Assembly (NCBI GenBank): GCA_026414665.1
Contig: JAOAIO010000001.1
Span: 37,242 to 101,241, forward strand
From: Azovibrio sp.
Lineage (GTDB): Bacteria > Pseudomonadota > Gammaproteobacteria > Burkholderiales > Rhodocyclaceae
DNA: 64,000 nucleotides
Direction of reading: 5' to 3'
The notes beneath the pieces were generated by a model. It worked only from the letters and a program-made list of their open reading frames with translations, did not search any database and was not told the origin of the DNA. Positions 1 to 64,000 of this stretch are shown here, in pieces. The translations under genes and the position numbers were made by a program. Numbering within the stretch: position 1 is the first letter of the stretch; every line of letters starts with the position of its first letter.

Positions 1-1
1 C

Positions 2-661
2 GCCACTTTCTCCAAGATTGCCAAGGAAATCACGGTCGCTGCCAAGCTTGGCGGCGGCGACCCGGGCTTCAACCCGCGCCTGCGCGTGGCCGTCGATAAG
101 GCCAAAGCCAACAATATGCCCAAAGATAAGATCGAGACCGCCATCAAGAAGGGTACCGGCGAGCTCGAAGGCGTCGATTACATCGAGGTGCGCTACGAGG
201 GCTATGGACCAGGCGGCGCCGCGGTGATGGTCGATTGCCTGACCGACAACAAGACCCGCACCGTGGCCGAAGTGCGGCACGCCTTCAACAAATACGGCGG
301 CAACATGGGCACTGATGGCTGCGTTGCCTTCCAGTTCAAGCACTGCGGCCAGATGATCTTCGCGCCCGGCACCGACGAGGCCGCCCTGATGGAGGCTGCG
401 ATCGAGGCGGGCGCCGAGGACGTGGCGACGAATGACGATGGTTCGATCGAGGTGATTACGAGTCCGGCCGATTTCATCGCCGTCAAGGATGCCCTGGATG
501 CCGCCGGCTTCAAGCCCGAATTCGCCGAGGTCACGATGAAGCCCGAGGCCGAAACCGAGCTTGCGGGCGAAGATGCGGTACGGATGCAAAAGCTGCTCGA
601 TGCGCTCGAGAGTCTCGACGACGTGCAGGAAATCTATACCACTGCCGTCATGGCCGCGTGA
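2..661 (+). CDS. yebC: YebC/PmpR family DNA-binding regulatory protein (5' truncated by window edge)
   Basis: Open frame from base 2 ([54 protein letters not shown]), typical YebC; upstream of ruvC as in many proteobacteria. Confidence 0.95.
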
Positions 662-728
662 TGCCTGGGATGCGGCCTCGCAAGGCGGCGCTTGGCGCCG
701 CCTTCGTTTTTGCGGGGGAGTTCGCTTG

Positions 729-1580
729 ATGCAGCCCCTGCTGCCGCCCTTGTTCGTCTTGCTCTGGAGCACCGGCTTCATCGGTGCCAAGTTCGGCCTG
801 CCCTACGCCGAGCCTTTGACCTTCTTGCTCTGGCGCTATGCCCTCGTGGTGGCCTTGATGCTGCCGATCGTGCGCCTGACCCGGGCGCCCTGGCCGAAAT
901 CGCCGTGCCAATGGCTGCACATTGGCGTGACCGGGGTGCTGCTCCACGGTTGCTACCTGGGAGGCGTGTTTACCGCCATCCATCAGGGCCTGCCGGCCGG
1001 GGTGACGGCCCTGGTGGTGGGCCTGCAGCCCCTGCTCACGGCCCTGGCCGCCGGCGGGCTGCTCGGCGAGCAGGTCTTGCCCCGCCAATGGCTGGGCCTG
1101 GCTCTGGGCTTCTTGGGCGTCGGCTTGGTGGTGTCCGACAAGCTAGCTGGCGGCGCGGCGGCCAGCATGTTTCTGCCGGCCCTGGTGGCCCTGGCCGGCA
1201 TCACCTTCGGCACCTTGTACCAGAAGCGTTTCTGCGCCCGCTTCGATCTGCGCACCGGCTCGGTGCTCCAGTTCGTGCCGGCGGCGCTGTGCACGCTGCC
1301 GCTGGCCTTGGCCACCGAAACCATGGCGGTGGACTGGCAAGCTGAGTTCATCTTCGCGCTCATGTGGCTGGTGCTAGTGCTGTCGATTGGCGCCATCACG
1401 CTCTTCAATCTGTTGATCCGCCAGGGTAGCGCCGTGCATGTGACGCGGCTCTTTTATCTGACGCCGCCGACCACGGCGCTCATCGCCTGGGGGCTGTTCG
1501 GCGAAACCTTGGCGCCTTTGGCCTTGGCCGGCATGGGCTTGGCGGCGCTGGGCGTCTATCTGGCAAGAGGCAAGGCATGA
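729..1580 (+). CDS. DMT superfamily (EamA-like) transporter
   Basis: ~10 TM hydrophobic protein [37 protein letters not shown]; internal start chosen in ORF 561..1580. Confidence 0.85.
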
Positions 1581-2107
1581 CGAGGATTCTGGGCATCGAC
1601 CCGGGCTTGCGGGTGACCGGCTTTGGCGTGATCGACAAGGACGGCAGCCAGCTCCGCTATGTGGCGAGCGGCTGCATTCGGACCTGCGACCGGGAAACCC
1701 TACCGCAGCGCATCGCTACCTTGTTCAACGGCATTGGCGAGGTGATGGCGACCTACCAGCCCGATGCGGCGGCGGTGGAAATCGTGTTCGTGAACGTCAA
1801 TCCGCAATCGACCCTGCTCCTTGGCCAGGCCCGCGGCGCGGCGCTCTCGGCTTTGGCGCAGGGCGGGCTGCCGGTGGCGGAATACACGGCGCTGCAAGTA
1901 AAGCAGGCGGTGGTGGGGCACGGCAAGGCGGCCAAGGCGCAGGTGCAGCACATGGTGGTGCGGCTGCTCCAGCTCGCCGGCACGCCGGCGGCCGATGCGG
2001 CCGATGCGCTTGCCTGTGCCATCTGTCACGCGCACGGCGGGTTGGGCGGCATGGCGGCGCTAGGCGGCCGCGCGTATCGCGTCCGTAACGGCCGCCTGAT
2101 AGGATGA
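1577..2107 (+). CDS. ruvC: Crossover junction endodeoxyribonuclease RuvC
   Basis: [20 protein letters not shown]..., RuvC signature. Confidence 0.97.
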
Positions 2108-2111
2108 TGCC

Positions 2112-3059
2112 ATGCAGCCTGCCGAACCGACCCTAAGCCGTTTTGCCAATCCTTTGGCCAAGTATCTGGCCGCTACTCGGCCGGCTTTTCTTGGCGTGAC
2201 CTTGGTAGCCTGCTTGATCGGCTTTGCCTCGGCGCGCCTCAATGGTTTTGCCGTCCTACTCGATAAGGCATGGGTGACGCTGTGCTTTGCCCTCGTGGCG
2301 CACGCCGGGGTGAATGTCATCAACGATTACTACGACGCCTTGAATGGCTCGGATGCGGCCAATACCGGGCGCATCTTTCCCTTTACTGGCGGCAGCCGCT
2401 TCATCCAGAACGGGGTGTTGAGCCTACGCGCCACCGCCGGCTTCGGCTACGGTCTCTTGCTGGCCGTGATTCCCGCCGGCCTGTGGTTGATGCAGGTGTC
2501 GAGTCCCGACTTGTTCTGGATCGGCCTCGGCGGGCTCTTGGTCGGCTGGGCCTATTCGGCGCCGCCGTTGAAACTCATGGCCAGGGGCTTGGGCGAGTTG
2601 GCCATCGTGGCGGGCTGGCTGTTCGTGGTGGTCGGCGCCGACATGGTGCTGCGCGGTGGCTTTGCCTTGCAGCCATGGCTAGCGGGCCTACCCTATGCGC
2701 TGTTGGTGGCCAACATTCTCTTCATCAACCAGTTTCCCGATTGCGAGGCCGATGCGCTCGCCGGCAAGCGCACCTTGGTCGTGCGCTTAGGGCCGGGCGA
2801 GGCGCGCTGGGGCTATCTCGCCATCGCTGCTGGCGCCTATGGGCTGTTGCTCTTTTTCGTGGCGCGCAATCTGTTGCCGATCTATGCCGCGGCGGGAGCC
2901 TTGGCCTTGCCGCTCTCCTTCAAGGCGGCGCGTCAGTTGCTGACCCATGCCGCCGAGCCGGGGCGGCTGGCGCCGGCCATCAAGCTTTCCATCCTTGCCG
3001 CCCATGCGAGCGGGCTGCTGCTTGCGGCGGGGCTTTACTTTGCGGGGCAATTGCCATGA
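2112..3059 (+). CDS. UbiA-family prenyltransferase (MenA-like)
   Basis: [14 protein letters not shown] and [23 protein letters not shown] motifs; multi-TM. Confidence 0.85.
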
Positions 3060-3643
3060 TTGGACGTCTTTCGGGCCGCCTGGCCGAGAAAAACCCACCG
3101 CAGATCTTGATCGACGTAGGCGGCGTCGGCTATGAGCTGGATGTGCCGATGAGCACGTTCTACCACTTGCCGGCGCTGGGTGAGCCGGTGACGCTGCTCA
3201 TCCATCATGCCGTACGCGAGGACGGGCATTTTCTTTATGGCTTTACCACGCCCGAGGAACGGGCCGCTTTCCGCCAGCTGCTGAAGATTTCCGGGGTGGG
3301 CGCCCGCATCGCCTTGGCGGTGCTCTCCGGCCTGTCAGTACAAGATCTGGCCAGCGCCGTGGCGCGCCAGGAGGCGGGCTGGCTCACCCGGATTCCGGGC
3401 ATCGGCAAGAAGACCGCCGAGCGCCTGCTGCTCGAACTCAAGGGCAAGCTGCCCACGGCGCCGGGAGGGGCGGCCCCGGCTCCCGGGGCGCTGCCGGCCG
3501 GGGATGGGGAGGACGTGCTGCATGCCCTGCTCGCCTTGGGCTACCACGAGAAAGAAGCGCTCGCCGCCCTGAAAACCCTCCCGCCCGGCCTGACTACCGC
3601 CGAGGGCATTCGCCAGGCGCTCAAGATCCTGGGCAAATTCTGA
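3056..3643 (+). CDS. ruvA: Holliday junction ATP-dependent helicase subunit RuvA
   Basis: [39 protein letters not shown]; internal start in ORF 2270..3643. Confidence 0.97.
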
Positions 3644-3653
3644 AGGCAAGTCC

Positions 3654-4703
3654 ATGCATTACGGTCCTAAGAACCTGGCGCGCATCAGCTTGATCGCGCT
3701 GCTCATCCTCGGCTGTCTCTATGTGCTTTATCCGTTCCTGGCCGCGGTCCTGTTCGCCGCCGTGGTGTGCGTCACGACCTGGCCGGCTTACACATGGCTG
3801 CACGTCCGCACCGGTCGGCGCGATGGGCTTGCTGCCACGCTCATGACGGTGGGCTTGCTGCTGGGCATGGTGGTGCCCACTATCTTTCTTGCGGCGGGTC
3901 TTGGGGATGCCGTGAATCTGCTGGTAGACAAGGTCCGCCCCTGGCTGCATGACGGTATCGGCGAGCCGCCCGATTGGGTCGTGAGTCTGCCGCTGGTGGG
4001 GGAACAGATCGTCGAATATTGGCACCGGCTCGCCGAGAGCCGCGAGGAGGTGATGAAGCTCTTGCGTCAGGCCTACGAGCCGGCGCGCGGCATGGCGCTT
4101 GCGAGCATCGGCTTCGTTGGCAATGGCATTTTGCAACTGGTGCTGGTGATCTTCATCGGCTTCTTTTTCTATCGGGATGGCGAGCGTCTCGCCCATCGCT
4201 TGGGGGACGCGGCGCGGCGCCTGGGCGGCGAGCTGGGAAGCGAAATGCTGCAGCTGGCGCGTAGCACCGTGACCGGGGTCATGGTCGGCATCGTCGGCAC
4301 GGCTTTGGCGCAGGCCTTGGTGGCGCTCATCGGGTTTTGGGTGGCTGGGGTGCCGGGCGCCATCCTGCTGGCCGCCGCCACGTTTTTCTTGTCGATGATT
4401 CCGGTCGGTCCGCCGTTGATCTGGGGCGGCGCCGCCTTCTGGCTCTATGACCAGGGCGAGATGGGTTGGGCGCTCTTCATGGTGATTTACGGCGTCTTGG
4501 TGATCAGCAGCGTGGATAACCTGGTCAAGCCCATCCTCATTTCCCGCAGCGCCAGCCTGCCCATCCTGCTCATCGCCCTGGGGGTGTTCGGCGGCATCTT
4601 GGCTTTTGGCTTCATCGGCATCTTCCTTGGGCCGACCTTGCTGGCGCTCGCGCACGTGCTGTTCATGCGCTGGATGCACCGGCCCGACTTGGACGACAAC
4701 TAA
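3654..4703 (+). CDS. AI-2E/PerM family transporter
   Basis: Multi-TM protein with AI-2E family C-terminal pattern ([50 protein letters not shown]). Confidence 0.88.
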
Positions 4704-4710
4704 AACCGCC

Positions 4711-5787
4711 ATGATCGAAACCGACGACCTCGCTCCTTTGCCCGGCGCCGAGCGGCTCATCTCGGCCCAATCCCGCTCCGCCCAGGAAGAGGCGCTAGAG
4801 CGTGCCCTGCGCCCGAAGCGTCTGGCCGACTACACCGGCCAGCAGAAGATCCGCGAGCAGCTGGAAATCTTCATCCAGGCGGCCAGGAACCGGGGCGAAT
4901 GCCTCGACCACGTGCTGCTGTTCGGCCCGCCGGGCCTGGGTAAGACCACGCTCGCCCACATCCTCGCCCAGGAAATGGGAGGGAACCTGCGCCAGACCTC
5001 GGGCCCGGTGCTGGAACGGGCCGGCGACCTGGCGGCCCTGCTCACCAACCTGGAACCGCACGACATTCTGTTCATCGACGAAATCCACCGCCTCTCCCCG
5101 GTGGTGGAGGAAATCCTCTACCCGGCCATGGAGGATTATCAGATCGACATCATGATCGGCGAGGGCCCGGCGGCGCGCTCGGTGAAGCTCGATCTACCGC
5201 CCTTCACGCTGGTGGGCGCCACCACGCGTGCCGGGATGCTCACCAATCCCTTGCGCGACCGTTTCGGCATCGTGGCTCGCCTGGAGTTCTATACGCCGGC
5301 GGAATTGCAGCAGATCGTCAGCCGTTCGGCGCAGCTACTCAATGCCCCCGTAGACCCGGAAGGCGCGCTCGAAATCGCGCGTCGCTCGCGCGGCACGCCA
5401 CGCATCGCCAATCGCTTGCTGCGCCGGGTGCGCGACTATGCTGAGGTGAAGGGCAACGGCCGCATCACCCGGGCTACGGCGGATGCGGCGCTCGCCATGC
5501 TCGACGTGGACTCGGCCGGCCTTGATCTGATGGACAGAAAGCTCTTATCCGCCGTCATCGACAAATTCGGCGGCGGTCCGGTGGGAGTGGATAACCTGGC
5601 GGCGGCCATTGGCGAATCCCGCGACACCATCGAAGACGTGCTCGAACCCTATCTCATCCAGCAGGGCTACTTGCAGCGCACGCTGCGCGGCCGCATCGCT
5701 ACGCCGGCCATCTACCGCCACCTTGGCCTCGCGGCGCCCGCCGTCTCGGGAGCCGCCGCCACGCCTGCGCTCTGGGACGAGCCTTGA
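4711..5787 (+). CDS. ruvB: Holliday junction ATP-dependent helicase RuvB
   Basis: [22 protein letters not shown]...[16 protein letters not shown]; start at ATG 4711. Confidence 0.98.
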
Positions 5788-5813
5788 TGTGGCATAAGCG
5801 CCGGCCGCGCGGC

Positions 5814-7325
5814 TCAAGGCGCGGCGGCGAGATATTCGCGCGCGGCGATCAACTGCGCCCACGCCAGCGGGCTCCAGCTCGTTGCCGCGCCGATGCCGAC
5901 GGCCAGGGTGGCCGCCGCGGTCACGAGCGGCGGTAGGAGCAAGAGCCAGGCGGTCTCGCGCCAGCCGCGCGCGGCGATGTGCTCGTCTGGCCAGGCGCTG
6001 CTTGCCCTGCCGAACCAGGCTTGCCAGAGGATGGGCAGGAAATACGCGGCATTGAGTAGGCTCGATGCCCACAACACCCAGACTGCCCAGTCGCTGCCGG
6101 CCGCCCTGGCCCCATCCATGAGCCATGCCTTGCTGACGGCCCCGGCCGTGAGCGGCGCGCCCATCATGCCGAGCGCCGCGATCGAAAACGCTAGGGTGGT
6201 GAGCGGCATACGCCGGCCGGCGCCGCGCATCTGGCTCACTTTGTGAATGCCGAGCGTCTCGGCATAGTTGCCGGCGCAGAAGAACAGCGTGATCTTCATG
6301 ATGCCCTGGTGTACGAGATGCACGAGGCCGCCTACGGTAGCCACCGGGCCGAACAAGGCGAGGCCGAGAGCGATGTAAGACACCTGGCTGACGGTCGAAA
6401 ACGCCAGCCGTTTTTTCAGATCATCCTGAAACAAGGCGCGCACGCTGCCCCAGACGATGGTGGCAGCCGCCAGCCAAGCGAGTGGCTGTAGCAAGCCTTG
6501 GGATTGGGCGAACTCTACCCCATAGACCTCATAGATCACCCGGGCGATGCCGAAGGCTCCCGCCTTGACCACGGCCACCGCGTGCAGCAAGGCCGAGACC
6601 GGGGCGGGCGCCACCATCGCCTGCGGCAGCCAGCCGTGCAGCGGCACCAGCGCCGCCTTGACCCCGAGGCCGGCGATCAGGAGGAAGAAGATGAGCCGCA
6701 GGGCGCCCGCCTGCTCGGCGCCTAAGCCGGCGACGATGCCGGCGTGGGCGAACTCGGTGTGGCCGAGCAGATGCTGGAGCCAGACGCTACCGGCCAAGAG
6801 CAAGGCGCCGCCCAGGAGGGTATAGCGCAGATACACCGTGCCGCCTTGCATGGCCTGGGCGGTGCCGCGGTGCACGACGAGCGGAAAGGTAGAGAGGGTC
6901 AGGAGTTCGTAGAAGACGAAGAAGGTAAACAGATTGCCGGCCATGGCGATGCCCATGGTCGCCGTGACGCACAGGCTGAAGAAGCCGAAGAAACGGCTAC
7001 GGTGCGGCGCGCCTTCGAGATAGCCGATGGCATAAAGCGTGGTGAGCAGCCAGAGGATGGCCGACAAGCTGATGAACAGCAGTCCTAGGGCATCCGCCTT
7101 CAAGGCGAGCTCCAGGCCGGGCAAGACCGCATGGCGGAAGGCGTAGGTCTCGCCGCGGTACACTCCGTCCAGAAGCACGGACACCAGCGCCAGCTTGGAG
7201 ATGGCGCCGGCCAGATTGAGCGCGGTGCGAAGCGCCACCTGCCGCTCCGGCAAGAGGAAAATCACGAGGCCGGGCAGGAAGGACGAGGCGAGCACGGCCA
7301 AGAGCAGTGCGGCGTTGGCGCTCAT
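5814..7325 (-). CDS. Proton-conducting membrane transporter (MrpD/NuoM-like; second D-type subunit, D')
   Basis: 14-TM antiporter-like: FYELLTLSTFPLVVH, GLGVKAALVPLHGWLPQAMVAPAPVSALLHAVAVVKAG. Confidence 0.85.
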   Translation of the reverse strand: MSANAALLLAVLASSFLPGLVIFLLPERQVALRTALNLAGAISKLALVSVLLDGVYRGETYAFRHAVLPGLELALKADALGLLFISLSAILWLLTTLYAIGYLEGAPHRSRFFGFFSLCVTATMGIAMAGNLFTFFVFYELLTLSTFPLVVHRGTAQAMQGGTVYLRYTLLGGALLLAGSVWLQHLLGHTEFAHAGIVAGLGAEQAGALRLIFFLLIAGLGVKAALVPLHGWLPQAMVAPAPVSALLHAVAVVKAGAFGIARVIYEVYGVEFAQSQGLLQPLAWLAAATIVWGSVRALFQDDLKKRLAFSTVSQVSYIALGLALFGPVATVGGLVHLVHQGIMKITLFFCAGNYAETLGIHKVSQMRGAGRRMPLTTLAFSIAALGMMGAPLTAGAVSKAWLMDGARAAGSDWAVWVLWASSLLNAAYFLPILWQAWFGRASSAWPDEHIAARGWRETAWLLLLPPLVTAAATLAVGIGAATSWSPLAWAQLIAAREYLAAAP

Positions 7326-7356
7326 GCTGGCAACTCCGGTCGAGCGCTGCCGCGCT

Positions 7357-8808
7357 TCATTCCCATCCCCATACGGCGAGGAGCTCGACCAACTCCACGC
7401 CGCGTAGTCCGAGTAGGAGGCTCGCGCCGGCGAGCCCGAAAGCCGTCCATTCGAGCGTGCGCGGCACCGGCGCTACGGTGGTCTTGCTCGAGGTGAGCAG
7501 AAAGGCTTGGCGCAGCACTCGGAACACATACACGGCGGCGAGGAGGCCGCCGGATAGCGTGATGAGGACGATGCCCCAGTAGCCTTGGCCGAGCGCCGCA
7601 TCGAGCAACTGCCACTTGGCGAGAAAGCCGGCCGATGGCGGCAGCCCCATCAAGGTCACGCCGGCGAGGCCGAAAGCGAACAGGGTCAAGGGCAATTGCT
7701 GGGCGGCCCCGGCCAATGCGGCGATACGGTCTTGGCCGGTTGCCTTGATGAGCACGCCGGCGGCGGTAAACATCGCCGCCTTCGCCAGACCGTGCGCAAC
7801 CGCATGCAGGATGCCGGCCGCGCGTCCGCCGGGCGTGCCGAGCAAGGGAAAGATGAGGAACAAATAGCCGAGCTGGGCGACGGTCGAATAGGCGATCATC
7901 GTCTTCAGGCGCGGCGCCCGAATCGCCTGCCACGAGCCCCAGAGGATAGCGCCGGCGCCCAGCAAGGCGGGCAGCCAGGGCAAAAGCGGGTGCGAGGCCG
8001 TGAGGGGAGCCAGCGGTCCTAGCCAGAGGCGCAGGATCAGGTAGAAGGAAGCCTTCACCACCAGTGCCGAGAGCAGAGCCGAGACCGGCGCGGCGGCGCC
8101 GCCGTGCGCCGGAGGCAGCCAGTAGTGGCAGGGAAAGAGCGCGGTTTTCAGCAGTAGCCCGAGTAGCATCAAGCCCGCCGCCAGGCCGACCAAGGTTGGC
8201 GCCTCGGCCGCCACGAGGGGCGTCAGGCTAGCGACTGCGACGCTGCCGTAAGCGCCGTAAATCAGCGCTACGCCGAGCAGATAGGCGCCCGAGCCGAGCA
8301 AGGTGGCGAACAGGTAGCGCAGCGCCGCAGCGATTTGCAGGGCGCCGCCGCCGATGCCCACGAGGCCGACGGCGGCAAGTCCCACCAATTCCAGGGTGAC
8401 GTACAGATTGAATAGGTCGGTGGACACGAAAAGCGCGTTCAAGCCGGCCAAGAGTAGGCCAAACAGCGGCCAGAAATAGCGGACCTCGGCGCTGTCGGGG
8501 CGGAAGTAGGCGCGGGCATAAAGCGCAAGCGGCAGGGCGACGGCTTGGGTGAGCAACAGCATGGCCGCGGCCAGGCCGTCGGCCGTCAGGTCGATGCCGA
8601 GCGGCGCGCCCCAGCCGCCGATGCGATGCCGCGCGATGTCGCCGGCCAGCACCGAATCGGCGAGCTGCAAGGCGAAAAAGAGCGCCGCCGCCTGGCTGGC
8701 GATACATAGACCGGCGCCACGGCCGGGGCCGAGCAGAAAGGCGGCGGCGCCGCTGGCGAGGGGCAGCAGAATGAGGCCGACGAGCGCCGCCTGCTGCGCG
8801 TCAATCAT
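7357..8808 (-). CDS. Proton-conducting membrane transporter (MrpD/MbhH-like) of second Mrp module
   Basis: [57 protein letters not shown]; start ATG 8808 (MIDAQQAALVG) overlaps preceding gene by 8 bp. Confidence 0.85.
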   Translation of the reverse strand: MIDAQQAALVGLILLPLASGAAAFLLGPGRGAGLCIASQAAALFFALQLADSVLAGDIARHRIGGWGAPLGIDLTADGLAAAMLLLTQAVALPLALYARAYFRPDSAEVRYFWPLFGLLLAGLNALFVSTDLFNLYVTLELVGLAAVGLVGIGGGALQIAAALRYLFATLLGSGAYLLGVALIYGAYGSVAVASLTPLVAAEAPTLVGLAAGLMLLGLLLKTALFPCHYWLPPAHGGAAAPVSALLSALVVKASFYLILRLWLGPLAPLTASHPLLPWLPALLGAGAILWGSWQAIRAPRLKTMIAYSTVAQLGYLFLIFPLLGTPGGRAAGILHAVAHGLAKAAMFTAAGVLIKATGQDRIAALAGAAQQLPLTLFAFGLAGVTLMGLPPSAGFLAKWQLLDAALGQGYWGIVLITLSGGLLAAVYVFRVLRQAFLLTSSKTTVAPVPRTLEWTAFGLAGASLLLGLRGVELVELLAVWGWE

Positions 8809-9103
8809 GCGCAGCCTCTGGTAGTTCGAGCCGGCCGGTGAGTGCGTGCAGGCGGCGGGTGAGCGCCAGCGCCAGGGCCGTGGCGGCAACTGCGACGACG
8901 ATGCCGGTCAGCACCATGGCCTGTGGCACCGGGTCGGGCACGTCCTGGCGCTGGGCCAGGCCTACCAGCACCAGGAAAGCGCCGCTGCCCATCAGATTGA
9001 AGGCGAGGATGCGGCGCAGCAAATGGCGCTGCAACAACAGGCCGGCGGCGCCAAGGGGGAACAAGGCGGCGCCGACGAGCGCGAACAGCAAGCCGGTGCT
9101 CAT
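8801..9103 (-). CDS. MrpC/NuoK-like (MbhG-like) subunit, second module
   Basis: MSTGLLFALVGAALFPLGAAGLLLQRHLLRRILAFNLMGSGAFLVLVG...DPVPQAMVLTGIVVAVAATALALAL. Confidence 0.85.
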   Translation of the reverse strand: MSTGLLFALVGAALFPLGAAGLLLQRHLLRRILAFNLMGSGAFLVLVGLAQRQDVPDPVPQAMVLTGIVVAVAATALALALTRRLHALTGRLELPEAAHD

Positions 9104-9756
9104 CGGCGCTCTCCCTCGGCTTGGCAGAGGAACAGGAATAGTCCGGCCAGGATCAAGCCGAGCGAGCCGGTGAGGCAGAATTCGATGAGTAGGATCAAAC
9201 GCCCGGCCCAGGCTGGCGGGTATTGCAATAGGCTGCCCTCGATGAGCAGTGCGGCGGCAACGCCGAGAAACACCAGCAAGCCGGCAGCGAGGCCGCCGCG
9301 CAATAGCGCTCCGGGTGTCGGCCAACCCGGCAATTGGCCGGTCAAATGCAATAGGACGAGCGCCGCGGCGAGCACCGCGCCGGCCTGGAAAGCGCCACCG
9401 GGCCGGAACGCGCCCGCCCAGAGCAGATAGAAGCTGGCGACTAGCATCAAGGGCACGGCTAGCCGCGCCAGCATTTGCAAGAGCGGGTCGGCCGGCGCCG
9501 GGCGCCGCGCCGGGCCGGGCGGGGTGACGGCCAGGATGGCGAAGAGCGCGAGCAGCAGCACGGCGACCTCGAGCAAGGTGTCGTAGCCGCGATAGTTGAG
9601 CAGCACCGCCGTGACCGGGTGGCGCACGCCGCTGTCAGCGAGATGCGCCGCCACGGCCGGGCGCAGATCGAGCCGCGCGGGGCCGAGTTCGAGCATGGCG
9701 TAGCCGAGGGCGAGCGCCAAGAGCAGTGCCGCGCCGCCGATGCCGAAGCGTTTCAT
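9100..9756 (-). CDS. MrpB-like subunit with N-terminal MbhE-like (MrpA C-terminal) segment, second module
   Basis: VTAVLLNYRGYDTLLEVAVLLLALFAI (MrpA-tail/MbhE-like) followed by MnhB-type domain (LARLAVPLMLVASFYLLWAGAFRPGGAFQAGAVLAAALVLLHL). Confidence 0.82.
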   Translation of the reverse strand: MKRFGIGGAALLLALALGYAMLELGPARLDLRPAVAAHLADSGVRHPVTAVLLNYRGYDTLLEVAVLLLALFAILAVTPPGPARRPAPADPLLQMLARLAVPLMLVASFYLLWAGAFRPGGAFQAGAVLAAALVLLHLTGQLPGWPTPGALLRGGLAAGLLVFLGVAAALLIEGSLLQYPPAWAGRLILLIEFCLTGSLGLILAGLFLFLCQAEGERR

Positions 9757-10016
9757 GGCGTCTCCTGCGGGTTGTGGCGCCGCCGCAAGGCGCCGTAGGC
9801 ATCGAGCAGCATCGCGCCGGTGAGGCCGGCGCCAAGCGCGGCCTCGGCTAGACCGATGTCGGGCGCGGCGAGGCGGGCCCAGGCCAGAGCGAGCAGCAGT
9901 CCGAAGGCGATGAAGAGGATGATGGCGCGGTCCAGCCGTGGCGTGCTCAGGCTGCGCCAGGCGCTCCAGAGCAGGCCGGCGGCGAGCAGTAGATCGAAGG
10001 CGAGCGTGACGCTCAT
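9753..10016 (-). CDS. DUF4040 / MbhD-like subunit, second module
   Basis: ILFIAFGLLLALAWARLAAPDIGLAEAALGAGLTGAMLLDAYGAL. Confidence 0.85.
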   Translation of the reverse strand: MSVTLAFDLLLAAGLLWSAWRSLSTPRLDRAIILFIAFGLLLALAWARLAAPDIGLAEAALGAGLTGAMLLDAYGALRRRHNPQETP

Positions 10017-10315
10017 CGTGCCTCCTTTTGCCAGGGCGCGATGCCGAGCCGGTCGGCACGTCGGGCGATGGCGTAGCTGACGCCGGCGCTCGCCGCGAGT
10101 GATAGGGGCCAGATGACAAGTAGCTTCAAGGCCACCGCCAGGCTATCGGCTTGCAGCGCCAGCCCGGCGAGGATGAAGCCCAAGCCGAGGTTGTCGGCCT
10201 TGGCCAGAGCGTGCAGGCGGCTGTAAATGTCGGGAAAGCGCAGTAGCCCAAGGGTGCCGGCAAAGTAGAAAAAGGCGCCGGCGCAAAGTAGCGCGCCGCT
10301 CATGGCTTCAATCAT
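10013..10315 (-). CDS. MrpG-like (MnhG) subunit, second module
   Basis: GALLCAGAFFYFAGTLGLLRFPDIYSRLHALAKADNLGLGFILAGLAL. Confidence 0.88.
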   Translation of the reverse strand: MIEAMSGALLCAGAFFYFAGTLGLLRFPDIYSRLHALAKADNLGLGFILAGLALQADSLAVALKLLVIWPLSLAASAGVSYAIARRADRLGIAPWQKEAR

Positions 10316-10580
10316 GGCTATCCTCCGGGCTATGCCAGGCGCGCCGGGCGAAGGCGAGGCCGCTGATGGCGGCGAGCAGCGCGAGCACCAAAGCGACATC
10401 GATCAAGGCGGGGCCGCCGCCGCCATGCGCGAGCAGGACCAGGATGCCCACCCCGGTGCTGCCGAACAGCAAGGCGACGAGCATCGGGTCGGCCCGGCCC
10501 GGGCGGCGCAGCGCCACGTGCAGCGCCGGCACCAGGTTGGCGAGCAGGAAGAGCGCAAGCGGGAATTCGAGGCCGGTCAT
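10308..10580 (-). CDS. MrpF-like (MnhF) subunit, second module
   Basis: Small 3-TM protein between E- and G-type subunits: MTGLEFPLALFLLANLVPALHVALRRPGRADPMLVALLFGSTGVGILVLL. Confidence 0.75.
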   Translation of the reverse strand: MTGLEFPLALFLLANLVPALHVALRRPGRADPMLVALLFGSTGVGILVLLAHGGGGPALIDVALVLALLAAISGLAFARRAWHSPEDSHD

Positions 10581-11047
10581 GGCGCGCCGCCGAAGATTGG
10601 GCCGATGCGCGCCTCCAGGGCGCGGATGTCGCGCTCTATCGGCTGGCGCGCGTCGAGGCTATGCAGGCGTAGGCGCCGGCCTTGCAGGCGCACGCTAAGG
10701 GTGCCGGGCATGAGGCCGAGGGCATTGACGAGTAAAAGCGCCGGCGGGCCTTCTGGCAAGGTTAGCTCGACTTCGAGCATGGCCGGCCGTAACGCGGCCG
10801 GGCCGCGCAAGGCCAGGCCGGCGACTTGCAGGCCGCCGCGCACCGAGTTGGCGACGAAATAAAGGAGAAAGCGGATGCACGGACCAAGGCGCAGCGTTCG
10901 GCTGCCAGGGGGCAACAGGTAATGGCTCGCTGCCAGCGCGGCGGCAACCGCGACCGCGCCGAGGCCGGCGCTTTCCGGTAGGCCCTCGCTTAGCATCCAC
11001 CACAGGAGCAGCAATGCCAGGGCGCGGCGCAATAGGCTTGAGCTCAT
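10577..11047 (-). CDS. MrpE-like (MnhE) subunit, second module
   Basis: LRLGPCIRFLLYFVANSVRGGLQVAGLALRG...LALINALGLMPGT-type C-terminal (LLVNALGLMPGTLSVRLQGRRLRLHSLD). Confidence 0.85.
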   Translation of the reverse strand: MSSSLLRRALALLLLWWMLSEGLPESAGLGAVAVAAALAASHYLLPPGSRTLRLGPCIRFLLYFVANSVRGGLQVAGLALRGPAALRPAMLEVELTLPEGPPALLLVNALGLMPGTLSVRLQGRRLRLHSLDARQPIERDIRALEARIGPIFGGAP

Positions 11048-11562
11048 GTGGCGCCGCCGCTCGCGGTGGGGGGCTGGGAAGCAGCGGCGGGCGCGCTCGC
11101 GTGGTCATCGACTTGCGAGGTTGCGGCCGTGCGCGGCGATGCCGCTGGCGAAGGGGGTTCGATGCGGGCTGCGGCGTGCCGCGCCGGGGCCTCCGCGGCG
11201 GTCTCGGGCGAGTTGGCGAAGGTGCTCCAGTGGCCTGTCTGGCCGGGCCTGGGCAGCTCCCGGTAGGGCTCCTGCAGGGTATGCATGTGCGCCTTGGCGA
11301 GAAAGTGCGCGGTGATCGGCGCGGTGAGAAAGAGGAATAAGGAGATCAGCAGTTCGTGGATCGAGAGCGTGCCGCGCAAGATGAGGAAATAGGTCATCGA
11401 GGCCATCAGCGCGCCACCGACCCCGAGCGTGGTAGCCTTGGTCGGCGCGTGCAGGCGGCTCATCAGATCGGGCAGCTTCACCATGCCGAACGAGCCGACC
11501 AGGGCGAAGCTCGCCCCGACGACGATCAGGGCGGCGACCAAGAGTTCGTGCGCGAATTGCAT
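11044..11562 (-). CDS. mrpG: Na+/H+ antiporter subunit G (MrpG) with Ala/Pro-rich C-terminal tail
   Basis: GASFALVGSFGMVKLPDLMSRLHAPTKATTLGVGGALMASM; stop overlaps next gene start (ATGA). Confidence 0.92.
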   Translation of the reverse strand: MQFAHELLVAALIVVGASFALVGSFGMVKLPDLMSRLHAPTKATTLGVGGALMASMTYFLILRGTLSIHELLISLFLFLTAPITAHFLAKAHMHTLQEPYRELPRPGQTGHWSTFANSPETAAEAPARHAAARIEPPSPAASPRTAATSQVDDHASAPAAASQPPTASGGAT

Positions 11563-11598
11563 CGTGATTCCTTTCGTCCAGGTAAGTGCGCTGCCGGC

Positions 11599-11868
11599 TT
11601 ATTCGATCACGTCGCCGCGTAGGATGAACTTACAGTAGGCCACGGTCGAGACGAAGCCGAACATGGCAAATAGCAAGGCGGCCTCGAAATAAATGGCGCT
11701 GCTTTCCTGAATGCCGTAGATGATGATGAGCGCGATGCTATTGATGACCATGGTATCGACCGCGAGGATGCGATCGAGCGTCGAGGGGCCGGCGAGGAGA
11801 CGCCAGAGATTGAACAAGAGCGCCAGGCACAGTGCGCCATAGGCGTAGAGAATGGCGTACTCGATCAT
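11599..11868 (-). CDS. mrpF: Na+/H+ antiporter subunit F (MrpF)
   Basis: LAGPSTLDRILAVDTMVINSIALIIIYGI. Confidence 0.92.
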   Translation of the reverse strand: MIEYAILYAYGALCLALLFNLWRLLAGPSTLDRILAVDTMVINSIALIIIYGIQESSAIYFEAALLFAMFGFVSTVAYCKFILRGDVIE

Positions 11869-12395
11869 GCGAAGATCTCCAGGAGCCGGGCTTCGTAGCG
11901 CGTCTTCATGCTTTGGATGGCGGCGTCGAGGTCCGGCGCGTCGAGGCAGTGCACCAGCAGGCTCTTGCCGTCGGCGGCGAGATCGCAGCTCACCGTGCCC
12001 GGGGTCATGGTGATGGTGCCGGCGAAAATGGTGATGGCTTCGGGGTTGGTGAGCGCGAGTGGCACCACGGCCCAGCGCGTCTTAAGGCTGGCGCTGGGGC
12101 GAAACAGGATGATGCGCGCGACTTGCAGGTTTGCCACGACGATGTCCCAGAGCACGAGCAGCACGTACGCCAGCGCCTTGCCGTAGCGGCGGATGTCGGG
12201 GCGGTCGGGCCAGAAGTTGGCGGTCAGGCGGGCGATCACGAGACCCAGGATGAGGCCCAGGATGAAGCCGCCGGGATTGAAGCCGTTGATCAAGAGCATC
12301 CAGATGAGCGTGAGGACTAAAGTCAGGAGCGGATGTGGCACCCAGCGGCGCAGCAGGGTCGGTTGGGCGGAGGGGCGGGGCGCATCGGGCATCAT
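11865..12395 (-). CDS. mrpE: Na+/H+ antiporter subunit E (MrpE)
   Basis: LWDIVVANLQVARIILFRPSASLKTRWAVVPLALTNPEAITIFAGTITMTPGTVSCDL. Confidence 0.93.
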   Translation of the reverse strand: MMPDAPRPSAQPTLLRRWVPHPLLTLVLTLIWMLLINGFNPGGFILGLILGLVIARLTANFWPDRPDIRRYGKALAYVLLVLWDIVVANLQVARIILFRPSASLKTRWAVVPLALTNPEAITIFAGTITMTPGTVSCDLAADGKSLLVHCLDAPDLDAAIQSMKTRYEARLLEIFA

Positions 12396-13927
12396 TCGGC
12401 ATCTCCGGCGGTGAGGTTGGGACGAGGCGAGAGCACGGTGGCGATATAGCCCTCTGGGGCAAAGATCTGCGCTGCCGTGGCGTCGAGATAGCGGCTGATT
12501 GGCCCGGCGAACAGGGTGAGCGCTACCGGACCGGCCAGGATGAGGCCAGTGGCGACATAGGCGAGCGGCTGGCGGCCGCCGCGCGACGGAAAGCTGCCGG
12601 GCTCGCCCATGCTCTTCCAAAACAAGGTGCTGCCGGCGCGGCCAAAGCCGATGATGGCGAGCAGCGAGGTGGTGAGGACGAGCGCCCAAATCCAGACGGC
12701 TGCGTCATGCGCGCGGGCGGCGTCGAGAATCAGCAATTTGCCAATGAAGCCCGAGAGTGGCGGCATCCCGGTCATGGCGATGGCCGCGACGAAGAACAGC
12801 GGTGCCAGCAAGCCGATCTGGGCGAAGCGGGGGCCGACGGAGAGCGCGTCGGCGGCGCCCGGACGGCGCCGGGCGATGAGGTCGGCGATGAGGAACAGTG
12901 CCGCGCCGGCTAAGGTCGAGTGGAGCAGGTAATACAGCGCGGCTGCCAGGGCTTGGGGCGTAAATAGGGCAATCGCGGTCAGCAGCGTGCCCATCGAGCC
13001 GATCACGGCGAAGCTGGCGAGCTGGCCCAGACGCCGCGCCGCGAGCACGCCGACCATGCCCAGCGCCAGGGTGACGAGGGCCGCCGGCAGCAGCCAGGGC
13101 GCCGCCAACCAGGCCGACTCCCCGGCGCTGGCGCCGAAGGCGAGGATGTAGAGGCGGATGATGCAATAGGCGCCTACCTTGGTCATGATGGCGAACAGCG
13201 CCGCTACCGGGGCCGAGGCATGGGCATAGGTGCCGGGCAGCCAGAAATGCACGGGCACGAGGGCGGCTTTGAGCGCGAACACCAAAAGTAAGAGCAAGGC
13301 GCCGGTGTGCAGCAGGGCCTGGTCGGCCGGCGCCACGGCGGGCACGCGCAGGGCCAGATCGGCCATGTTCAGAGTGCCGGTGACTGAGTAGATCATGGCC
13401 ACGGCGATCAGAAACAAGGTCGAGCCCATCAGGTTGATCACGACATACTGCACCCCGGCCTTGATCCGTGCCGCGCCGCCGCCGTGCACCATGAGGCCAT
13501 AGGAGGCGATCAGCAGCACTTCAAAGAATACGAACAGGTTGAAAAAGTCGCCGGTCAGGAAGGCGCCGTTGATGCCCATCAACTGAAATTGGAACAGGGC
13601 ATGGAAGTGCCGGCCTTGGCGGTCGTGCCCGTCGATGGCGAACAACAGCACGGCGACGGCGAGAGCGGCGGTGAGCAGCAGCATCAGCGCGGCGAGCCGG
13701 TCGAGCACCAAGACGATGCCGAAAGGCGCGGGCCAATTGCCGAGTTGGTAGGTGAGCACCGTGCCCGTCGCAGCGGTATGCATGAGGCCGATGGCGAGCG
13801 CCAACGAGAGCAAGGTTCCGGCCATGGAAAAAACCCGGGCGAGCACGATGTCGTGGCGCGCCGCCATCACGAGGATGGGCGCCAGCAAGGCCGGCAGCAG
13901 GATGGGGAAGATGATCCAGTGGTTCAT
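12392..13927 (-). CDS. mrpD: Na+/H+ antiporter subunit D (MrpD)
   Basis: MNHWIIFPILLPALLAPILVMAARHD...FLTGDFFNLFVFFEVLLIASYGLMVHGG; start at ATG 13927. Confidence 0.93.
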   Translation of the reverse strand: MNHWIIFPILLPALLAPILVMAARHDIVLARVFSMAGTLLSLALAIGLMHTAATGTVLTYQLGNWPAPFGIVLVLDRLAALMLLLTAALAVAVLLFAIDGHDRQGRHFHALFQFQLMGINGAFLTGDFFNLFVFFEVLLIASYGLMVHGGGAARIKAGVQYVVINLMGSTLFLIAVAMIYSVTGTLNMADLALRVPAVAPADQALLHTGALLLLLVFALKAALVPVHFWLPGTYAHASAPVAALFAIMTKVGAYCIIRLYILAFGASAGESAWLAAPWLLPAALVTLALGMVGVLAARRLGQLASFAVIGSMGTLLTAIALFTPQALAAALYYLLHSTLAGAALFLIADLIARRRPGAADALSVGPRFAQIGLLAPLFFVAAIAMTGMPPLSGFIGKLLILDAARAHDAAVWIWALVLTTSLLAIIGFGRAGSTLFWKSMGEPGSFPSRGGRQPLAYVATGLILAGPVALTLFAGPISRYLDATAAQIFAPEGYIATVLSPRPNLTAGDAE

Positions 13928-14304
13928 CGACGCGTCTCCCCGGCATCCGGCACCGATTCGAAATTCTCGTGCTCGATCGTCTCGGGGATGCCGTCTACGT
14001 GGTCGCTGCCGCTCTCTAGGTAGCTGCGCAGCGCCAGCACCACGATCACGGCAGTCATGCCGAAGGAAATGACGATGGCGGTGAGCACCAGGGCTTGGGG
14101 CAAGGGGTCGGTGTAGCCGGATGCGAGCTTGGAGATCACCGGTGGCATATTGACGGCGAGGCGGCCTGAGGCGAACAGGAAGACATTGGTGGCGTAGGTG
14201 AGCAACGACAGACCGAGCACCACGGCAAAAGTGCGGCCGCGCAAGACGAGATAAACGCCAGCTGCGGTCATGATCCCGACGGCGCTGGCAACGAGCCATT
14301 CCAT
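13924..14304 (-). CDS. mrpC: Na+/H+ antiporter subunit C (MrpC)
   Basis: MEWLVASAVGIMTAAGVYLVLRGRTFAVVLGLSLLTYATNVFLFASGRL...DPLPQALVLTAIVISFGMTAVIV. Confidence 0.93.
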   Translation of the reverse strand: MEWLVASAVGIMTAAGVYLVLRGRTFAVVLGLSLLTYATNVFLFASGRLAVNMPPVISKLASGYTDPLPQALVLTAIVISFGMTAVIVVLALRSYLESGSDHVDGIPETIEHENFESVPDAGETRR

Positions 14305-14306
14305 CC

Positions 14307-17159
14307 TCAAGCCTCCTCTGCTTGGTTGGGGGTGGGTTGAAGCGGCGGCCTCCTCGGCGCCGCGCAGACTGGCAGGCACTCGGCGCGGCGGCCGATGCGC
14401 GAGAGATTGGCGAGCGCCAGCATCACCGCGCCTACCACGGTGAGGAACACGCCGGTATCGAAGGCCATGGCCGAGGCCAACTCGAACTCACCCACCAGAG
14501 GCAGGTGGAAGTGCCCGAAGGTGCTGGTCAGGAAAGGGTGATCGGCGAGCCAGGCGGCGATGCCGGTCGCGCCGGCCACGAGCACGCCGAGGCCGATCAG
14601 GGCGTGGTAATCGACCTTCATGCGCTGCGCCGCCCAGCCGAAGCCGCTTGCCATGTACTGCATGATCAAAGCGATGGCCACGACCAGCGCGGCGATGAAG
14701 CCGCCGCCGGGCACGTTGTGGCCGCGCAAGAAGATGTAGGCGCCCACCATCAGCGCCAAGGGCAACATCACCCGGGTGGCGACCACGAGGAGCAGCGGAT
14801 GGCGGTCGCCGGATCGCTTTTGATCGGGGACCCAGGCCGCCAGCTTACGGCCGACGGCGCCTTGCAGGGCGCCATCGAGCAAGGCGTAGATGGCGAGCGC
14901 GGCGATGCCGAGCACGATGATTTCGCCGAAAGTATCGAAGCCGCGAAAATCGACGAGGATCACGTTCACCACATTCGTGCCGCCGCCGCCAGGCACCGAC
15001 TTCTCCAAGTAGTAGCCGGACAAAGTGGCGGCGTCCCGCGTCAGCATCGCCCAGCAAGCGCCGCCCACGCCCATGCCGGCGAGGCTGGCGAGGCCGGCGT
15101 CGCGCCACTTCCGCCCAAGGCTGCTTTCCGCTGGGGTTTCCTTGGGCAGCAGATTGAGGGCGAGGAGCAAGAGGATCACCGTCACCACTTCCACGGAGAT
15201 TTGCGTGAGCGCCAGATCCGGGGCCGAGAAATAGATGAAGCCGAGACAGACGATCAAGCCGACGACCCCGACGGTGAGCAGCGCTACCAGACGCTGCCGA
15301 TGCAAGCACACCACCGCAAGGCTCGCGGCTGCCAGCAGCAGCCAGGCGATCACGGCCACCGGATGCGCCGGTAGCAGGGCGCGGCTGCCGGGGCTGTGGC
15401 TCGCGCCGAAGAAAGCGGCGCCGCCCAGCAGCACGGCGGCGCCGAGCATGAAAGCGAGATGACGTTGCAAGGAAGCGTTGTGCAAGCCGTGCATGCCGCG
15501 CTGGGCCAGGGCCACGGCGCCGGCGATGCTGGCTTGGAACATGGTTTTCGCGTCCGGGTGCGGGCCAGCTTGCCAAGCGGCGCGCAGGGCCGGGTAGCGC
15601 CAGAGTAGGGCGAGGCCGAGTGCGATGGCGATGGCGCTCATGAACAGCGCCGGGGTGAAGCCGTGCCAGAGCGCCAAGTGGTAATCGGGCAGGGGGCCGC
15701 CGATCACGGCGCCGGCCACCGTGGCTACCAGAGGGCCGGCGATTGGGGCGGGGAACAGGCCGATCAACACCACCAGCGCGACCAGCAGGGCAGGCGGTCC
15801 CCAGAGACCGAGGGGGGGATCGTGCGGGATGTGCGGATAGTCGTTCCGGGGCTTGCCGAAGAAGACATGGACGATGTAGCGGAAGGAATAAGCCACCGAG
15901 CACACGGCGCCCAGGGTAGCAAGCAGTGGCACCGGCCAGTCCTGCCCGAGCCAGGCCGTGTGGGCTGCCGCTTCCAACATCATTTCCTTGGAAAGAAAGC
16001 CGTTGAGGAACGGCATTCCGGCCATCGAGGCGGCCGCCAGGAGCGCCAGGGTGCCGCTGATCGGCATCAGCGCCATCAAGCCGCCCAAGCGCTTGATGTC
16101 GCGGGTGCCGGCCTCGTGGTCGACGATGCCGGCGTTCATGAACAGGGCGGCCTTGAAAGTGGCGTGGTTGAGGATGTGGAATACCGCCGCCACGGCGGCC
16201 ATGGGCGAGCCTAGGCCGAGCAAGAAGGTGACGAGGCCCAAGTGGCTGACCGTGGAAAAGGCCAGCAGCCCCTTTAGATCATCCTTGAACAGCGCGATCC
16301 AGGCGCCGATGACCATGGTCACGAGGCCGGTCGTGGCGACCAGGTAGAACCAGGCATCGGTGCCGGCCAGTACCGGCCAGAGGCGGGCCAGCAAGAACAG
16401 CCCGGCCTTCACCATGGTGGCCGAGTGCAAGTAGGCGGACACCGGAGTGGGCGCCGCCATGGCGTGCGGCAACCAGAAGTGGAAGGGGAACTGGGCGCTC
16501 TTGGTGAAGCAGCCGCCCAAAATCAAGAGTAGGGCCGGCAGGTAGAGCGGCGAAGCCTGAATGGTCTCCTTGTGCTGCAGGATCACGCTCAAATCGTAGG
16601 AGCCGGCGATGTGCCCGAGCAGCAACATGCCGGCGATCATGGAGAGGCCGCCGGCGCCGGTGATGGTGAGCGCCATGCGCGCGCCCTGGCGGCCTTCCGG
16701 CAGGTGCCGCCAATAGCCGATGAGGAGGAAGGAGGAGAGGCTGGTCAGTTCCCAGAAGATGAGCAGTAAGAGAATGTTGTCGGACAGCACGATGCCCACC
16801 ATGGCGCCCTGAAAGAGCAGCAGGTAGGTATAGAAGCTGCCCATGGGGTCGTCCTTGGCCAAGTAGAAGCGGGCGTAGGTGATGATCAGGAGGCCGATGC
16901 CGAGGATCAAGCCGGCGAAGAAGAAACCCAGGCCGTCCAGAAAGAAATTCACGTTAAGGCCGAGCTGGGGCAGCCATTCCCAGCCTGCCTGTACCACCTC
17001 GCCGCGAAACACGGCTGGGGCGTGCGTCAGCAGCAACAGGAAGGCCAGCAGGCTGACCGTGAAGGTACTGGTGGCGCAGGCGTTGCGCCCGGCGCGCAGC
17101 ATCAGCGCCGGCAACAAGGCCCCGAGAAAGGGCAGCATCACGATCAGGGCAAGGCTCAT
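14307..17159 (-). CDS. mrpA: Fused Na+/H+ antiporter subunit A/B (MrpAB)
   Basis: 950 aa; MrpA N-terminal NuoL-like core, MrpA tail NVVNVILVDFRGFDTFGEIIVLGIAALAIYAL and C-terminal MnhB domain (RVMLPLALMVGAYIFLRGHNVPGGGFIAALV). Confidence 0.94.
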   Translation of the reverse strand: MSLALIVMLPFLGALLPALMLRAGRNACATSTFTVSLLAFLLLLTHAPAVFRGEVVQAGWEWLPQLGLNVNFFLDGLGFFFAGLILGIGLLIITYARFYLAKDDPMGSFYTYLLLFQGAMVGIVLSDNILLLLIFWELTSLSSFLLIGYWRHLPEGRQGARMALTITGAGGLSMIAGMLLLGHIAGSYDLSVILQHKETIQASPLYLPALLLILGGCFTKSAQFPFHFWLPHAMAAPTPVSAYLHSATMVKAGLFLLARLWPVLAGTDAWFYLVATTGLVTMVIGAWIALFKDDLKGLLAFSTVSHLGLVTFLLGLGSPMAAVAAVFHILNHATFKAALFMNAGIVDHEAGTRDIKRLGGLMALMPISGTLALLAAASMAGMPFLNGFLSKEMMLEAAAHTAWLGQDWPVPLLATLGAVCSVAYSFRYIVHVFFGKPRNDYPHIPHDPPLGLWGPPALLVALVVLIGLFPAPIAGPLVATVAGAVIGGPLPDYHLALWHGFTPALFMSAIAIALGLALLWRYPALRAAWQAGPHPDAKTMFQASIAGAVALAQRGMHGLHNASLQRHLAFMLGAAVLLGGAAFFGASHSPGSRALLPAHPVAVIAWLLLAAASLAVVCLHRQRLVALLTVGVVGLIVCLGFIYFSAPDLALTQISVEVVTVILLLLALNLLPKETPAESSLGRKWRDAGLASLAGMGVGGACWAMLTRDAATLSGYYLEKSVPGGGGTNVVNVILVDFRGFDTFGEIIVLGIAALAIYALLDGALQGAVGRKLAAWVPDQKRSGDRHPLLLVVATRVMLPLALMVGAYIFLRGHNVPGGGFIAALVVAIALIMQYMASGFGWAAQRMKVDYHALIGLGVLVAGATGIAAWLADHPFLTSTFGHFHLPLVGEFELASAMAFDTGVFLTVVGAVMLALANLSRIGRRAECLPVCAAPRRPPLQPTPNQAEEA

Positions 17160-17401
17160 GGGCTATCCATCCGCAAAACACGACGTTCGGCTGCCTACCG
17201 CTCACGCTCAAGGCAAGCCCCGGTCAGGCCGGGGCTGCGGGGCAGTATAAGATGGTTTCGCCGGCTTCTCCAAGGCCGGGGCTTGACATATAGCCAACAA
17301 ATGCAATCCGAGCTGGCGCTCCGTGCGCCTGGCGGCGGCTTCTTGCGCCGCAACAAATCATTACATTCCGTCACTTGGGGGCTGGGTTAGAATCGCGGGC
17401 C

Positions 17402-17824
17402 ATGGAACAGGCACGCACAACCCACGCCTTCAGCATCCCCGTGCGGGTTTATTACGAGGATACGGATGCCGGCGGCGTCGTCTATTACGCCAATTACCTG
17501 AAATTCTTCGAGCGCTGCCGCAGCGACTGGATGCGCGCGCTGGGCTACGACCAATCCCAACTGGCGCGCGAGCATGGCATCGTGTTCGTGGTCGGCGGCG
17601 TCAGCTTGCAGTATCTGAAGCCGGCGCGGCTCGACGATCTGCTAAGCGTCGGGTTGGAAGTGGAAAAACTCGGGCGGGCCCAGGTGGTGCTGCGGCAATA
17701 CGTGCGCCGCGATGCCACGGATCTGGCTGTCGGCAGCGTGCAGATCGTCTGTGTCGATCCTCTCAAGATGAAATCCACGGCCATTCCCGCCTGGCTGCGG
17801 CAACAACTGGAGTCCCTCGCATGA
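17402..17824 (+). CDS. ybgC: Tol-Pal system-associated acyl-CoA thioesterase YbgC
   Basis: [39 protein letters not shown]. Confidence 0.95.
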
Positions 17825-18498
17825 ACGTCACCCAGGATATGTCCATCCTGCACCTGATTCTCGAAGCTTCCGCCGTGGTCCAGGCGGTGATGGCCATCCT
17901 CGTCGGGGTGTCCTTCATGTCCTGGTACTACATCTTCATGAAGTGGTTCGCGGTGCGCGACTCGCGGCAGAAGACGGAGGATTTCGAGCGCGATTTCTGG
18001 TCCGGCGGCGACCTGAACAGCCTCTACAACAGCGCGGTGAACGATCGCCATCACGCCGGCAGCATGGAGCGCATCTTCGAAGCCGGTTTCCGCGAATTCA
18101 CCAAGCTGCGCGGCCAAAAAGGACTCGAACCCAGCGACGTGATCGACGGCGCCCGCCGCGCCATGCGCGCTACCTACCAGCGCGAGCTGGATGCGCTCGA
18201 AGCCCATCTGGCCTTCCTCGCCTCCGTCGGTTCCGTCTCTCCCTACATCGGCCTGTTCGGCACCGTCTGGGGCATCATGCACGCCTTCCGCGCTTTGGGC
18301 AACGTGGGCCAGGCTACGCTCGCTTCGGTGGCGCCGGGCATCGCCGAAGCTTTGGTGGCCACGGCGATTGGCCTCTTTGCCGCGATTCCCGCGGTGCTCG
18401 CCTATAACCGCTTCTCGCATGACATCGACCGGCTCGCCACGCGTTACGAATCCTTCATGGAAGAGTTCTCCAACATCCTGCAACGTCAGATGAGATAA
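17821..18498 (+). CDS. tolQ: Tol-Pal protein TolQ
   Basis: [56 protein letters not shown] motif. Confidence 0.97.
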
Positions 18499-18501
18499 GC
18501 C

Positions 18502-18906
18502 ATGCGCCGTGCCCGTCGTCTCAAGAACGAAATCAACGTCGTGCCTTACATCGACGTGATGCTGGTGCTCTTGGTCATCTTCATGGTCGCCACCCCGATG
18601 ATGCAGACCGGCTCCGTCGATCTGCCCAGCGTCGGCCAGGCCAACACCCCGCCGGAAAACCCCTTGCGGGTCACCGTGGGCCCCACCGGGGAACTGGCGG
18701 TGCAGGACGGCAGCGGCAAGTCCCGCAGTGTCAGCCGCAGCGAACTGGCGCCCCTATTAGCCGCGGAACTCGCCAAGAACCCCGAAGCCGCGGTACTCGT
18801 GGCCGGCGATAAGCAGGCCAGCTATGCATCCGTGCTGGCGGCCCTGAATGAAATCAAGGCCCTGGGCTTTAAGCGGGTCGGCTTGGAAACCACGCGCAGC
18901 AAATGA
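18502..18906 (+). CDS. tolR: Tol-Pal protein TolR (ExbD family)
   Basis: LKNEINVVPYIDVMLVLLVIFMVATPMM. Confidence 0.97.
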   Translation: MRRARRLKNEINVVPYIDVMLVLLVIFMVATPMMQTGSVDLPSVGQANTPPENPLRVTVGPTGELAVQDGSGKSRSVSRSELAPLLAAELAKNPEAAVLVAGDKQASYASVLAALNEIKALGFKRVGLETTRSK

Positions 18907-19715
18907 TTCCCAGCGCTCCCCAGGAACCCGGCAAGGGCAAGGCTCTGGCGCTCGCCATCGCGGTGCACCTGTTGCTCGCGCTGGCGCTCTTTCTGGGGGT
19001 GCAATGGAAGACGGAAGAGACCGCGGTCGAGGTCGAGCTCTGGTCGCCGGTGCCGCGCCAGGCGACTTCGCCGCCGCCCCCCAGGGAGCAGCCGAAGCCG
19101 GAAGCCAAGCCCGAACCGAAGCCCGAGCCGCGGGTGGAGCCGGAGCCCGGCCCCGTGGCGAAGCCCGACATCGCCGTGAAGAAGGAAGAGAAGCGCGCTG
19201 AGCCGAAAAAGCCGGAGCCCAAGCCCGAACCCAAGCCTGAGCCGAAGAAACCAGAACCTAAGCCCGAGTCGAAACCGGAGCCGAAAAAGCCGGAGCCGCC
19301 CAAAGACCCGTTCAAGGACCTGTTGGACCAGGAGCTAAAGCAGACCCAGCGCCACAGCCAAGCCCAGGCCCGCGCCAGCCAGGAAGATCGGCTCAAAGCG
19401 CTGGCCGCGGAGGAGCAGAAGGCCGCCGGCCGGCGCAGCGCCGAGGGCGGCTGGGTGGACAAGATTCGCGCCAAGATACGCGGCAACGTGATCCTGCCGC
19501 CCAATTTGCAGGGCAACCCCGAGGCCGAGTTCGAGGTCACGCAATTGCCGACCGGCGAGGTGATCGGCGTGCGCCTGCGCCGTTCGAGTGGCCATGCGGC
19601 GCTCGATGCGGCCATCGAGCGGGCCATCCTCAAATCCTCGCCTTTGCCCAAGCCTGACGATCCGGCCGTATTCCAGCGGGTCCTGAACATCAAATACCGT
19701 CCTTTCCCCGAATGA
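18903..19715 (+). CDS. tolA: TolA/TonB-type energy-transducing protein with KPEP-repeat spacer
   Basis: N-terminal TM, (K/E)P repeats, C-terminal TonB/TolA domain (AEFEVTQLPTGEVIGVRLRRSSGHAALDAAIERAI); position between tolR and tolB. Confidence 0.93.
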   Translation: MIPSAPQEPGKGKALALAIAVHLLLALALFLGVQWKTEETAVEVELWSPVPRQATSPPPPREQPKPEAKPEPKPEPRVEPEPGPVAKPDIAVKKEEKRAEPKKPEPKPEPKPEPKKPEPKPESKPEPKKPEPPKDPFKDLLDQELKQTQRHSQAQARASQEDRLKALAAEEQKAAGRRSAEGGWVDKIRAKIRGNVILPPNLQGNPEAEFEVTQLPTGEVIGVRLRRSSGHAALDAAIERAILKSSPLPKPDDPAVFQRVLNIKYRPFPE

Positions 19716-19716
19716 C

Positions 19717-19744
19717 TTGGCGCGCGAGGAACGGTCTGTATAAT
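19717..19744 (+). promoter_or_regulatory. Candidate sigma70 promoter for tolB
   Basis: TTGGCG (19717-19722), 16 bp spacer, TATAAT (19739-19744), immediately after the tolA stop. Confidence 0.45.
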
Positions 19745-19758
19745 CGCCCGGAGACAAA

Positions 19759-21060
19759 ATGCCCTTGCAGAACATGAACTTGTCAAATTCTCGTCGTTTC
19801 GTCCTGGCGGGGATCGCCGCCTTCTTGCTAGGGGGCGCGGGTCTCGTTCAGGCGCAGCTCTCGATCCAGATCACCGGCGCGGGCGCCAACCAGATCCCTG
19901 TCGCCATTGCCGATTTCGGCGGCGATGTCGGCACGAGCCGGGCGCTGACCTCCGTGGTGCGCGCCGATCTCGAGCGCAGCGGCTTGTTCCGGCTCGTGGA
20001 TGCGAGCGGCGCCGCGCTCACCGAAGCCTCCCCAGTGGATTACATGGCCTGGAAGGCTCGGGGGGCTGACGCGCTGGCCGCGGGCAGCTTGGGGCCTAGC
20101 CCCGATGGCCGCCTGGAGGCCCGCTTCCGCCTCTATGACGTGAACCGCCAGAACAACCTGGGCGGCGCCGCCTACCTGACCACCGTGCCCCAGCTGCGGG
20201 CGGCCGGGCACCGGATCGCCGACTACATCTATGAGAAGCTCACCGGCGAGCGCGGCATCTTCTCCACCCGCATCGCCTACGTGGTCAAGTCGGGCGGCCG
20301 CTACGAGCTGCAAATCGCCGACTCCGACGGCCAGAACGCCCAGACCGCCCTGGTTTCCCGGGAGCCCATCATCTCCCCGGCCTGGTCGCCTGACGGCAGC
20401 CGCATCGCCTACGTCTCGTTCGAGAACAAGAAGCCCATCGTCTTCGTGCACTCCCTGGCTACCGGCAAGCGCCATGTGGTTGCCAATTTCAAGGGTTCGA
20501 ACTCCGCGCCGGCCTGGTCGCCCGACGGCCAGCGCTTGGCCGTGGTGCTCACCAAGGATGGCAGCTCCCAGATCTATCTCATCAGCGCCAGCGGCGGTGC
20601 CGCGCAGCGCCTCACCAGCTCCGCCGGCATCGACACAGAGCCGCAGTTCTCCCCGGACGGCGCCTGGGTCTATTTCACCTCTGACCGGGGCGGCAGCCCG
20701 CAGATTTACCGGGTCTCGACGAGCGGCGGCGCGCCGGAGCGGGTCACGTTCGAGGGTAACTACAACGTCACGCCGCGCCCCTCGCCTGATGGCAAGAGCC
20801 TGGCTTTCATCGCCCGGCGCGAAGGCCGCTTTCAGCTCGCCATCATGGATTTGGCCAGCCGCCAGGTGCAGATCCTGTCGGATTCGCACAAGGACGAGTC
20901 GCCCAGTTTCGCCCCCAATAGCCGCATGATCCTTCTGGCCACGGAGATTGGTGGCCGCGGCGTGTTGTCCGCCGTGTCGGCGGATGGGCGCATCAAACAG
21001 CGCTTGTCGGTGGCGGCAGGCGATGTGCGGGAACCCGCCTGGGGTCCCTTCTTTCAGTAA
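19759..21060 (+). CDS. tolB: Tol-Pal beta-propeller protein TolB
   Basis: Signal peptide then repeated SPDGxxIAY/SPDG motifs. Confidence 0.97.
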
Positions 21061-21096
21061 TTGATCGAGCCAACAGACGAGATGGAGCTAAAAGCG

Positions 21097-21630
21097 ATGA
21101 AAACCAGCATGAAAGTTTCCCTGGCCTCTTTGGCCGTGGCCCTGGCCCTGGCCGGCTGCGGCAGTACCGGTGACAAGGAGGGCGGCGCCCCGGTGGAGAG
21201 CCGCGACTCCAACGCCGGCGTGGCCCGGGTCGAAGCCGGCGGCGTGCAGAGCGGCAAGCTGCCGGCCGTGCTCACCGACCCCAACAGCATCCTGTCCAAG
21301 CGCAGCATCTACTTCGCGCTCGACCGCTACGATGTGTCCGAGCAGTACCGGGCGCTCGTCAATGCGCACGCCAAGTTCCTGGTCGAGAATCGCCAATTCA
21401 AGATTCTGATCCAAGGCAACACGGATGAGCGCGGCAGCCGCGAATACAACCTCTCCCTCGGCCAGAAGCGCGCCGACGCGGTGAAGCGGATGATGGTGCT
21501 CCTCGGCGTGCGTGAGGACCAGATCGAATCGGTCAGCCTCGGCGAAGAGAAGCCGCGCGCCGAAGGCCACAACGAAGAGGCCTGGGCCGAGAACCGTCGC
21601 GCCGACATCCTCTACGCCGGCGAGTATTGA
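21097..21630 (+). CDS. pal: Peptidoglycan-associated lipoprotein Pal
   Basis: Lipobox VALALAGCG; OmpA-like ILIQGNTDERGSREYNLSLGQKRADAVKRM. Confidence 0.96.
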   Translation: MKTSMKVSLASLAVALALAGCGSTGDKEGGAPVESRDSNAGVARVEAGGVQSGKLPAVLTDPNSILSKRSIYFALDRYDVSEQYRALVNAHAKFLVENRQFKILIQGNTDERGSREYNLSLGQKRADAVKRMMVLLGVREDQIESVSLGEEKPRAEGHNEEAWAENRRADILYAGEY

Positions 21631-21632
21631 TC

Positions 21633-22397
21633 ATGCCGCGCCGTCCGGTACTGCCCGCAGTCCTGCTGTGCGCCCTGCTGGCCGCGCCGGCGGCCCAGGC
21701 GGGCCTCTTCGACGACAAGGAGGCCCGCCAGCAGATCGCCGATCTGAAGGCCCAAGCCGAACAACGCTTCGATACCCAGGCCAAGGGCCAGCTCGAACTG
21801 GCGAGCCAGATCATCGCCTTGCGCGAGGAGCTCGCGCGGCTGCACGGCCAGGTCGAAACCTTGAGCTACGAGAACGAGCAGCTCAAGAAACGCCAGCAAG
21901 ACCTATATCTCGATCTCGATGCGCGCTTGCGTAAGCTCGAACCCAGCCCGCCGACCGCCGCTGCCGCGCCAGCCGCCGAAGGCGGGAGCAGCGATACCGC
22001 CACCAGCGCCCGGGGTGGCGACCCGATGGCCGAGTCCAAGGCTTATGAGGCCGCCCTCAATTTGTTCAAGAATGCCAAGTACAAGGAAGCCGCCCAGGCT
22101 TTCGAGCGTTTCGTCAAGGATTACCCGCATAGCGACCTCGCGCCGAATGCCCAGTTCTGGCTGGGCAACGCCTGGTATGCGCAAAAGGAGTGCAAGAAGG
22201 CCATCGACGCCCAGCTCGTGGTCACGAGCCGTTGGCCCGATTCGCTCCGGGCGCCCGACGCCATGCTCGCCATCGCCGATTGCCAGCGCGACTGGGGTAA
22301 CGTCCAGGCAGCGCGGCGCACGCTAACTAGCCTGGTGGCCAAATATCCCGATTCCAAGGCGGCGGCCCAGGCCCGGCAACGGCTAGGGCAGAAATAA
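21633..22397 (+). CDS. ybgF: Tol-Pal system protein YbgF/CpoB
   Basis: Signal peptide, coiled coil, TPR (AYEAALNLFKNAKYKEAAQAFERFVKDYPHSDLAPNAQFWLGNAWY). Confidence 0.94.
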   Translation: MPRRPVLPAVLLCALLAAPAAQAGLFDDKEARQQIADLKAQAEQRFDTQAKGQLELASQIIALREELARLHGQVETLSYENEQLKKRQQDLYLDLDARLRKLEPSPPTAAAAPAAEGGSSDTATSARGGDPMAESKAYEAALNLFKNAKYKEAAQAFERFVKDYPHSDLAPNAQFWLGNAWYAQKECKKAIDAQLVVTSRWPDSLRAPDAMLAIADCQRDWGNVQAARRTLTSLVAKYPDSKAAAQARQRLGQK

Positions 22398-23054
22398 GTG
22401 GCGCCGGATACGCCCCGTTCGCTGCGCGTCAGCGAGATTTTCTTTTCCCTGCAAGGCGAGGGCTCGCGGGTCGGCTTGCCGACCGTGTTCGTGCGTCTGA
22501 CGGGCTGCCCTTTGCGCTGCACCTGGTGCGATACCTCCCATGCCTTTAGCGGTGGCCAAAGCATGAGCCTGGCGGCCATTTTGGCGCGCGTGGCGGAGTT
22601 CCCTACCCGCCAGGTCTGCGTCACCGGTGGCGAGCCCTTGGCGCAGAAAGCCTGTCTCGACCTGCTCACGGCGCTGTGCGACCGGGGCTACGATGTCGCG
22701 CTGGAAACTTCCGGGGCGCTCGATGTGAGCCTGGTGGATCCGCGCGTGTCGCGCATCATGGATTTGAAGGCGCCGGGCTCCGGCGAGGCTAAGCGCAATC
22801 GTTGGGAAAATCTCGCCTATCTTCGCCCGCACGACGAGCTCAAGATCATCATCGCTTGCCGCGCCGACTATGAGTGGGCCAAGGCTCAGCTTGCGAAGTA
22901 CGATCTCGCCCGGCGCTGCCCGGTGCTCCTATCGCCGGCCCAGGGGCTGATCGAGCCGCGCGAGTTGGCGGAATGGATCTTGGCCGATGGCCTGCCGGTG
23001 CGTTTCCAGTTGCAGCTGCACAAGTGCCTCTGGGGTAACATTCCGGGCAGGTGA
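22398..23054 (+). CDS. queE: 7-carboxy-7-deazaguanine synthase QueE (radical SAM)
   Basis: EIFFSLQGEGSRVGLPTVFVRLTGCPLRCTWCDTSHAF; GTG start. Confidence 0.95.
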   Translation: MAPDTPRSLRVSEIFFSLQGEGSRVGLPTVFVRLTGCPLRCTWCDTSHAFSGGQSMSLAAILARVAEFPTRQVCVTGGEPLAQKACLDLLTALCDRGYDVALETSGALDVSLVDPRVSRIMDLKAPGSGEAKRNRWENLAYLRPHDELKIIIACRADYEWAKAQLAKYDLARRCPVLLSPAQGLIEPRELAEWILADGLPVRFQLQLHKCLWGNIPGR

Positions 23055-23076
23055 AAGCCCGCAAGAAAGGCCTGTC

Positions 23077-23439
23077 ATGGACACGAACCGCCGCCAGTTT
23101 TCGCGCATCCACTTTAGCGCCGAGGGCCGGCTTTTCTTCCCGGGTGGGGAGGCGCCGGTCGAGGTCGTCGATCTTTCCCTCAAAGGCGTTTTGCTGCGCT
23201 TAGCGCGTCCGGTCGCGCTACAGCCTGGGCAGCGCGCTACCTTGCGCGTGGCGCTGGCCGCAAGTGGCGAGGGCATCCGCATGGAGACTACGGTGGCGCA
23301 TAGCGAAGGCCAGAATGTCGGCTTGCGTTGCATCGAAATCGATCTGGACAGCATCACGCACTTGCGCCGCTTGGTGGAACTCAACCTCGGCGATGAAGCC
23401 CTCTTGCATCGGGAGTTGGAATCGCTCGTGCGATCCTGA
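23077..23439 (+). CDS. PilZ domain protein (predicted c-di-GMP binding)
   Basis: RQFSR (RxxxR) and DLSLKG (D/NxSxxG) motifs. Confidence 0.88.
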   Translation: MDTNRRQFSRIHFSAEGRLFFPGGEAPVEVVDLSLKGVLLRLARPVALQPGQRATLRVALAASGEGIRMETTVAHSEGQNVGLRCIEIDLDSITHLRRLVELNLGDEALLHRELESLVRS

Positions 23440-23503
23440 GCCGCCGTGCCTATCGGGCTGCGGTTTTCGCGGTGCAGCAAACGCGGTATAGTCCGCACCC
23501 ATC

Positions 23504-24181
23504 ATGCAGCCCAAAGCCGTCGTTCTTCTCTCGGGCGGACTCGATTCCGCCACTTGCCTTGCCGAAGCCAGACACTGCGGTTTTGCCGCCTATTGCCTGT
23601 CGTTCGATTACGGCCAGCGGCACCGGGCCGAGCTCGACGCGGCCGCGCGGGTCGCCCAGGCTCTGGGGGCGGTCGAGCATCGGGTCTTGCAGCTGGATCT
23701 GCGCCAGTTCGGCGGTTCCGCCCTCACGGATACGAAACTGGACGTGCCCGTGGACGGCTTGCATCCGGGCATTCCCATCACCTATGTGCCGGCCCGCAAC
23801 ACCATCATGCTTTCCCTCGCCCTGGCCTGGGCCGAGGTGCTCGACAGCCGTGACCTGTTCGTCGGGGTGAATGCCGTCGATTATTCCGGCTACCCGGATT
23901 GTCGTCCCGAATACATCGCTGCGTTCGAGGCTATGGCGAACTTGGCTACCCGGGCCGGGGTCGAAGGCCACAAGCTGACCGTGCATACGCCGCTCATGCG
24001 CTTGTCCAAAGCGGACATCATCTTGCTCGGGCAGCGGCTTGGCGTCGATTACAGCCTGACCGTCTCCTGCTATCAGGCCGACGTGCAGGGGCGCGCCTGC
24101 GGGGTCTGCGACTCCTGCCGCTTGCGCCGCGCCGGCTTTGCCGCCGCTGGGGTGGTGGACCCTACTCGCTATCGGGATTGA
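23504..24181 (+). CDS. queC: 7-cyano-7-deazaguanine synthase QueC
   Basis: [18 protein letters not shown]...[12 protein letters not shown]-terminal Cys cluster [18 protein letters not shown]. Confidence 0.96.
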
Positions 24182-24186
24182 AAATC

Positions 24187-25302
24187 ATGGAAGCTGTCTC
24201 CAGCGTTTCGACCTCAACCCTTCTCTGGCTCGTCTTTGCCGCCGCCTTCGCCTTCGGTCTGATTGGGCAGCGCACCCATTTTTGCACCATGGGCGCGATT
24301 TCCGACATCGTGAATATGGAGGACTGGACGCGGATGCGCCAGTGGCTCCTGGCCATCGCCGTCGCCGTGCTGGGCAGCGCCGCGCTGCATGGGGCCGGGC
24401 TCATCGATCTCGATAAGAGCATCTACCGCGGCGCCAACTTCACATGGCTGGCCTATCTCATCGGCGGCTTCACCTTCGGCATCGGCATGGTGCTGGCCTC
24501 CGGTTGCGGCTCTAAGACCTTGATCCGTGTCGGCGGCGGCAATCTCAAGTCGCTCGTGGTCATGCTCGTGCTCGCCGTGTCGGCCTACATCACCATGCGC
24601 GGCATTCTTGGGGTGTTGCGTGCCAATGTGCTCGAGCCCGTCGCGTTCACGCTCGAAGGCGGGCAAGACATCCCCAACCTGCTCGAAACCGGGCTGGGCA
24701 TCGCTCCGGGCACGGCGCTTGCCGTAAGCGCTTTGGCGGTCGGTGGGGCGCTCTTGTTCTTCGTATTCCGGCAGCGCGATTTCCTCGCCTTCGACAACCT
24801 GCTCGCCGGCATCGGCACCGGTCTCGTCATCGTCGCTTGCTGGTATATCAGCGGCCACCTCGGCTACTTGCCGGAAGACCCAGAAACGCTGGAAGAAGCT
24901 TTCCGCGCCACCAACTCCGGGCGCATGGAGTCGCTTACCTTCGTGGCGCCCCAGGCCTATACGCTGGAGCTGCTCATGTTTTGGTCCGACGCCAGCCGCA
25001 AGGTCACGCTCGCCATTGCCTCGGTGCTGGGCGTTATTTGTGGTTCCTGTGCCTATGCCGTGGCGACCCGCAGCTTTCGCTGGGAAGGCTTTCGGGATGT
25101 GGAAGACACGGCCAATCACCTGATTGGCGGCGTGCTCATGGGCTTTGGCGGGGTCACGGCGATGGGCTGCTCGGTGGGGCAGGGCATTACCGGCTTTTCT
25201 ACCTTGGCGTTGGGCTCCATCGTCACCTTCGCCGCCATCGTCGCCGGGGCATGGGCGGCGCTCAAGTACCAATACTGGCGGGCGATGCGCGCCGATGCCT
25301 AA
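24187..25302 (+). CDS. YeeE/YedE family transporter (sulfur-compound transport predicted)
   Basis: IGQRTHFCTMGAISD, GMVLASGCGSKTLIRVGGGNLKSL, MGCSVGQGITGFSTLALGS. Confidence 0.88.
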   Translation: MEAVSSVSTSTLLWLVFAAAFAFGLIGQRTHFCTMGAISDIVNMEDWTRMRQWLLAIAVAVLGSAALHGAGLIDLDKSIYRGANFTWLAYLIGGFTFGIGMVLASGCGSKTLIRVGGGNLKSLVVMLVLAVSAYITMRGILGVLRANVLEPVAFTLEGGQDIPNLLETGLGIAPGTALAVSALAVGGALLFFVFRQRDFLAFDNLLAGIGTGLVIVACWYISGHLGYLPEDPETLEEAFRATNSGRMESLTFVAPQAYTLELLMFWSDASRKVTLAIASVLGVICGSCAYAVATRSFRWEGFRDVEDTANHLIGGVLMGFGGVTAMGCSVGQGITGFSTLALGSIVTFAAIVAGAWAALKYQYWRAMRADA

Positions 25303-25323
25303 GGCGCGTCGGCCGCCTTTGGC

Positions 25324-25788
25324 TCATTGTGGCGTGCCTTGGCTGAGCAAGAGGCGGATGACGCGCACGGTTTCCAGGTCGGAAGCGTGATAGGCCGACT
25401 TGACGTATTCGAGATAGGCGCCATCCGGCCCTTCTTGCGCCAGCGTGGTTTGGTAAGTAAAGCGCAGATACAAGGCGCCGGGCTGCGGTTCTTCGAGGCG
25501 GATCACGAGTGAGCCGCCGGCATGATCGGGGCCGGCTTCGATATCGAAGCGAAGCCATTCTTCCGCCACGAAGCTGACCTGATCGCGGATGCGCGTCGCG
25601 CCGAAATCGAGCTCGCGCGCGCAGCCTGATTCGCTGCGCGCGAGCATGGTGCAGGCCACGAGCCCGGGTAAAAAGAGCATAGGGTTTTCCACCCGCTGCC
25701 ATAAGCCCCGCCAGAGCTGCGCCCGGGTCAAGGGCGCGAGCATGGGTTGGGCGGGGTCGTTGATTGCCACGAGATGTTCAAAGTACAT
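25324..25788 (-). CDS. SRPBCC / DUF1857-like (AtaL-like) protein
   Basis: MYFEHLVAINDPAQPMLAPLTRAQLWRGLWQRVENPMLFLPGL... Confidence 0.75.
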   Translation of the reverse strand: MYFEHLVAINDPAQPMLAPLTRAQLWRGLWQRVENPMLFLPGLVACTMLARSESGCARELDFGATRIRDQVSFVAEEWLRFDIEAGPDHAGGSLVIRLEEPQPGALYLRFTYQTTLAQEGPDGAYLEYVKSAYHASDLETVRVIRLLLSQGTPQ

Positions 25789-25851
25789 GGGGCGCATTTT
25801 GCCTGGCTGTGTTCTACCTGTCACGGCGGCTGCCCGTGGTAGCATCGGCCC

Positions 25852-26559
25852 ATGCAGATCGAACGCCTCCTTCAGCAGCAAGGCTTCGGCACGCGCAAGG
25901 CGTGCCGCAGCCTCGTGCGCCGCGGTCGCTTCGCCGTCGCCGGGCAAGTCATCGACGACCCTTTCCGCGATATCGACCCGGCTGGCCTCGTGTTCACGGT
26001 CGATGGCCAGGACTGGCCCTACCGCGACAAGGCCGTCATCCTCTTGCACAAGCCGGCAGGGTATGAATGCTCGACACGGCCGCGGCACCATCCGGGCGTG
26101 CACACCCTGCTGCCGCCCCAGTTCCTGGCGCGCAACGTGCAGTGCATCGGCCGCCTCGATGCCGATACTACGGGGTTGTTGTTGCTCACCGACGATGGCC
26201 CGCTCATCCATGCGCTCTCGTCGCCTAAGCGCAAGGTGCCCAAGGTGTACCGCGTCACGCTGCGCCATCCGCTCGAGGAGGCTCAGCGCCAGGTCCTGCT
26301 GGCCGGGGTCGTGCTCAACGACGACCCGGAGCCGGCCTGCGCCGTGGCCGCCGAGCTGGTCGATCCGCACACGCTCATGCTGACGCTCACCGAAGGCCGC
26401 TATCACCAAGTCAAGCGTATGCTCGCTGCGGTCGGCAACCGTGTCGAAGCGCTCTGCCGCGTTGCCGTCGGGGGCTTGGCCTTGCCCGCCGATCTGCCGC
26501 CAGGGACGTGGCGCTGGCTCGATGCCGCTGATCTGGAGCGGCTCTGGAGCAAGACATGA
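25852..26559 (+). CDS. rsuA: RsuA-family 16S rRNA pseudouridine synthase
   Basis: GRLDADTTGLLLLTDDG, KVYRVTLR, LTEGRYHQVKRML. Confidence 0.92.
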   Translation: MQIERLLQQQGFGTRKACRSLVRRGRFAVAGQVIDDPFRDIDPAGLVFTVDGQDWPYRDKAVILLHKPAGYECSTRPRHHPGVHTLLPPQFLARNVQCIGRLDADTTGLLLLTDDGPLIHALSSPKRKVPKVYRVTLRHPLEEAQRQVLLAGVVLNDDPEPACAVAAELVDPHTLMLTLTEGRYHQVKRMLAAVGNRVEALCRVAVGGLALPADLPPGTWRWLDAADLERLWSKT

Positions 26560-27470
26560 CCTTGACGGAACTGCGTTACATCGTCGCGCTCGCCCGCGAA
26601 CGCCATTTCGGCCGAGCTGCCGAGCGTTGCCATGTCAGCCAGCCGACCTTGTCGGTGGCGGTGAAAAAGCTCGAGGAGCGGCTGGAGGTACTCTTGTTCG
26701 AGCGCACGCCCGGCGATATCCGTCTCACCCCCGTGGGTGAGCGGGTGTGCGCTCAAGCCGAGAAAGTCCTGGCCGAGGCGGCGCGGGTCGAGGAACTGGC
26801 GCAACTGGGCAAGGATCCGCTCGTGGGGCCCTTGCGATTGGGCGTCATCTATACCATCGCGCCCTATTTGCTGCCGCGCTTGATTCCTGCGCTGCATCGC
26901 CTGGCACCGCGTATGCCGCTCTATCTACAGGAGAATTTCACGCACCGCCTGGCCGAGGCACTCAAGAGCGGCGAGCTCGACGCCGCCATCGTCGCCGCGC
27001 CGTTCGAGGAGCCGGGCATCGTCACGCGGGCGCTTTACGATGAGCCGTTCGAGGTTGCCTTGCCGGCGCAGCACCCGCTTGCTGGGCGCGAGGCGATTGC
27101 CAAGGAGGAGATCGATCCAAGCCAGCTACTCATCCTCGGACAGGGCAATTGCTTTCGTGACCAGGTGGTTTCGGCCTGCCCGCAGCTTACCGCGCCAGGC
27201 AAGATCGAGCAGGCCGTCGAGGGTAGCTCGCTCGAAACCATGCGACACATGGTGGCAAGTGGCGCCGGCATCGCCGTGGTGCCGGCTTCGGCTTCTGCCA
27301 CTTGGCCGAAGGACGATCCCTTGTTCGTGATTCGGCCTTTCCAGTCGCCCGCGCCGAGCCGGCGCGTGGTGCTGGCGTGGCGCGTCACCTTTCCTCGGCC
27401 GCAAGCCATGGATGTGCTCTACCAGGCAGTTTGCCAGGCACCGCCGACGGGCACGCGCTTCTTGAAATAG
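26556..27470 (+). CDS. oxyR: LysR-family hydrogen-peroxide sensor OxyR
   Basis: LysR HTH; redox cysteine pair GNCFRDQVVSACPQ. Confidence 0.88.
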   Translation: MTLTELRYIVALARERHFGRAAERCHVSQPTLSVAVKKLEERLEVLLFERTPGDIRLTPVGERVCAQAEKVLAEAARVEELAQLGKDPLVGPLRLGVIYTIAPYLLPRLIPALHRLAPRMPLYLQENFTHRLAEALKSGELDAAIVAAPFEEPGIVTRALYDEPFEVALPAQHPLAGREAIAKEEIDPSQLLILGQGNCFRDQVVSACPQLTAPGKIEQAVEGSSLETMRHMVASGAGIAVVPASASATWPKDDPLFVIRPFQSPAPSRRVVLAWRVTFPRPQAMDVLYQAVCQAPPTGTRFLK

Positions 27471-27494
27471 GCTGGCGTTGCCGCGTCTTCGGCT

Positions 27495-30038
27495 TTACGC
27501 CGCTTCGGTCGCCGTCTTCTTGGCCGGCGCTTTTTTCGGCGTGGCCTTGGGTTCGCGCTTTTCGAACTCGAAGCCGACTTTGCCGTCCTTGCCGACGACC
27601 AAGAAGGCTGAGAACTTGCGCCGGGTGCGGGCCGAGACGAAGTCCTTGAGGAGATCGGTGCGCCCGTTTTGTAGCAGCTTTTGCATTTGCGCGCGTTCGA
27701 TCGGTTGCAGCAGGATCACCTTGCCGGAGCGAAAATCGCAGCGCTTCTCGGCGCCGACCGCCTTGGCGCAGACGTAGGCGTTGCCGTGCTCATAGACCGG
27801 GCTGCCGCACTTGGGACAGTTGCCCAGGGCTTCTTGCGTCGAGAAGTCCACGGTTTCGGCATCGCCTTCCTCGTCCGCGGCCCCCTGGCCAAAGTCGAAT
27901 TCGGTCTCGCATTGATCGTTCAGCTTGATGCTGGCGGCAAAGGGGCGGCCCATTTTGTTGCGAAAGCCGGTGAGCGGACCGATGCTGCGCTGGGTGAGCA
28001 GCGTCTCGATTTCCTCGGGCTCGAACTGGCGTCCGGCCACGATCTTCCAGAGCGCGAAGTCGCAGCTGCCGCACTGAAATTTTTTGTAGGTTTCACGCAC
28101 TTGGCCGCCGCATTTGGGACAAGGCGCGCGCAGCACGCCGAAATCGCCGGGGATGGTGTCCGAGTCGTAGGACTTGGCGCGCTCGACGATGAGGCGCGTC
28201 ATCTCGGCGATTTCCTGCATGAACGCCTGGCGCGACATTTCCCCTTTCTCGATGCGGGCGAGCTTCCATTCCCACTCGCCGGTCAATTCCGGCGCGGTGA
28301 GCTCGTGGATGCCGAGGCCGTTCAGCAGCGTGAGCAAGGAGAAAGCCTTGGCGGTCGGGATTAGCTCGCGGCCTTCGCGCAGGATGTATTGCTCGGCGAT
28401 CAGGTTCTCGATGATCTGGGCCCGCGTCGCCGGGGTTCCCAGACCTCGCCCGGCCATCGCGGCCTTGAGCTCTTCGTCCTCGACCATCTTGCCCGCGCCT
28501 TCCATGGCGGAGAGCAAGGTGGCTTCGGAATAGCGCGGCGGCGGTCGGGTTTCGGCACGCTTGAGTACGACTTCCGTGGCGCGGACTTTTTCTTGGGCTT
28601 CGACGCGCGCCAGATTGCCGGCTTCGCCCTCCTGGCCTTCCTTGCCATAGACCGCGAGCCAGCCTGGATTGACCAGGACCTTGCCTTCGGTCTTGAAGGG
28701 ATGGCCGGCGACCCGGGTGATGCGGGTCGTCACTTGGTATTCGGCGGCCGGGAAGAATACTGCCAAGAAACGCTTGACCACGAGGTCATAGAGCTTTTGC
28801 TCAGGCTCGGATAGGTTCTTGGGCGCTTGCGTGGTGGGGATGATGGCGAAGTGGTCGCTTACCTTGGCATTGTTGAAGATGCGCTTGTTGGGCAGTACCC
28901 AATTGCGCGCCAGCACCTGATGGGCGAACGGCGCGTAGCGTGCCAGGAGCACCTCGTCGTGGCCTTTGCCGGCGCCCTCGCCAGTGAGCATGGCGAGCGT
29001 GGCCTTGACCGTGCCCAGGTAATCTTCGGGCAGGTGGCGCGAGTCGGTACGCGGATAGGTGAGGACCTTGTGCTTTTCGTAGAGCGCCTGGGCCAGTCCC
29101 AGGGTGTTCTTGGCAGAAAAGCCGAAGCGGGCGTTGGCTTCGCGCTGTAGGCTGGTGAGGTCGAAGAGCAGCGGCGAGAGGCGCGTTTCCGGCTTCGATT
29201 CCTCGCTTACCTCGCCGATCTGGCCGCTACAGGCGGCGCGGATGGCGGCGGCCTTGGCCTCGTCCCAGATGCGCTCGGCGCGGGCGTGCTCATCGGCGTC
29301 GTCCTTGCCCTTGAAGTGTTCGTCGAACCATTTGCCCGTGTATTCGCCGGCCAGGGCGCTGAAGCAGGCTTCGACTTCCCAGTAGGGGCGAGGTTGAAAG
29401 GCACGAATCTTTTTTTCGCGCTCGACGACGATGGCGAGGGTGGGGGTCTGAACCCGGCCGACGGTGGTCAGGTGAAAGCCGCCGGTCTTGGAGTTGAAGG
29501 CGGTCATTGCCCGCGTGCCGTTGATGCCCACCAGCCAGTCGGATTCGGAGCGGCACACGGCGGCATCGGCGAGGCCTTGCATCTCGGCGCCCGAGCGCAA
29601 GTGGGCAAAGCCGTCGCGGATGGCTTGCGGGGTCATGGATTGCAGCCACAGCCGTAATACCGGCTTGTTCGTCTTGCTGTGCTGGACGATGTAATTGAAG
29701 ATCAGCTCGCCTTCGCGGCCCGCATCGCAGGCGTTGATCAGCGCGTCTATGTCCTTGCGCTTGATTAGCTTGGTGAGCAGCTTCAAGCGTGCCTCGGTTT
29801 TTTCGATCGGCTTGAGCGTGAAATGGGGCGGAATCACCGGCAGGTGGGCGAACGACCATTTGCCGCGCTTGACTTCGTATTCTTCCGGGCAAGCCAGTTC
29901 GAGCAGGTGGCCGATGGCCGACGAGATCACGTACTCGTCGTTCTCGAAATAATCGTCGTGCTTGGTGAAACCGCCGAGTGCCTTGGCGATGTCGGCGGCG
30001 ACGGAGGGTTTTTCGGCAATGATCAGCTTTTTGCCCAT
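27495..30038 (-). CDS. topB: DNA topoisomerase III with zinc-ribbon C-terminus and Lys/Ala-rich tail
   Basis: MGKKLIIAEKPSVAADIAKALGG...TYPRTDSRHLPEDY; C-terminal C4 motifs. Confidence 0.96.
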   Translation of the reverse strand: MGKKLIIAEKPSVAADIAKALGGFTKHDDYFENDEYVISSAIGHLLELACPEEYEVKRGKWSFAHLPVIPPHFTLKPIEKTEARLKLLTKLIKRKDIDALINACDAGREGELIFNYIVQHSKTNKPVLRLWLQSMTPQAIRDGFAHLRSGAEMQGLADAAVCRSESDWLVGINGTRAMTAFNSKTGGFHLTTVGRVQTPTLAIVVEREKKIRAFQPRPYWEVEACFSALAGEYTGKWFDEHFKGKDDADEHARAERIWDEAKAAAIRAACSGQIGEVSEESKPETRLSPLLFDLTSLQREANARFGFSAKNTLGLAQALYEKHKVLTYPRTDSRHLPEDYLGTVKATLAMLTGEGAGKGHDEVLLARYAPFAHQVLARNWVLPNKRIFNNAKVSDHFAIIPTTQAPKNLSEPEQKLYDLVVKRFLAVFFPAAEYQVTTRITRVAGHPFKTEGKVLVNPGWLAVYGKEGQEGEAGNLARVEAQEKVRATEVVLKRAETRPPPRYSEATLLSAMEGAGKMVEDEELKAAMAGRGLGTPATRAQIIENLIAEQYILREGRELIPTAKAFSLLTLLNGLGIHELTAPELTGEWEWKLARIEKGEMSRQAFMQEIAEMTRLIVERAKSYDSDTIPGDFGVLRAPCPKCGGQVRETYKKFQCGSCDFALWKIVAGRQFEPEEIETLLTQRSIGPLTGFRNKMGRPFAASIKLNDQCETEFDFGQGAADEEGDAETVDFSTQEALGNCPKCGSPVYEHGNAYVCAKAVGAEKRCDFRSGKVILLQPIERAQMQKLLQNGRTDLLKDFVSARTRRKFSAFLVVGKDGKVGFEFEKREPKATPKKAPAKKTATEAA

Positions 30039-30134
30039 GACTGGTTCGGCGCGTGGCCGCCCTGGAAAAAGTGCGGTGGATGATAAGGGGGCGGGAGGCG
30101 GCGTGCAAGCCAGGCCGCCGCTGCCGTGGCGGCG

Positions 30135-30581
30135 CTAATGGTAGGCAGAATCGGCGGCGCCATCGGCGAGCAGCTCCTCGACGATGAGCGGATCGAGGTC
30201 GCGGGTTTGCCACCACAAGACCATGAGCACGATGATCTTGAAACGTTCCAGGGCGATGGGCGGCTCGGGTAGATCGGCGGCGCGGTCGAGGATCAGCTCC
30301 CGCGTCGGCGCGTCGATGACCCCGGCACGTTCGAGGAAAATGAGGAAATCGAGACAGCCAGGCTCGAAGCGTTCGAGCTCGGCGGCGGTAAACACGCGCA
30401 GGCCGTGGCTGGTGAAATGAAGCGGCGCGCTTTGCCGCAGCGCCGCGAGCCAATCGAGCGCGGCGCTGATGTCGAGCTCGTCGAAGCCGAGCGCCGAAAG
30501 CTTGCGGGCCAAGGCTTCCCCCTCGGGATGGGCGGAAAAATCGGAGTAATTTTCGAAAAGGTAGACGAGGATGTCGATCAT
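30135..30581 (-). CDS. smg: Smg family protein (DUF494)
   Basis: MIDILVYLFENYSDFSAHPEGEALARKLSALGFDELDISAALDWL. Confidence 0.93.
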   Translation of the reverse strand: MIDILVYLFENYSDFSAHPEGEALARKLSALGFDELDISAALDWLAALRQSAPLHFTSHGLRVFTAAELERFEPGCLDFLIFLERAGVIDAPTRELILDRAADLPEPPIALERFKIIVLMVLWWQTRDLDPLIVEELLADGAADSAYH

Positions 30582-31717
30582 GGCCGGGCTTGGGGAGGAA
30601 GGCGCTGGTAACGGTTGCCGGGCAAGGGGGCGATATGGCCGTCCAGTTCCAGCCCCATCAGGATGGCGAGAAGCGCATCCGCCGTCAAGCCGCAGCGTTG
30701 GCTTAGCACGTCGAGCGGGCAGGGGTCGTGTCCCAGGGCCGCGAGCACTTGCTGCGCTACGGTCGAGTCGGCTTCTGCCGGCGGACAGGGGGGCGGATCG
30801 GTCTCGACCAGCGCGGCGGGCGTGGCCCCGGGCAGCTCTTCGAGCACGTCGGCGACGGTCTCGACCAGCTTGGCGCCTTCGCGGATGAGGCGGTGGCAGC
30901 CGCGCGTGAGTGGCGAGTGGATGGAGCCGGGAATGGCGAATACCTCGCGGCCTTGCTCGCCCGCTAGGCGAGCCGTGATGAGGGAGCCGCTCTCGAGTGC
31001 GGCTTCGACGACGAGCACCCCTTGCGCCAGGCCCGCGATGATGCGGTTGCGCCGCGGGAAATGCGCGGCGCGGGCCGGCGTGCCCAGCGGGAATTCCGAA
31101 ACGATAGCGCCCTGCGCCAGGATTGCTGCCGCCAGCTCGGCATTGCGCGCCGGATAAAGGCGGTCGGCGCCGGTGCCGATCACGGCGATCGTGCCGCCTC
31201 CGGCCGCGAGCGCGCCGCGGTGCGCGGCAGCATCGATGCCGAGCGCCAGGCCGCTGATGATGACCAGCCCAGCCTGGGAGAGCGCGGCTGCGAAGGCTTC
31301 TGCCGTATGGCTGCCCTGTGGCGAGGCGTTGCGGCTGCCGACCACGGCGATGCCAGGCCGGGCGAGTAAGCCGACATCCCCGCGCACGTAGAGGAGCACG
31401 GGCGGGTCGGCGATTTCCAGGAGCGGCGCCGGGTAGCGCGGGTCGGCCAGGGTGAGGATGTGCTGTCCCGGTTGCGCCGCCCAAGCTAGGGCCGCTTCTA
31501 TGGCCGGCTCGAGTTCGCTCTGCGTGGCGGCGGCGTACAGCGCCTCGGCCTTGGCGCCAATGGTGGCCTGCCAGGTGGCGGCGGGGGCGGCGAAGACGGC
31601 CTCGGGCGAGCCGCAGGCAAGTAGGAGCCGGCGCTGTGAGCGCGGCCCGAGGCCGGGGATCAGCGTGAGCCGCAGCCAGGCGCGCAGCGCGGCCAGATCA
31701 GGGGTTGCGAACGGCAT
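30578..31717 (-). CDS. dprA: DNA-processing protein DprA/Smf
   Basis: GIAVVGSRNASPQGSHTAEAFAAALSQAGLVIISGLALGIDAAAHRGALAAGGGTIAV; start at 31717. Confidence 0.96.
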   Translation of the reverse strand: MPFATPDLAALRAWLRLTLIPGLGPRSQRRLLLACGSPEAVFAAPAATWQATIGAKAEALYAAATQSELEPAIEAALAWAAQPGQHILTLADPRYPAPLLEIADPPVLLYVRGDVGLLARPGIAVVGSRNASPQGSHTAEAFAAALSQAGLVIISGLALGIDAAAHRGALAAGGGTIAVIGTGADRLYPARNAELAAAILAQGAIVSEFPLGTPARAAHFPRRNRIIAGLAQGVLVVEAALESGSLITARLAGEQGREVFAIPGSIHSPLTRGCHRLIREGAKLVETVADVLEELPGATPAALVETDPPPCPPAEADSTVAQQVLAALGHDPCPLDVLSQRCGLTADALLAILMGLELDGHIAPLPGNRYQRLPPQARP

Positions 31718-32717
31718 CCCCGACGGCGAGGGGGCGCGAGGCTTCCATGACCAAGCCGTAGGCGACGCGCTCGAAGGTGCGGAAGACGAAGACGAGGCCG
31801 TAGCGCTCTTCAGGCAGGGCCATGACCTGGTTGCGGCCTTCGGCATCGCGGTACATCGCGGCGCGCTTGCTGAATAGGCCGAGCACATGGCCGACCTCGA
31901 CGCCATCGCGGCTGCCGCGGTTGAGCGTGATCACCGAGTTGCGCCCGCCAGCGCTGACGCCGCCATAGACCGACATGACGAGGCCGGAGATGTCTTGTTC
32001 GGCCCGGCGCGGCACATAGGATTTGAGATCGGGGAAATCGGCCGGTACGAGCAGGTCGCCTTTGAGGATTTCTTCCTTGCTGGCGAGCACTTCGAGGATG
32101 CTCACTTCGCCGGGCTGCTTGAGCTGGGCGGTGCCGAGGAAGAAAGCCTCGAAACCCAGCACTTCCTGGGTGGCGGGGTCCTTGAGCGGTACCCCGGGGC
32201 GGTAGATGTGCCAGCGGGGATGCTCTTCGTTGAGCCCCAGGACGAAGATTTCGTCACCGTTACCGGCAATGACGCGCGATTCGTTGGTGGCGATGATGCG
32301 GGGCGCATCCTTCAATGCGTCGGCCTCGACCACCAGGGGCTGGGAAATATAGGGTTCGATGGCTTCGCGCGGGATGGCCGGAATCTCTTGGCCGAGTCGT
32401 TCCTCATGCACCTTGGGCGAGAGCTTGCTGGCCACCGGCTTACCTAGGCGCAGGCGCGGCTTGCCATCGACGTAATCGAGATAGACGATGTCGCCTGGAT
32501 AGATCAGGTGTGGATTGCGAATCTGCTCGCGGTTCAAATTCCAGATTTCCGGCCAGCGCCAGGGCTCTTTGAGGAATTTGCCGGCAATGCCCCAGAGGGT
32601 GTCGCCCTTCACTACGACGTGTCGATCCGGAACGTTTTCCGCGAGTTGCAGGGAGTCGCCGGCGTAGGCGGCGGCTGCGGTCACAGCCAGAAGCAGGGCA
32701 GATATAATGCGGGACAT
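31698..32717 (-). CDS. Secreted LysM-domain protein
   Basis: Signal peptide MSRIISALLLAVTAAAAYA then LysM HVVVKGDTLWGIAGKFLKEPWRWPEIWNLN. Confidence 0.9.
   Translation of the reverse strand: MSRIISALLLAVTAAAAYAGDSLQLAENVPDRHVVVKGDTLWGIAGKFLKEPWRWPEIWNLNREQIRNPHLIYPGDIVYLDYVDGKPRLRLGKPVASKLSPKVHEERLGQEIPAIPREAIEPYISQPLVVEADALKDAPRIIATNESRVIAGNGDEIFVLGLNEEHPRWHIYRPGVPLKDPATQEVLGFEAFFLGTAQLKQPGEVSILEVLASKEEILKGDLLVPADFPDLKSYVPRRAEQDISGLVMSVYGGVSAGGRNSVITLNRGSRDGVEVGHVLGLFSKRAAMYRDAEGRNQVMALPEERYGLVFVFRTFERVAYGLVMEASRPLAVGDAVRNP
32680..32708 (+). promoter_or_regulatory. Candidate sigma70 promoter for def-fmt-htpX
   Basis: GTCACA (32680-32685), 17 bp spacer, TATAAT (32703-32708); inside the start of the divergent lysM gene. 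Confidence 0.4.
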
Positions 32718-32858
32718 GGATTTTCCTCGTGGACGGGTGGAACACGCCGGGCCCGGATCTGTCTGAACGAGCACGGTTTGAACCACGGCTCATGCCATTC
32801 CAATTTTCGGAAGCGCTTGAGATTCTGCACGCAATGACCTAACTGAGCAAGCTTTGCC

Positions 32859-33362
32859 ATGGCCCTACTTCCCATTTTGCGCTTTCCTGATGCGCGTTTG
32901 AAGAAAATTGCCGCGCCGGTCGAAAAAATCGACGATGGCATTCGCCGCTTGGTGGCCGACATGGCCGAAACCATGTACGAGGCGCCGGGCATCGGTCTTG
33001 CGGCGACGCAGGTCGATGTGCATCGCCAGGTGGTGGTCATCGATGTCTCGGAAGAGAGGAATCAGCTGCTCGTGCTCATCAATCCGCGCATCACGCACCG
33101 CGATGGCGTCCAAGTCTATGAAGAAGGCTGTCTTTCCGTGCCGGGCATCTACGACAAGGTGGAACGCGCGGCCCAGGTCAGCGTGGAATACCTCGACTTG
33201 GAGGGCGAGCGCCGCACCTTGACGGCCGACGGGCTGCTGGCGGTGTGCATTCAGCACGAGCTCGATCACTTGCAAGGCAAGGTCTTCGTCGAGCATTTGT
33301 CGCAGCTCAAGCAGATGCGCATCAAAACCAAGCTGGCCAAGCAGGCCCGTATCACCGCATGA
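32859..33362 (+). CDS. def: Peptide deformylase
   Basis: [32 protein letters not shown]. Confidence 0.97.
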
Positions 33363-34285
33363 AGCTCATTTTCGCCGGCACGCCGGAATTCGCCGCCGTC
33401 GCGCTTGCCACCCTGATCGAAGCCGGGCACGACTTGGCGCTGGTCTTGACCCAGCCGGACCGGCCGGCCGGGCGAGGGATGCAGCTCAAAGCCTCGCCCG
33501 TCAAGCAGCTGGCGCTGCGGCATGGCATCGAGGTTTGCCAGCCGCTGTCCTTGCACAAGGATGCCGCGGCGCGGCAAAAAATCGCGGACATCGGCGCCGA
33601 TGCCATGATCGTCGCCGCTTACGGCCTGATTCTGCCGCAAGCGGTGCTCGACATGCCGCGCTTTGGCTGTCTCAACATCCATGCTTCGCTCTTGCCGCGT
33701 TGGCGCGGCGCGGCGCCGATTCAGCGCGCCATCTTGGCTGGCGATGCACAAACTGGCGTCTGCATCATGCAGATGGAGGCCGGGCTCGACACCGGCCCGG
33801 TGCTGGCCCGCGTCAGCACCCCGATTGCCCCGGACGACACGGCCGCCAGCCTGCACGACCGGCTGGCGCAACTGGGCGCGCGGCTGCTGGCCGACACGTT
33901 GCCGCGCCTGCCGCTCCCTGCCGAGCCGCAGCCACAAGCGGGGGTGAGCTATGCCGCCAAGATCGATAAGGCCGAAGCGCAGATCGACTGGCGGTGCAGT
34001 GCTGTCGAGCTGGATCGGCGCATCCGTGCCTTCAACCCTTTCCCGGTGGCGCAGACATCCTTACACGGCACGCCGATCAAAATTTGGGCGGCCTACCCGG
34101 TTGCCGGGCAAGGCGCGCCCGGTACCGTGCTGGCCGTGGATAAGGCCGGCATCCATGTCGCTTGCGGTGCTGGCGCCTTGTGTCTCACCGAGCTGCAAAA
34201 AGCCGGTGGCAAACGCTTGCCGGCGGCGCAATTTCTCGCTGGGCATTCGATAAAAGTGAATGAACGTTTCGGCAGCCTCGCTTGA
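33359..34285 (+). CDS. fmt: Methionyl-tRNA formyltransferase
   Basis: [40 protein letters not shown]...[17 protein letters not shown]. Confidence 0.97.
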
Positions 34286-34345
34286 ATGCGAAGCTTGCGT
34301 GCCTATCTAATAAACCGATACCACTTTAGCCTCGAGGAGGTTTCC

Positions 34346-35194
34346 ATGTTCAACTGGTTCAAGACAGCCCTGCTGATGGCGGGCATCATGGCCTTGTTCG
34401 GGGCCATCGGCGCCTATGTCGGCGGCGCCCAAGGCATGGTGCTGGCGCTGGTGCTAGGCGGCGCGATGAATTTCTTCTCCTACTGGTTCTCGGACAAGAT
34501 GGTGTTGAAGATGTACAACGCCCGAGAAGTGGATGAATTCTCCGCGCCCCAGTTCTACAACATGGTGCGGGAACTGGCGCACCGGGCCCAGATGCCCATG
34601 CCCCGGGTGTACATCATCGACGAAGCCCAACCCAACGCCTTCGCTACCGGCCGCAATCCGGAAAATGCGGCCGTGGCGGCCACGACGGGCATCCTGCGCT
34701 TGCTCTCGGCGCGAGAGATCCGCGGTGTCATGGCGCATGAGCTAGCGCATGTGAAGAACCGTGACATCCTGATTTCTACCATTTCCGCCACCATGGCCGG
34801 CGCCATTTCCATGCTCGCCAACTTCGCCATGTTCTTCGGCGGCCGCGATTCGGAAGGGCGTCCGGCCAACCCGGTGGTGGGAATGCTGGTGATGATCCTT
34901 GCGCCGCTTGCGGCGACGGTGATCCAGATGGCTATTTCCCGGGCCCGCGAATACGAAGCCGACCGTGGTGGAGCCGAGATCTGTGGCGACCCCCATGCCC
35001 TGGCCGATGCGCTGGAAAAGATCAATGCCTACGCTCGCGGCATTCCCATGGCCACTGCCGAGGCACACCCCGAAACGGCGCAGATGATGATCATGAACCC
35101 GCTCTCGGGCGGCGGCCTGCGCGGCCTTTTTTCTACCCACCCGCCTACCGAGGAGCGAGTGGCGCGACTCCGGGCCATGGCCCGGGCGTACTAA
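34346..35194 (+). CDS. htpX: Membrane zinc metalloprotease HtpX
   Basis: [13 protein letters not shown] (HExxH); [11 protein letters not shown] start preceded by GAGGAGG. Confidence 0.96.
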
Positions 35195-35206
35195 GCTCCA
35201 TCCCCA

Positions 35207-35229
35207 GGCCGGCTTCGCCGGCCTTTTTT
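35207..35229 (+). terminator. Rho-independent terminator downstream of htpX
   Basis: GGCCGGC-TTC-GCCGGCC perfect 7 bp stem followed by TTTTTT. Confidence 0.9.
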
Positions 35230-35344
35230 GTTGCAGGGGGTGCTAAGTGGCGGGGAATGTCACAAATTTGGCGTGCCCTGGCATTCAATCTGCATCGAGA
35301 TCAAAGCATAGTGTGCTTGTGTTGATTGGCGACAGGATCACTGT

Positions 35345-36202
35345 ATGAATTTCTCGCAGGCGCTTTCATCATTTGTCGGCGAATGCCAACCGAGCCTAAT
35401 GAGCCGTTTCCTGGCGGTTGAGGATGGCCGTATCGCGTATGACGATACTGGGGGGCCAGGCCCTGTCGTACTTGCCATCCCGGGCATGGGCGATTTGCGC
35501 TCCGAATATCGTGCTGTGCGTCCCTTGCTCCAACGTGCTGGCTATCGTTTCGTGAGCATGGATGTACGGGGTCACGGCGAAACTTCCGTGCAATGGCCGG
35601 ATTATTCCGCGCGCGCGGTAGGTCAGGATGCCGTGGCGTTGCTAAAGCATTTGGATGCAGGGCCGGCTGTGATTTTGGGCAATTCGTTTGCTGCTGGTTC
35701 TGCGTTGTGGGCGGCTCGGGATGCGCCCGACCGTGTTGCGGGCGTGGTGCTGCTTGGCCCCGTGGTGCGGGATATCCCGTCTCCCTGGTGGGTGAAGGTG
35801 GTGTTGCGCCTTGGTTTTGCTGGACCTTGGCGAGTGGCTTTTTGGTTGGCCTTTTGGGATAGCTTGTTTCCCGGGTGTAAGCCGATTGACCATGCCGAGG
35901 CTAGGGCGGCTTTGGCGGCTAGCTTACGTGAACCGGGGCGTATGGCGGTGTTGCGCCATATGGTGAGTTTGTCGAAAGCCGATACGGCTGCCATGTTGAC
36001 GCAAAGTAGTGTGCCCGCGCTGGTGGTCATGGGGAGTCGTGACCCTGATTTTCCCGACCCACCCGCCGAAGCGCGTTGGCTGGCGGATGTGTTGGGTGCG
36101 GAGTGCTTGATCGTCGAGAGCACGGGTCACTATCCGCATTTGGAAATGCCAAGGCGGGTCGAACCTGCCCTTTTGGCATTTTTGGCGCGTGTCGTGGGGT
36201 GA
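35345..36202 (+). CDS. Alpha/beta hydrolase
   Basis: VLAIPGMGDLRSEYR, MDVRGHGETS, LGNSFAAGSALWAA. Confidence 0.88.
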   Translation: MNFSQALSSFVGECQPSLMSRFLAVEDGRIAYDDTGGPGPVVLAIPGMGDLRSEYRAVRPLLQRAGYRFVSMDVRGHGETSVQWPDYSARAVGQDAVALLKHLDAGPAVILGNSFAAGSALWAARDAPDRVAGVVLLGPVVRDIPSPWWVKVVLRLGFAGPWRVAFWLAFWDSLFPGCKPIDHAEARAALAASLREPGRMAVLRHMVSLSKADTAAMLTQSSVPALVVMGSRDPDFPDPPAEARWLADVLGAECLIVESTGHYPHLEMPRRVEPALLAFLARVVG

Positions 36203-36249
36203 CGATGCAAAAACGAATTCAGGCTTCCCCCGCCAAATCTGCCAAATTC

Positions 36250-37302
36250 TCAGTGGTTTCTTTGTCGCGCTGCGGTCGGGGTGATGCCGGTCCAGCGCTT
36301 GAAGGCACGCTGGAAAGCGCTGGGCTCGGCGTAACCCAGCAGATAGGCCACCTCGCCCAGCGCCAGCCGTGGGTCGGCCATGTAGCGCATGGCAAGTTCG
36401 CGCCGGACGGCATCCAGCAGGTCCGCAAAGCGCGCTCCCTCCTCCTGCAGCCGGCGTTGCAGGCTGCGCTCGCTCATGTGGAGGGCCCGGGCCACGGCCT
36501 GGAGCGTCATCGGCCTATCGGCCAGGCCTTCGAGCAGGTGCCGACGGACCCGCAGGACGGTGTTTGCCCGGTGCGGCGTGTAGGCCGCGAGCAGGTGTTC
36601 GGCATGGTCGGTGATGATCCGGGACAAGCCCGGATCGGCCGCCGGGACGGGGCGGTCCAGGACTGCGGCAGGCAATGCCAGAAAGGAGACGGGGGCGTTG
36701 AAGGCGGGGGTGACACCGAAGACCTGCCGGAAATCTGCCGCATCGCCAGCGGCGGGGTGCGGCAATCCGACCGCCAGGGCCTGCACCGCTTCTCCCGCGA
36801 TCTGGGTTGCCATCACCACCAGGGAGGCCAGGGTGAACTCCGTCGCGTGCCGGCACGGCCGCGCCGCGCTGCCCTGGAAACGGTGCTCGATGCGCACCAC
36901 ATCGCCTGCCGGAATGACATCGAACGTCGCCAGGTCATGCACCAGGCGGTTGTAGCGGACCAGACGTTGCAGGGCGGTGCCCAGATCCGGCGCTGTGCGC
37001 ACCGCATAGTCGAGCACGCCGAAGGCTCCGGGCTGGATCAGGGCGGCCGCGTGCAGACCGAACAAGGGGTCGCCGGTCAGCGCCGCCGCCTGTTCCCACA
37101 ACCGCTGTTCGACTTCCAGCGGAATCCGCGCATCGGCCGCGTCGGATCCGGCCGGCGTGAACCCGGCCGCCTGGGTCAGGCGTGTGGCATTCGCTCCCAT
37201 GGCGGCTGCCATCTGGACAATCATGGCGCCGGTACGGGCGGAAACCTGGGGGACTGGGAGACGGGAGGACATGGTCGGCTGGGCGTTGCGGCTGATCGGC
37301 AT
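36250..37302 (-). CDS. AraC-family transcriptional regulator (N-terminal arabinose-binding-like domain)
   Basis: C-terminal AraC HTH (AVARALHMSERSLQRRLQEEGARFADLLDAVRRELAMRYM...LLGYAEPSAFQRAFKRWTGITP); start uncertain (37302, 37272 or ORF start 37383). Confidence 0.9.
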   Translation of the reverse strand: MPISRNAQPTMSSRLPVPQVSARTGAMIVQMAAAMGANATRLTQAAGFTPAGSDAADARIPLEVEQRLWEQAAALTGDPLFGLHAAALIQPGAFGVLDYAVRTAPDLGTALQRLVRYNRLVHDLATFDVIPAGDVVRIEHRFQGSAARPCRHATEFTLASLVVMATQIAGEAVQALAVGLPHPAAGDAADFRQVFGVTPAFNAPVSFLALPAAVLDRPVPAADPGLSRIITDHAEHLLAAYTPHRANTVLRVRRHLLEGLADRPMTLQAVARALHMSERSLQRRLQEEGARFADLLDAVRRELAMRYMADPRLALGEVAYLLGYAEPSAFQRAFKRWTGITPTAARQRNH

Positions 37303-37415
37303 GGAATGGCTGCATTTTCCTTCTTTTCCTGTCGGAAACCCAGAATGGCTGCTTCTGCGCGGGGCTTCCCCACGGGAGTCCACGGGGCCACCCCGGGCAT
37401 CGCGTCCCTTGTCCG

Positions 37416-38111
37416 GTGCCGGTGATGCCGATGGCTGATGCAGTGATCATGACACCTGCCAGCGGGGCCTGTGCGGGGGATTTCCTGGCCTGGTTGGATG
37501 CCATCCTGGCCTCTTTTTCCTCCGGGCAGGGGGCTGTGGTGCCCTGTGGCGATTGTCGGGCCTGCTGCCGGGCCGGATATTTCATTCCAGTTCGTCATCA
37601 CGAATGGGCAACCCTAGCCGTCATTCCCCGGGGGCTGCTGGTGCACCCTCCGGGCACCTCCGGGGAGGGCGATTATCTGATCGGTACGACGCGACGCGGT
37701 GACTGCGCCATGCTGCGCCCCCAGGGCTGCCCGATCTACGCCCGGCGCCCCCAGGCCTGCCGCAATTACGATTGCCGGATCTTCACGGCGGCGGGAATTC
37801 CGTCCGGCCATGACGCCATTGACCGGCAGGCCGGACGCTGGCGTTTCCAGTACGGTAGCGACCATGGCTGGCTCGTCCATGCGGCGGTCAAGCAGGCGGC
37901 GCGCTTCGTGATCGACCACGCCCGGGCGTTTCCCGGCGGGCGCGTCCCTGAGCAGGCCGCCGACATTGCCCTGGTGGCGCTGAAAGCTCATCCGGTCTTT
38001 CTCGGCCCCATGGACGGATACGCGACGGACGCGGCTGTGGCCCGGGCAGTCGTGCGCGCCTGCCGGGTTTTCGATGCGACGGGCCGTCTTGTGTCCGGCG
38101 GAGCGCCCTGA
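37416..38111 (+). CDS. YkgJ-family cysteine cluster protein
   Basis: CGDCRACCRAGYF ... CAMLRPQGCPIYARRPQACRNYDCRIF. Confidence 0.8.
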   Translation: MPVMPMADAVIMTPASGACAGDFLAWLDAILASFSSGQGAVVPCGDCRACCRAGYFIPVRHHEWATLAVIPRGLLVHPPGTSGEGDYLIGTTRRGDCAMLRPQGCPIYARRPQACRNYDCRIFTAAGIPSGHDAIDRQAGRWRFQYGSDHGWLVHAAVKQAARFVIDHARAFPGGRVPEQAADIALVALKAHPVFLGPMDGYATDAAVARAVVRACRVFDATGRLVSGGAP

Positions 38112-38791
38112 TGCCGAAACAGCCTGAAACCCGCCCCTGGCCGGCAGGGGAAAGAAGAAGCTGCGAACTGGTGATTTTTGACCTGGACGGCACCCTTGTG
38201 GACTCCTTCGGCCTCTTCATCAGCATCTACAACTCCCTGGCCGGCCGGTACCGCCTGAAGCCGCTCAGCCTGGATGAGGCCGAGCGGCTGCGGCAGTCAT
38301 CACCCCGCGAAATCATGGCCCGGGTCGGCTTGCCGTATCGGAAGCTGCCCTGGATAGCCCGGGACTTCATGAGCCTGATGGGGCAGCGGCGGCATGAGAC
38401 GGCCTTGTTCGGCGGCATCGGGCGGGTTCTTCACGAACTGCATGGGCGGGGACTCCGGCTTGCCGTCGTCAGCGCCAACTCCCTCGAAAACTGCCGGCGC
38501 ATGCTCGGGGACGATATCGGCGGCCTCATGGATTGCATCGAGGGGGGCGCTTCCCTCTTCGGCAAACACCGCCGGATCCGTCGCGTGCTCGCAATCCTGG
38601 GGGTTCAACCGGGCCGGGCCATCTACGTGGGAGATCAGTTGCCGGATGCCGACGCGGCCCGGGCGGCGGGGGTCGCCTTCGGCGCGGTGAGCTGGGGATA
38701 TGGCGCACCAGAGGCCCTGGCCCGCCAGCGTCCGGACATCACGTTTGCACGCGTCGAAGACCTGGGCTTGCTGGCCCCCCGCGGCCCATGA
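38111..38791 (+). CDS. HAD-family hydrolase (phosphoglycolate phosphatase-like)
   Basis: VIFDLDGTLVDSFGLF ... AIYVGDQLPDADAARAAGV. Confidence 0.9.
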   Translation: MPKQPETRPWPAGERRSCELVIFDLDGTLVDSFGLFISIYNSLAGRYRLKPLSLDEAERLRQSSPREIMARVGLPYRKLPWIARDFMSLMGQRRHETALFGGIGRVLHELHGRGLRLAVVSANSLENCRRMLGDDIGGLMDCIEGGASLFGKHRRIRRVLAILGVQPGRAIYVGDQLPDADAARAAGVAFGAVSWGYGAPEALARQRPDITFARVEDLGLLAPRGP

Positions 38792-38860
38792 GCTCCGGGC
38801 CCGTTCATCCGGAGTGGGCATGCCCGGGTAGCTGGCGGTTCTTGCCCCGATAGGCGTTCC

Positions 38861-39724
38861 ATGTCGTCCGACCTCTTGGCTGCCATCCTGCTCGGCTTGA
38901 TCGAGGGATTCACCGAGTTCCTGCCGGTTTCCAGCACCGCCCACCTGCTGGTGGCCCAGCACTGGCTGGGCCACCGGAGCGAGTTCTTCAACATCGCGGT
39001 GCAGGCCGGCGCCATCCTCGCCGTGGTTTTCGTGTACAGGAGCCGTCTCGGGGTGCTTGCCGCCGCCGTCTTCGTGCCTGCCGCCGCGGCGCCTGCGGCG
39101 ACGGACCGGGCCCAGCCTCCCCGCGCCTACCTCACGCGCCTTGCCCTGGCTTTCAGCGTGACCGCCGTGCTGGGCCTGGCCGTGAAGGCGCTGGGGTGGG
39201 AGCTGTCCCATGCGGTCACTCCAATCGCATGGGCCCTGATCCTGGGGGCTTTCTGGATGCTGGCGGCAGAACACGCAACGGCGGGCCGGCCGGGGCAGTC
39301 TCCCGACGAGGCCTCGATCACCTGGGCGGGGGCGGTTCTGGTAGGTGTCGCCCAGGTCGTGGCGGGGGTGTTCCCGGGAACGTCAAGGTCGGCGGCGGCA
39401 ATTTTCGTCTTGCTGCTGCTGGGCGTGCGGAATCGGGGCGCCGCCGCCGAATTCGTGTTCCTGGTCGGCATTCCCACCATACTGGCCGCTACCGCCTATG
39501 CGCTGTTCGATTCCCTGGCGCATCGGCCGTTCGGGGACATGCCCTGGGCGGACATCGGCGCCGGCTTCGTGGCCGCGTTCCTGGCGGCAAGCTGCGCGGT
39601 ACGCTGGTTGCTGCATTTCATCCGGGTGCACCGGTTCACGGGTTTCGCGCTCTACCGGCTGATCCTGGGCCTGGTTCTCTTGGTTTGGGGGGAGGCGAGC
39701 GCGCCGATGTCAATGACGGGATAA
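38861..39724 (+). CDS. uppP: Undecaprenyl-diphosphatase UppP/BacA
   Basis: GLIEGFTEFLPVSSTAHLLVAQ ... GVFPGTSRSAAAIFVLLLLGV. Confidence 0.95.
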   Translation: MSSDLLAAILLGLIEGFTEFLPVSSTAHLLVAQHWLGHRSEFFNIAVQAGAILAVVFVYRSRLGVLAAAVFVPAAAAPAATDRAQPPRAYLTRLALAFSVTAVLGLAVKALGWELSHAVTPIAWALILGAFWMLAAEHATAGRPGQSPDEASITWAGAVLVGVAQVVAGVFPGTSRSAAAIFVLLLLGVRNRGAAAEFVFLVGIPTILAATAYALFDSLAHRPFGDMPWADIGAGFVAAFLAASCAVRWLLHFIRVHRFTGFALYRLILGLVLLVWGEASAPMSMTG

Positions 39725-39817
39725 AACGCATGCAGTCAGGAGCAGGAGGGTGAATCATGCACTTGTCTAGCCGTTGCCCGTTATGCTTGCGACTCGCCAT
39801 GAATCGAGGTCTATCGC

Positions 39818-40393
39818 ATGAAGAAACACATCGACGAGCTGTTGCTGCGCATTCAGGCGCTGCAAGAAGAGTTGGAAGAGGAGTACCGCAAGCGGCGCGA
39901 GGAATTAGAGCAGCGCCGCCTGCAATTGGCCGAGGAATTCTTGCGCACGCAGCGGCGTTACAAGATCGGCCTGTTCCGCTTTTTGATCCGCAGCCGTTTG
40001 CTGGTGGTGTTGACGGCGCCGGTGATCTATGCCGGCTGGATTCCTTTTTTGCTGATGGACTTGTTCGTGACCGTGTATCAGCACGTCTGCTTCCCCATTT
40101 ACCGCATCCCTAAGGTGCGGCGCGCTGATTACGTGGTTCTGGATCGGGGTGAGTTGCCGTATCTCAACTTGGTGGAGAAGTTCAACTGCCTGTATTGCTC
40201 TTACGGCAATGGCGTGGCGGCGTACACGCGAGAGGTGGCGGCGCGCACCGAGCAATACTGGTGCCCGATCAAGCACGCCCGGCGCATTCGCGGCGCGCAT
40301 GAGCGCTATCCGCGGTTTTTCGATTATGGCGATGCCGAGGCTTTCCGCCAGGGTATCGAGCGCTTGCGTCGCCAGTATGAGCGGGACGTTTGA
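39818..40393 (+). CDS. Uncharacterised coiled-coil membrane protein with conserved-looking Cys residues
   Basis: N-terminal coiled coil MKKHIDELLLRIQALQEELEEEYRKRREELEQRR; hydrophobic hairpin; FNCLYCSYGNGV...YWCPIKHARR. Confidence 0.75.
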   Translation: MKKHIDELLLRIQALQEELEEEYRKRREELEQRRLQLAEEFLRTQRRYKIGLFRFLIRSRLLVVLTAPVIYAGWIPFLLMDLFVTVYQHVCFPIYRIPKVRRADYVVLDRGELPYLNLVEKFNCLYCSYGNGVAAYTREVAARTEQYWCPIKHARRIRGAHERYPRFFDYGDAEAFRQGIERLRRQYERDV

Positions 40394-40424
40394 GGCTTCT
40401 ACTGCTTCGAAGGCTGGCGGCAGC

Positions 40425-41459
40425 TCAAAGGAATACGGGCTCTGGCACCAGGTTGACGCCGAAGCGGGCGAGCACGGCCTCACGCACGGCGCGGGTTAGA
40501 CGCTGCACGTCGCGGCTGGTGGCGCCGCCGCGGTTGACCAGCACCAGCGCCTGTTGTTCGTACATGCCGACCGGCCCTAGGTTGCGGCCTTTCCAGCCGG
40601 CTTGTTCGATGAGCCAGCCGGCCGCCAGCTTGACGCGTCCGTCGGCCTGGGGGTAGCGGGGCAGGCTGGGGTGCGCGGTGGCGAGCGCCGCGGCCAGCTC
40701 GGCGCTGACGACCGGGTTTTGGAAGAAGCTGCCGCTGTTGGGCAGCTGCGCCGGATCGGGCAGCTTGCGCCGGCGGATGGCGGCGATGGCAGCGGCGATG
40801 CGCGTCGGGTTGGGATCGCCGCTGCCATGCTGGGCGAGTTCGGCTGCGACTTCGCCGTAGCCGGTGCGCGGCTGCCAGCGCTTGGGCAGGCGAAAGACCA
40901 CGCGGGCAATCGCATAGCGGCCTTGCACATGCCAGCCCTCGCGTTTGAACAGGCTGTCGCGGTAGCCAAAGCCGCAGTCGGCGGCGGTGAAGCGGGTGAG
41001 TCGGCCGGTATCGAGGTCTATGGCTTCGAGATGGTCGATGCGTTCCCCGACTTCGAGGCCGTAGGCGCCGATGTTCTGGACCGGCGCGGCGCCGACGCTG
41101 CCGGGGATCAGGATGAGGTTTTCCAGACCCGGCCAGCCTTGGGCCAGCGTCCAGGTGACGAATGCGTGCCAGTTTTCGCCAGCGCCTGCGGCGATGTACC
41201 AGGCTTGGGCGTCTTCGCCGATGCAGGCCTTGCCGGGAATCGCCATGGCCAACATCAGACCGGCAAAGTCGCCGGTCAGCACGAGATTCGAGCCGCCGCC
41301 GAGGACGAAACGGCGCCGTTTCGCAAGGTCCGGGTGGCGCGCTATGTGCTGCAATTGCTCGATGTGGGTGATGTTGGCCAGGAATTCGGCCCGGGCAGGC
41401 AGGGCCAGGGTGTTGCGCGGGGTGAGGTCGACATCGGATGCGATGAAATCGGGCAACAT
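40425..41459 (-). CDS. murB: UDP-N-acetylmuramate dehydrogenase MurB
   Basis: [46 protein letters not shown]. Confidence 0.95.
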
Positions 41460-41464
41460 GGACT

Positions 41465-41905
41465 TTAAGCGCGGTGGGTGAGCGGAAAGAGCCGGTCGTA
41501 GGCCAGGTTGAACAGGTAGGCGTAGCCGGCATAGGTGAGCGCAAGGCCGATGTCGGCTACGAGCGCGGTCCAGAAATCCATCCCGGTCCAGAGCATGATG
41601 ACCGGCAAGGTGAAGATCAGCAGGCCGCCTTCGAAGCCTAAGGCATGGGCAAGCCGTAGGGCTTGCGGGCGGCGGTCGGCTGGGCGGCCGGTGAGGCGTC
41701 CTTCGATCCAATCGAAGCCGGTGCAGTACAGGGCATTCCATACGGCGGCGATGCTGGACAGCAGGGCGAGCAGCACCGCCGATTCCAGCATCGGCCTGCC
41801 GCTGGCGAGCGCGAATAGCGGGGTGATGAGACAGACACCGATCAGTTCAAACAAGAGCACTTGGCGGATGCGGTCCGGCAGCGAGCGCAGCGGAGGGGGG
41901 GTCAT
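41465..41905 (-). CDS. PACE family (BTP-domain) efflux transporter
   Basis: [26 protein letters not shown]...[16 protein letters not shown]...[38 protein letters not shown]. Confidence 0.88.
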
Positions 41906-41950
41906 GGCGCGATCGGAAAGGGAACGTGGGCAAGGTTGCAAGTGTGGCAG

Positions 41951-41977
41951 AGAAACCCGGCCGGGAGCCAGGCCGGG
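41951..41977 (-). terminator. Candidate terminator/hairpin downstream of radical SAM gene
   Basis: CCCGGCC-8 nt-GGCCGGG stem (41956-41977) followed on the minus strand by TTTCTCT. Confidence 0.5.
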
Positions 41978-41983
41978 ACGGAT

Positions 41984-42880
41984 TCACAGCCCTCGGGTCC
42001 AGGCGGGGCGCAAGGGGGCGTGCTCTGGGTCGGCGATGGCGGCACGCAGCCGCTGGAGCAGCTTGTCCTTGTCGGCCGGCAGGTTGCCGCGCAGCACGAG
42101 CCAGTTCGAGGCGTGGTCGCTGCGAAACACGGTGTGGCGTAATTCTAGGTGGCTGATGAACTGTTCTAGCTCGATGAGGAGGCCGCGGATGTCGAGGGCT
42201 TCCCACTCGGGGAAGGCGGCACGGAAGCGCGCTGCGCCCATAGGGAAGCTTAGCACCAGGGTGGCCAGGAATTCCGGCTGGGTGGTATTCATGAGCGCGG
42301 CTGAATGTTCGGCATGGGCTTGGCTTAGGGCGCGCCCGCCCAAGCCGTTTATGATCATCACCGAGCGGCGGATGCCGGCCTCGCCGAGTTTTTCCAAGGC
42401 CTCCCGGGTGCTGGCGTGGGTTTCGCCTTTGTTGACCCGCGCTAGCACCGTATCGTCGCCGGATTCGGCGCCCACATAGGCGAGCGTGAGCCCGGCCGCG
42501 GCGAGCTCACGCAGCTCGATGATGCTTTTCTTCTTCAGGTTGCGCGGTAGGCAATAGCTCGACACCCGATGCACGCCTGGCAGATGTGCGCGGATGGCGG
42601 TGAGGATGGCCAAGAGCCGCCGGGTCGGCAGCACCAAGGCATCGCCATCGGCGAGGAAGACGCGCCGGATGTGGCGGCCATGGCCTTCTCCCAGGCGGCG
42701 GATGGCGTCGAGCACTTCGGCCTCGTCCCGCGCGCGAAAGCGCTTCTGCGGCGCGGTGTACATCTCGCAGAACGTGCAGTGGTTCCAGGAGCAGCCGTCG
42801 GTGACGGGCAGTATCAGGGATTCGGCTTCGCTGGGCGGGCGATATACCGGCTCGACGTAGCGGAGTGGAGCAGCGAGCAT
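41984..42880 (-). CDS. Radical SAM protein
   Basis: LPVTDGCSWNHCTFCEMY (Cx3Cx2C); YVGAESGDDTVLARVNKG. Confidence 0.88.
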   Translation of the reverse strand: MLAAPLRYVEPVYRPPSEAESLILPVTDGCSWNHCTFCEMYTAPQKRFRARDEAEVLDAIRRLGEGHGRHIRRVFLADGDALVLPTRRLLAILTAIRAHLPGVHRVSSYCLPRNLKKKSIIELRELAAAGLTLAYVGAESGDDTVLARVNKGETHASTREALEKLGEAGIRRSVMIINGLGGRALSQAHAEHSAALMNTTQPEFLATLVLSFPMGAARFRAAFPEWEALDIRGLLIELEQFISHLELRHTVFRSDHASNWLVLRGNLPADKDKLLQRLRAAIADPEHAPLRPAWTRGL

Positions 42881-42910
42881 GGCAGTGGGGCGAAGGCGCG
42901 TTCTTCAAGA

Positions 42911-43318
42911 TCACTCTGCCTGCCAGCGCAATACCAGACGCTGGCCGCCGCGCGGTTTCAGCGTGAGGGTCTTGTCCTGCTGCTGGCTGCCAAAGCGGGC
43001 CGTGAGCTTGTAGCGTCCGGGGGCCGCCACATGCACCTGACCGATGGGGCCGCAGCTTTGTTCGGCGGCATGCTCGCCGTCCAGGCTAGCGATCCGGGTC
43101 TGCACGTCCGACATGTAGTGGCCGTCGCGTGAGACATAAAGGAGGGTGAGCGCGTGCGCTTTGCTTTCGGCGAGCATGGCCGAGGATTCGTCCGAGCCGA
43201 TGCCGCCGCAGCGTAGGCTGATCGGCGCATCCGCCGCGCTTTGCGCCAGCGCTGGCAGGGGGGCGAGGCCCAGCAGGCCGAAGAGCGAGAGAGTGAGGGA
43301 TAGACGGCAGGTAGGCAT
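42911..43318 (-). CDS. Hypothetical secreted protein
   Basis: Signal peptide MPTCRLSLTLSLFGLLGLAPLPALAQS followed by a ~110 aa mature domain; no family recognised. Confidence 0.65.
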   Translation of the reverse strand: MPTCRLSLTLSLFGLLGLAPLPALAQSAADAPISLRCGGIGSDESSAMLAESKAHALTLLYVSRDGHYMSDVQTRIASLDGEHAAEQSCGPIGQVHVAAPGRYKLTARFGSQQQDKTLTLKPRGGQRLVLRWQAE

Positions 43319-43417
43319 GGCACGCTCCTTGTGGTCGGGAGCGGAAATGGTAGCGGTTTTCGGCGCGCTTGCGGCGCTGCTGCGATTCGGGCGAACGGCG
43401 CTAGAATGCCGGCTCTC

Positions 43418-43963
43418 ATGACGAACTGCCAGTCTATTTGCCTCGTGCCCCATGCCGCGTACCCGCTTCCTGGTGGAGGCGGGCTCGCGGTCGATTGCGC
43501 GCCGCAGCGGGGCGGCTTGGCGCTGCATTATCGTCTGACTGCCGATCTCACCGGCTTGCGCCTGCCCGATCCGGCCCACCCGGTCGAGCCGGATCGGCTG
43601 TGGGCGCATAGCTGCTTCGAGCTGTTTCTGGCCCGTTCGGGGCAGCCGGATTACCGCGAATACAATTTTTCGCCTTCCGGGCAATGGGCCGGCTACGCTT
43701 TTAGCGCTTGCCGCGAGCGCCAGGCAGACTGGCTGCCGCCGGCGCCCGAGCTCGATTGGCGCATCCAGGCCAACTGCCTCGAACTCACGGCCTGGTTGCC
43801 GGGCGCGGCGCTGCCTGCGGGCACGTCCAACTTGCAGCTGGGTCTTGCCGCGGTGCTAGAGCTTGCCGATGGCCGCTTGTCTTACTGGGCCCTGCACCAT
43901 CCTTGCGAGCGTCCTGACTTTCACCATCGAGGCGGCTTTACCCTCACCTTGGAGCCACCATGA
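43418..43963 (+). CDS. DOMON-like domain protein
   Basis: LWAHSCFELFLARSGQPDYREYNFSPSGQWAGYAF. Confidence 0.75.
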   Translation: MTNCQSICLVPHAAYPLPGGGGLAVDCAPQRGGLALHYRLTADLTGLRLPDPAHPVEPDRLWAHSCFELFLARSGQPDYREYNFSPSGQWAGYAFSACRERQADWLPPAPELDWRIQANCLELTAWLPGAALPAGTSNLQLGLAAVLELADGRLSYWALHHPCERPDFHHRGGFTLTLEPP

Positions 43964-45168
43964 TCCGTTTTGGCCTTGATCGCTTGCTGGCAGAGCCCGC
44001 CTTGCGCCGTCCCTTGGTGGGTCAGCGTGTCGCCCTGCTGGCCCACCCGGCTTCCGTGACCCGTGACTTGACGCATTCCCTCGATGCCTTGGCGGCTCTG
44101 CCTGACGTGCGGCTTAGCGCCGCCTTCGGTCCGCAGCACGGCCTTCGGGGCGATAAGCAAGACAATATGGTGGAATCCTCCGATTTCATCGACCCCCGTC
44201 TGGGCATTCCCGTGTTCAGTCTCTATGGCGAGGTGCGCCGGCCGACGGGCGCCATGATGGACAGCTTCGACGTGCTGCTGGTGGATTTGCAAGATCTGGG
44301 GTGCCGCATCTACACCTTCATCACCACGCTGCGCTACGTGCTCGAGGCGGCGGCCCGGCATGGCAAGCGCGTCTGGGTGCTGGATCGTCCCAATCCCGTC
44401 GGCCGCCCGGTGGAAGGGCTTGCCTTGCGTCCGGGTTGGGAAAGTTTCGTCGGCGCCGGCCCCCTGCCCATGCGCCACGGCCTGACGCTCGGCGAACTGG
44501 CCCGCTGGTTCGTCGCCACCTTGAAGCTCGACGTGGATTGCCAGGTGATAGCGATGCAAGGCTGGCAGCCCGACGCCGCGCCCGGCTACGGCTGGCCTCT
44601 GGGGACGCGGACGTGGGTGAACCCGAGTCCGAATGCTGCCAATCTGTGGATGGCGCGAGCCTACGCCGGCACGGTGCTGCTCGAAGGCACGACGCTTTCC
44701 GAAGGGCGCGGCACTACCCGGCCTCTGGAGCTGTTCGGCGCCCCGGACATCGACGCCCGGGCGATCATCGCCGAAATGCGCGCCTTGGCCCCGGACTGGC
44801 TGCGCGGCTGCTGCCTGCGCGAATGCTGGTTCGAGCCGACTTTCCATAAACATGCGGGCCGGCTCTGTCACGGGGTGCAGATCCATGTCGAAGACCCGGC
44901 CCATTACGACCACCGCGCCTTCCGTCCCTGGCGCCTGCAAGCCCTGGCGTTCAAGGCTCTGCGCCGGCTGCAGCCCGATTACCCGCTCTGGCGCGATTTC
45001 GGCTATGAATACGAATTCGACCGCCTCGCCATCGATCTGATCAACGGCAGCCCCCTGCTGCGCCAGTGGGTAGACGATGCCGCCGCTACCCCGGCGGATC
45101 TGGAGGCGCTGGCGCGCCCCGACGAGGCAGCCTGGGAGGAAGCGCGGCGCGACTGCCTCTGTTACTAG
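43960..45168 (+). CDS. DUF1343 / NamZ-like exo-beta-N-acetylmuramidase domain protein (no evident signal peptide)
   Basis: FGPQHGLRGDKQDNMVESSDF, LVDLQDLGCRIYTFITTLRYVLEAA, LDRPNPVGRPVEG. Confidence 0.85.
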   Translation: MIRFGLDRLLAEPALRRPLVGQRVALLAHPASVTRDLTHSLDALAALPDVRLSAAFGPQHGLRGDKQDNMVESSDFIDPRLGIPVFSLYGEVRRPTGAMMDSFDVLLVDLQDLGCRIYTFITTLRYVLEAAARHGKRVWVLDRPNPVGRPVEGLALRPGWESFVGAGPLPMRHGLTLGELARWFVATLKLDVDCQVIAMQGWQPDAAPGYGWPLGTRTWVNPSPNAANLWMARAYAGTVLLEGTTLSEGRGTTRPLELFGAPDIDARAIIAEMRALAPDWLRGCCLRECWFEPTFHKHAGRLCHGVQIHVEDPAHYDHRAFRPWRLQALAFKALRRLQPDYPLWRDFGYEYEFDRLAIDLINGSPLLRQWVDDAAATPADLEALARPDEAAWEEARRDCLCY

Positions 45169-45171
45169 ACG

Positions 45172-47172
45172 TCAGAACTCGATCGGATCGACCTCCAAGT
45201 GCCAGCGTAGGCGGTTGGGGGTCTTGAGCCGCTCCAGCCCTGTGCGCCAGTCAGCCAGGAAGGCTTGTAAGCGTGGGCGGCTTGGCGATTCCACCAGTAG
45301 TTGCGCCCGTTCCAGGCTCCAGAGGCGGGAGAGACGCATCGGCACCGGGTCGTAGCGCAGCACTTCCGGGTGCGCCTCTGCCGGGACGAGGGCGGCCGCG
45401 GCCTTGAGAAAATCGAGCGCATCCTCCATCCGCGCGGCTTCGGCGCGCAGCATGGCCTGGAAAGTGTAGGGCGGAAAGCCGGCCTGGCGCCGTTCCGCGA
45501 GCAGGGTCTCGGCATAGCGCGGATAGTCGTGCGCTTGCAGCGCCGCGTAGAGGGGGTGGTCCGGGTATTCGGTCTGGATGATGACCTCGCCGGGCAGATC
45601 GGCGCGGCCGGCTCGGCCCGCGACCTGCATCAATTGGGCAAATAGCCGTTCCGGGGCACGCCAGTCGGCAGCGAACAGGGCCGCGTCGGCCCCCACGGCG
45701 CCGACCAGGGTGAGACGGGGAAAGTCGTGGCCCTTGGCGAGCATCTGGGTGCCTACCAGGATATCCACCCGCTCCGGGCCGGTGCCGGTGTGGATCTGTT
45801 CGAGTAGGGCTTCCCATTGCTTCTTGCTCTTGGCCGAATCGCGGTCTACGCGCAGGATGCGGGCCTCGGGAAAGGTTTCCGCGAGCCAGGCTTCGAGGCG
45901 CTGCGTGCCGCGCCCGAAAGGATGGAGGTCCTGATTGCCGCAGGTGGGGCAGGCGCGTGGAATGCGCATTTCCAGGCCGCAATGGTGGCAGCGCAGGCGC
46001 TGATCTTTGAGATGCACCACCATGTTCGCGGCACAGCGCTGGCAGCGCGATACCCAAGCGCAGGCGGTGCAGCTTAGTACCGGGGCGTAGCCGCGCCGAT
46101 TGAGGAAGATGAGACTTTGTTCCCCGGCCATGAGGCGCTGGCGAATCGCTTCAAGAAGCGGTGCGCTGATGCCTTGGGTGAGTTGCATACGGCGGGTGTC
46201 GAGCAGGCGCACCGTAGGCAGGCGAGCGCTGCTGACGGCGCGCTCCTTGAGGCGGATGAGCGTGTAGCGGCCGCTTTGGGCGCGTGCCCAGGATTCCAAG
46301 CTGGGCGTGGCCGAGCCGAGCACGATCGGCAGCCGCTCGGCGCTGGCGCGGTAGATGGCCATGTCGCGCGCCGAATAGCGAATGCCGTCCTGCTGCTTGT
46401 AGGAAGGATCGTGCTCTTCATCCACGACGATCAAGCCCAGCGCCGGCAGCGGAGTGAAGATGGCGAGCCGGGTGCCGACGACGATGCGCGCCTCGCCCAG
46501 GAAAGCCGCTTTCCATTCCCGCTCCCGCGCGGCCTCGGCCAGCTCGCTGTGCAGGATGGCCGTGCGCACGTCGGGAAAGCGCTGGCGGATGCGCGCTTCG
46601 AGCTGCGGCGTGAGATTGATTTCCGGCACCAGCAAGAGCGCCTGCCGGCCGCGCGCGAGCGTCGCGGCGATGAGGCGCAGATAGACCTCGGTTTTGCCGC
46701 TGCCGGTGACGCCGTGCAGCAGAAACGGCGCATAGCCTTGGCTAGCGGCCATTGCCGCCACGGCTTGGGCCTGTTCGGCGGTGAGCTCGGGTAGCGGCGC
46801 GGCGGCCGGTACGGTAGTGGCCATGGCCTTGCCGGCGCGGCGCTGGCTGGCGCGGGTTTTTTTCAAGCCCGGCGGCAGGGCTTGGAGCAGCACCTCGCCG
46901 AGCGGAGCCTGATAGTAGCTGCTGGCGAATGCGCACAGGCGGAAGAAATCGGCGGGTAGGGGGGGCGTGTCGCGCAGGATTTCCAGGGCCGGTTTCAGTT
47001 GCTCCGGGGCGAGCTCGCTCTGGCTAGGCAAGTCGACGATGATGCCGATCTTCTCGCCGCGGCCAAATGGCACCCGGATGCGTAGGCCTACCGTGGCGGG
47101 CCCGAGACCGTCGATGCGGTAATCGAAGAGCCGGTTAAGCGGCAGATCGAGGGCGACTCGGGCGATGCTCAT
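45172..47172 (-). CDS. priA: Primosomal protein N' (PriA helicase)
   Basis: LLHGVTGSGKTEVYLRLI, VDEEHDPSYKQQDG, C-terminal Cys-rich zinc-binding motifs CTACAWVSRCQRC/CHHCG/CPTCG. Confidence 0.96.
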   Translation of the reverse strand: MSIARVALDLPLNRLFDYRIDGLGPATVGLRIRVPFGRGEKIGIIVDLPSQSELAPEQLKPALEILRDTPPLPADFFRLCAFASSYYQAPLGEVLLQALPPGLKKTRASQRRAGKAMATTVPAAAPLPELTAEQAQAVAAMAASQGYAPFLLHGVTGSGKTEVYLRLIAATLARGRQALLLVPEINLTPQLEARIRQRFPDVRTAILHSELAEAAREREWKAAFLGEARIVVGTRLAIFTPLPALGLIVVDEEHDPSYKQQDGIRYSARDMAIYRASAERLPIVLGSATPSLESWARAQSGRYTLIRLKERAVSSARLPTVRLLDTRRMQLTQGISAPLLEAIRQRLMAGEQSLIFLNRRGYAPVLSCTACAWVSRCQRCAANMVVHLKDQRLRCHHCGLEMRIPRACPTCGNQDLHPFGRGTQRLEAWLAETFPEARILRVDRDSAKSKKQWEALLEQIHTGTGPERVDILVGTQMLAKGHDFPRLTLVGAVGADAALFAADWRAPERLFAQLMQVAGRAGRADLPGEVIIQTEYPDHPLYAALQAHDYPRYAETLLAERRQAGFPPYTFQAMLRAEAARMEDALDFLKAAAALVPAEAHPEVLRYDPVPMRLSRLWSLERAQLLVESPSRPRLQAFLADWRTGLERLKTPNRLRWHLEVDPIEF

Positions 47173-47229
47173 CGGCCCGCGCCATCGCCTACGCGGGCCT
47201 GCCTGGCGCATTGCGCGCGCCGGGCAGGC

Positions 47230-47455
47230 TTATCCCCAAAAGCTGTGGATAAAGTTGTGGGCAGCGCCGGGAGGAAAGCGCTAACTGCCTCGCCCATAAG
47301 GACTTTTCTTACCCTGCCTAAAAATTGGCAGGGGTAGAAATCGTTAAAAAACAAGCACATAAGCGCTGTTACCGATTGTCAAGCAGCACGCGGAGGTTGT
47401 GGGCGCGCAAGCGCGATCTGTGCATAAGTCAAGCCTGGGACCCCATTTATGCACC
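47230..47455. promoter_or_regulatory. Cluster of DnaA-box-like 9-mers
   Basis: TTATCCCCA (47230-38), TGTGGATAA (47244-52, perfect TTATCCACA on minus), TGTGCATAA (47419-27), TTATGCACC (47447-55). Confidence 0.5.
47312..47333. repeat. Inverted repeat / hairpin
   Basis: CCCTGCC-TAAAAATT-GGCAGGG. Confidence 0.6.
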
Positions 47456-48526
47456 CGAACGGGGCGCGTGGCGACGGCGATAGTTGTGCACGGTTTCCAC
47501 CAGCGCCGTGACGTGCTCGGGCGGGGTGAACTGGGAAATGCCGTGCCCCAGGTTGAAGACGTGACCGGTATCGCCGGGGCCGAAGGCATCTAGCACGCGG
47601 GTGGCCTCGGCGGCGATCGTCTCAGGCGGCGCGAACAGCACGTTCGGGTCCAGATTGCCTTGTAGGGCGACCGTGTCGCCCACCCGGCGGCGGGCATCGC
47701 CGATGTCGATGGTCCAGTCCAGCCCCACCGCATCGCAGCCGATGGCCGCGATTTTCTCCAGCCACAGGCCGCCGCCCTTGGTAAATACGATGGTGGGTAT
47801 CTTTTCCCCGTCCCAGGTCTTGTGCAGCCCGGCGATGATCTTTTGCATGTAGGCCAGAGAAAATTCCGGGTAAGCGGCGTTGGCGAGGGAACCGCCCCAG
47901 GTGTCGAAGAGCATCACCGCCTGGGCGCCGCATTCGATCTGGGCGTTCAGGTAGGCGGTGACGGCGTCGGCGGTGACGGAGAGGATGCGGTGCAGCAGGT
48001 CGGGCCGGCTGTAGAGCATGGACTTGATGTGGCGGAAGTCCTTCGATCCGCCGCCTTCGACCATGTAGCAGGCGAGGGTGTAGGGGCTGCCGGAGAAGCC
48101 GATCAAGGGCACGGAATTGTCGAGCGCCTTGCGTATGGCGCGCACGGCATCCATGACATAGCCGAGATGGTCGTAAGGATCGGGCGCGCTTAAGTCGTTG
48201 ATTGCCCATTCCTCGCGCAAGGGGCGCTCGAAGCGCGGGCCTTCGCCGGCCTCGAAGTAAAGGCCGAGGCCCATGGCATCGGGCACGGTGAGGATGTCGG
48301 AAAACAGGATGGCAGCATCCAGCTCGTAACGGGCGAGCGGCTGTAGCGTGACTTCGCAAGCCATGTCGGGCGACTTGCACAGCGACAGAAAATCTCCGGC
48401 GCGCTTGCGGGTCTCGCAATATTCAGGCAAATAGCGCCCGGCCTGGCGCATCAGCCACAAGGGGGTATGGTCGGTGGGTTCCTTGAGCAAGGCCCGGAGG
48501 AAATTGTCGTTCTTGGGTCGGGACAC
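47447..48526 (-). CDS. hemE: Uroporphyrinogen decarboxylase HemE
   Basis: [16 protein letters not shown]...; [22 protein letters not shown] start. Confidence 0.97.
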
Positions 48527-48605
48527 GGCAGGCGCTCCGCTGGAAGAAAAGCTGGATTATCCCTCAAGGGCCGGCGGCAAGCGAAGGCGCGACGGTTAGC
48601 GCACG

Positions 48606-50060
48606 CTATTTCTTCCAAAAGGCCGGCGTCAGCACCACGAGCAGGGTGAAGATTTCCAAACGGCCGAGCAGCATGGCGAAGGAGCAGACCCAGGTCTGGA
48701 AGTCGGTGAGGCTGGCGTAATTGCCAGCCGGGCCGACGCTGCCGAGGCCAGGGCCGGTATTGTTGAGCGAGGCGACGGCGGCGGAGAAGGCGGTGACGAT
48801 TTCCAGGCCGGAAAAGCTCAACACCAGGGTCAGGGTGACGAGGCTCACCATGTAGATGAAGCCGAAGGCGAGCACGGCAAAGAGCATGTTCTGGGGCACC
48901 GAGTGGCCGCCTAGCTTGACCGGATAGACGGCGTTGGGGTGCATGGCGCGCAGCAGCTCCCGGTACACCTGCTTGTAGAGCAGCACGGCGCGCATCATCT
49001 TGATGCCGCCGCCGGTCGAGCCGGAGCAGGAGACGAAGCTGCACAGAAACAGCATCCACAGGGGCGCGAAGAAGGGCCAAAGGCTGTAGTCGGTGGTGGC
49101 GAAACCGGCAGTGGTGGCGACGGAAATCACGTTGAAGGCGGCATAACGGAGAGCTTCGCTCGTATTCGGGAAGACCCGGAATTCCCACAGGTAAAAAGTG
49201 ATGAGCAGGATGCTGGCGAGCAGCACGCCGAGGAACCAAACGATTTCGGGGTCGCGTAGATAGGTGCGTAGGTCGCGCCCGGTGAGGGCGACATAGTGGG
49301 TGGCGAAGTTCATGCCGGCTACCAGCATGAAAAAAATGGCGATGCCTTCGATGCGCGGTGAATTCCAGTAGGCGAAACTGGCATCGTGGGTGGAGAAGCC
49401 ACCCAGGGCTACGGTAGAAAAAGCATGGCAGACGGCATCGAACCAGCTCATGCCGGCCCAGCGGTAGGCCAGGGCGCAGGCGCTGGTGATGCCGACATAG
49501 ACGAGCCACAGGCCCTTGGCGGTCTGGGCGATGCGCGGCGTGAGCTTGTTGTCCTTCATGGGGCTGGGGATTTCGGCTTTGAACATCTGCCGGCCGCCGA
49601 TGCCGAGCATGGGCAGAATCGCCACGGCCAGCACGATCAAGCCCATGCCGCCCAGCCAGATGATGAGATGGCGCCACAGGTTGATTGACTCGGGCAGGGT
49701 GTCGAGGCCGGTGAGCACGGTAGCGCCGGTGGCGGTGAGCCCCGATGTCGCCTCGAAATAGGCTTGGGTGAAGCCGATGTCGAGCTGCACGTAGAGCGGA
49801 ATGCTGGCGAACAAGGGGAGTACCGACCAGACCAATACGACGATCAGAAAGCCATCCCGCACCTGCAGTTCACGCCTGTGGTGGTGGGTCGACATCCAGA
49901 GCAGCAGGCCGCTGCCGAAGGTGGCGAGAAAGGCGAGATCGTAGGCTTCCTGGGCGCCATCGCCGACGGCGTGCGAGTGGATGAGCGGCACCAGCAAGGC
50001 CAGCGAGAACAGGGTGAGCACCCCGCCCAGCGCACGGAAGACGGGCAAGAAGCGCTGCAT
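48606..50060 (-). CDS. trkH: Trk potassium uptake membrane protein TrkH
   Basis: EATSGLTATGATVLTGLDTLPESINLWRHLIIWLGGMGLIVLAVAILPMLGIGG; FVSCSGSTGGGIKMMR. Confidence 0.95.
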   Translation of the reverse strand: MQRFLPVFRALGGVLTLFSLALLVPLIHSHAVGDGAQEAYDLAFLATFGSGLLLWMSTHHHRRELQVRDGFLIVVLVWSVLPLFASIPLYVQLDIGFTQAYFEATSGLTATGATVLTGLDTLPESINLWRHLIIWLGGMGLIVLAVAILPMLGIGGRQMFKAEIPSPMKDNKLTPRIAQTAKGLWLVYVGITSACALAYRWAGMSWFDAVCHAFSTVALGGFSTHDASFAYWNSPRIEGIAIFFMLVAGMNFATHYVALTGRDLRTYLRDPEIVWFLGVLLASILLITFYLWEFRVFPNTSEALRYAAFNVISVATTAGFATTDYSLWPFFAPLWMLFLCSFVSCSGSTGGGIKMMRAVLLYKQVYRELLRAMHPNAVYPVKLGGHSVPQNMLFAVLAFGFIYMVSLVTLTLVLSFSGLEIVTAFSAAVASLNNTGPGLGSVGPAGNYASLTDFQTWVCSFAMLLGRLEIFTLLVVLTPAFWKK

Positions 50061-50062
50061 GG

Positions 50063-51496
50063 TCAGAGGAAATGAAAACCGACCTGGAACAGTTGTTCGA
50101 CCTTACGCACCAATTTTTTTTGGACGCAGAACACGATGACGTGGTCGCCGCTTTGAATGACGGAATCGCCGTGCGCGATTTCGACCCGGCCAGAGCGCCG
50201 GTCCACGGTGCCGTCATCGCGCACCAGGACCGACTCGACGTGATCGAAATCGCGCACCAGCGCCGCCACGGTGACGCCCTTGGGCCAGGGGATGTCGGCG
50301 ATGCGCCGGCCGACTACCTTGGAGCTGTGCATATCGCCGTGCGCCACCAGTTCCAGGGCTTCGGCGGCGCCGCGGCGTAGGGAGTGCACGGCTGCCACGT
50401 CGCCGCGGCGCACATGCGCCAATAGCGTGCCGATCGAGACATGCGCCGGAGAGATGCCAATGTCGATGGGGCCGCCCTGCACCATGTCGGCGTAGGCGCG
50501 GCGGTTGATGAGCGCCACGACGCGCTTGCAGCCCATGCGCTTGGCGAGCGAGGCGGCCATGATGTTGTCCTCGTCGTCGTTGGTGAGCGCCAGGAACAAA
50601 TCCATCTCGGCGATGTTTTCCTGCTCCAAGAGCGCCTCGTCGGTAGCATCGCCGGACAGCACGAGCGCGTCCTTGAGCTTGCCGGCGATGTAGTCGGAGC
50701 GGCCCTTGCTGTGCTCGATGACCTTCACCTCGTAGCGTGCTTCCAAGGTGAGCGCCACCCGCAGGCCGATGTTGCCGCCGCCGGCGATCATGATGCGCCG
50801 TACCGGGTTCATCATGCGCCGCAGCTCCCTGAGCACCGGGCGGATGTGTTCGGCGGCAGCGAGCACGAAGACCTCGTCCCCGGGCTGGATGTGGGTCTCG
50901 CCGGTAGGAATGATGGGTTGGTCGCGCCGGTAGATGGCGGCGATGCGCGCCTCCATGCCGAACGGCAGGTGTTCCTTCATTTCCTTGATCGGCTTTCTGA
51001 CGAGCAGTCCGCCTTCGATGGCGCGCACGGCCACCAGCGACACCCGACCGCCGGCGAATTCGAGCACTTGCAGGGCTTCGGGGAATTCGATCAGACGCAC
51101 CACGTAGTCGGTAATGATCTGCTCTGGGCAGATGGCGAAATCGACGGCGAAATTGTCCGGGGCGAGCAGGCGCTCGTCTTCGAGAAAGTCGCGGGAACGC
51201 AGCCGGGCGATGCGGGTCGGCACGTTGAACAGGCTCTGGGCGATCTTGCAGGCCACGAGATTGGTCTGGTCGCTCTGGGTCACGGCGATCACCAGGTCGG
51301 CGTCCTCGGCGCCGGCGCTCTTGAGCACCGAGGGGTAGGCGGCGTTGCCGGTGACGGCGCGCAGATCGAGCCGGTCTTGCAGCGCCGCGAGGCGCTCGCC
51401 ATCGCTATCGACCATGGTGATGTCGTTTTCTTCCGACACCAAGCTTTCGGCCACGCTGGCGCCGACCTGGCCGGCGCCGAGGATGATGATCTTCAT
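50063..51496 (-). CDS. trkA: Trk potassium uptake regulatory protein TrkA
   Basis: MKIIILGAGQVGASVAESL; duplicated RCK_N/RCK_C pattern. Confidence 0.96.
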   Translation of the reverse strand: MKIIILGAGQVGASVAESLVSEENDITMVDSDGERLAALQDRLDLRAVTGNAAYPSVLKSAGAEDADLVIAVTQSDQTNLVACKIAQSLFNVPTRIARLRSRDFLEDERLLAPDNFAVDFAICPEQIITDYVVRLIEFPEALQVLEFAGGRVSLVAVRAIEGGLLVRKPIKEMKEHLPFGMEARIAAIYRRDQPIIPTGETHIQPGDEVFVLAAAEHIRPVLRELRRMMNPVRRIMIAGGGNIGLRVALTLEARYEVKVIEHSKGRSDYIAGKLKDALVLSGDATDEALLEQENIAEMDLFLALTNDDEDNIMAASLAKRMGCKRVVALINRRAYADMVQGGPIDIGISPAHVSIGTLLAHVRRGDVAAVHSLRRGAAEALELVAHGDMHSSKVVGRRIADIPWPKGVTVAALVRDFDHVESVLVRDDGTVDRRSGRVEIAHGDSVIQSGDHVIVFCVQKKLVRKVEQLFQVGFHFL

Positions 51497-52764
51497 GCGC
51501 CATTCTCCTCGCCCGAGCGCCGTCCGACGCCGAGTTGCTTGAGCTTGCGGTACAGGTGCGTGCGCTCTAAGCCGGAGCGCTCCGCCACCCGCGTCATGTT
51601 GCCGCCCTCGACCTTGAGCAGATATTCGAAGTAATGCCGCTCGAAGGCATCCCGGGCCTCGCGTAGCGGCTGCTCGAACAGCTCGCGCAGTCCTTCGGGC
51701 GCCATCGGACCCGCTGCCGTCGGGTCTTCAGGCAAGAGGCGCTGCACGTCGGCCTCGCTGATTTCTTCCTCCAAAGCGGTCAGGGCCAGATTGCGGATGA
51801 GTGCCTGCAAGTCGTTCCAGCCGGTCTCGGCCGACCACTTGCGCACGCGCAAGAGATTGAGCGCGGCGCTCGAAAAACGGCGCAGCGGCACTTCCTGGCG
51901 CTCTACCATCTGGGTCAGGAACAGACTGACGACTTCGGGAAGCTCGTCCGCATGTTGGCTAAGGTTGGGCAGCGCCAGCCAAACTTCGCCTAGACGCGCC
52001 AGCAGTTGCGCATCCCAGCCGCGGGCGGCGAGGCTGGCGAGCGGCTGCGCCATCGCGGCGACGATGAGGATGTTGTGCTTATGCACCCGCTCCAGCGCGA
52101 AAGCCAGGTTCATTTGTTGCAGCTTGCCGAGCGCCGCCAGGTCGCTCACATAGATCAGGCCGCCGGCGGTCTTTTGTAGCAGTTCCTGTGTCATCGGCGC
52201 GGCGCATGCGCGCAGATCGAGCCAGGGCGCATGTGGGCGTTGCAGGGTGCGCGCGCAGATTTCGGCGATGGCCCCGGTGCCGCCCTTGATGAGCAGCGCG
52301 CTGGTCTTGGCGGCGGCTTGTTCGAGGCGCTTCTTCAAGTCGCGGAACAAGGGGGCGTGCGCCAGGGCTTCGAGCGTGAGCGGCGGGCGCTGGCCGATGT
52401 GATCGTGCTTGAGCGCCTTCTTGACCGTAGACAAGAGCTTTTGCAGGGCGATCGGCTTTTCCAGAAAATCCACCGCGCCGATGCGGGTGGCTTCCACCGC
52501 GGTGTCGATGGTGCCGTGCCCGGACATCATCACGACCGGCATGGTCAGGAGGCCGGCCGCCGACCATTCTTTCAGCAGAGTGATGCCGTCCGTGTCGGGC
52601 ATCCAGATGTCGAGCAGCACCAGATCCGGCGCGCGCTCGCCGCGCATGCGGCGGGCCGCGGCGGCGTTCTCGGCCAGGCGGACGTCGTGGCCTTCGTCGG
52701 CCAAAATCTCCGAGAGGAGCTCGCGGATGCCGATTTCGTCGTCAACGACCAGAATCTCTGCCAT
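51493..52764 (-). CDS. ntrX: NtrX-like response regulator with degenerate AAA+ domain and Fis-type HTH
   Basis: Receiver MAEILVVDDEIGIRELLSEIL...LDIWMPDTDGI; C-terminal GGNMTRVAERSGLERTHLYRKLKQLGV; central domain lacks Walker A lysine and GAFTGA. Confidence 0.88.
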   Translation of the reverse strand: MAEILVVDDEIGIRELLSEILADEGHDVRLAENAAAARRMRGERAPDLVLLDIWMPDTDGITLLKEWSAAGLLTMPVVMMSGHGTIDTAVEATRIGAVDFLEKPIALQKLLSTVKKALKHDHIGQRPPLTLEALAHAPLFRDLKKRLEQAAAKTSALLIKGGTGAIAEICARTLQRPHAPWLDLRACAAPMTQELLQKTAGGLIYVSDLAALGKLQQMNLAFALERVHKHNILIVAAMAQPLASLAARGWDAQLLARLGEVWLALPNLSQHADELPEVVSLFLTQMVERQEVPLRRFSSAALNLLRVRKWSAETGWNDLQALIRNLALTALEEEISEADVQRLLPEDPTAAGPMAPEGLRELFEQPLREARDAFERHYFEYLLKVEGGNMTRVAERSGLERTHLYRKLKQLGVGRRSGEENGA

Positions 52765-54904
52765 GTCTTCCTTCCTTGTTGCCATCCTGCGCGAGCGGCA
52801 GGCGGATGCTGATGCAGGCCCCCCCTTCTGGGCGGTTGCCGATGTCGATGCTGCCTTGGTGCTCGTCTACGATTTTCTTGACGATGGGCAGTCCCAGCCC
52901 AGTGCCACGCGGCTTCGTGGTGATGTAGGGTTCGAACACGCGCGGCAGGATCTCGGCCGGGAAGCCCTTGCCGTTGTCGCAAATCTCCAGCAGGGCCTGG
53001 CCCGGCAGGGCCTCGGTGCGGATCGTGAGGCGCGGCGCGGCGATGCCTTCGAGCGCGTCCTGGCCGTTGCGTAGCAGGTTGTGGATCACCTGGCGAATCT
53101 GGTTGGCGTCGCCGAGCACCGGCGGCAGTTCCGCCGCGAGCTCGGGCGTGACCCGCACCTCGGAGTTTTCATAAAGGCCCAGCACTTCGCGGATGAGCGC
53201 GTTCAAATCCAGGGGCGCCAGCTCCGGCGCCGGGTGGCGCGAATAGTCGCGGAAATCGTCCACCATGCGCTTCATGGCCTGCACCTGGTTGATGATGGTC
53301 TGGGTGGAACGCGCCAGCATTTCCGCTTCCTTGCCCGTCAGATGGTCGGCGAGCTTCATTTGCAGGCGCTCGGCGGAGAGTTGGATGGGCGTGAGCGGGT
53401 TCTTGATCTCGTGCGCCAAGCGCCGGGCGACTTCGCCCCAGGCGGCGCTGCGCTGCGCGGCGATGAGCTGGGTCACGTCATCGAACACCACGACATGGCC
53501 GCCGCCGCTCGAATCAGGTAGACGGCTGCCGCGCAAGAGCAGCACCTGGGCGATGCAGCCCTCTTCCTCCAGTTCGAGCTGGCCCTGCCAGGCATCCGGG
53601 CCATCCGCGCCGAAGTGCTGGCGGATGAACTGGCCGAGTGCCGGATAACGCTCCCAGGCTTCGGTCGGCTGGCCGACCAGCGCCGCGAGGTCATCGCCGA
53701 GAATCGTCGTGGCGCCGGCATTGATGCTGCGCAGCGCGAAGTGGCGGTCGAATACCAAAACCCCGGCGGAAAGATTGGCGAGAATCGATTCGAGATAGGC
53801 CCGCGCCGCCTCGACCTCGCTCCGGTGCCGCTCCGCCTCGCGCCGCGCTTCGTCGAGCTGGCGCGTCATCTGGTTGAAGGACTGGGTCAGCACGCCCAGC
53901 TCGTCGCGGCTGTCGATGGCCTGGCGCGGCGAATAGTCGCCCTGCGCGACGGCCTGGGTGCCTTCGGCCAGGATGGAGAGGGGCGCCGAGAGGCGCCGCG
54001 CCATGAAGAAAGCCAGCGCAAAGGCGGAAAAGAGCGCCACGAGCACCGTCAAGGTCAGCGTGAGGGCATAGATTTGGGTCAAGCCTTGGCGCGCCAGCTG
54101 CAATTCTTGGTAGTCGCGGTACACCGCCTGCACATCCTCGGCATTGCGCGCCAGACTGGTTGGCACTGGCTGGGCGAGCTGCAAGACGCGCGGCTGCTCG
54201 AAGAAGGTGAGTGGCGCCACCGGCACCAAGACGCGCAAGAGCATGGCATCGCCTTCGCCTTCGATAGCGGTGACGGTGCGGTTGCTGCGCGCCTGCTTGA
54301 GCTCGGTTGGCGCCGGCAGCGGCGGCATGAGCTTACCCAATTCGGCATGGGCGCTGCCGACGAGCTGGCCGTTGGCGGCGAACAGCGCGACCGAATCCAC
54401 CCCGGCCTGCTCGCGTAGCCGGGCAAGCAGCAGGGCTTGCGCGTTTTCCGGGCGCTCTGCCAGTTCCGTAGCCATGTTGCGTGCCTTCTGGGCCAGCTCG
54501 CCCAGCAGTGAGTCGAGGGCCGAGCGACCGAGATTGAGGCCCGATTCCAGCGCCTTCTCGACGCGCACGTCGAACCAACTCTCGATCGAACGGGTCACGA
54601 ACTGCACCGAGACGCCATAGACCAAGGTGCCGGGCACCACGGCCACCAGGCCGAACATGAGCATCAAGCGCAGTTTCAGGCGCGAGCCAAACACTTGCGC
54701 GCGGTGCTCGCGCCAGAGCACATAGACCTGCCAGCCCACCAGGCCGAGCAGCACGGCCGCCACCAGCCCGTTCAAGCCGAGCAAGAGCGGATACTGGTTG
54801 GCGAAGATCATGGCGTCGGCCGAGGTGGACGCCAAGAGCAGGAACCAGAGGATGGCGCCGAGGGCGGCGCCGAGCGCGCCAGCGATGGCAAGTAGGCGCT
54901 TCAT
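52742..54904 (-). CDS. ntrY: NtrY-like membrane sensor histidine kinase
   Basis: N-terminal TMs, HAMP, PAS, RLAHEIKNPLTPIQLSAERLQ H-box, GKGFPAEILPRVFEPYITTKPRGTGLGLPIVKKI. Confidence 0.93.
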   Translation of the reverse strand: MKRLLAIAGALGAALGAILWFLLLASTSADAMIFANQYPLLLGLNGLVAAVLLGLVGWQVYVLWREHRAQVFGSRLKLRLMLMFGLVAVVPGTLVYGVSVQFVTRSIESWFDVRVEKALESGLNLGRSALDSLLGELAQKARNMATELAERPENAQALLLARLREQAGVDSVALFAANGQLVGSAHAELGKLMPPLPAPTELKQARSNRTVTAIEGEGDAMLLRVLVPVAPLTFFEQPRVLQLAQPVPTSLARNAEDVQAVYRDYQELQLARQGLTQIYALTLTLTVLVALFSAFALAFFMARRLSAPLSILAEGTQAVAQGDYSPRQAIDSRDELGVLTQSFNQMTRQLDEARREAERHRSEVEAARAYLESILANLSAGVLVFDRHFALRSINAGATTILGDDLAALVGQPTEAWERYPALGQFIRQHFGADGPDAWQGQLELEEEGCIAQVLLLRGSRLPDSSGGGHVVVFDDVTQLIAAQRSAAWGEVARRLAHEIKNPLTPIQLSAERLQMKLADHLTGKEAEMLARSTQTIINQVQAMKRMVDDFRDYSRHPAPELAPLDLNALIREVLGLYENSEVRVTPELAAELPPVLGDANQIRQVIHNLLRNGQDALEGIAAPRLTIRTEALPGQALLEICDNGKGFPAEILPRVFEPYITTKPRGTGLGLPIVKKIVDEHQGSIDIGNRPEGGACISIRLPLAQDGNKEGRHGRDSGR

Positions 54905-55527
54905 CGGCCTTCCTGGGCCGGCAAGACGGCCGGCGGCGGCGAGGTCTCCGGCTCGCTGGCTGGTACCACGAATTTCCAGCGCAGCCAGTCCGAGTTCAAA
55001 TTCCAGTCCCGATTCGCCAGCGCCGAGACCTGAAAGGGCTTGGGCAGCTGCGAGATGTCTAGGCGCAGACGCAAGGCCGCTTGATAACTGTCGCCGGGCC
55101 TTAGGGGGGTGTCGAGCACCGGCCAGCGGCGCACCCGCGAGAGCATTTGCAAGGCTTCTTCCAGGCTGGCGAAAGCTTGGTGCAGGCTGCCGGTGGATAA
55201 GCGGTATTGGCGCGTCAGGGCGTGGTAGCTCAAACGCCAGGTCTGGCTCTTGCTTGCCACTTTCTCGTCCATCCAGTACCAGCGGGGCCGCTCCAGCTCG
55301 AAGTCGAGCACGAAATACAGCGTGACCCCCTTGGTCACGGCTTCTTCCAGGCGGGGGTTGAAGTCGATGCGGAAATCGGCGGATAGCACATAACCCTCTT
55401 CGCTGGCTTGCAGCACGGGGTTGCGGATGTCGATGCTAGCGGCCCAGCCGAACGGGGCGCAGAGCATGAGGTAGATGGCCAAGAGCCAGGTGGCTAAGCC
55501 GTCAGACCAGTTTTTGCAAAAGCGCAT
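54901..55527 (-). CDS. DUF4390 family protein
   Basis: Between rsmB and ntrY; ADFRIDFNPRLEEAVTKGVTLYFVLDFELERPRWYWMDE. Confidence 0.85.
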   Translation of the reverse strand: MRFCKNWSDGLATWLLAIYLMLCAPFGWAASIDIRNPVLQASEEGYVLSADFRIDFNPRLEEAVTKGVTLYFVLDFELERPRWYWMDEKVASKSQTWRLSYHALTRQYRLSTGSLHQAFASLEEALQMLSRVRRWPVLDTPLRPGDSYQAALRLRLDISQLPKPFQVSALANRDWNLNSDWLRWKFVVPASEPETSPPPAVLPAQEGR

Positions 55528-56764
55528 AATAAAAGCCGTCGTGTTCCGCGCCGGGTAGCCAGCGTTCCTCGTCGACCAGGCGGGCATCCGCAGTGCGGGC
55601 CAGGAAGTGGGCTACTTGCTCGCCGTTCTCCTCGGGAAATACCGAGCAAGTAGCATAAAGCAATTTGCCCCCAGGCCGCAGCGCCGACCATAGGCGCGCG
55701 AGAATGCGCCGCTGGGTGTGCGCAAAGCGCAGGATGTCCTGGGGTTGGCGCAGCCATTTTGCATCTGGATGACGGCGCACCACGCCGCTCGCCGAGCAGG
55801 GTACGTCGGCGAGGATGGCATCGAAGGCGGTCGGTTGCCGGCCCCAGGCCCGGGGGGCGCTGGCGTCGCCGCAGCGTACCCGGGCGGTGAGCCCGAGACG
55901 CGTAAGATTGTGTTCGATCTGGCGGCAGCGGTCCGGGTCGATGTCGAGCGCGGTCAGCGCCAAGTCGGCGCGTTCGAGCAGGTGCGCGGTCTTGCCGCCC
56001 GGCGCGGCGCAGGCGTCGAGCACGTGGCTGCCCGGCGCGGGGTCGAGCAGCTCGGCGGCGCGCTGCGCGCCCAGGTCTTGAACCGAGACCCAGCCTTCGG
56101 TAAAGCCGGGGAGCTGGTTGACGGGCACTGGACGCACGAGGCGAATGCCGGCTGTGCCCACGGCGCGGCCGGCGATGCCAGCAGCTTCGAGTCGGGATAG
56201 ATAGTCGGCGCGGCTAAGCTTACGCAGGTTCACGCGCAGGCTCATGGGGGGCGCGGCGTTGCCGGCGGCGACGATGTCCTGCCAAGCATCCGGGTAGGCG
56301 TGCTTGAGCTTTTCCAGCCACCAGGCCGGATGCCAGAGGCGCGCGGCTTCGTCCAGGACGGGGCAGAGCGCCTCGTCCTGGCGCAGATAATTGCGCAGCA
56401 CCCCATTGACGAGTCCCTTGTAACGCCCGCCTTCGAGCTGGCCGGCGGCCTCCACCGCCTGGTCGACTACCGTGTGTGGCGCATCCGTCCAAGTGGCGAG
56501 CCGGTAGAGCGCGGCCAGCAGCAAGGCGCGGATGGTCGGCTGAGGCGGATGGCGCAAGAATGGGGCGAGGCGGGCATCGCCTTCGCCATGCCGGCGCAAG
56601 GTGCCATAGACGATATCCTGCACCGCTGGCCGGGCCGTGGCCGGCACGGCCTCCAAGGCGCCAGCGGCGAGGCTGGCGCCTGCCATGACCCCGGCGATGA
56701 CGGGCGCGGCATGGGCAAGGGCGAAGGCCAGGGAGTCCGGGGGCAGACGGGGCGGCACGGGCAT
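55502..56764 (-). CDS. rsmB: 16S rRNA (cytosine-967-C5)-methyltransferase RsmB
   Basis: VLDACAAPGGKTAHLLE, ILADVPCSASGVVRRHPDAKW. Confidence 0.95.
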   Translation of the reverse strand: MPVPPRLPPDSLAFALAHAAPVIAGVMAGASLAAGALEAVPATARPAVQDIVYGTLRRHGEGDARLAPFLRHPPQPTIRALLLAALYRLATWTDAPHTVVDQAVEAAGQLEGGRYKGLVNGVLRNYLRQDEALCPVLDEAARLWHPAWWLEKLKHAYPDAWQDIVAAGNAAPPMSLRVNLRKLSRADYLSRLEAAGIAGRAVGTAGIRLVRPVPVNQLPGFTEGWVSVQDLGAQRAAELLDPAPGSHVLDACAAPGGKTAHLLERADLALTALDIDPDRCRQIEHNLTRLGLTARVRCGDASAPRAWGRQPTAFDAILADVPCSASGVVRRHPDAKWLRQPQDILRFAHTQRRILARLWSALRPGGKLLYATCSVFPEENGEQVAHFLARTADARLVDEERWLPGAEHDGFYYALLQKLV

Positions 56765-56842
56765 GGCGGGGATGAACGCGGGGCCGCAAGTCTAGCATGG
56801 CAGGCGGCAAGCCCCAGCCTCCGGCGCGTGGGGAAAAACCGG

Positions 56843-56848
56843 GATAAT
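56843..56848 (+). promoter_or_regulatory. Candidate -10 element (GATAAT), 8 bp from the S1/P1 nuclease ATG
   Basis: GGGATAATCGCGCACATG; no Shine-Dalgarno. Confidence 0.35.
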
Positions 56849-56855
56849 CGCGCAC

Positions 56856-57740
56856 ATGAAGCGAAAGTCCCTCGTTTGCATCGTGCTTCTCTTGCTGCCG
56901 TTTGCGGCTCCAGCCTGGAATGGTGCCGGTCACCGCCTCGTGGCGGCGCTGGCTTGGCAGGAGATGCGCCCGGCGGCGCGCGAGCGCGCCAGCGAGCTGC
57001 TGCGCCGACATCCTGACTACGCCCGCTGGCGACAGCGCCAGCAGGAGGCGGATGTGGATTATGGGGTGTTTCAGGAGGCTTCCACCTGGCCCGACGACAT
57101 TCGCCGCGACCCCCGCTTTCATGACTGGGATGAGCCGCCTACGCCACGCCTGCCCGGCTTTCCCGACATGCTGCGCCAGCGCCACTGGCATTACCTCGAT
57201 CGCGCGGCGGCGGAGCCGGGCGAGATCGACACTCGGCTGCTGACTTTGGCCAATACGCTGGCGCACGGCAAGGTGGCGGATCAAGTCTATGCCCTACCTT
57301 GGTTCTTGCACCTGGTGGCTGACCTCCATCAGCCGCTACATACCGGCGGGCGGGACGACCGGGGCGGCAATGCCTTTACGATCGAAAATCCCTACGCGCC
57401 GCGCCAGCCTTTCATGTCGTTACACCGCTATTGGGACGATCTGCCTGGGCCGCCCTGGCTACGCGGCCGCTCTCTCGATCAAGCCCTGCAGCGCCACATC
57501 GCCTTGCCGCCACCGGCGCAGGGCGATGTGGCAGACTGGCTGGCGGAAAGCCAAGCCTTGCTGGCAGGGCCGGTCTACCCGAATGCCCAGGGTAGTCTGT
57601 TGCCTCTGGTGACGCCGGCATTCCATCGGCGCGCCCAGGCCATCGCTGCGGCCCGGCTGGCGGCTGCGGGCCGCCGTCTCGGGCGCTGGCTCGATCAGCT
57701 GCTCGCCCCAGTTCCGCGCCCGCCGGCGGCGAACCGCTAG
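56856..57740 (+). CDS. Secreted S1/P1-type zinc nuclease
   Basis: Signal peptide ending PAW-NGAGH (mature Trp1), STWPDDIR, HYLD, FLHLVADLHQPLHTGGRDDRGGN, SLHRYWDD metal-ligand motifs. Confidence 0.93.
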   Translation: MKRKSLVCIVLLLLPFAAPAWNGAGHRLVAALAWQEMRPAARERASELLRRHPDYARWRQRQQEADVDYGVFQEASTWPDDIRRDPRFHDWDEPPTPRLPGFPDMLRQRHWHYLDRAAAEPGEIDTRLLTLANTLAHGKVADQVYALPWFLHLVADLHQPLHTGGRDDRGGNAFTIENPYAPRQPFMSLHRYWDDLPGPPWLRGRSLDQALQRHIALPPPAQGDVADWLAESQALLAGPVYPNAQGSLLPLVTPAFHRRAQAIAAARLAAAGRRLGRWLDQLLAPVPRPPAANR

Positions 57741-57859
57741 CCCAGCATGATCGATCCACATGCTTCTGAGCATGAAAGGGCGCGCCACCGCACAAGGGGG
57801 GAGTCGCGGATCGACTTTCACGGTAACATGAGCGCCGATGGCAAGCCGGAGCCGCGCCC

Positions 57860-59161
57860 ATGCAAAGCTTTCAGCAGCGTTACGAAATTCTCCGCGAACT
57901 CGGCCGTGGCGCTTCCGGCAGTGTCTATCTGGCGCAGGATTTATTCGCCGATCAGCAAGTCGCCTTGAAAATCGCTCATCCCCAGATCTTTGCCGGCGAC
58001 GATCCCGAGCAAAAAGCCATCCGCAAGGCTTGGCTCAATGAAGTGCGTCTGGCCGGCCGTCTGCGGCACCCTTACATCGTCGAAGTGTTCGATGCCGGCA
58101 TGGGCGATGCCACCGCCTATCTGGCGATGGAATACCTGCCCGGCGGCACGCTCGAGCCCTATACCCGTCCGGGCCAGCTCAAGCCCGTGCGCGAGGTGCT
58201 GGAAATCGCCTACAAATGCGCCAGCGCGCTCGATTACGCCTGCCGCGCCGGCATCGTGCACCGCGACATCAAGCCGGCCAACTTGCAATACGCCGGGCCG
58301 GGCGAGGTCAAGATCGGCGACTTCGGCGCCGCGTACTGGGGCCGCAGCGATTCCACCCAGGTCATGGACATCGGCTCCCTGTCCTACATGGCGCCGGAAT
58401 TGTTCCGGCATTGGGTGACGCCGCAGGCCGACATTTACGCCCTGGGTGTGGTGCTGTTCCAGCTGCTTACCGGGCAGCTACCTTTCGTTGCCGACTCGCC
58501 GGCGGCGTTGATGTACAAGATTCTCAACGGCGAGCGGCCACGGCTTAGTGATCTGCGCCCGGACTTGCCGTCCGGTCTCGACGCCTTGGTCGAGGAAATG
58601 CTGGCGGTGAGCCTGGAGCGGCGCTTTGCCGCGTGGCCCTTGGTGCTCGCCGCGCTCACGGCGCTCATGCCGGACACGGCTGGCAATGCCGGCGAGCCGC
58701 CGGCAGCGGCGGAGCTGTTCGAGCGGCTGCGCCGCTTACCCTTGCTGCAAGAATTGGCCGATCCGCAGCTGTGGGAATTGCTGCGCTTTGCCCACTGGCG
58801 CCGCGCTCCGGCGGGCACCGTGTTGATTCAAGAAGGCGCGGCGGCGCGCTCGTGCTACTTGCTGCTCGAAGGCGAGACGCGGGTGACGCAGCGCGGCCGC
58901 CTCATCAACTTGCTCACCGCCGGCACCTTGTTCGGCGAGCTTGCCTTCGCCGAGGCCGTGCCCAGCCCACGTGCCGCGACCGTCACCGCCATGACACCGG
59001 TGCTCTATGGCAAGTGGGCGTATAGCCGTCTCAACCGGGCTTCGCCGGAGCTGCGCTCGGGGATGTTGAAGATTTTCTTTCGCCTTGCTGCCGAGCGTTT
59101 GAAGCAGGCGGATGAGCAATACCAACTGCTGTACCGGCGTCTCCAGGCGGCGCCGGGCTGA
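57860..59161 (+). CDS. Ser/Thr protein kinase with C-terminal cyclic-nucleotide-binding domain
   Basis: VALKIAHP, IVHRDIKPANLQY, IGDFGAAYW kinase motifs; CNB phosphate-binding cassette LFGELAFAEAVPSPRAATVTA. Confidence 0.92.
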   Translation: MQSFQQRYEILRELGRGASGSVYLAQDLFADQQVALKIAHPQIFAGDDPEQKAIRKAWLNEVRLAGRLRHPYIVEVFDAGMGDATAYLAMEYLPGGTLEPYTRPGQLKPVREVLEIAYKCASALDYACRAGIVHRDIKPANLQYAGPGEVKIGDFGAAYWGRSDSTQVMDIGSLSYMAPELFRHWVTPQADIYALGVVLFQLLTGQLPFVADSPAALMYKILNGERPRLSDLRPDLPSGLDALVEEMLAVSLERRFAAWPLVLAALTALMPDTAGNAGEPPAAAELFERLRRLPLLQELADPQLWELLRFAHWRRAPAGTVLIQEGAAARSCYLLLEGETRVTQRGRLINLLTAGTLFGELAFAEAVPSPRAATVTAMTPVLYGKWAYSRLNRASPELRSGMLKIFFRLAAERLKQADEQYQLLYRRLQAAPG

Positions 59162-59198
59162 TGCCGGCGCCGTCCGGGGAGGCCTTCCGGCGCGCCGC

Positions 59199-60878
59199 TC
59201 AAACCTTGAATTGAGCGACGGTCTGGCTGACTTCCTGGGCGAGCTGATCGAGCCGGGTGGCGCTTGCCGCCGTTTCCTCGGCTGCGGCGTTGTTCTCGTC
59301 GGTCATCTGGGCGATGCTCTCGACGTGCCGGGCGATGTCTTGGCTGGCCTGGCTTTGTTCCTTCAAGGCGTTGGAGATTTCCGTCACGGCTTCGGCGACG
59401 CGGCCGGCCTCGGCGCGGATCGCCTGGATGCGCTCGCCGGCTTCCTGCGCCAGGCCCTGGCCGGATTCGACTTGCCGCACGACACGCTCCATTTCAGCCA
59501 CGGCTTCGCTGGCGGAGACCTGCATCTTGCCGATCATGTTGCCGATGTCGCCGGTGGATTGCGCCGTGCGCTCGGCGAGCTTGCGCACCTCGTCGGCGAC
59601 CACGGCGAAGCCACGCCCCTGCTCGCCGGCGCGGGCGGCTTCGATGGCGGCGTTCAGGGCGAGCAGATTGGTTTGCTCGGCGATTTCCTTGATGACCTGG
59701 ACGATGCTGGAAATCTGCTGCGACTCTTCGCCGAGCGAGCGGATCACCTGCGAGGCTTGCGCCACGGCCTGGGCGATGGCGCCCATTTCCGTGACCGTGC
59801 GCTCGATGATGCGGCCGCCCTGGTCGGAGATCTCGCCCGCCTGGCGCGCCATGTTCTGCGCATCGCCGGCGCTGCTCGAAACGGTGCTGATGCTCACTGT
59901 CATCTGTTCGATCGAGGCGGCCATGGCCGAAGTCGAGCCGCTTTGGTTGGCCGAGCTCGCGGCTACTTGTTGCGCGGCGGTAGACAGCGATTCCACGGCG
60001 CTGCGCACGCCGGCCATGCGCGCTTGAATGTCCTGCATCGAAGCCTGTAGCCGTTCGATGAGGCGGTTGAAGCCCTGTACCATGTGGCCGATCTCGTCCT
60101 TGCTCTGGATCGGCACCCGGCGGGTGAAGTCGCGCTGCTCGGCGATGTCGGCCATGGTGCGGCGCGTGAGTTCGAGCGGGCCGATCACGGCGCGGAATAC
60201 CGAGATGCCGACGATGAGGAGCACCGCCAGGCCGGCGACGAACGCGCCTTGCTGCACCCAGGTCATGTTGGCCGAGGTCTGAGTCGCGGCGGCGCCGGAA
60301 GCACGGGCTTTGTTCTCTTCATAATCGATCAGCGCCTGGAGTTTTTGTTCCGAGCTGCGAAAGGCGTCGCGCTGGGCGAAGTAGCCGGCATAGAACTGGC
60401 TGAATAGCTCTTTTTGCCGGGCCTGATCGCCTTCGGGGAGCGCCGCGAGCTGGCTCATGATGGCGCCCCAGGCTTGGTTTTGTTGCTTCCAGGCCGCCCA
60501 TTCCTTTTCAAATGCCTCGCGCATCGGCCGCAGGGCGCTGACTTCGGCATCGGGCGGCGGAATTTGACGATAGCTGGCGAGCGCATCCTCGGCGCGTTTC
60601 CAGGCCGCCTGATAAATTTCGACGGTGCGGGCGAATTCCTGCCGCGCCTGGGCCGAGTAGTTGGTCTCCCAGATGCCGGCCTGTAGGCCGGCGCGCACCA
60701 CGTCGGTTTGCGCTTCGCTTGCGATCAAGAGATATTCGAGTGAAGGCAGGCGTATTTCCACCGCCTCGTGTAAGGCGGCGCCGGTGGCGCGCATCCCGAG
60801 CGTGCCGGCGCCGCCGACGAGTAAGAGCGAGACGATGCCGGCGCCGATCAATGTCAGTAGCTTGGCCTTGATGCTCAT
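59199..60878 (-). CDS. Methyl-accepting chemotaxis protein
   Basis: Four-helix-bundle-type sensor, HAMP, hairpin [47 protein letters not shown]. Confidence 0.96.
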
Positions 60879-61006
60879 GGGGCTCTCCTTGGGGTGGATG
60901 GGTACGAAAGTTTATGTGAAGTTGCGCGGCCTCGGCAGTAAGCCATGCGCCGCGGCGGCGTTCGCGTGACACGGAGGGCGGCCATTTTCGGGCGTGCCCT
61001 GGCGGC

Positions 61007-61023
61007 GCTTACATCGTGTAAGC
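61007..61023. repeat. Perfect short inverted repeat upstream of MCP gene
   Basis: GCTTACA-TCG-TGTAAGC. Confidence 0.6.
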
Positions 61024-61088
61024 CGTGCAGCGACTCACGCTGCTTTTTGCCCTCGCGCGGGGGAGCGGCGGCAACTGGGCGGCACTGG

Positions 61089-62735
61089 CTATTCGATGCC
61101 TTGGCTCGCCAGATATTCCTCGTAGCTGCCCTGGTAATCGACGAGGCTGCCATCTTGCTTGACCTCGATGATGCGGTTGGCGAGCGAGGAGACGAACTCC
61201 CGGTCGTGCGAGACGAACACCAAGGTGCCTTTGAAGAGATCGAGGGCGGTGTTCAAGGACTCGATCGATTCCATGTCGAGGTGGTTGGTGGGTTCGTCCA
61301 TCACCAGCACGTTCGGTCTTTGCAGCATCAGCTTGCCGAACAACATGCGGCCCTGCTCGCCGCCGGAAATGACGTTGACCGGCTTTTTCTGCTCGTCGCC
61401 CGAGAAGAGCAGCCGGCCGAGCGTGCCGCGGATCAGCGTTTCCAGGTCGCCCCCTTCTTGGAGGCTGGCGCGGGCATGGGCGGCGACCCATTCGGTGAGA
61501 GAGACGGGGTCGGCGAATTCGGCCGAATGGTCCTGTGCGTAGTAGCCGGGCTTGGCCTTCTCGGCCCATTTGATCTGGCCCTGGGTGGGCGTGAGCTCGC
61601 CCATCAAGAGCTTGAGCAGGGTGGTCTTGCCGACGCCGTTCTCACCGATCACCGCCACTTTGTCGCCGGCATGGATGCTGAAACTAGCTTTGTGGAAGAA
61701 GCGCTTGTCGCTGCCTGGGTACTGGAACAGCAGGTTTTCCACTTCGACGGCCTGCCGGTGCAGCTTGTCTTTTTCGTCGAATTCGAAGCGGATCCAGGGG
61801 TACTGGCGCGAGGACGGCTTCACGTCTTCGGGCTTGAGCTTCTCGATCAGCTTCAAGCGGCTGGTGGCTTGCTTGGCCTTCGATTTGTTGGCCGAGAAAC
61901 GGCGCACGAAGTTTTGCAGGTCGGCGATTTTTTCCTTGGCCCGGGCGTTGGCGGCCTGCTGACGCTCGCGCGCCTGGGTCGAGGCCTCCATGAAGTCGTC
62001 GTAGTTGCCGGGATAGATGGTGATCTTGCCGTAATCGAGGTCCGCCATGTGCGTGCACACCTGGTTCAGAAAGTGGCGGTCGTGCGAGATGATGATCATC
62101 GTTGATTCACGCTGGTTGAGCACGTCTTCGAGCCAGCGGATGGTGTGGATGTCGAGGTTGTTGGTCGGTTCGTCGAGCAAGAGGATGTCCGGGTTGGCAA
62201 AGAGCGCTTGGCAGAGCAGGACGCGCAGCTTCCAGCCGGGGGCCACCGCGCGCATCGGGCCGTTGTGCAGCTCGGTGGGAATGCCGACGCCAAGCAGCAG
62301 CTCGCCGGCCCGCGCCTCGGCCGTGTAGCCGTCGTATTCGGCGAATTTGCCTTCCAGTTCCGCCGCCCGCATATAGTCGTCTTCGCTGGCCTCTGGGTTG
62401 GCGTAGATGGCGTCACGTTCGGTCATGCAGGCCCACATTTCCTCGTGGCCCATCATCACCACGTCGAGCACGCGCATGTCTTCATAGGCGAATTGGTCTT
62501 GCCGCAGATAGGCGAGGCGCTCGTGCGCGTCTTTCGAGACGTTGCCGCTCGAAGGCTCGAGGAGGCCGCAGAGGATCTTCATGAAGGTGGATTTGCCGGC
62601 GCCGTTGGCGCCGATCAAACCGTAGCGGTAGCCCTCGCCGAATTTGACGTTGACGTTCTCGAAAAGGGGCTTGGCCCCGAATTGCATGGTGATGTTGGCG
62701 GCGACTAGCACGACGGACTCCAGAAAACTTGGCAA
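61089..62735 (-). CDS. ABC-F family ATPase (YbiT-like); GTG start at 62711 is plausible
   Basis: Two ABC domains: [16 protein letters not shown] ... [53 protein letters not shown]. Confidence 0.94.
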
Positions 62736-62792
62736 AGGAAAGAGGCCGGCATTTTACCCGGCGGCGGCAAGCCGCGCAGGCGGCAAGTGCGG

Positions 62793-64000
<1,208 letters not shown>

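Follow-up and report, generated by a model that had tools for sequence, protein, structure and literature searches.

The best full-length relative in the PDB of the response regulator described here is NtrX from Brucella abortus (PDB 5m7n, 5m7o, 5m7p), which has the same order of domains—receiver, AAA+ domain, Fis-type helix-turn-helix (HTH)—and is also without a GAFTGA motif. Brucella NtrX, crystallised with ATP and ADP, keeps the P-loop lysine, the Walker B DE and the arginine fingers, whereas the protein in our window (the whole 64-kb stretch of Azovibrio sp. DNA that was analysed) has no such lysine, Walker B aspartate or first arginine finger, in a domain that is ∼30 residues shorter. In gene neighbourhood, the window protein shares its cluster with Bordetella PlrR and betaproteobacterial NtrX (PMC13001219). 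The Bordetella cluster runs rsmB-plrP-plrS-plrR-trkA-trkH; the function of plrP was shown there genetically, PlrP keeps PlrS phosphatase activity in check, and phosphorylated PlrR (PlrR~P) is reported to be essential (PMC13001219). In Azoarcus olearius, a close relative, Tn-Seq marks ntrX as putatively essential (PMC9769520), and a review mentions four classes of NtrX (PMC12697260).

The Bordetella paper, on the authority of Bonato 2016, states that the AAA+ domain is missing from betaproteobacterial NtrX (PMC13001219). The window protein, in contrast, retains a degenerate AAA+ domain that is predicted to be folded, and the published description is too coarse. Regulation without GAFTGA is known for the NtrC proteins of Caulobacter and Rhodobacter and for Vibrio VspR, reported to act at σ70 promoters (PMC10274813). 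ATP binding is required by R. capsulatus NtrC, and Caulobacter NtrC reportedly requires hydrolysis as well as binding, whereas the P-loop lysine is gone from the window protein.

Results

The gene, its domains and its locus

The ntrX gene (51493..52785, minus strand, as are all features of the cluster given below) is by open reading frame and translation a 430-aa response regulator, for which Met8 at 52764 is the likelier start, giving 423 aa. Its receiver domain (52408..52761, residues 9-126; Pfam PF00072, E 6.6e-28) carries a phospho-site—D8, D9, D52, S81 and K103, numbered from Met8—that is invariant among 80 orthologues. The central α/β core, here called pseudo-AAA+ (51955..52368, residues 140-277; PF14532, Sigma54_activ_2, E 2.2e-20), matches the AAA+ domain of Brucella NtrX by profile (hhalign 99.8%), and PF14532 is matched in 80/80 orthologues. 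It is followed by a remnant of the AAA+ lid (51721..51954, residues 278-355), to which PF25601 (AAA_lid_14) matches weakly (E 0.0097), the same model being found in 71/80 orthologues. The Fis-type dimerisation/HTH region (51523..51690, residues 366-421; PF02954, HTH_8, E 3.6e-08) is invariant or nearly so across orthologues, and its recognition helix, GLERTHLYRKLKQLG, is a motif common to orthologues without the AAA+ domain. The first-pass annotation had called the receiver and the HTH intact, which the two Pfam matches and the invariant phospho-site bear out. The protein can be aligned with Brucella NtrX over its whole length, including the Fis-type HTH, and its best NCBIfam model is NtrX, at 227.9 bits against a cut-off of 600, which is below the equivalog threshold. 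Since this shortfall fits the altered central domain, we file the protein as a diverged NtrX branch and not as an equivalog of the model: ORF 51493-52785 is the NtrX of the NtrYX/PlrPSR system, named plrR in Bordetella.

The cluster is ordered rsmB-plrP(DUF4390)-ntrY-ntrX-trkA-trkH. The gene of the cognate sensor kinase, ntrY (52742..54904; Pfam NtrY_N, HAMP, PAS, HisKA and HATPase), adjoins ntrX in nearly all loci read. Next to it lies the plrP homologue (54901..55587; DUF4390, PF14334, Pfam E 1.6e-59), whose product is a predicted periplasmic third component, and then rsmB (55502..56764; 16S rRNA m5C methyltransferase by Pfam), a conserved upstream neighbour by synteny; the position of rsmB and the DUF4390 gene 5' of ntrYX is conserved in relatives. 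On the other side, Pfam identifies trkA (50063-51496) and trkH (48606-50060) downstream of ntrX, and trkA and the ntrX stop share a 4-base overlap, an arrangement likewise described for plrR and trkA in Bordetella (PMC13001219). A DUF4390 (plrP-type) gene was found in nearly all betaproteobacterial loci read. Elsewhere in the window, positions 57860-59161 (plus strand) encode a fusion of a Ser/Thr protein kinase domain and, at the C-terminus, a cyclic-nucleotide-binding domain. The published NtrX site GCAn9TGC occurs 60 times in the 64-kb window, which is too frequent to be informative.

Degenerate motifs in the AAA+ domain

At positions 52130-52290 (residues ∼166-219), the first-pass annotation had reported a Walker A without its lysine, a missing GAFTGA-bearing stretch and an altered Walker B, and all three hold, with the peptides where it had put them (KGGTGAIAE at residues 167-175, GGLIYVSDL at 208-216). 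The former Walker A, GGTGAIAE (52261..52284), keeps Gly4 and Glu8 and has Ala174 at the position of the P-loop lysine. The segment expected to hold ELFG and the L1 loop (52162..52257) falls ∼20 residues short of its length in Brucella or gammaproteobacterial NtrX, with the ELFG/L1 stretch wholly gone. In the former Walker B, GGLIYVSDL (52138..52164), the Asp position is Ser214 and the Glu position is Asp215 and still acidic, while the first arginine-finger position (52012..52014) is now Asp258; the sensor II arginine has also been lost. A PF00158 search of the whole genome gave no match to the ntrX gene and returned six proteins with intact GxxGxGKE, GAFTGA and LDE. Of the hallmarks of a bEBP, the ntrX protein has no Walker A GxxGxGK, GAFTGA loop, Walker B DE or first arginine finger, and it has the AAA+ fold by prediction only.

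Spread across Betaproteobacteria

A search of 61 genomes, our own and 60 relatives, gave a match to the ntrX protein in every one, mostly at 66-92% identity for members of the genus, with a fragment match only in one incomplete genus member. In a survey of 150 genomes of the order, 143 had a match at E ≤ 1e-40, divided into 107 with the full-length form (part of them assigned from alignment length, the others read individually) and 36 in which just the receiver and the HTH are present. Motifs were counted in 148 distinct full-length forms, taken from the order genomes and from named genome records, in which (i) the P-loop lysine is present in none, and P-loop position 8 is acidic (Glu/Asp) in 146; (ii) ELFG is missing in 148/148; (iii) the Walker B aspartate is lost, and the Glu position is acidic in 141; (iv) the position of the first arginine finger holds an acid in 145 (Asp in 116, Glu in 29); and (v) the P-loop Lys and Walker B Asp positions lie 40 or 42 residues apart in 146, compared to 60-61 in Brucella and most gammaproteobacterial NtrX. 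The degenerate domain is shared by ∼40 families, which are most of the betaproteobacterial families sampled, and is carried by relatives in Azoarcus and Aromatoleum. The alignment across Betaproteobacteria that had been proposed as a check on the motif loss finds it uniform. A sequencing error or frameshift, earlier deemed unlikely given the intact frame, is ruled out, since nearly every relative searched has a syntenic orthologue that is open and carries these changes too.

Loss of rpoN can be rejected as the cause: rpoN is present in the genome studied here and in 141/150 order genomes, and the genomes without it include both forms of NtrX. The losses of the domain are mostly found in genomes that keep rpoN. 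In one family (f183), three genomes (G219, G263, G304) have neither rpoN nor an NtrX match at E ≤ 1e-40, unlike other rpoN-less genomes, which keep NtrX.

Order of the losses

Canonical NtrX had been said to carry GAFTGA, which proved wrong: the motif is absent from Brucella NtrX and from all 28 gammaproteobacterial NtrX proteins examined, and Caulobacter NtrX is reported to be without it (PMC10274813). This absence suggests that σ54 contact was lost early in NtrX, so that σ54 independence would be older than the lineage studied here. Among the same gammaproteobacterial proteins, the P-loop lysine is retained in 23/28 and the first arginine finger is Arg in 23/28; loss of the ATP site came later, as the new step in the betaproteobacterial branch. 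Some gammaproteobacterial NtrX proteins erode on their own. That of gammaproteobacterium G168 (L249) has a degenerate P-loop, GTPSSGAS, with the lysine lost, and no rsmB, plrP or ntrY is detectable within 6 kb of it; that of gammaproteobacterium G118 (L255) is a 298-aa protein in which the AAA+ α/β core is deleted and the lid kept, an intermediate not seen among the betaproteobacteria read.

Repeated loss of the whole domain

In ten families, NtrX consists of receiver and HTH only, and in the loci read these AAA-less forms keep their synteny with NtrY, PlrP and RsmB. The receiver-HTH spacing has a median of 237 residues with the domain and of 44.5 without it, and the AAA-less linker is a low-complexity stretch of 25-77 residues. 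RegA/PrrA/ActR are built like these forms, from a receiver and a Fis-type HTH, but they belong to a different family with a different kinase and have no pseudo-AAA domain. A 56-row tree of NtrY requires three changes to account for the AAA-less forms, all three forced by starred branches, and a single ancient deletion behind all of them is rejected by this tree (p 1e-15) and by a tree of RsmB (p 0.012). The RsmB tree asks for a fourth change at row L064, which was left out of the loss count. Since the gammaproteobacterial outgroup has the domain, the AAA-less forms are losses, and the trees place the loss of the whole AAA+ domain at no fewer than three separate events.

Selection on the remnant and its predicted fold

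In 34 disjoint close pairs, with whole-gene dS as denominator and a simple counting method, median dN/dS was 0.043 (receiver), 0.122 (pseudo-AAA), 0.106 (lid) and 0.054 (HTH), and it exceeded 0.25 for the pseudo-AAA in 0/34 pairs. The pseudo-AAA+ remnant is under purifying selection, and it has Gly, Gln, Pro and Trp columns that are invariant across order-level distances. AlphaFold, run with 80 orthologues, gave a mean pLDDT of 92 for the whole protein, and for isolated residues 131-358 a pLDDT of 95 and a pTM of 0.90, high scores that are no proof of stability, since a domain's ancestry can be enough for AlphaFold to fold it. Foldseek gave, at query-normalised TM scores of 0.5-0.7, matches to AAA+ domains of σ54 activators, to VpsR and to Brucella NtrX, and with the isolated domain it placed VpsR on top, barely better than NtrC1. 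A domain profile search of the PDB returned first 3co5, a solved structure with the same kind of degeneration (Walker A GEAGSPFE, Walker B GGVLYVGDI), which we take to be Neisseria gonorrhoeae NtrX; unlike the full-length window protein, it is an isolated 143-aa central domain of a putative response regulator. "Dismantled", the word used for the domain at first pass, is too strong for a domain that is selected (dN/dS 0.12), keeps its predicted fold and occurs in ∼40 families.

Discussion

We consider it probable that ntrX encodes a phosphorylation-controlled DNA-binding regulator of the NtrX/PlrR branch that would work independently of ATP and σ54, with the pseudo-AAA+ domain as a structural coupler. 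We favour σ54 independence because the residues that bind and hydrolyse ATP and those that touch σ54 are gone, the phospho-site and the HTH are kept, and ten families have receiver and HTH only; a domain that is dead in the same way in most families sampled and was deleted at least three times makes a regulator without ATP and σ54 the most likely one. The first-pass annotation had arrived at a σ54-independent DNA-binding regulator, and this is still the best-supported reading, although its GAFTGA baseline was wrong and the domain is more than wreckage. In such a regulator, NtrY would phosphorylate receiver Asp52, phosphorylated NtrX would pair through the receiver and the Fis-type helices, and the HTH would bind DNA, probably at ordinary σ70-type promoters, as activator or repressor. 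The pseudo-AAA+ domain, with AAA+ fold and lid presumably kept, should be incapable of the usual ATP binding and hydrolysis or of a push on σ54, and its role is most likely structural, in setting the distance and orientation between receiver and HTH and in helping the pairing. A flexible linker could take over this structural job, which would explain outright deletion on at least three occasions. The sequences themselves show the motif loss, the conservation, the predicted fold, the synteny and the repeated deletion; from these we infer no ATPase, no σ54 contact, a structural role and σ70-type promoters. The acidic Walker B Glu position (141/148) and the P-loop Glu8 (146/148) would still allow some unusual binding of a nucleotide or metal, and the retention of the domain in ∼40 families, though it can be deleted, suggests that it does more than hold distance.

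Another reading is a new regulatory function of the domain, the binding of a small molecule or a partner protein with the acid at the old arginine finger as part of the site, which we regard as possible but unlikely. The Asp or Glu at that finger in 145/148 forms, the acidic Walker B position, the purifying selection on the pseudo-AAA and the top Foldseek rank of VpsR for the isolated domain would suit such a function, the atypical enhancer-binding proteins VpsR and FleQ being binders of c-di-GMP. Yet the VpsR match stems from the AAA+ fold common to both and hardly surpasses that of NtrC1, and ten families do without the domain altogether. We are rather doubtful of its fullest version, in which the domain was re-purposed as a ligand or partner sensor, with the old arginine finger now a conserved acidic contact, and would give an essential regulator a second input besides phosphorylation.

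We find it improbable that the domain is a decaying remnant headed for loss that has survived so far only because an in-frame event is required to delete it. Decay would accommodate a pseudo-AAA that evolves ∼3× faster than the receiver, the graded series from the canonical form to one without GAFTGA, one without the ATP site and finally deletion, and the complete losses, at least three in number; it is at odds with a median dN/dS of 0.12 that passes 0.25 in none of the 34 pairs, with orthologues that, as read, are open through the domain, and with the invariant Gly, Gln, Pro and Trp columns at order-level distances. A protein that is still an ATP-dependent σ54 activator, by a changed mechanism, is very improbable: it could appeal to the Pfam name "Sigma-54 interaction domain", matched in 80/80 orthologues, and to the rpoN in the genome, but the betaproteobacterial forms read lack both the P-loop lysine and GAFTGA and hardly ever have an arginine finger, AAA-less orthologues occupy the same locus context, and Caulobacter NtrC without GAFTGA acts on σ70 promoters (PMC10274813).

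That the central domain of betaproteobacterial NtrX differs is already known from the Bordetella paper (PMC13001219, citing Bonato 2016), and a structure of a degenerate domain exists. We did not find stated in the literature that most betaproteobacterial families sampled have a constrained AAA+ domain without an ATP site, that a conserved acid stands in place of its arginine finger or that the domain was repeatedly lost in full, although priority is uncertain.

The regulator with a phosphorylation-controlled HTH and a structural pseudo-AAA+ would, in most families sampled, be neither a working σ54 activator nor a simple receiver-HTH protein, which corrects both the database label "sigma-54 interaction domain" for this domain and the published view that betaproteobacterial NtrX has no AAA+ domain. 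One gene at one locus offers a natural series, from an ATP site without GAFTGA, through no ATP site, to no domain, the last reached several times independently, and with this series one can ask what an AAA+ domain gives a response regulator besides σ54 activation.
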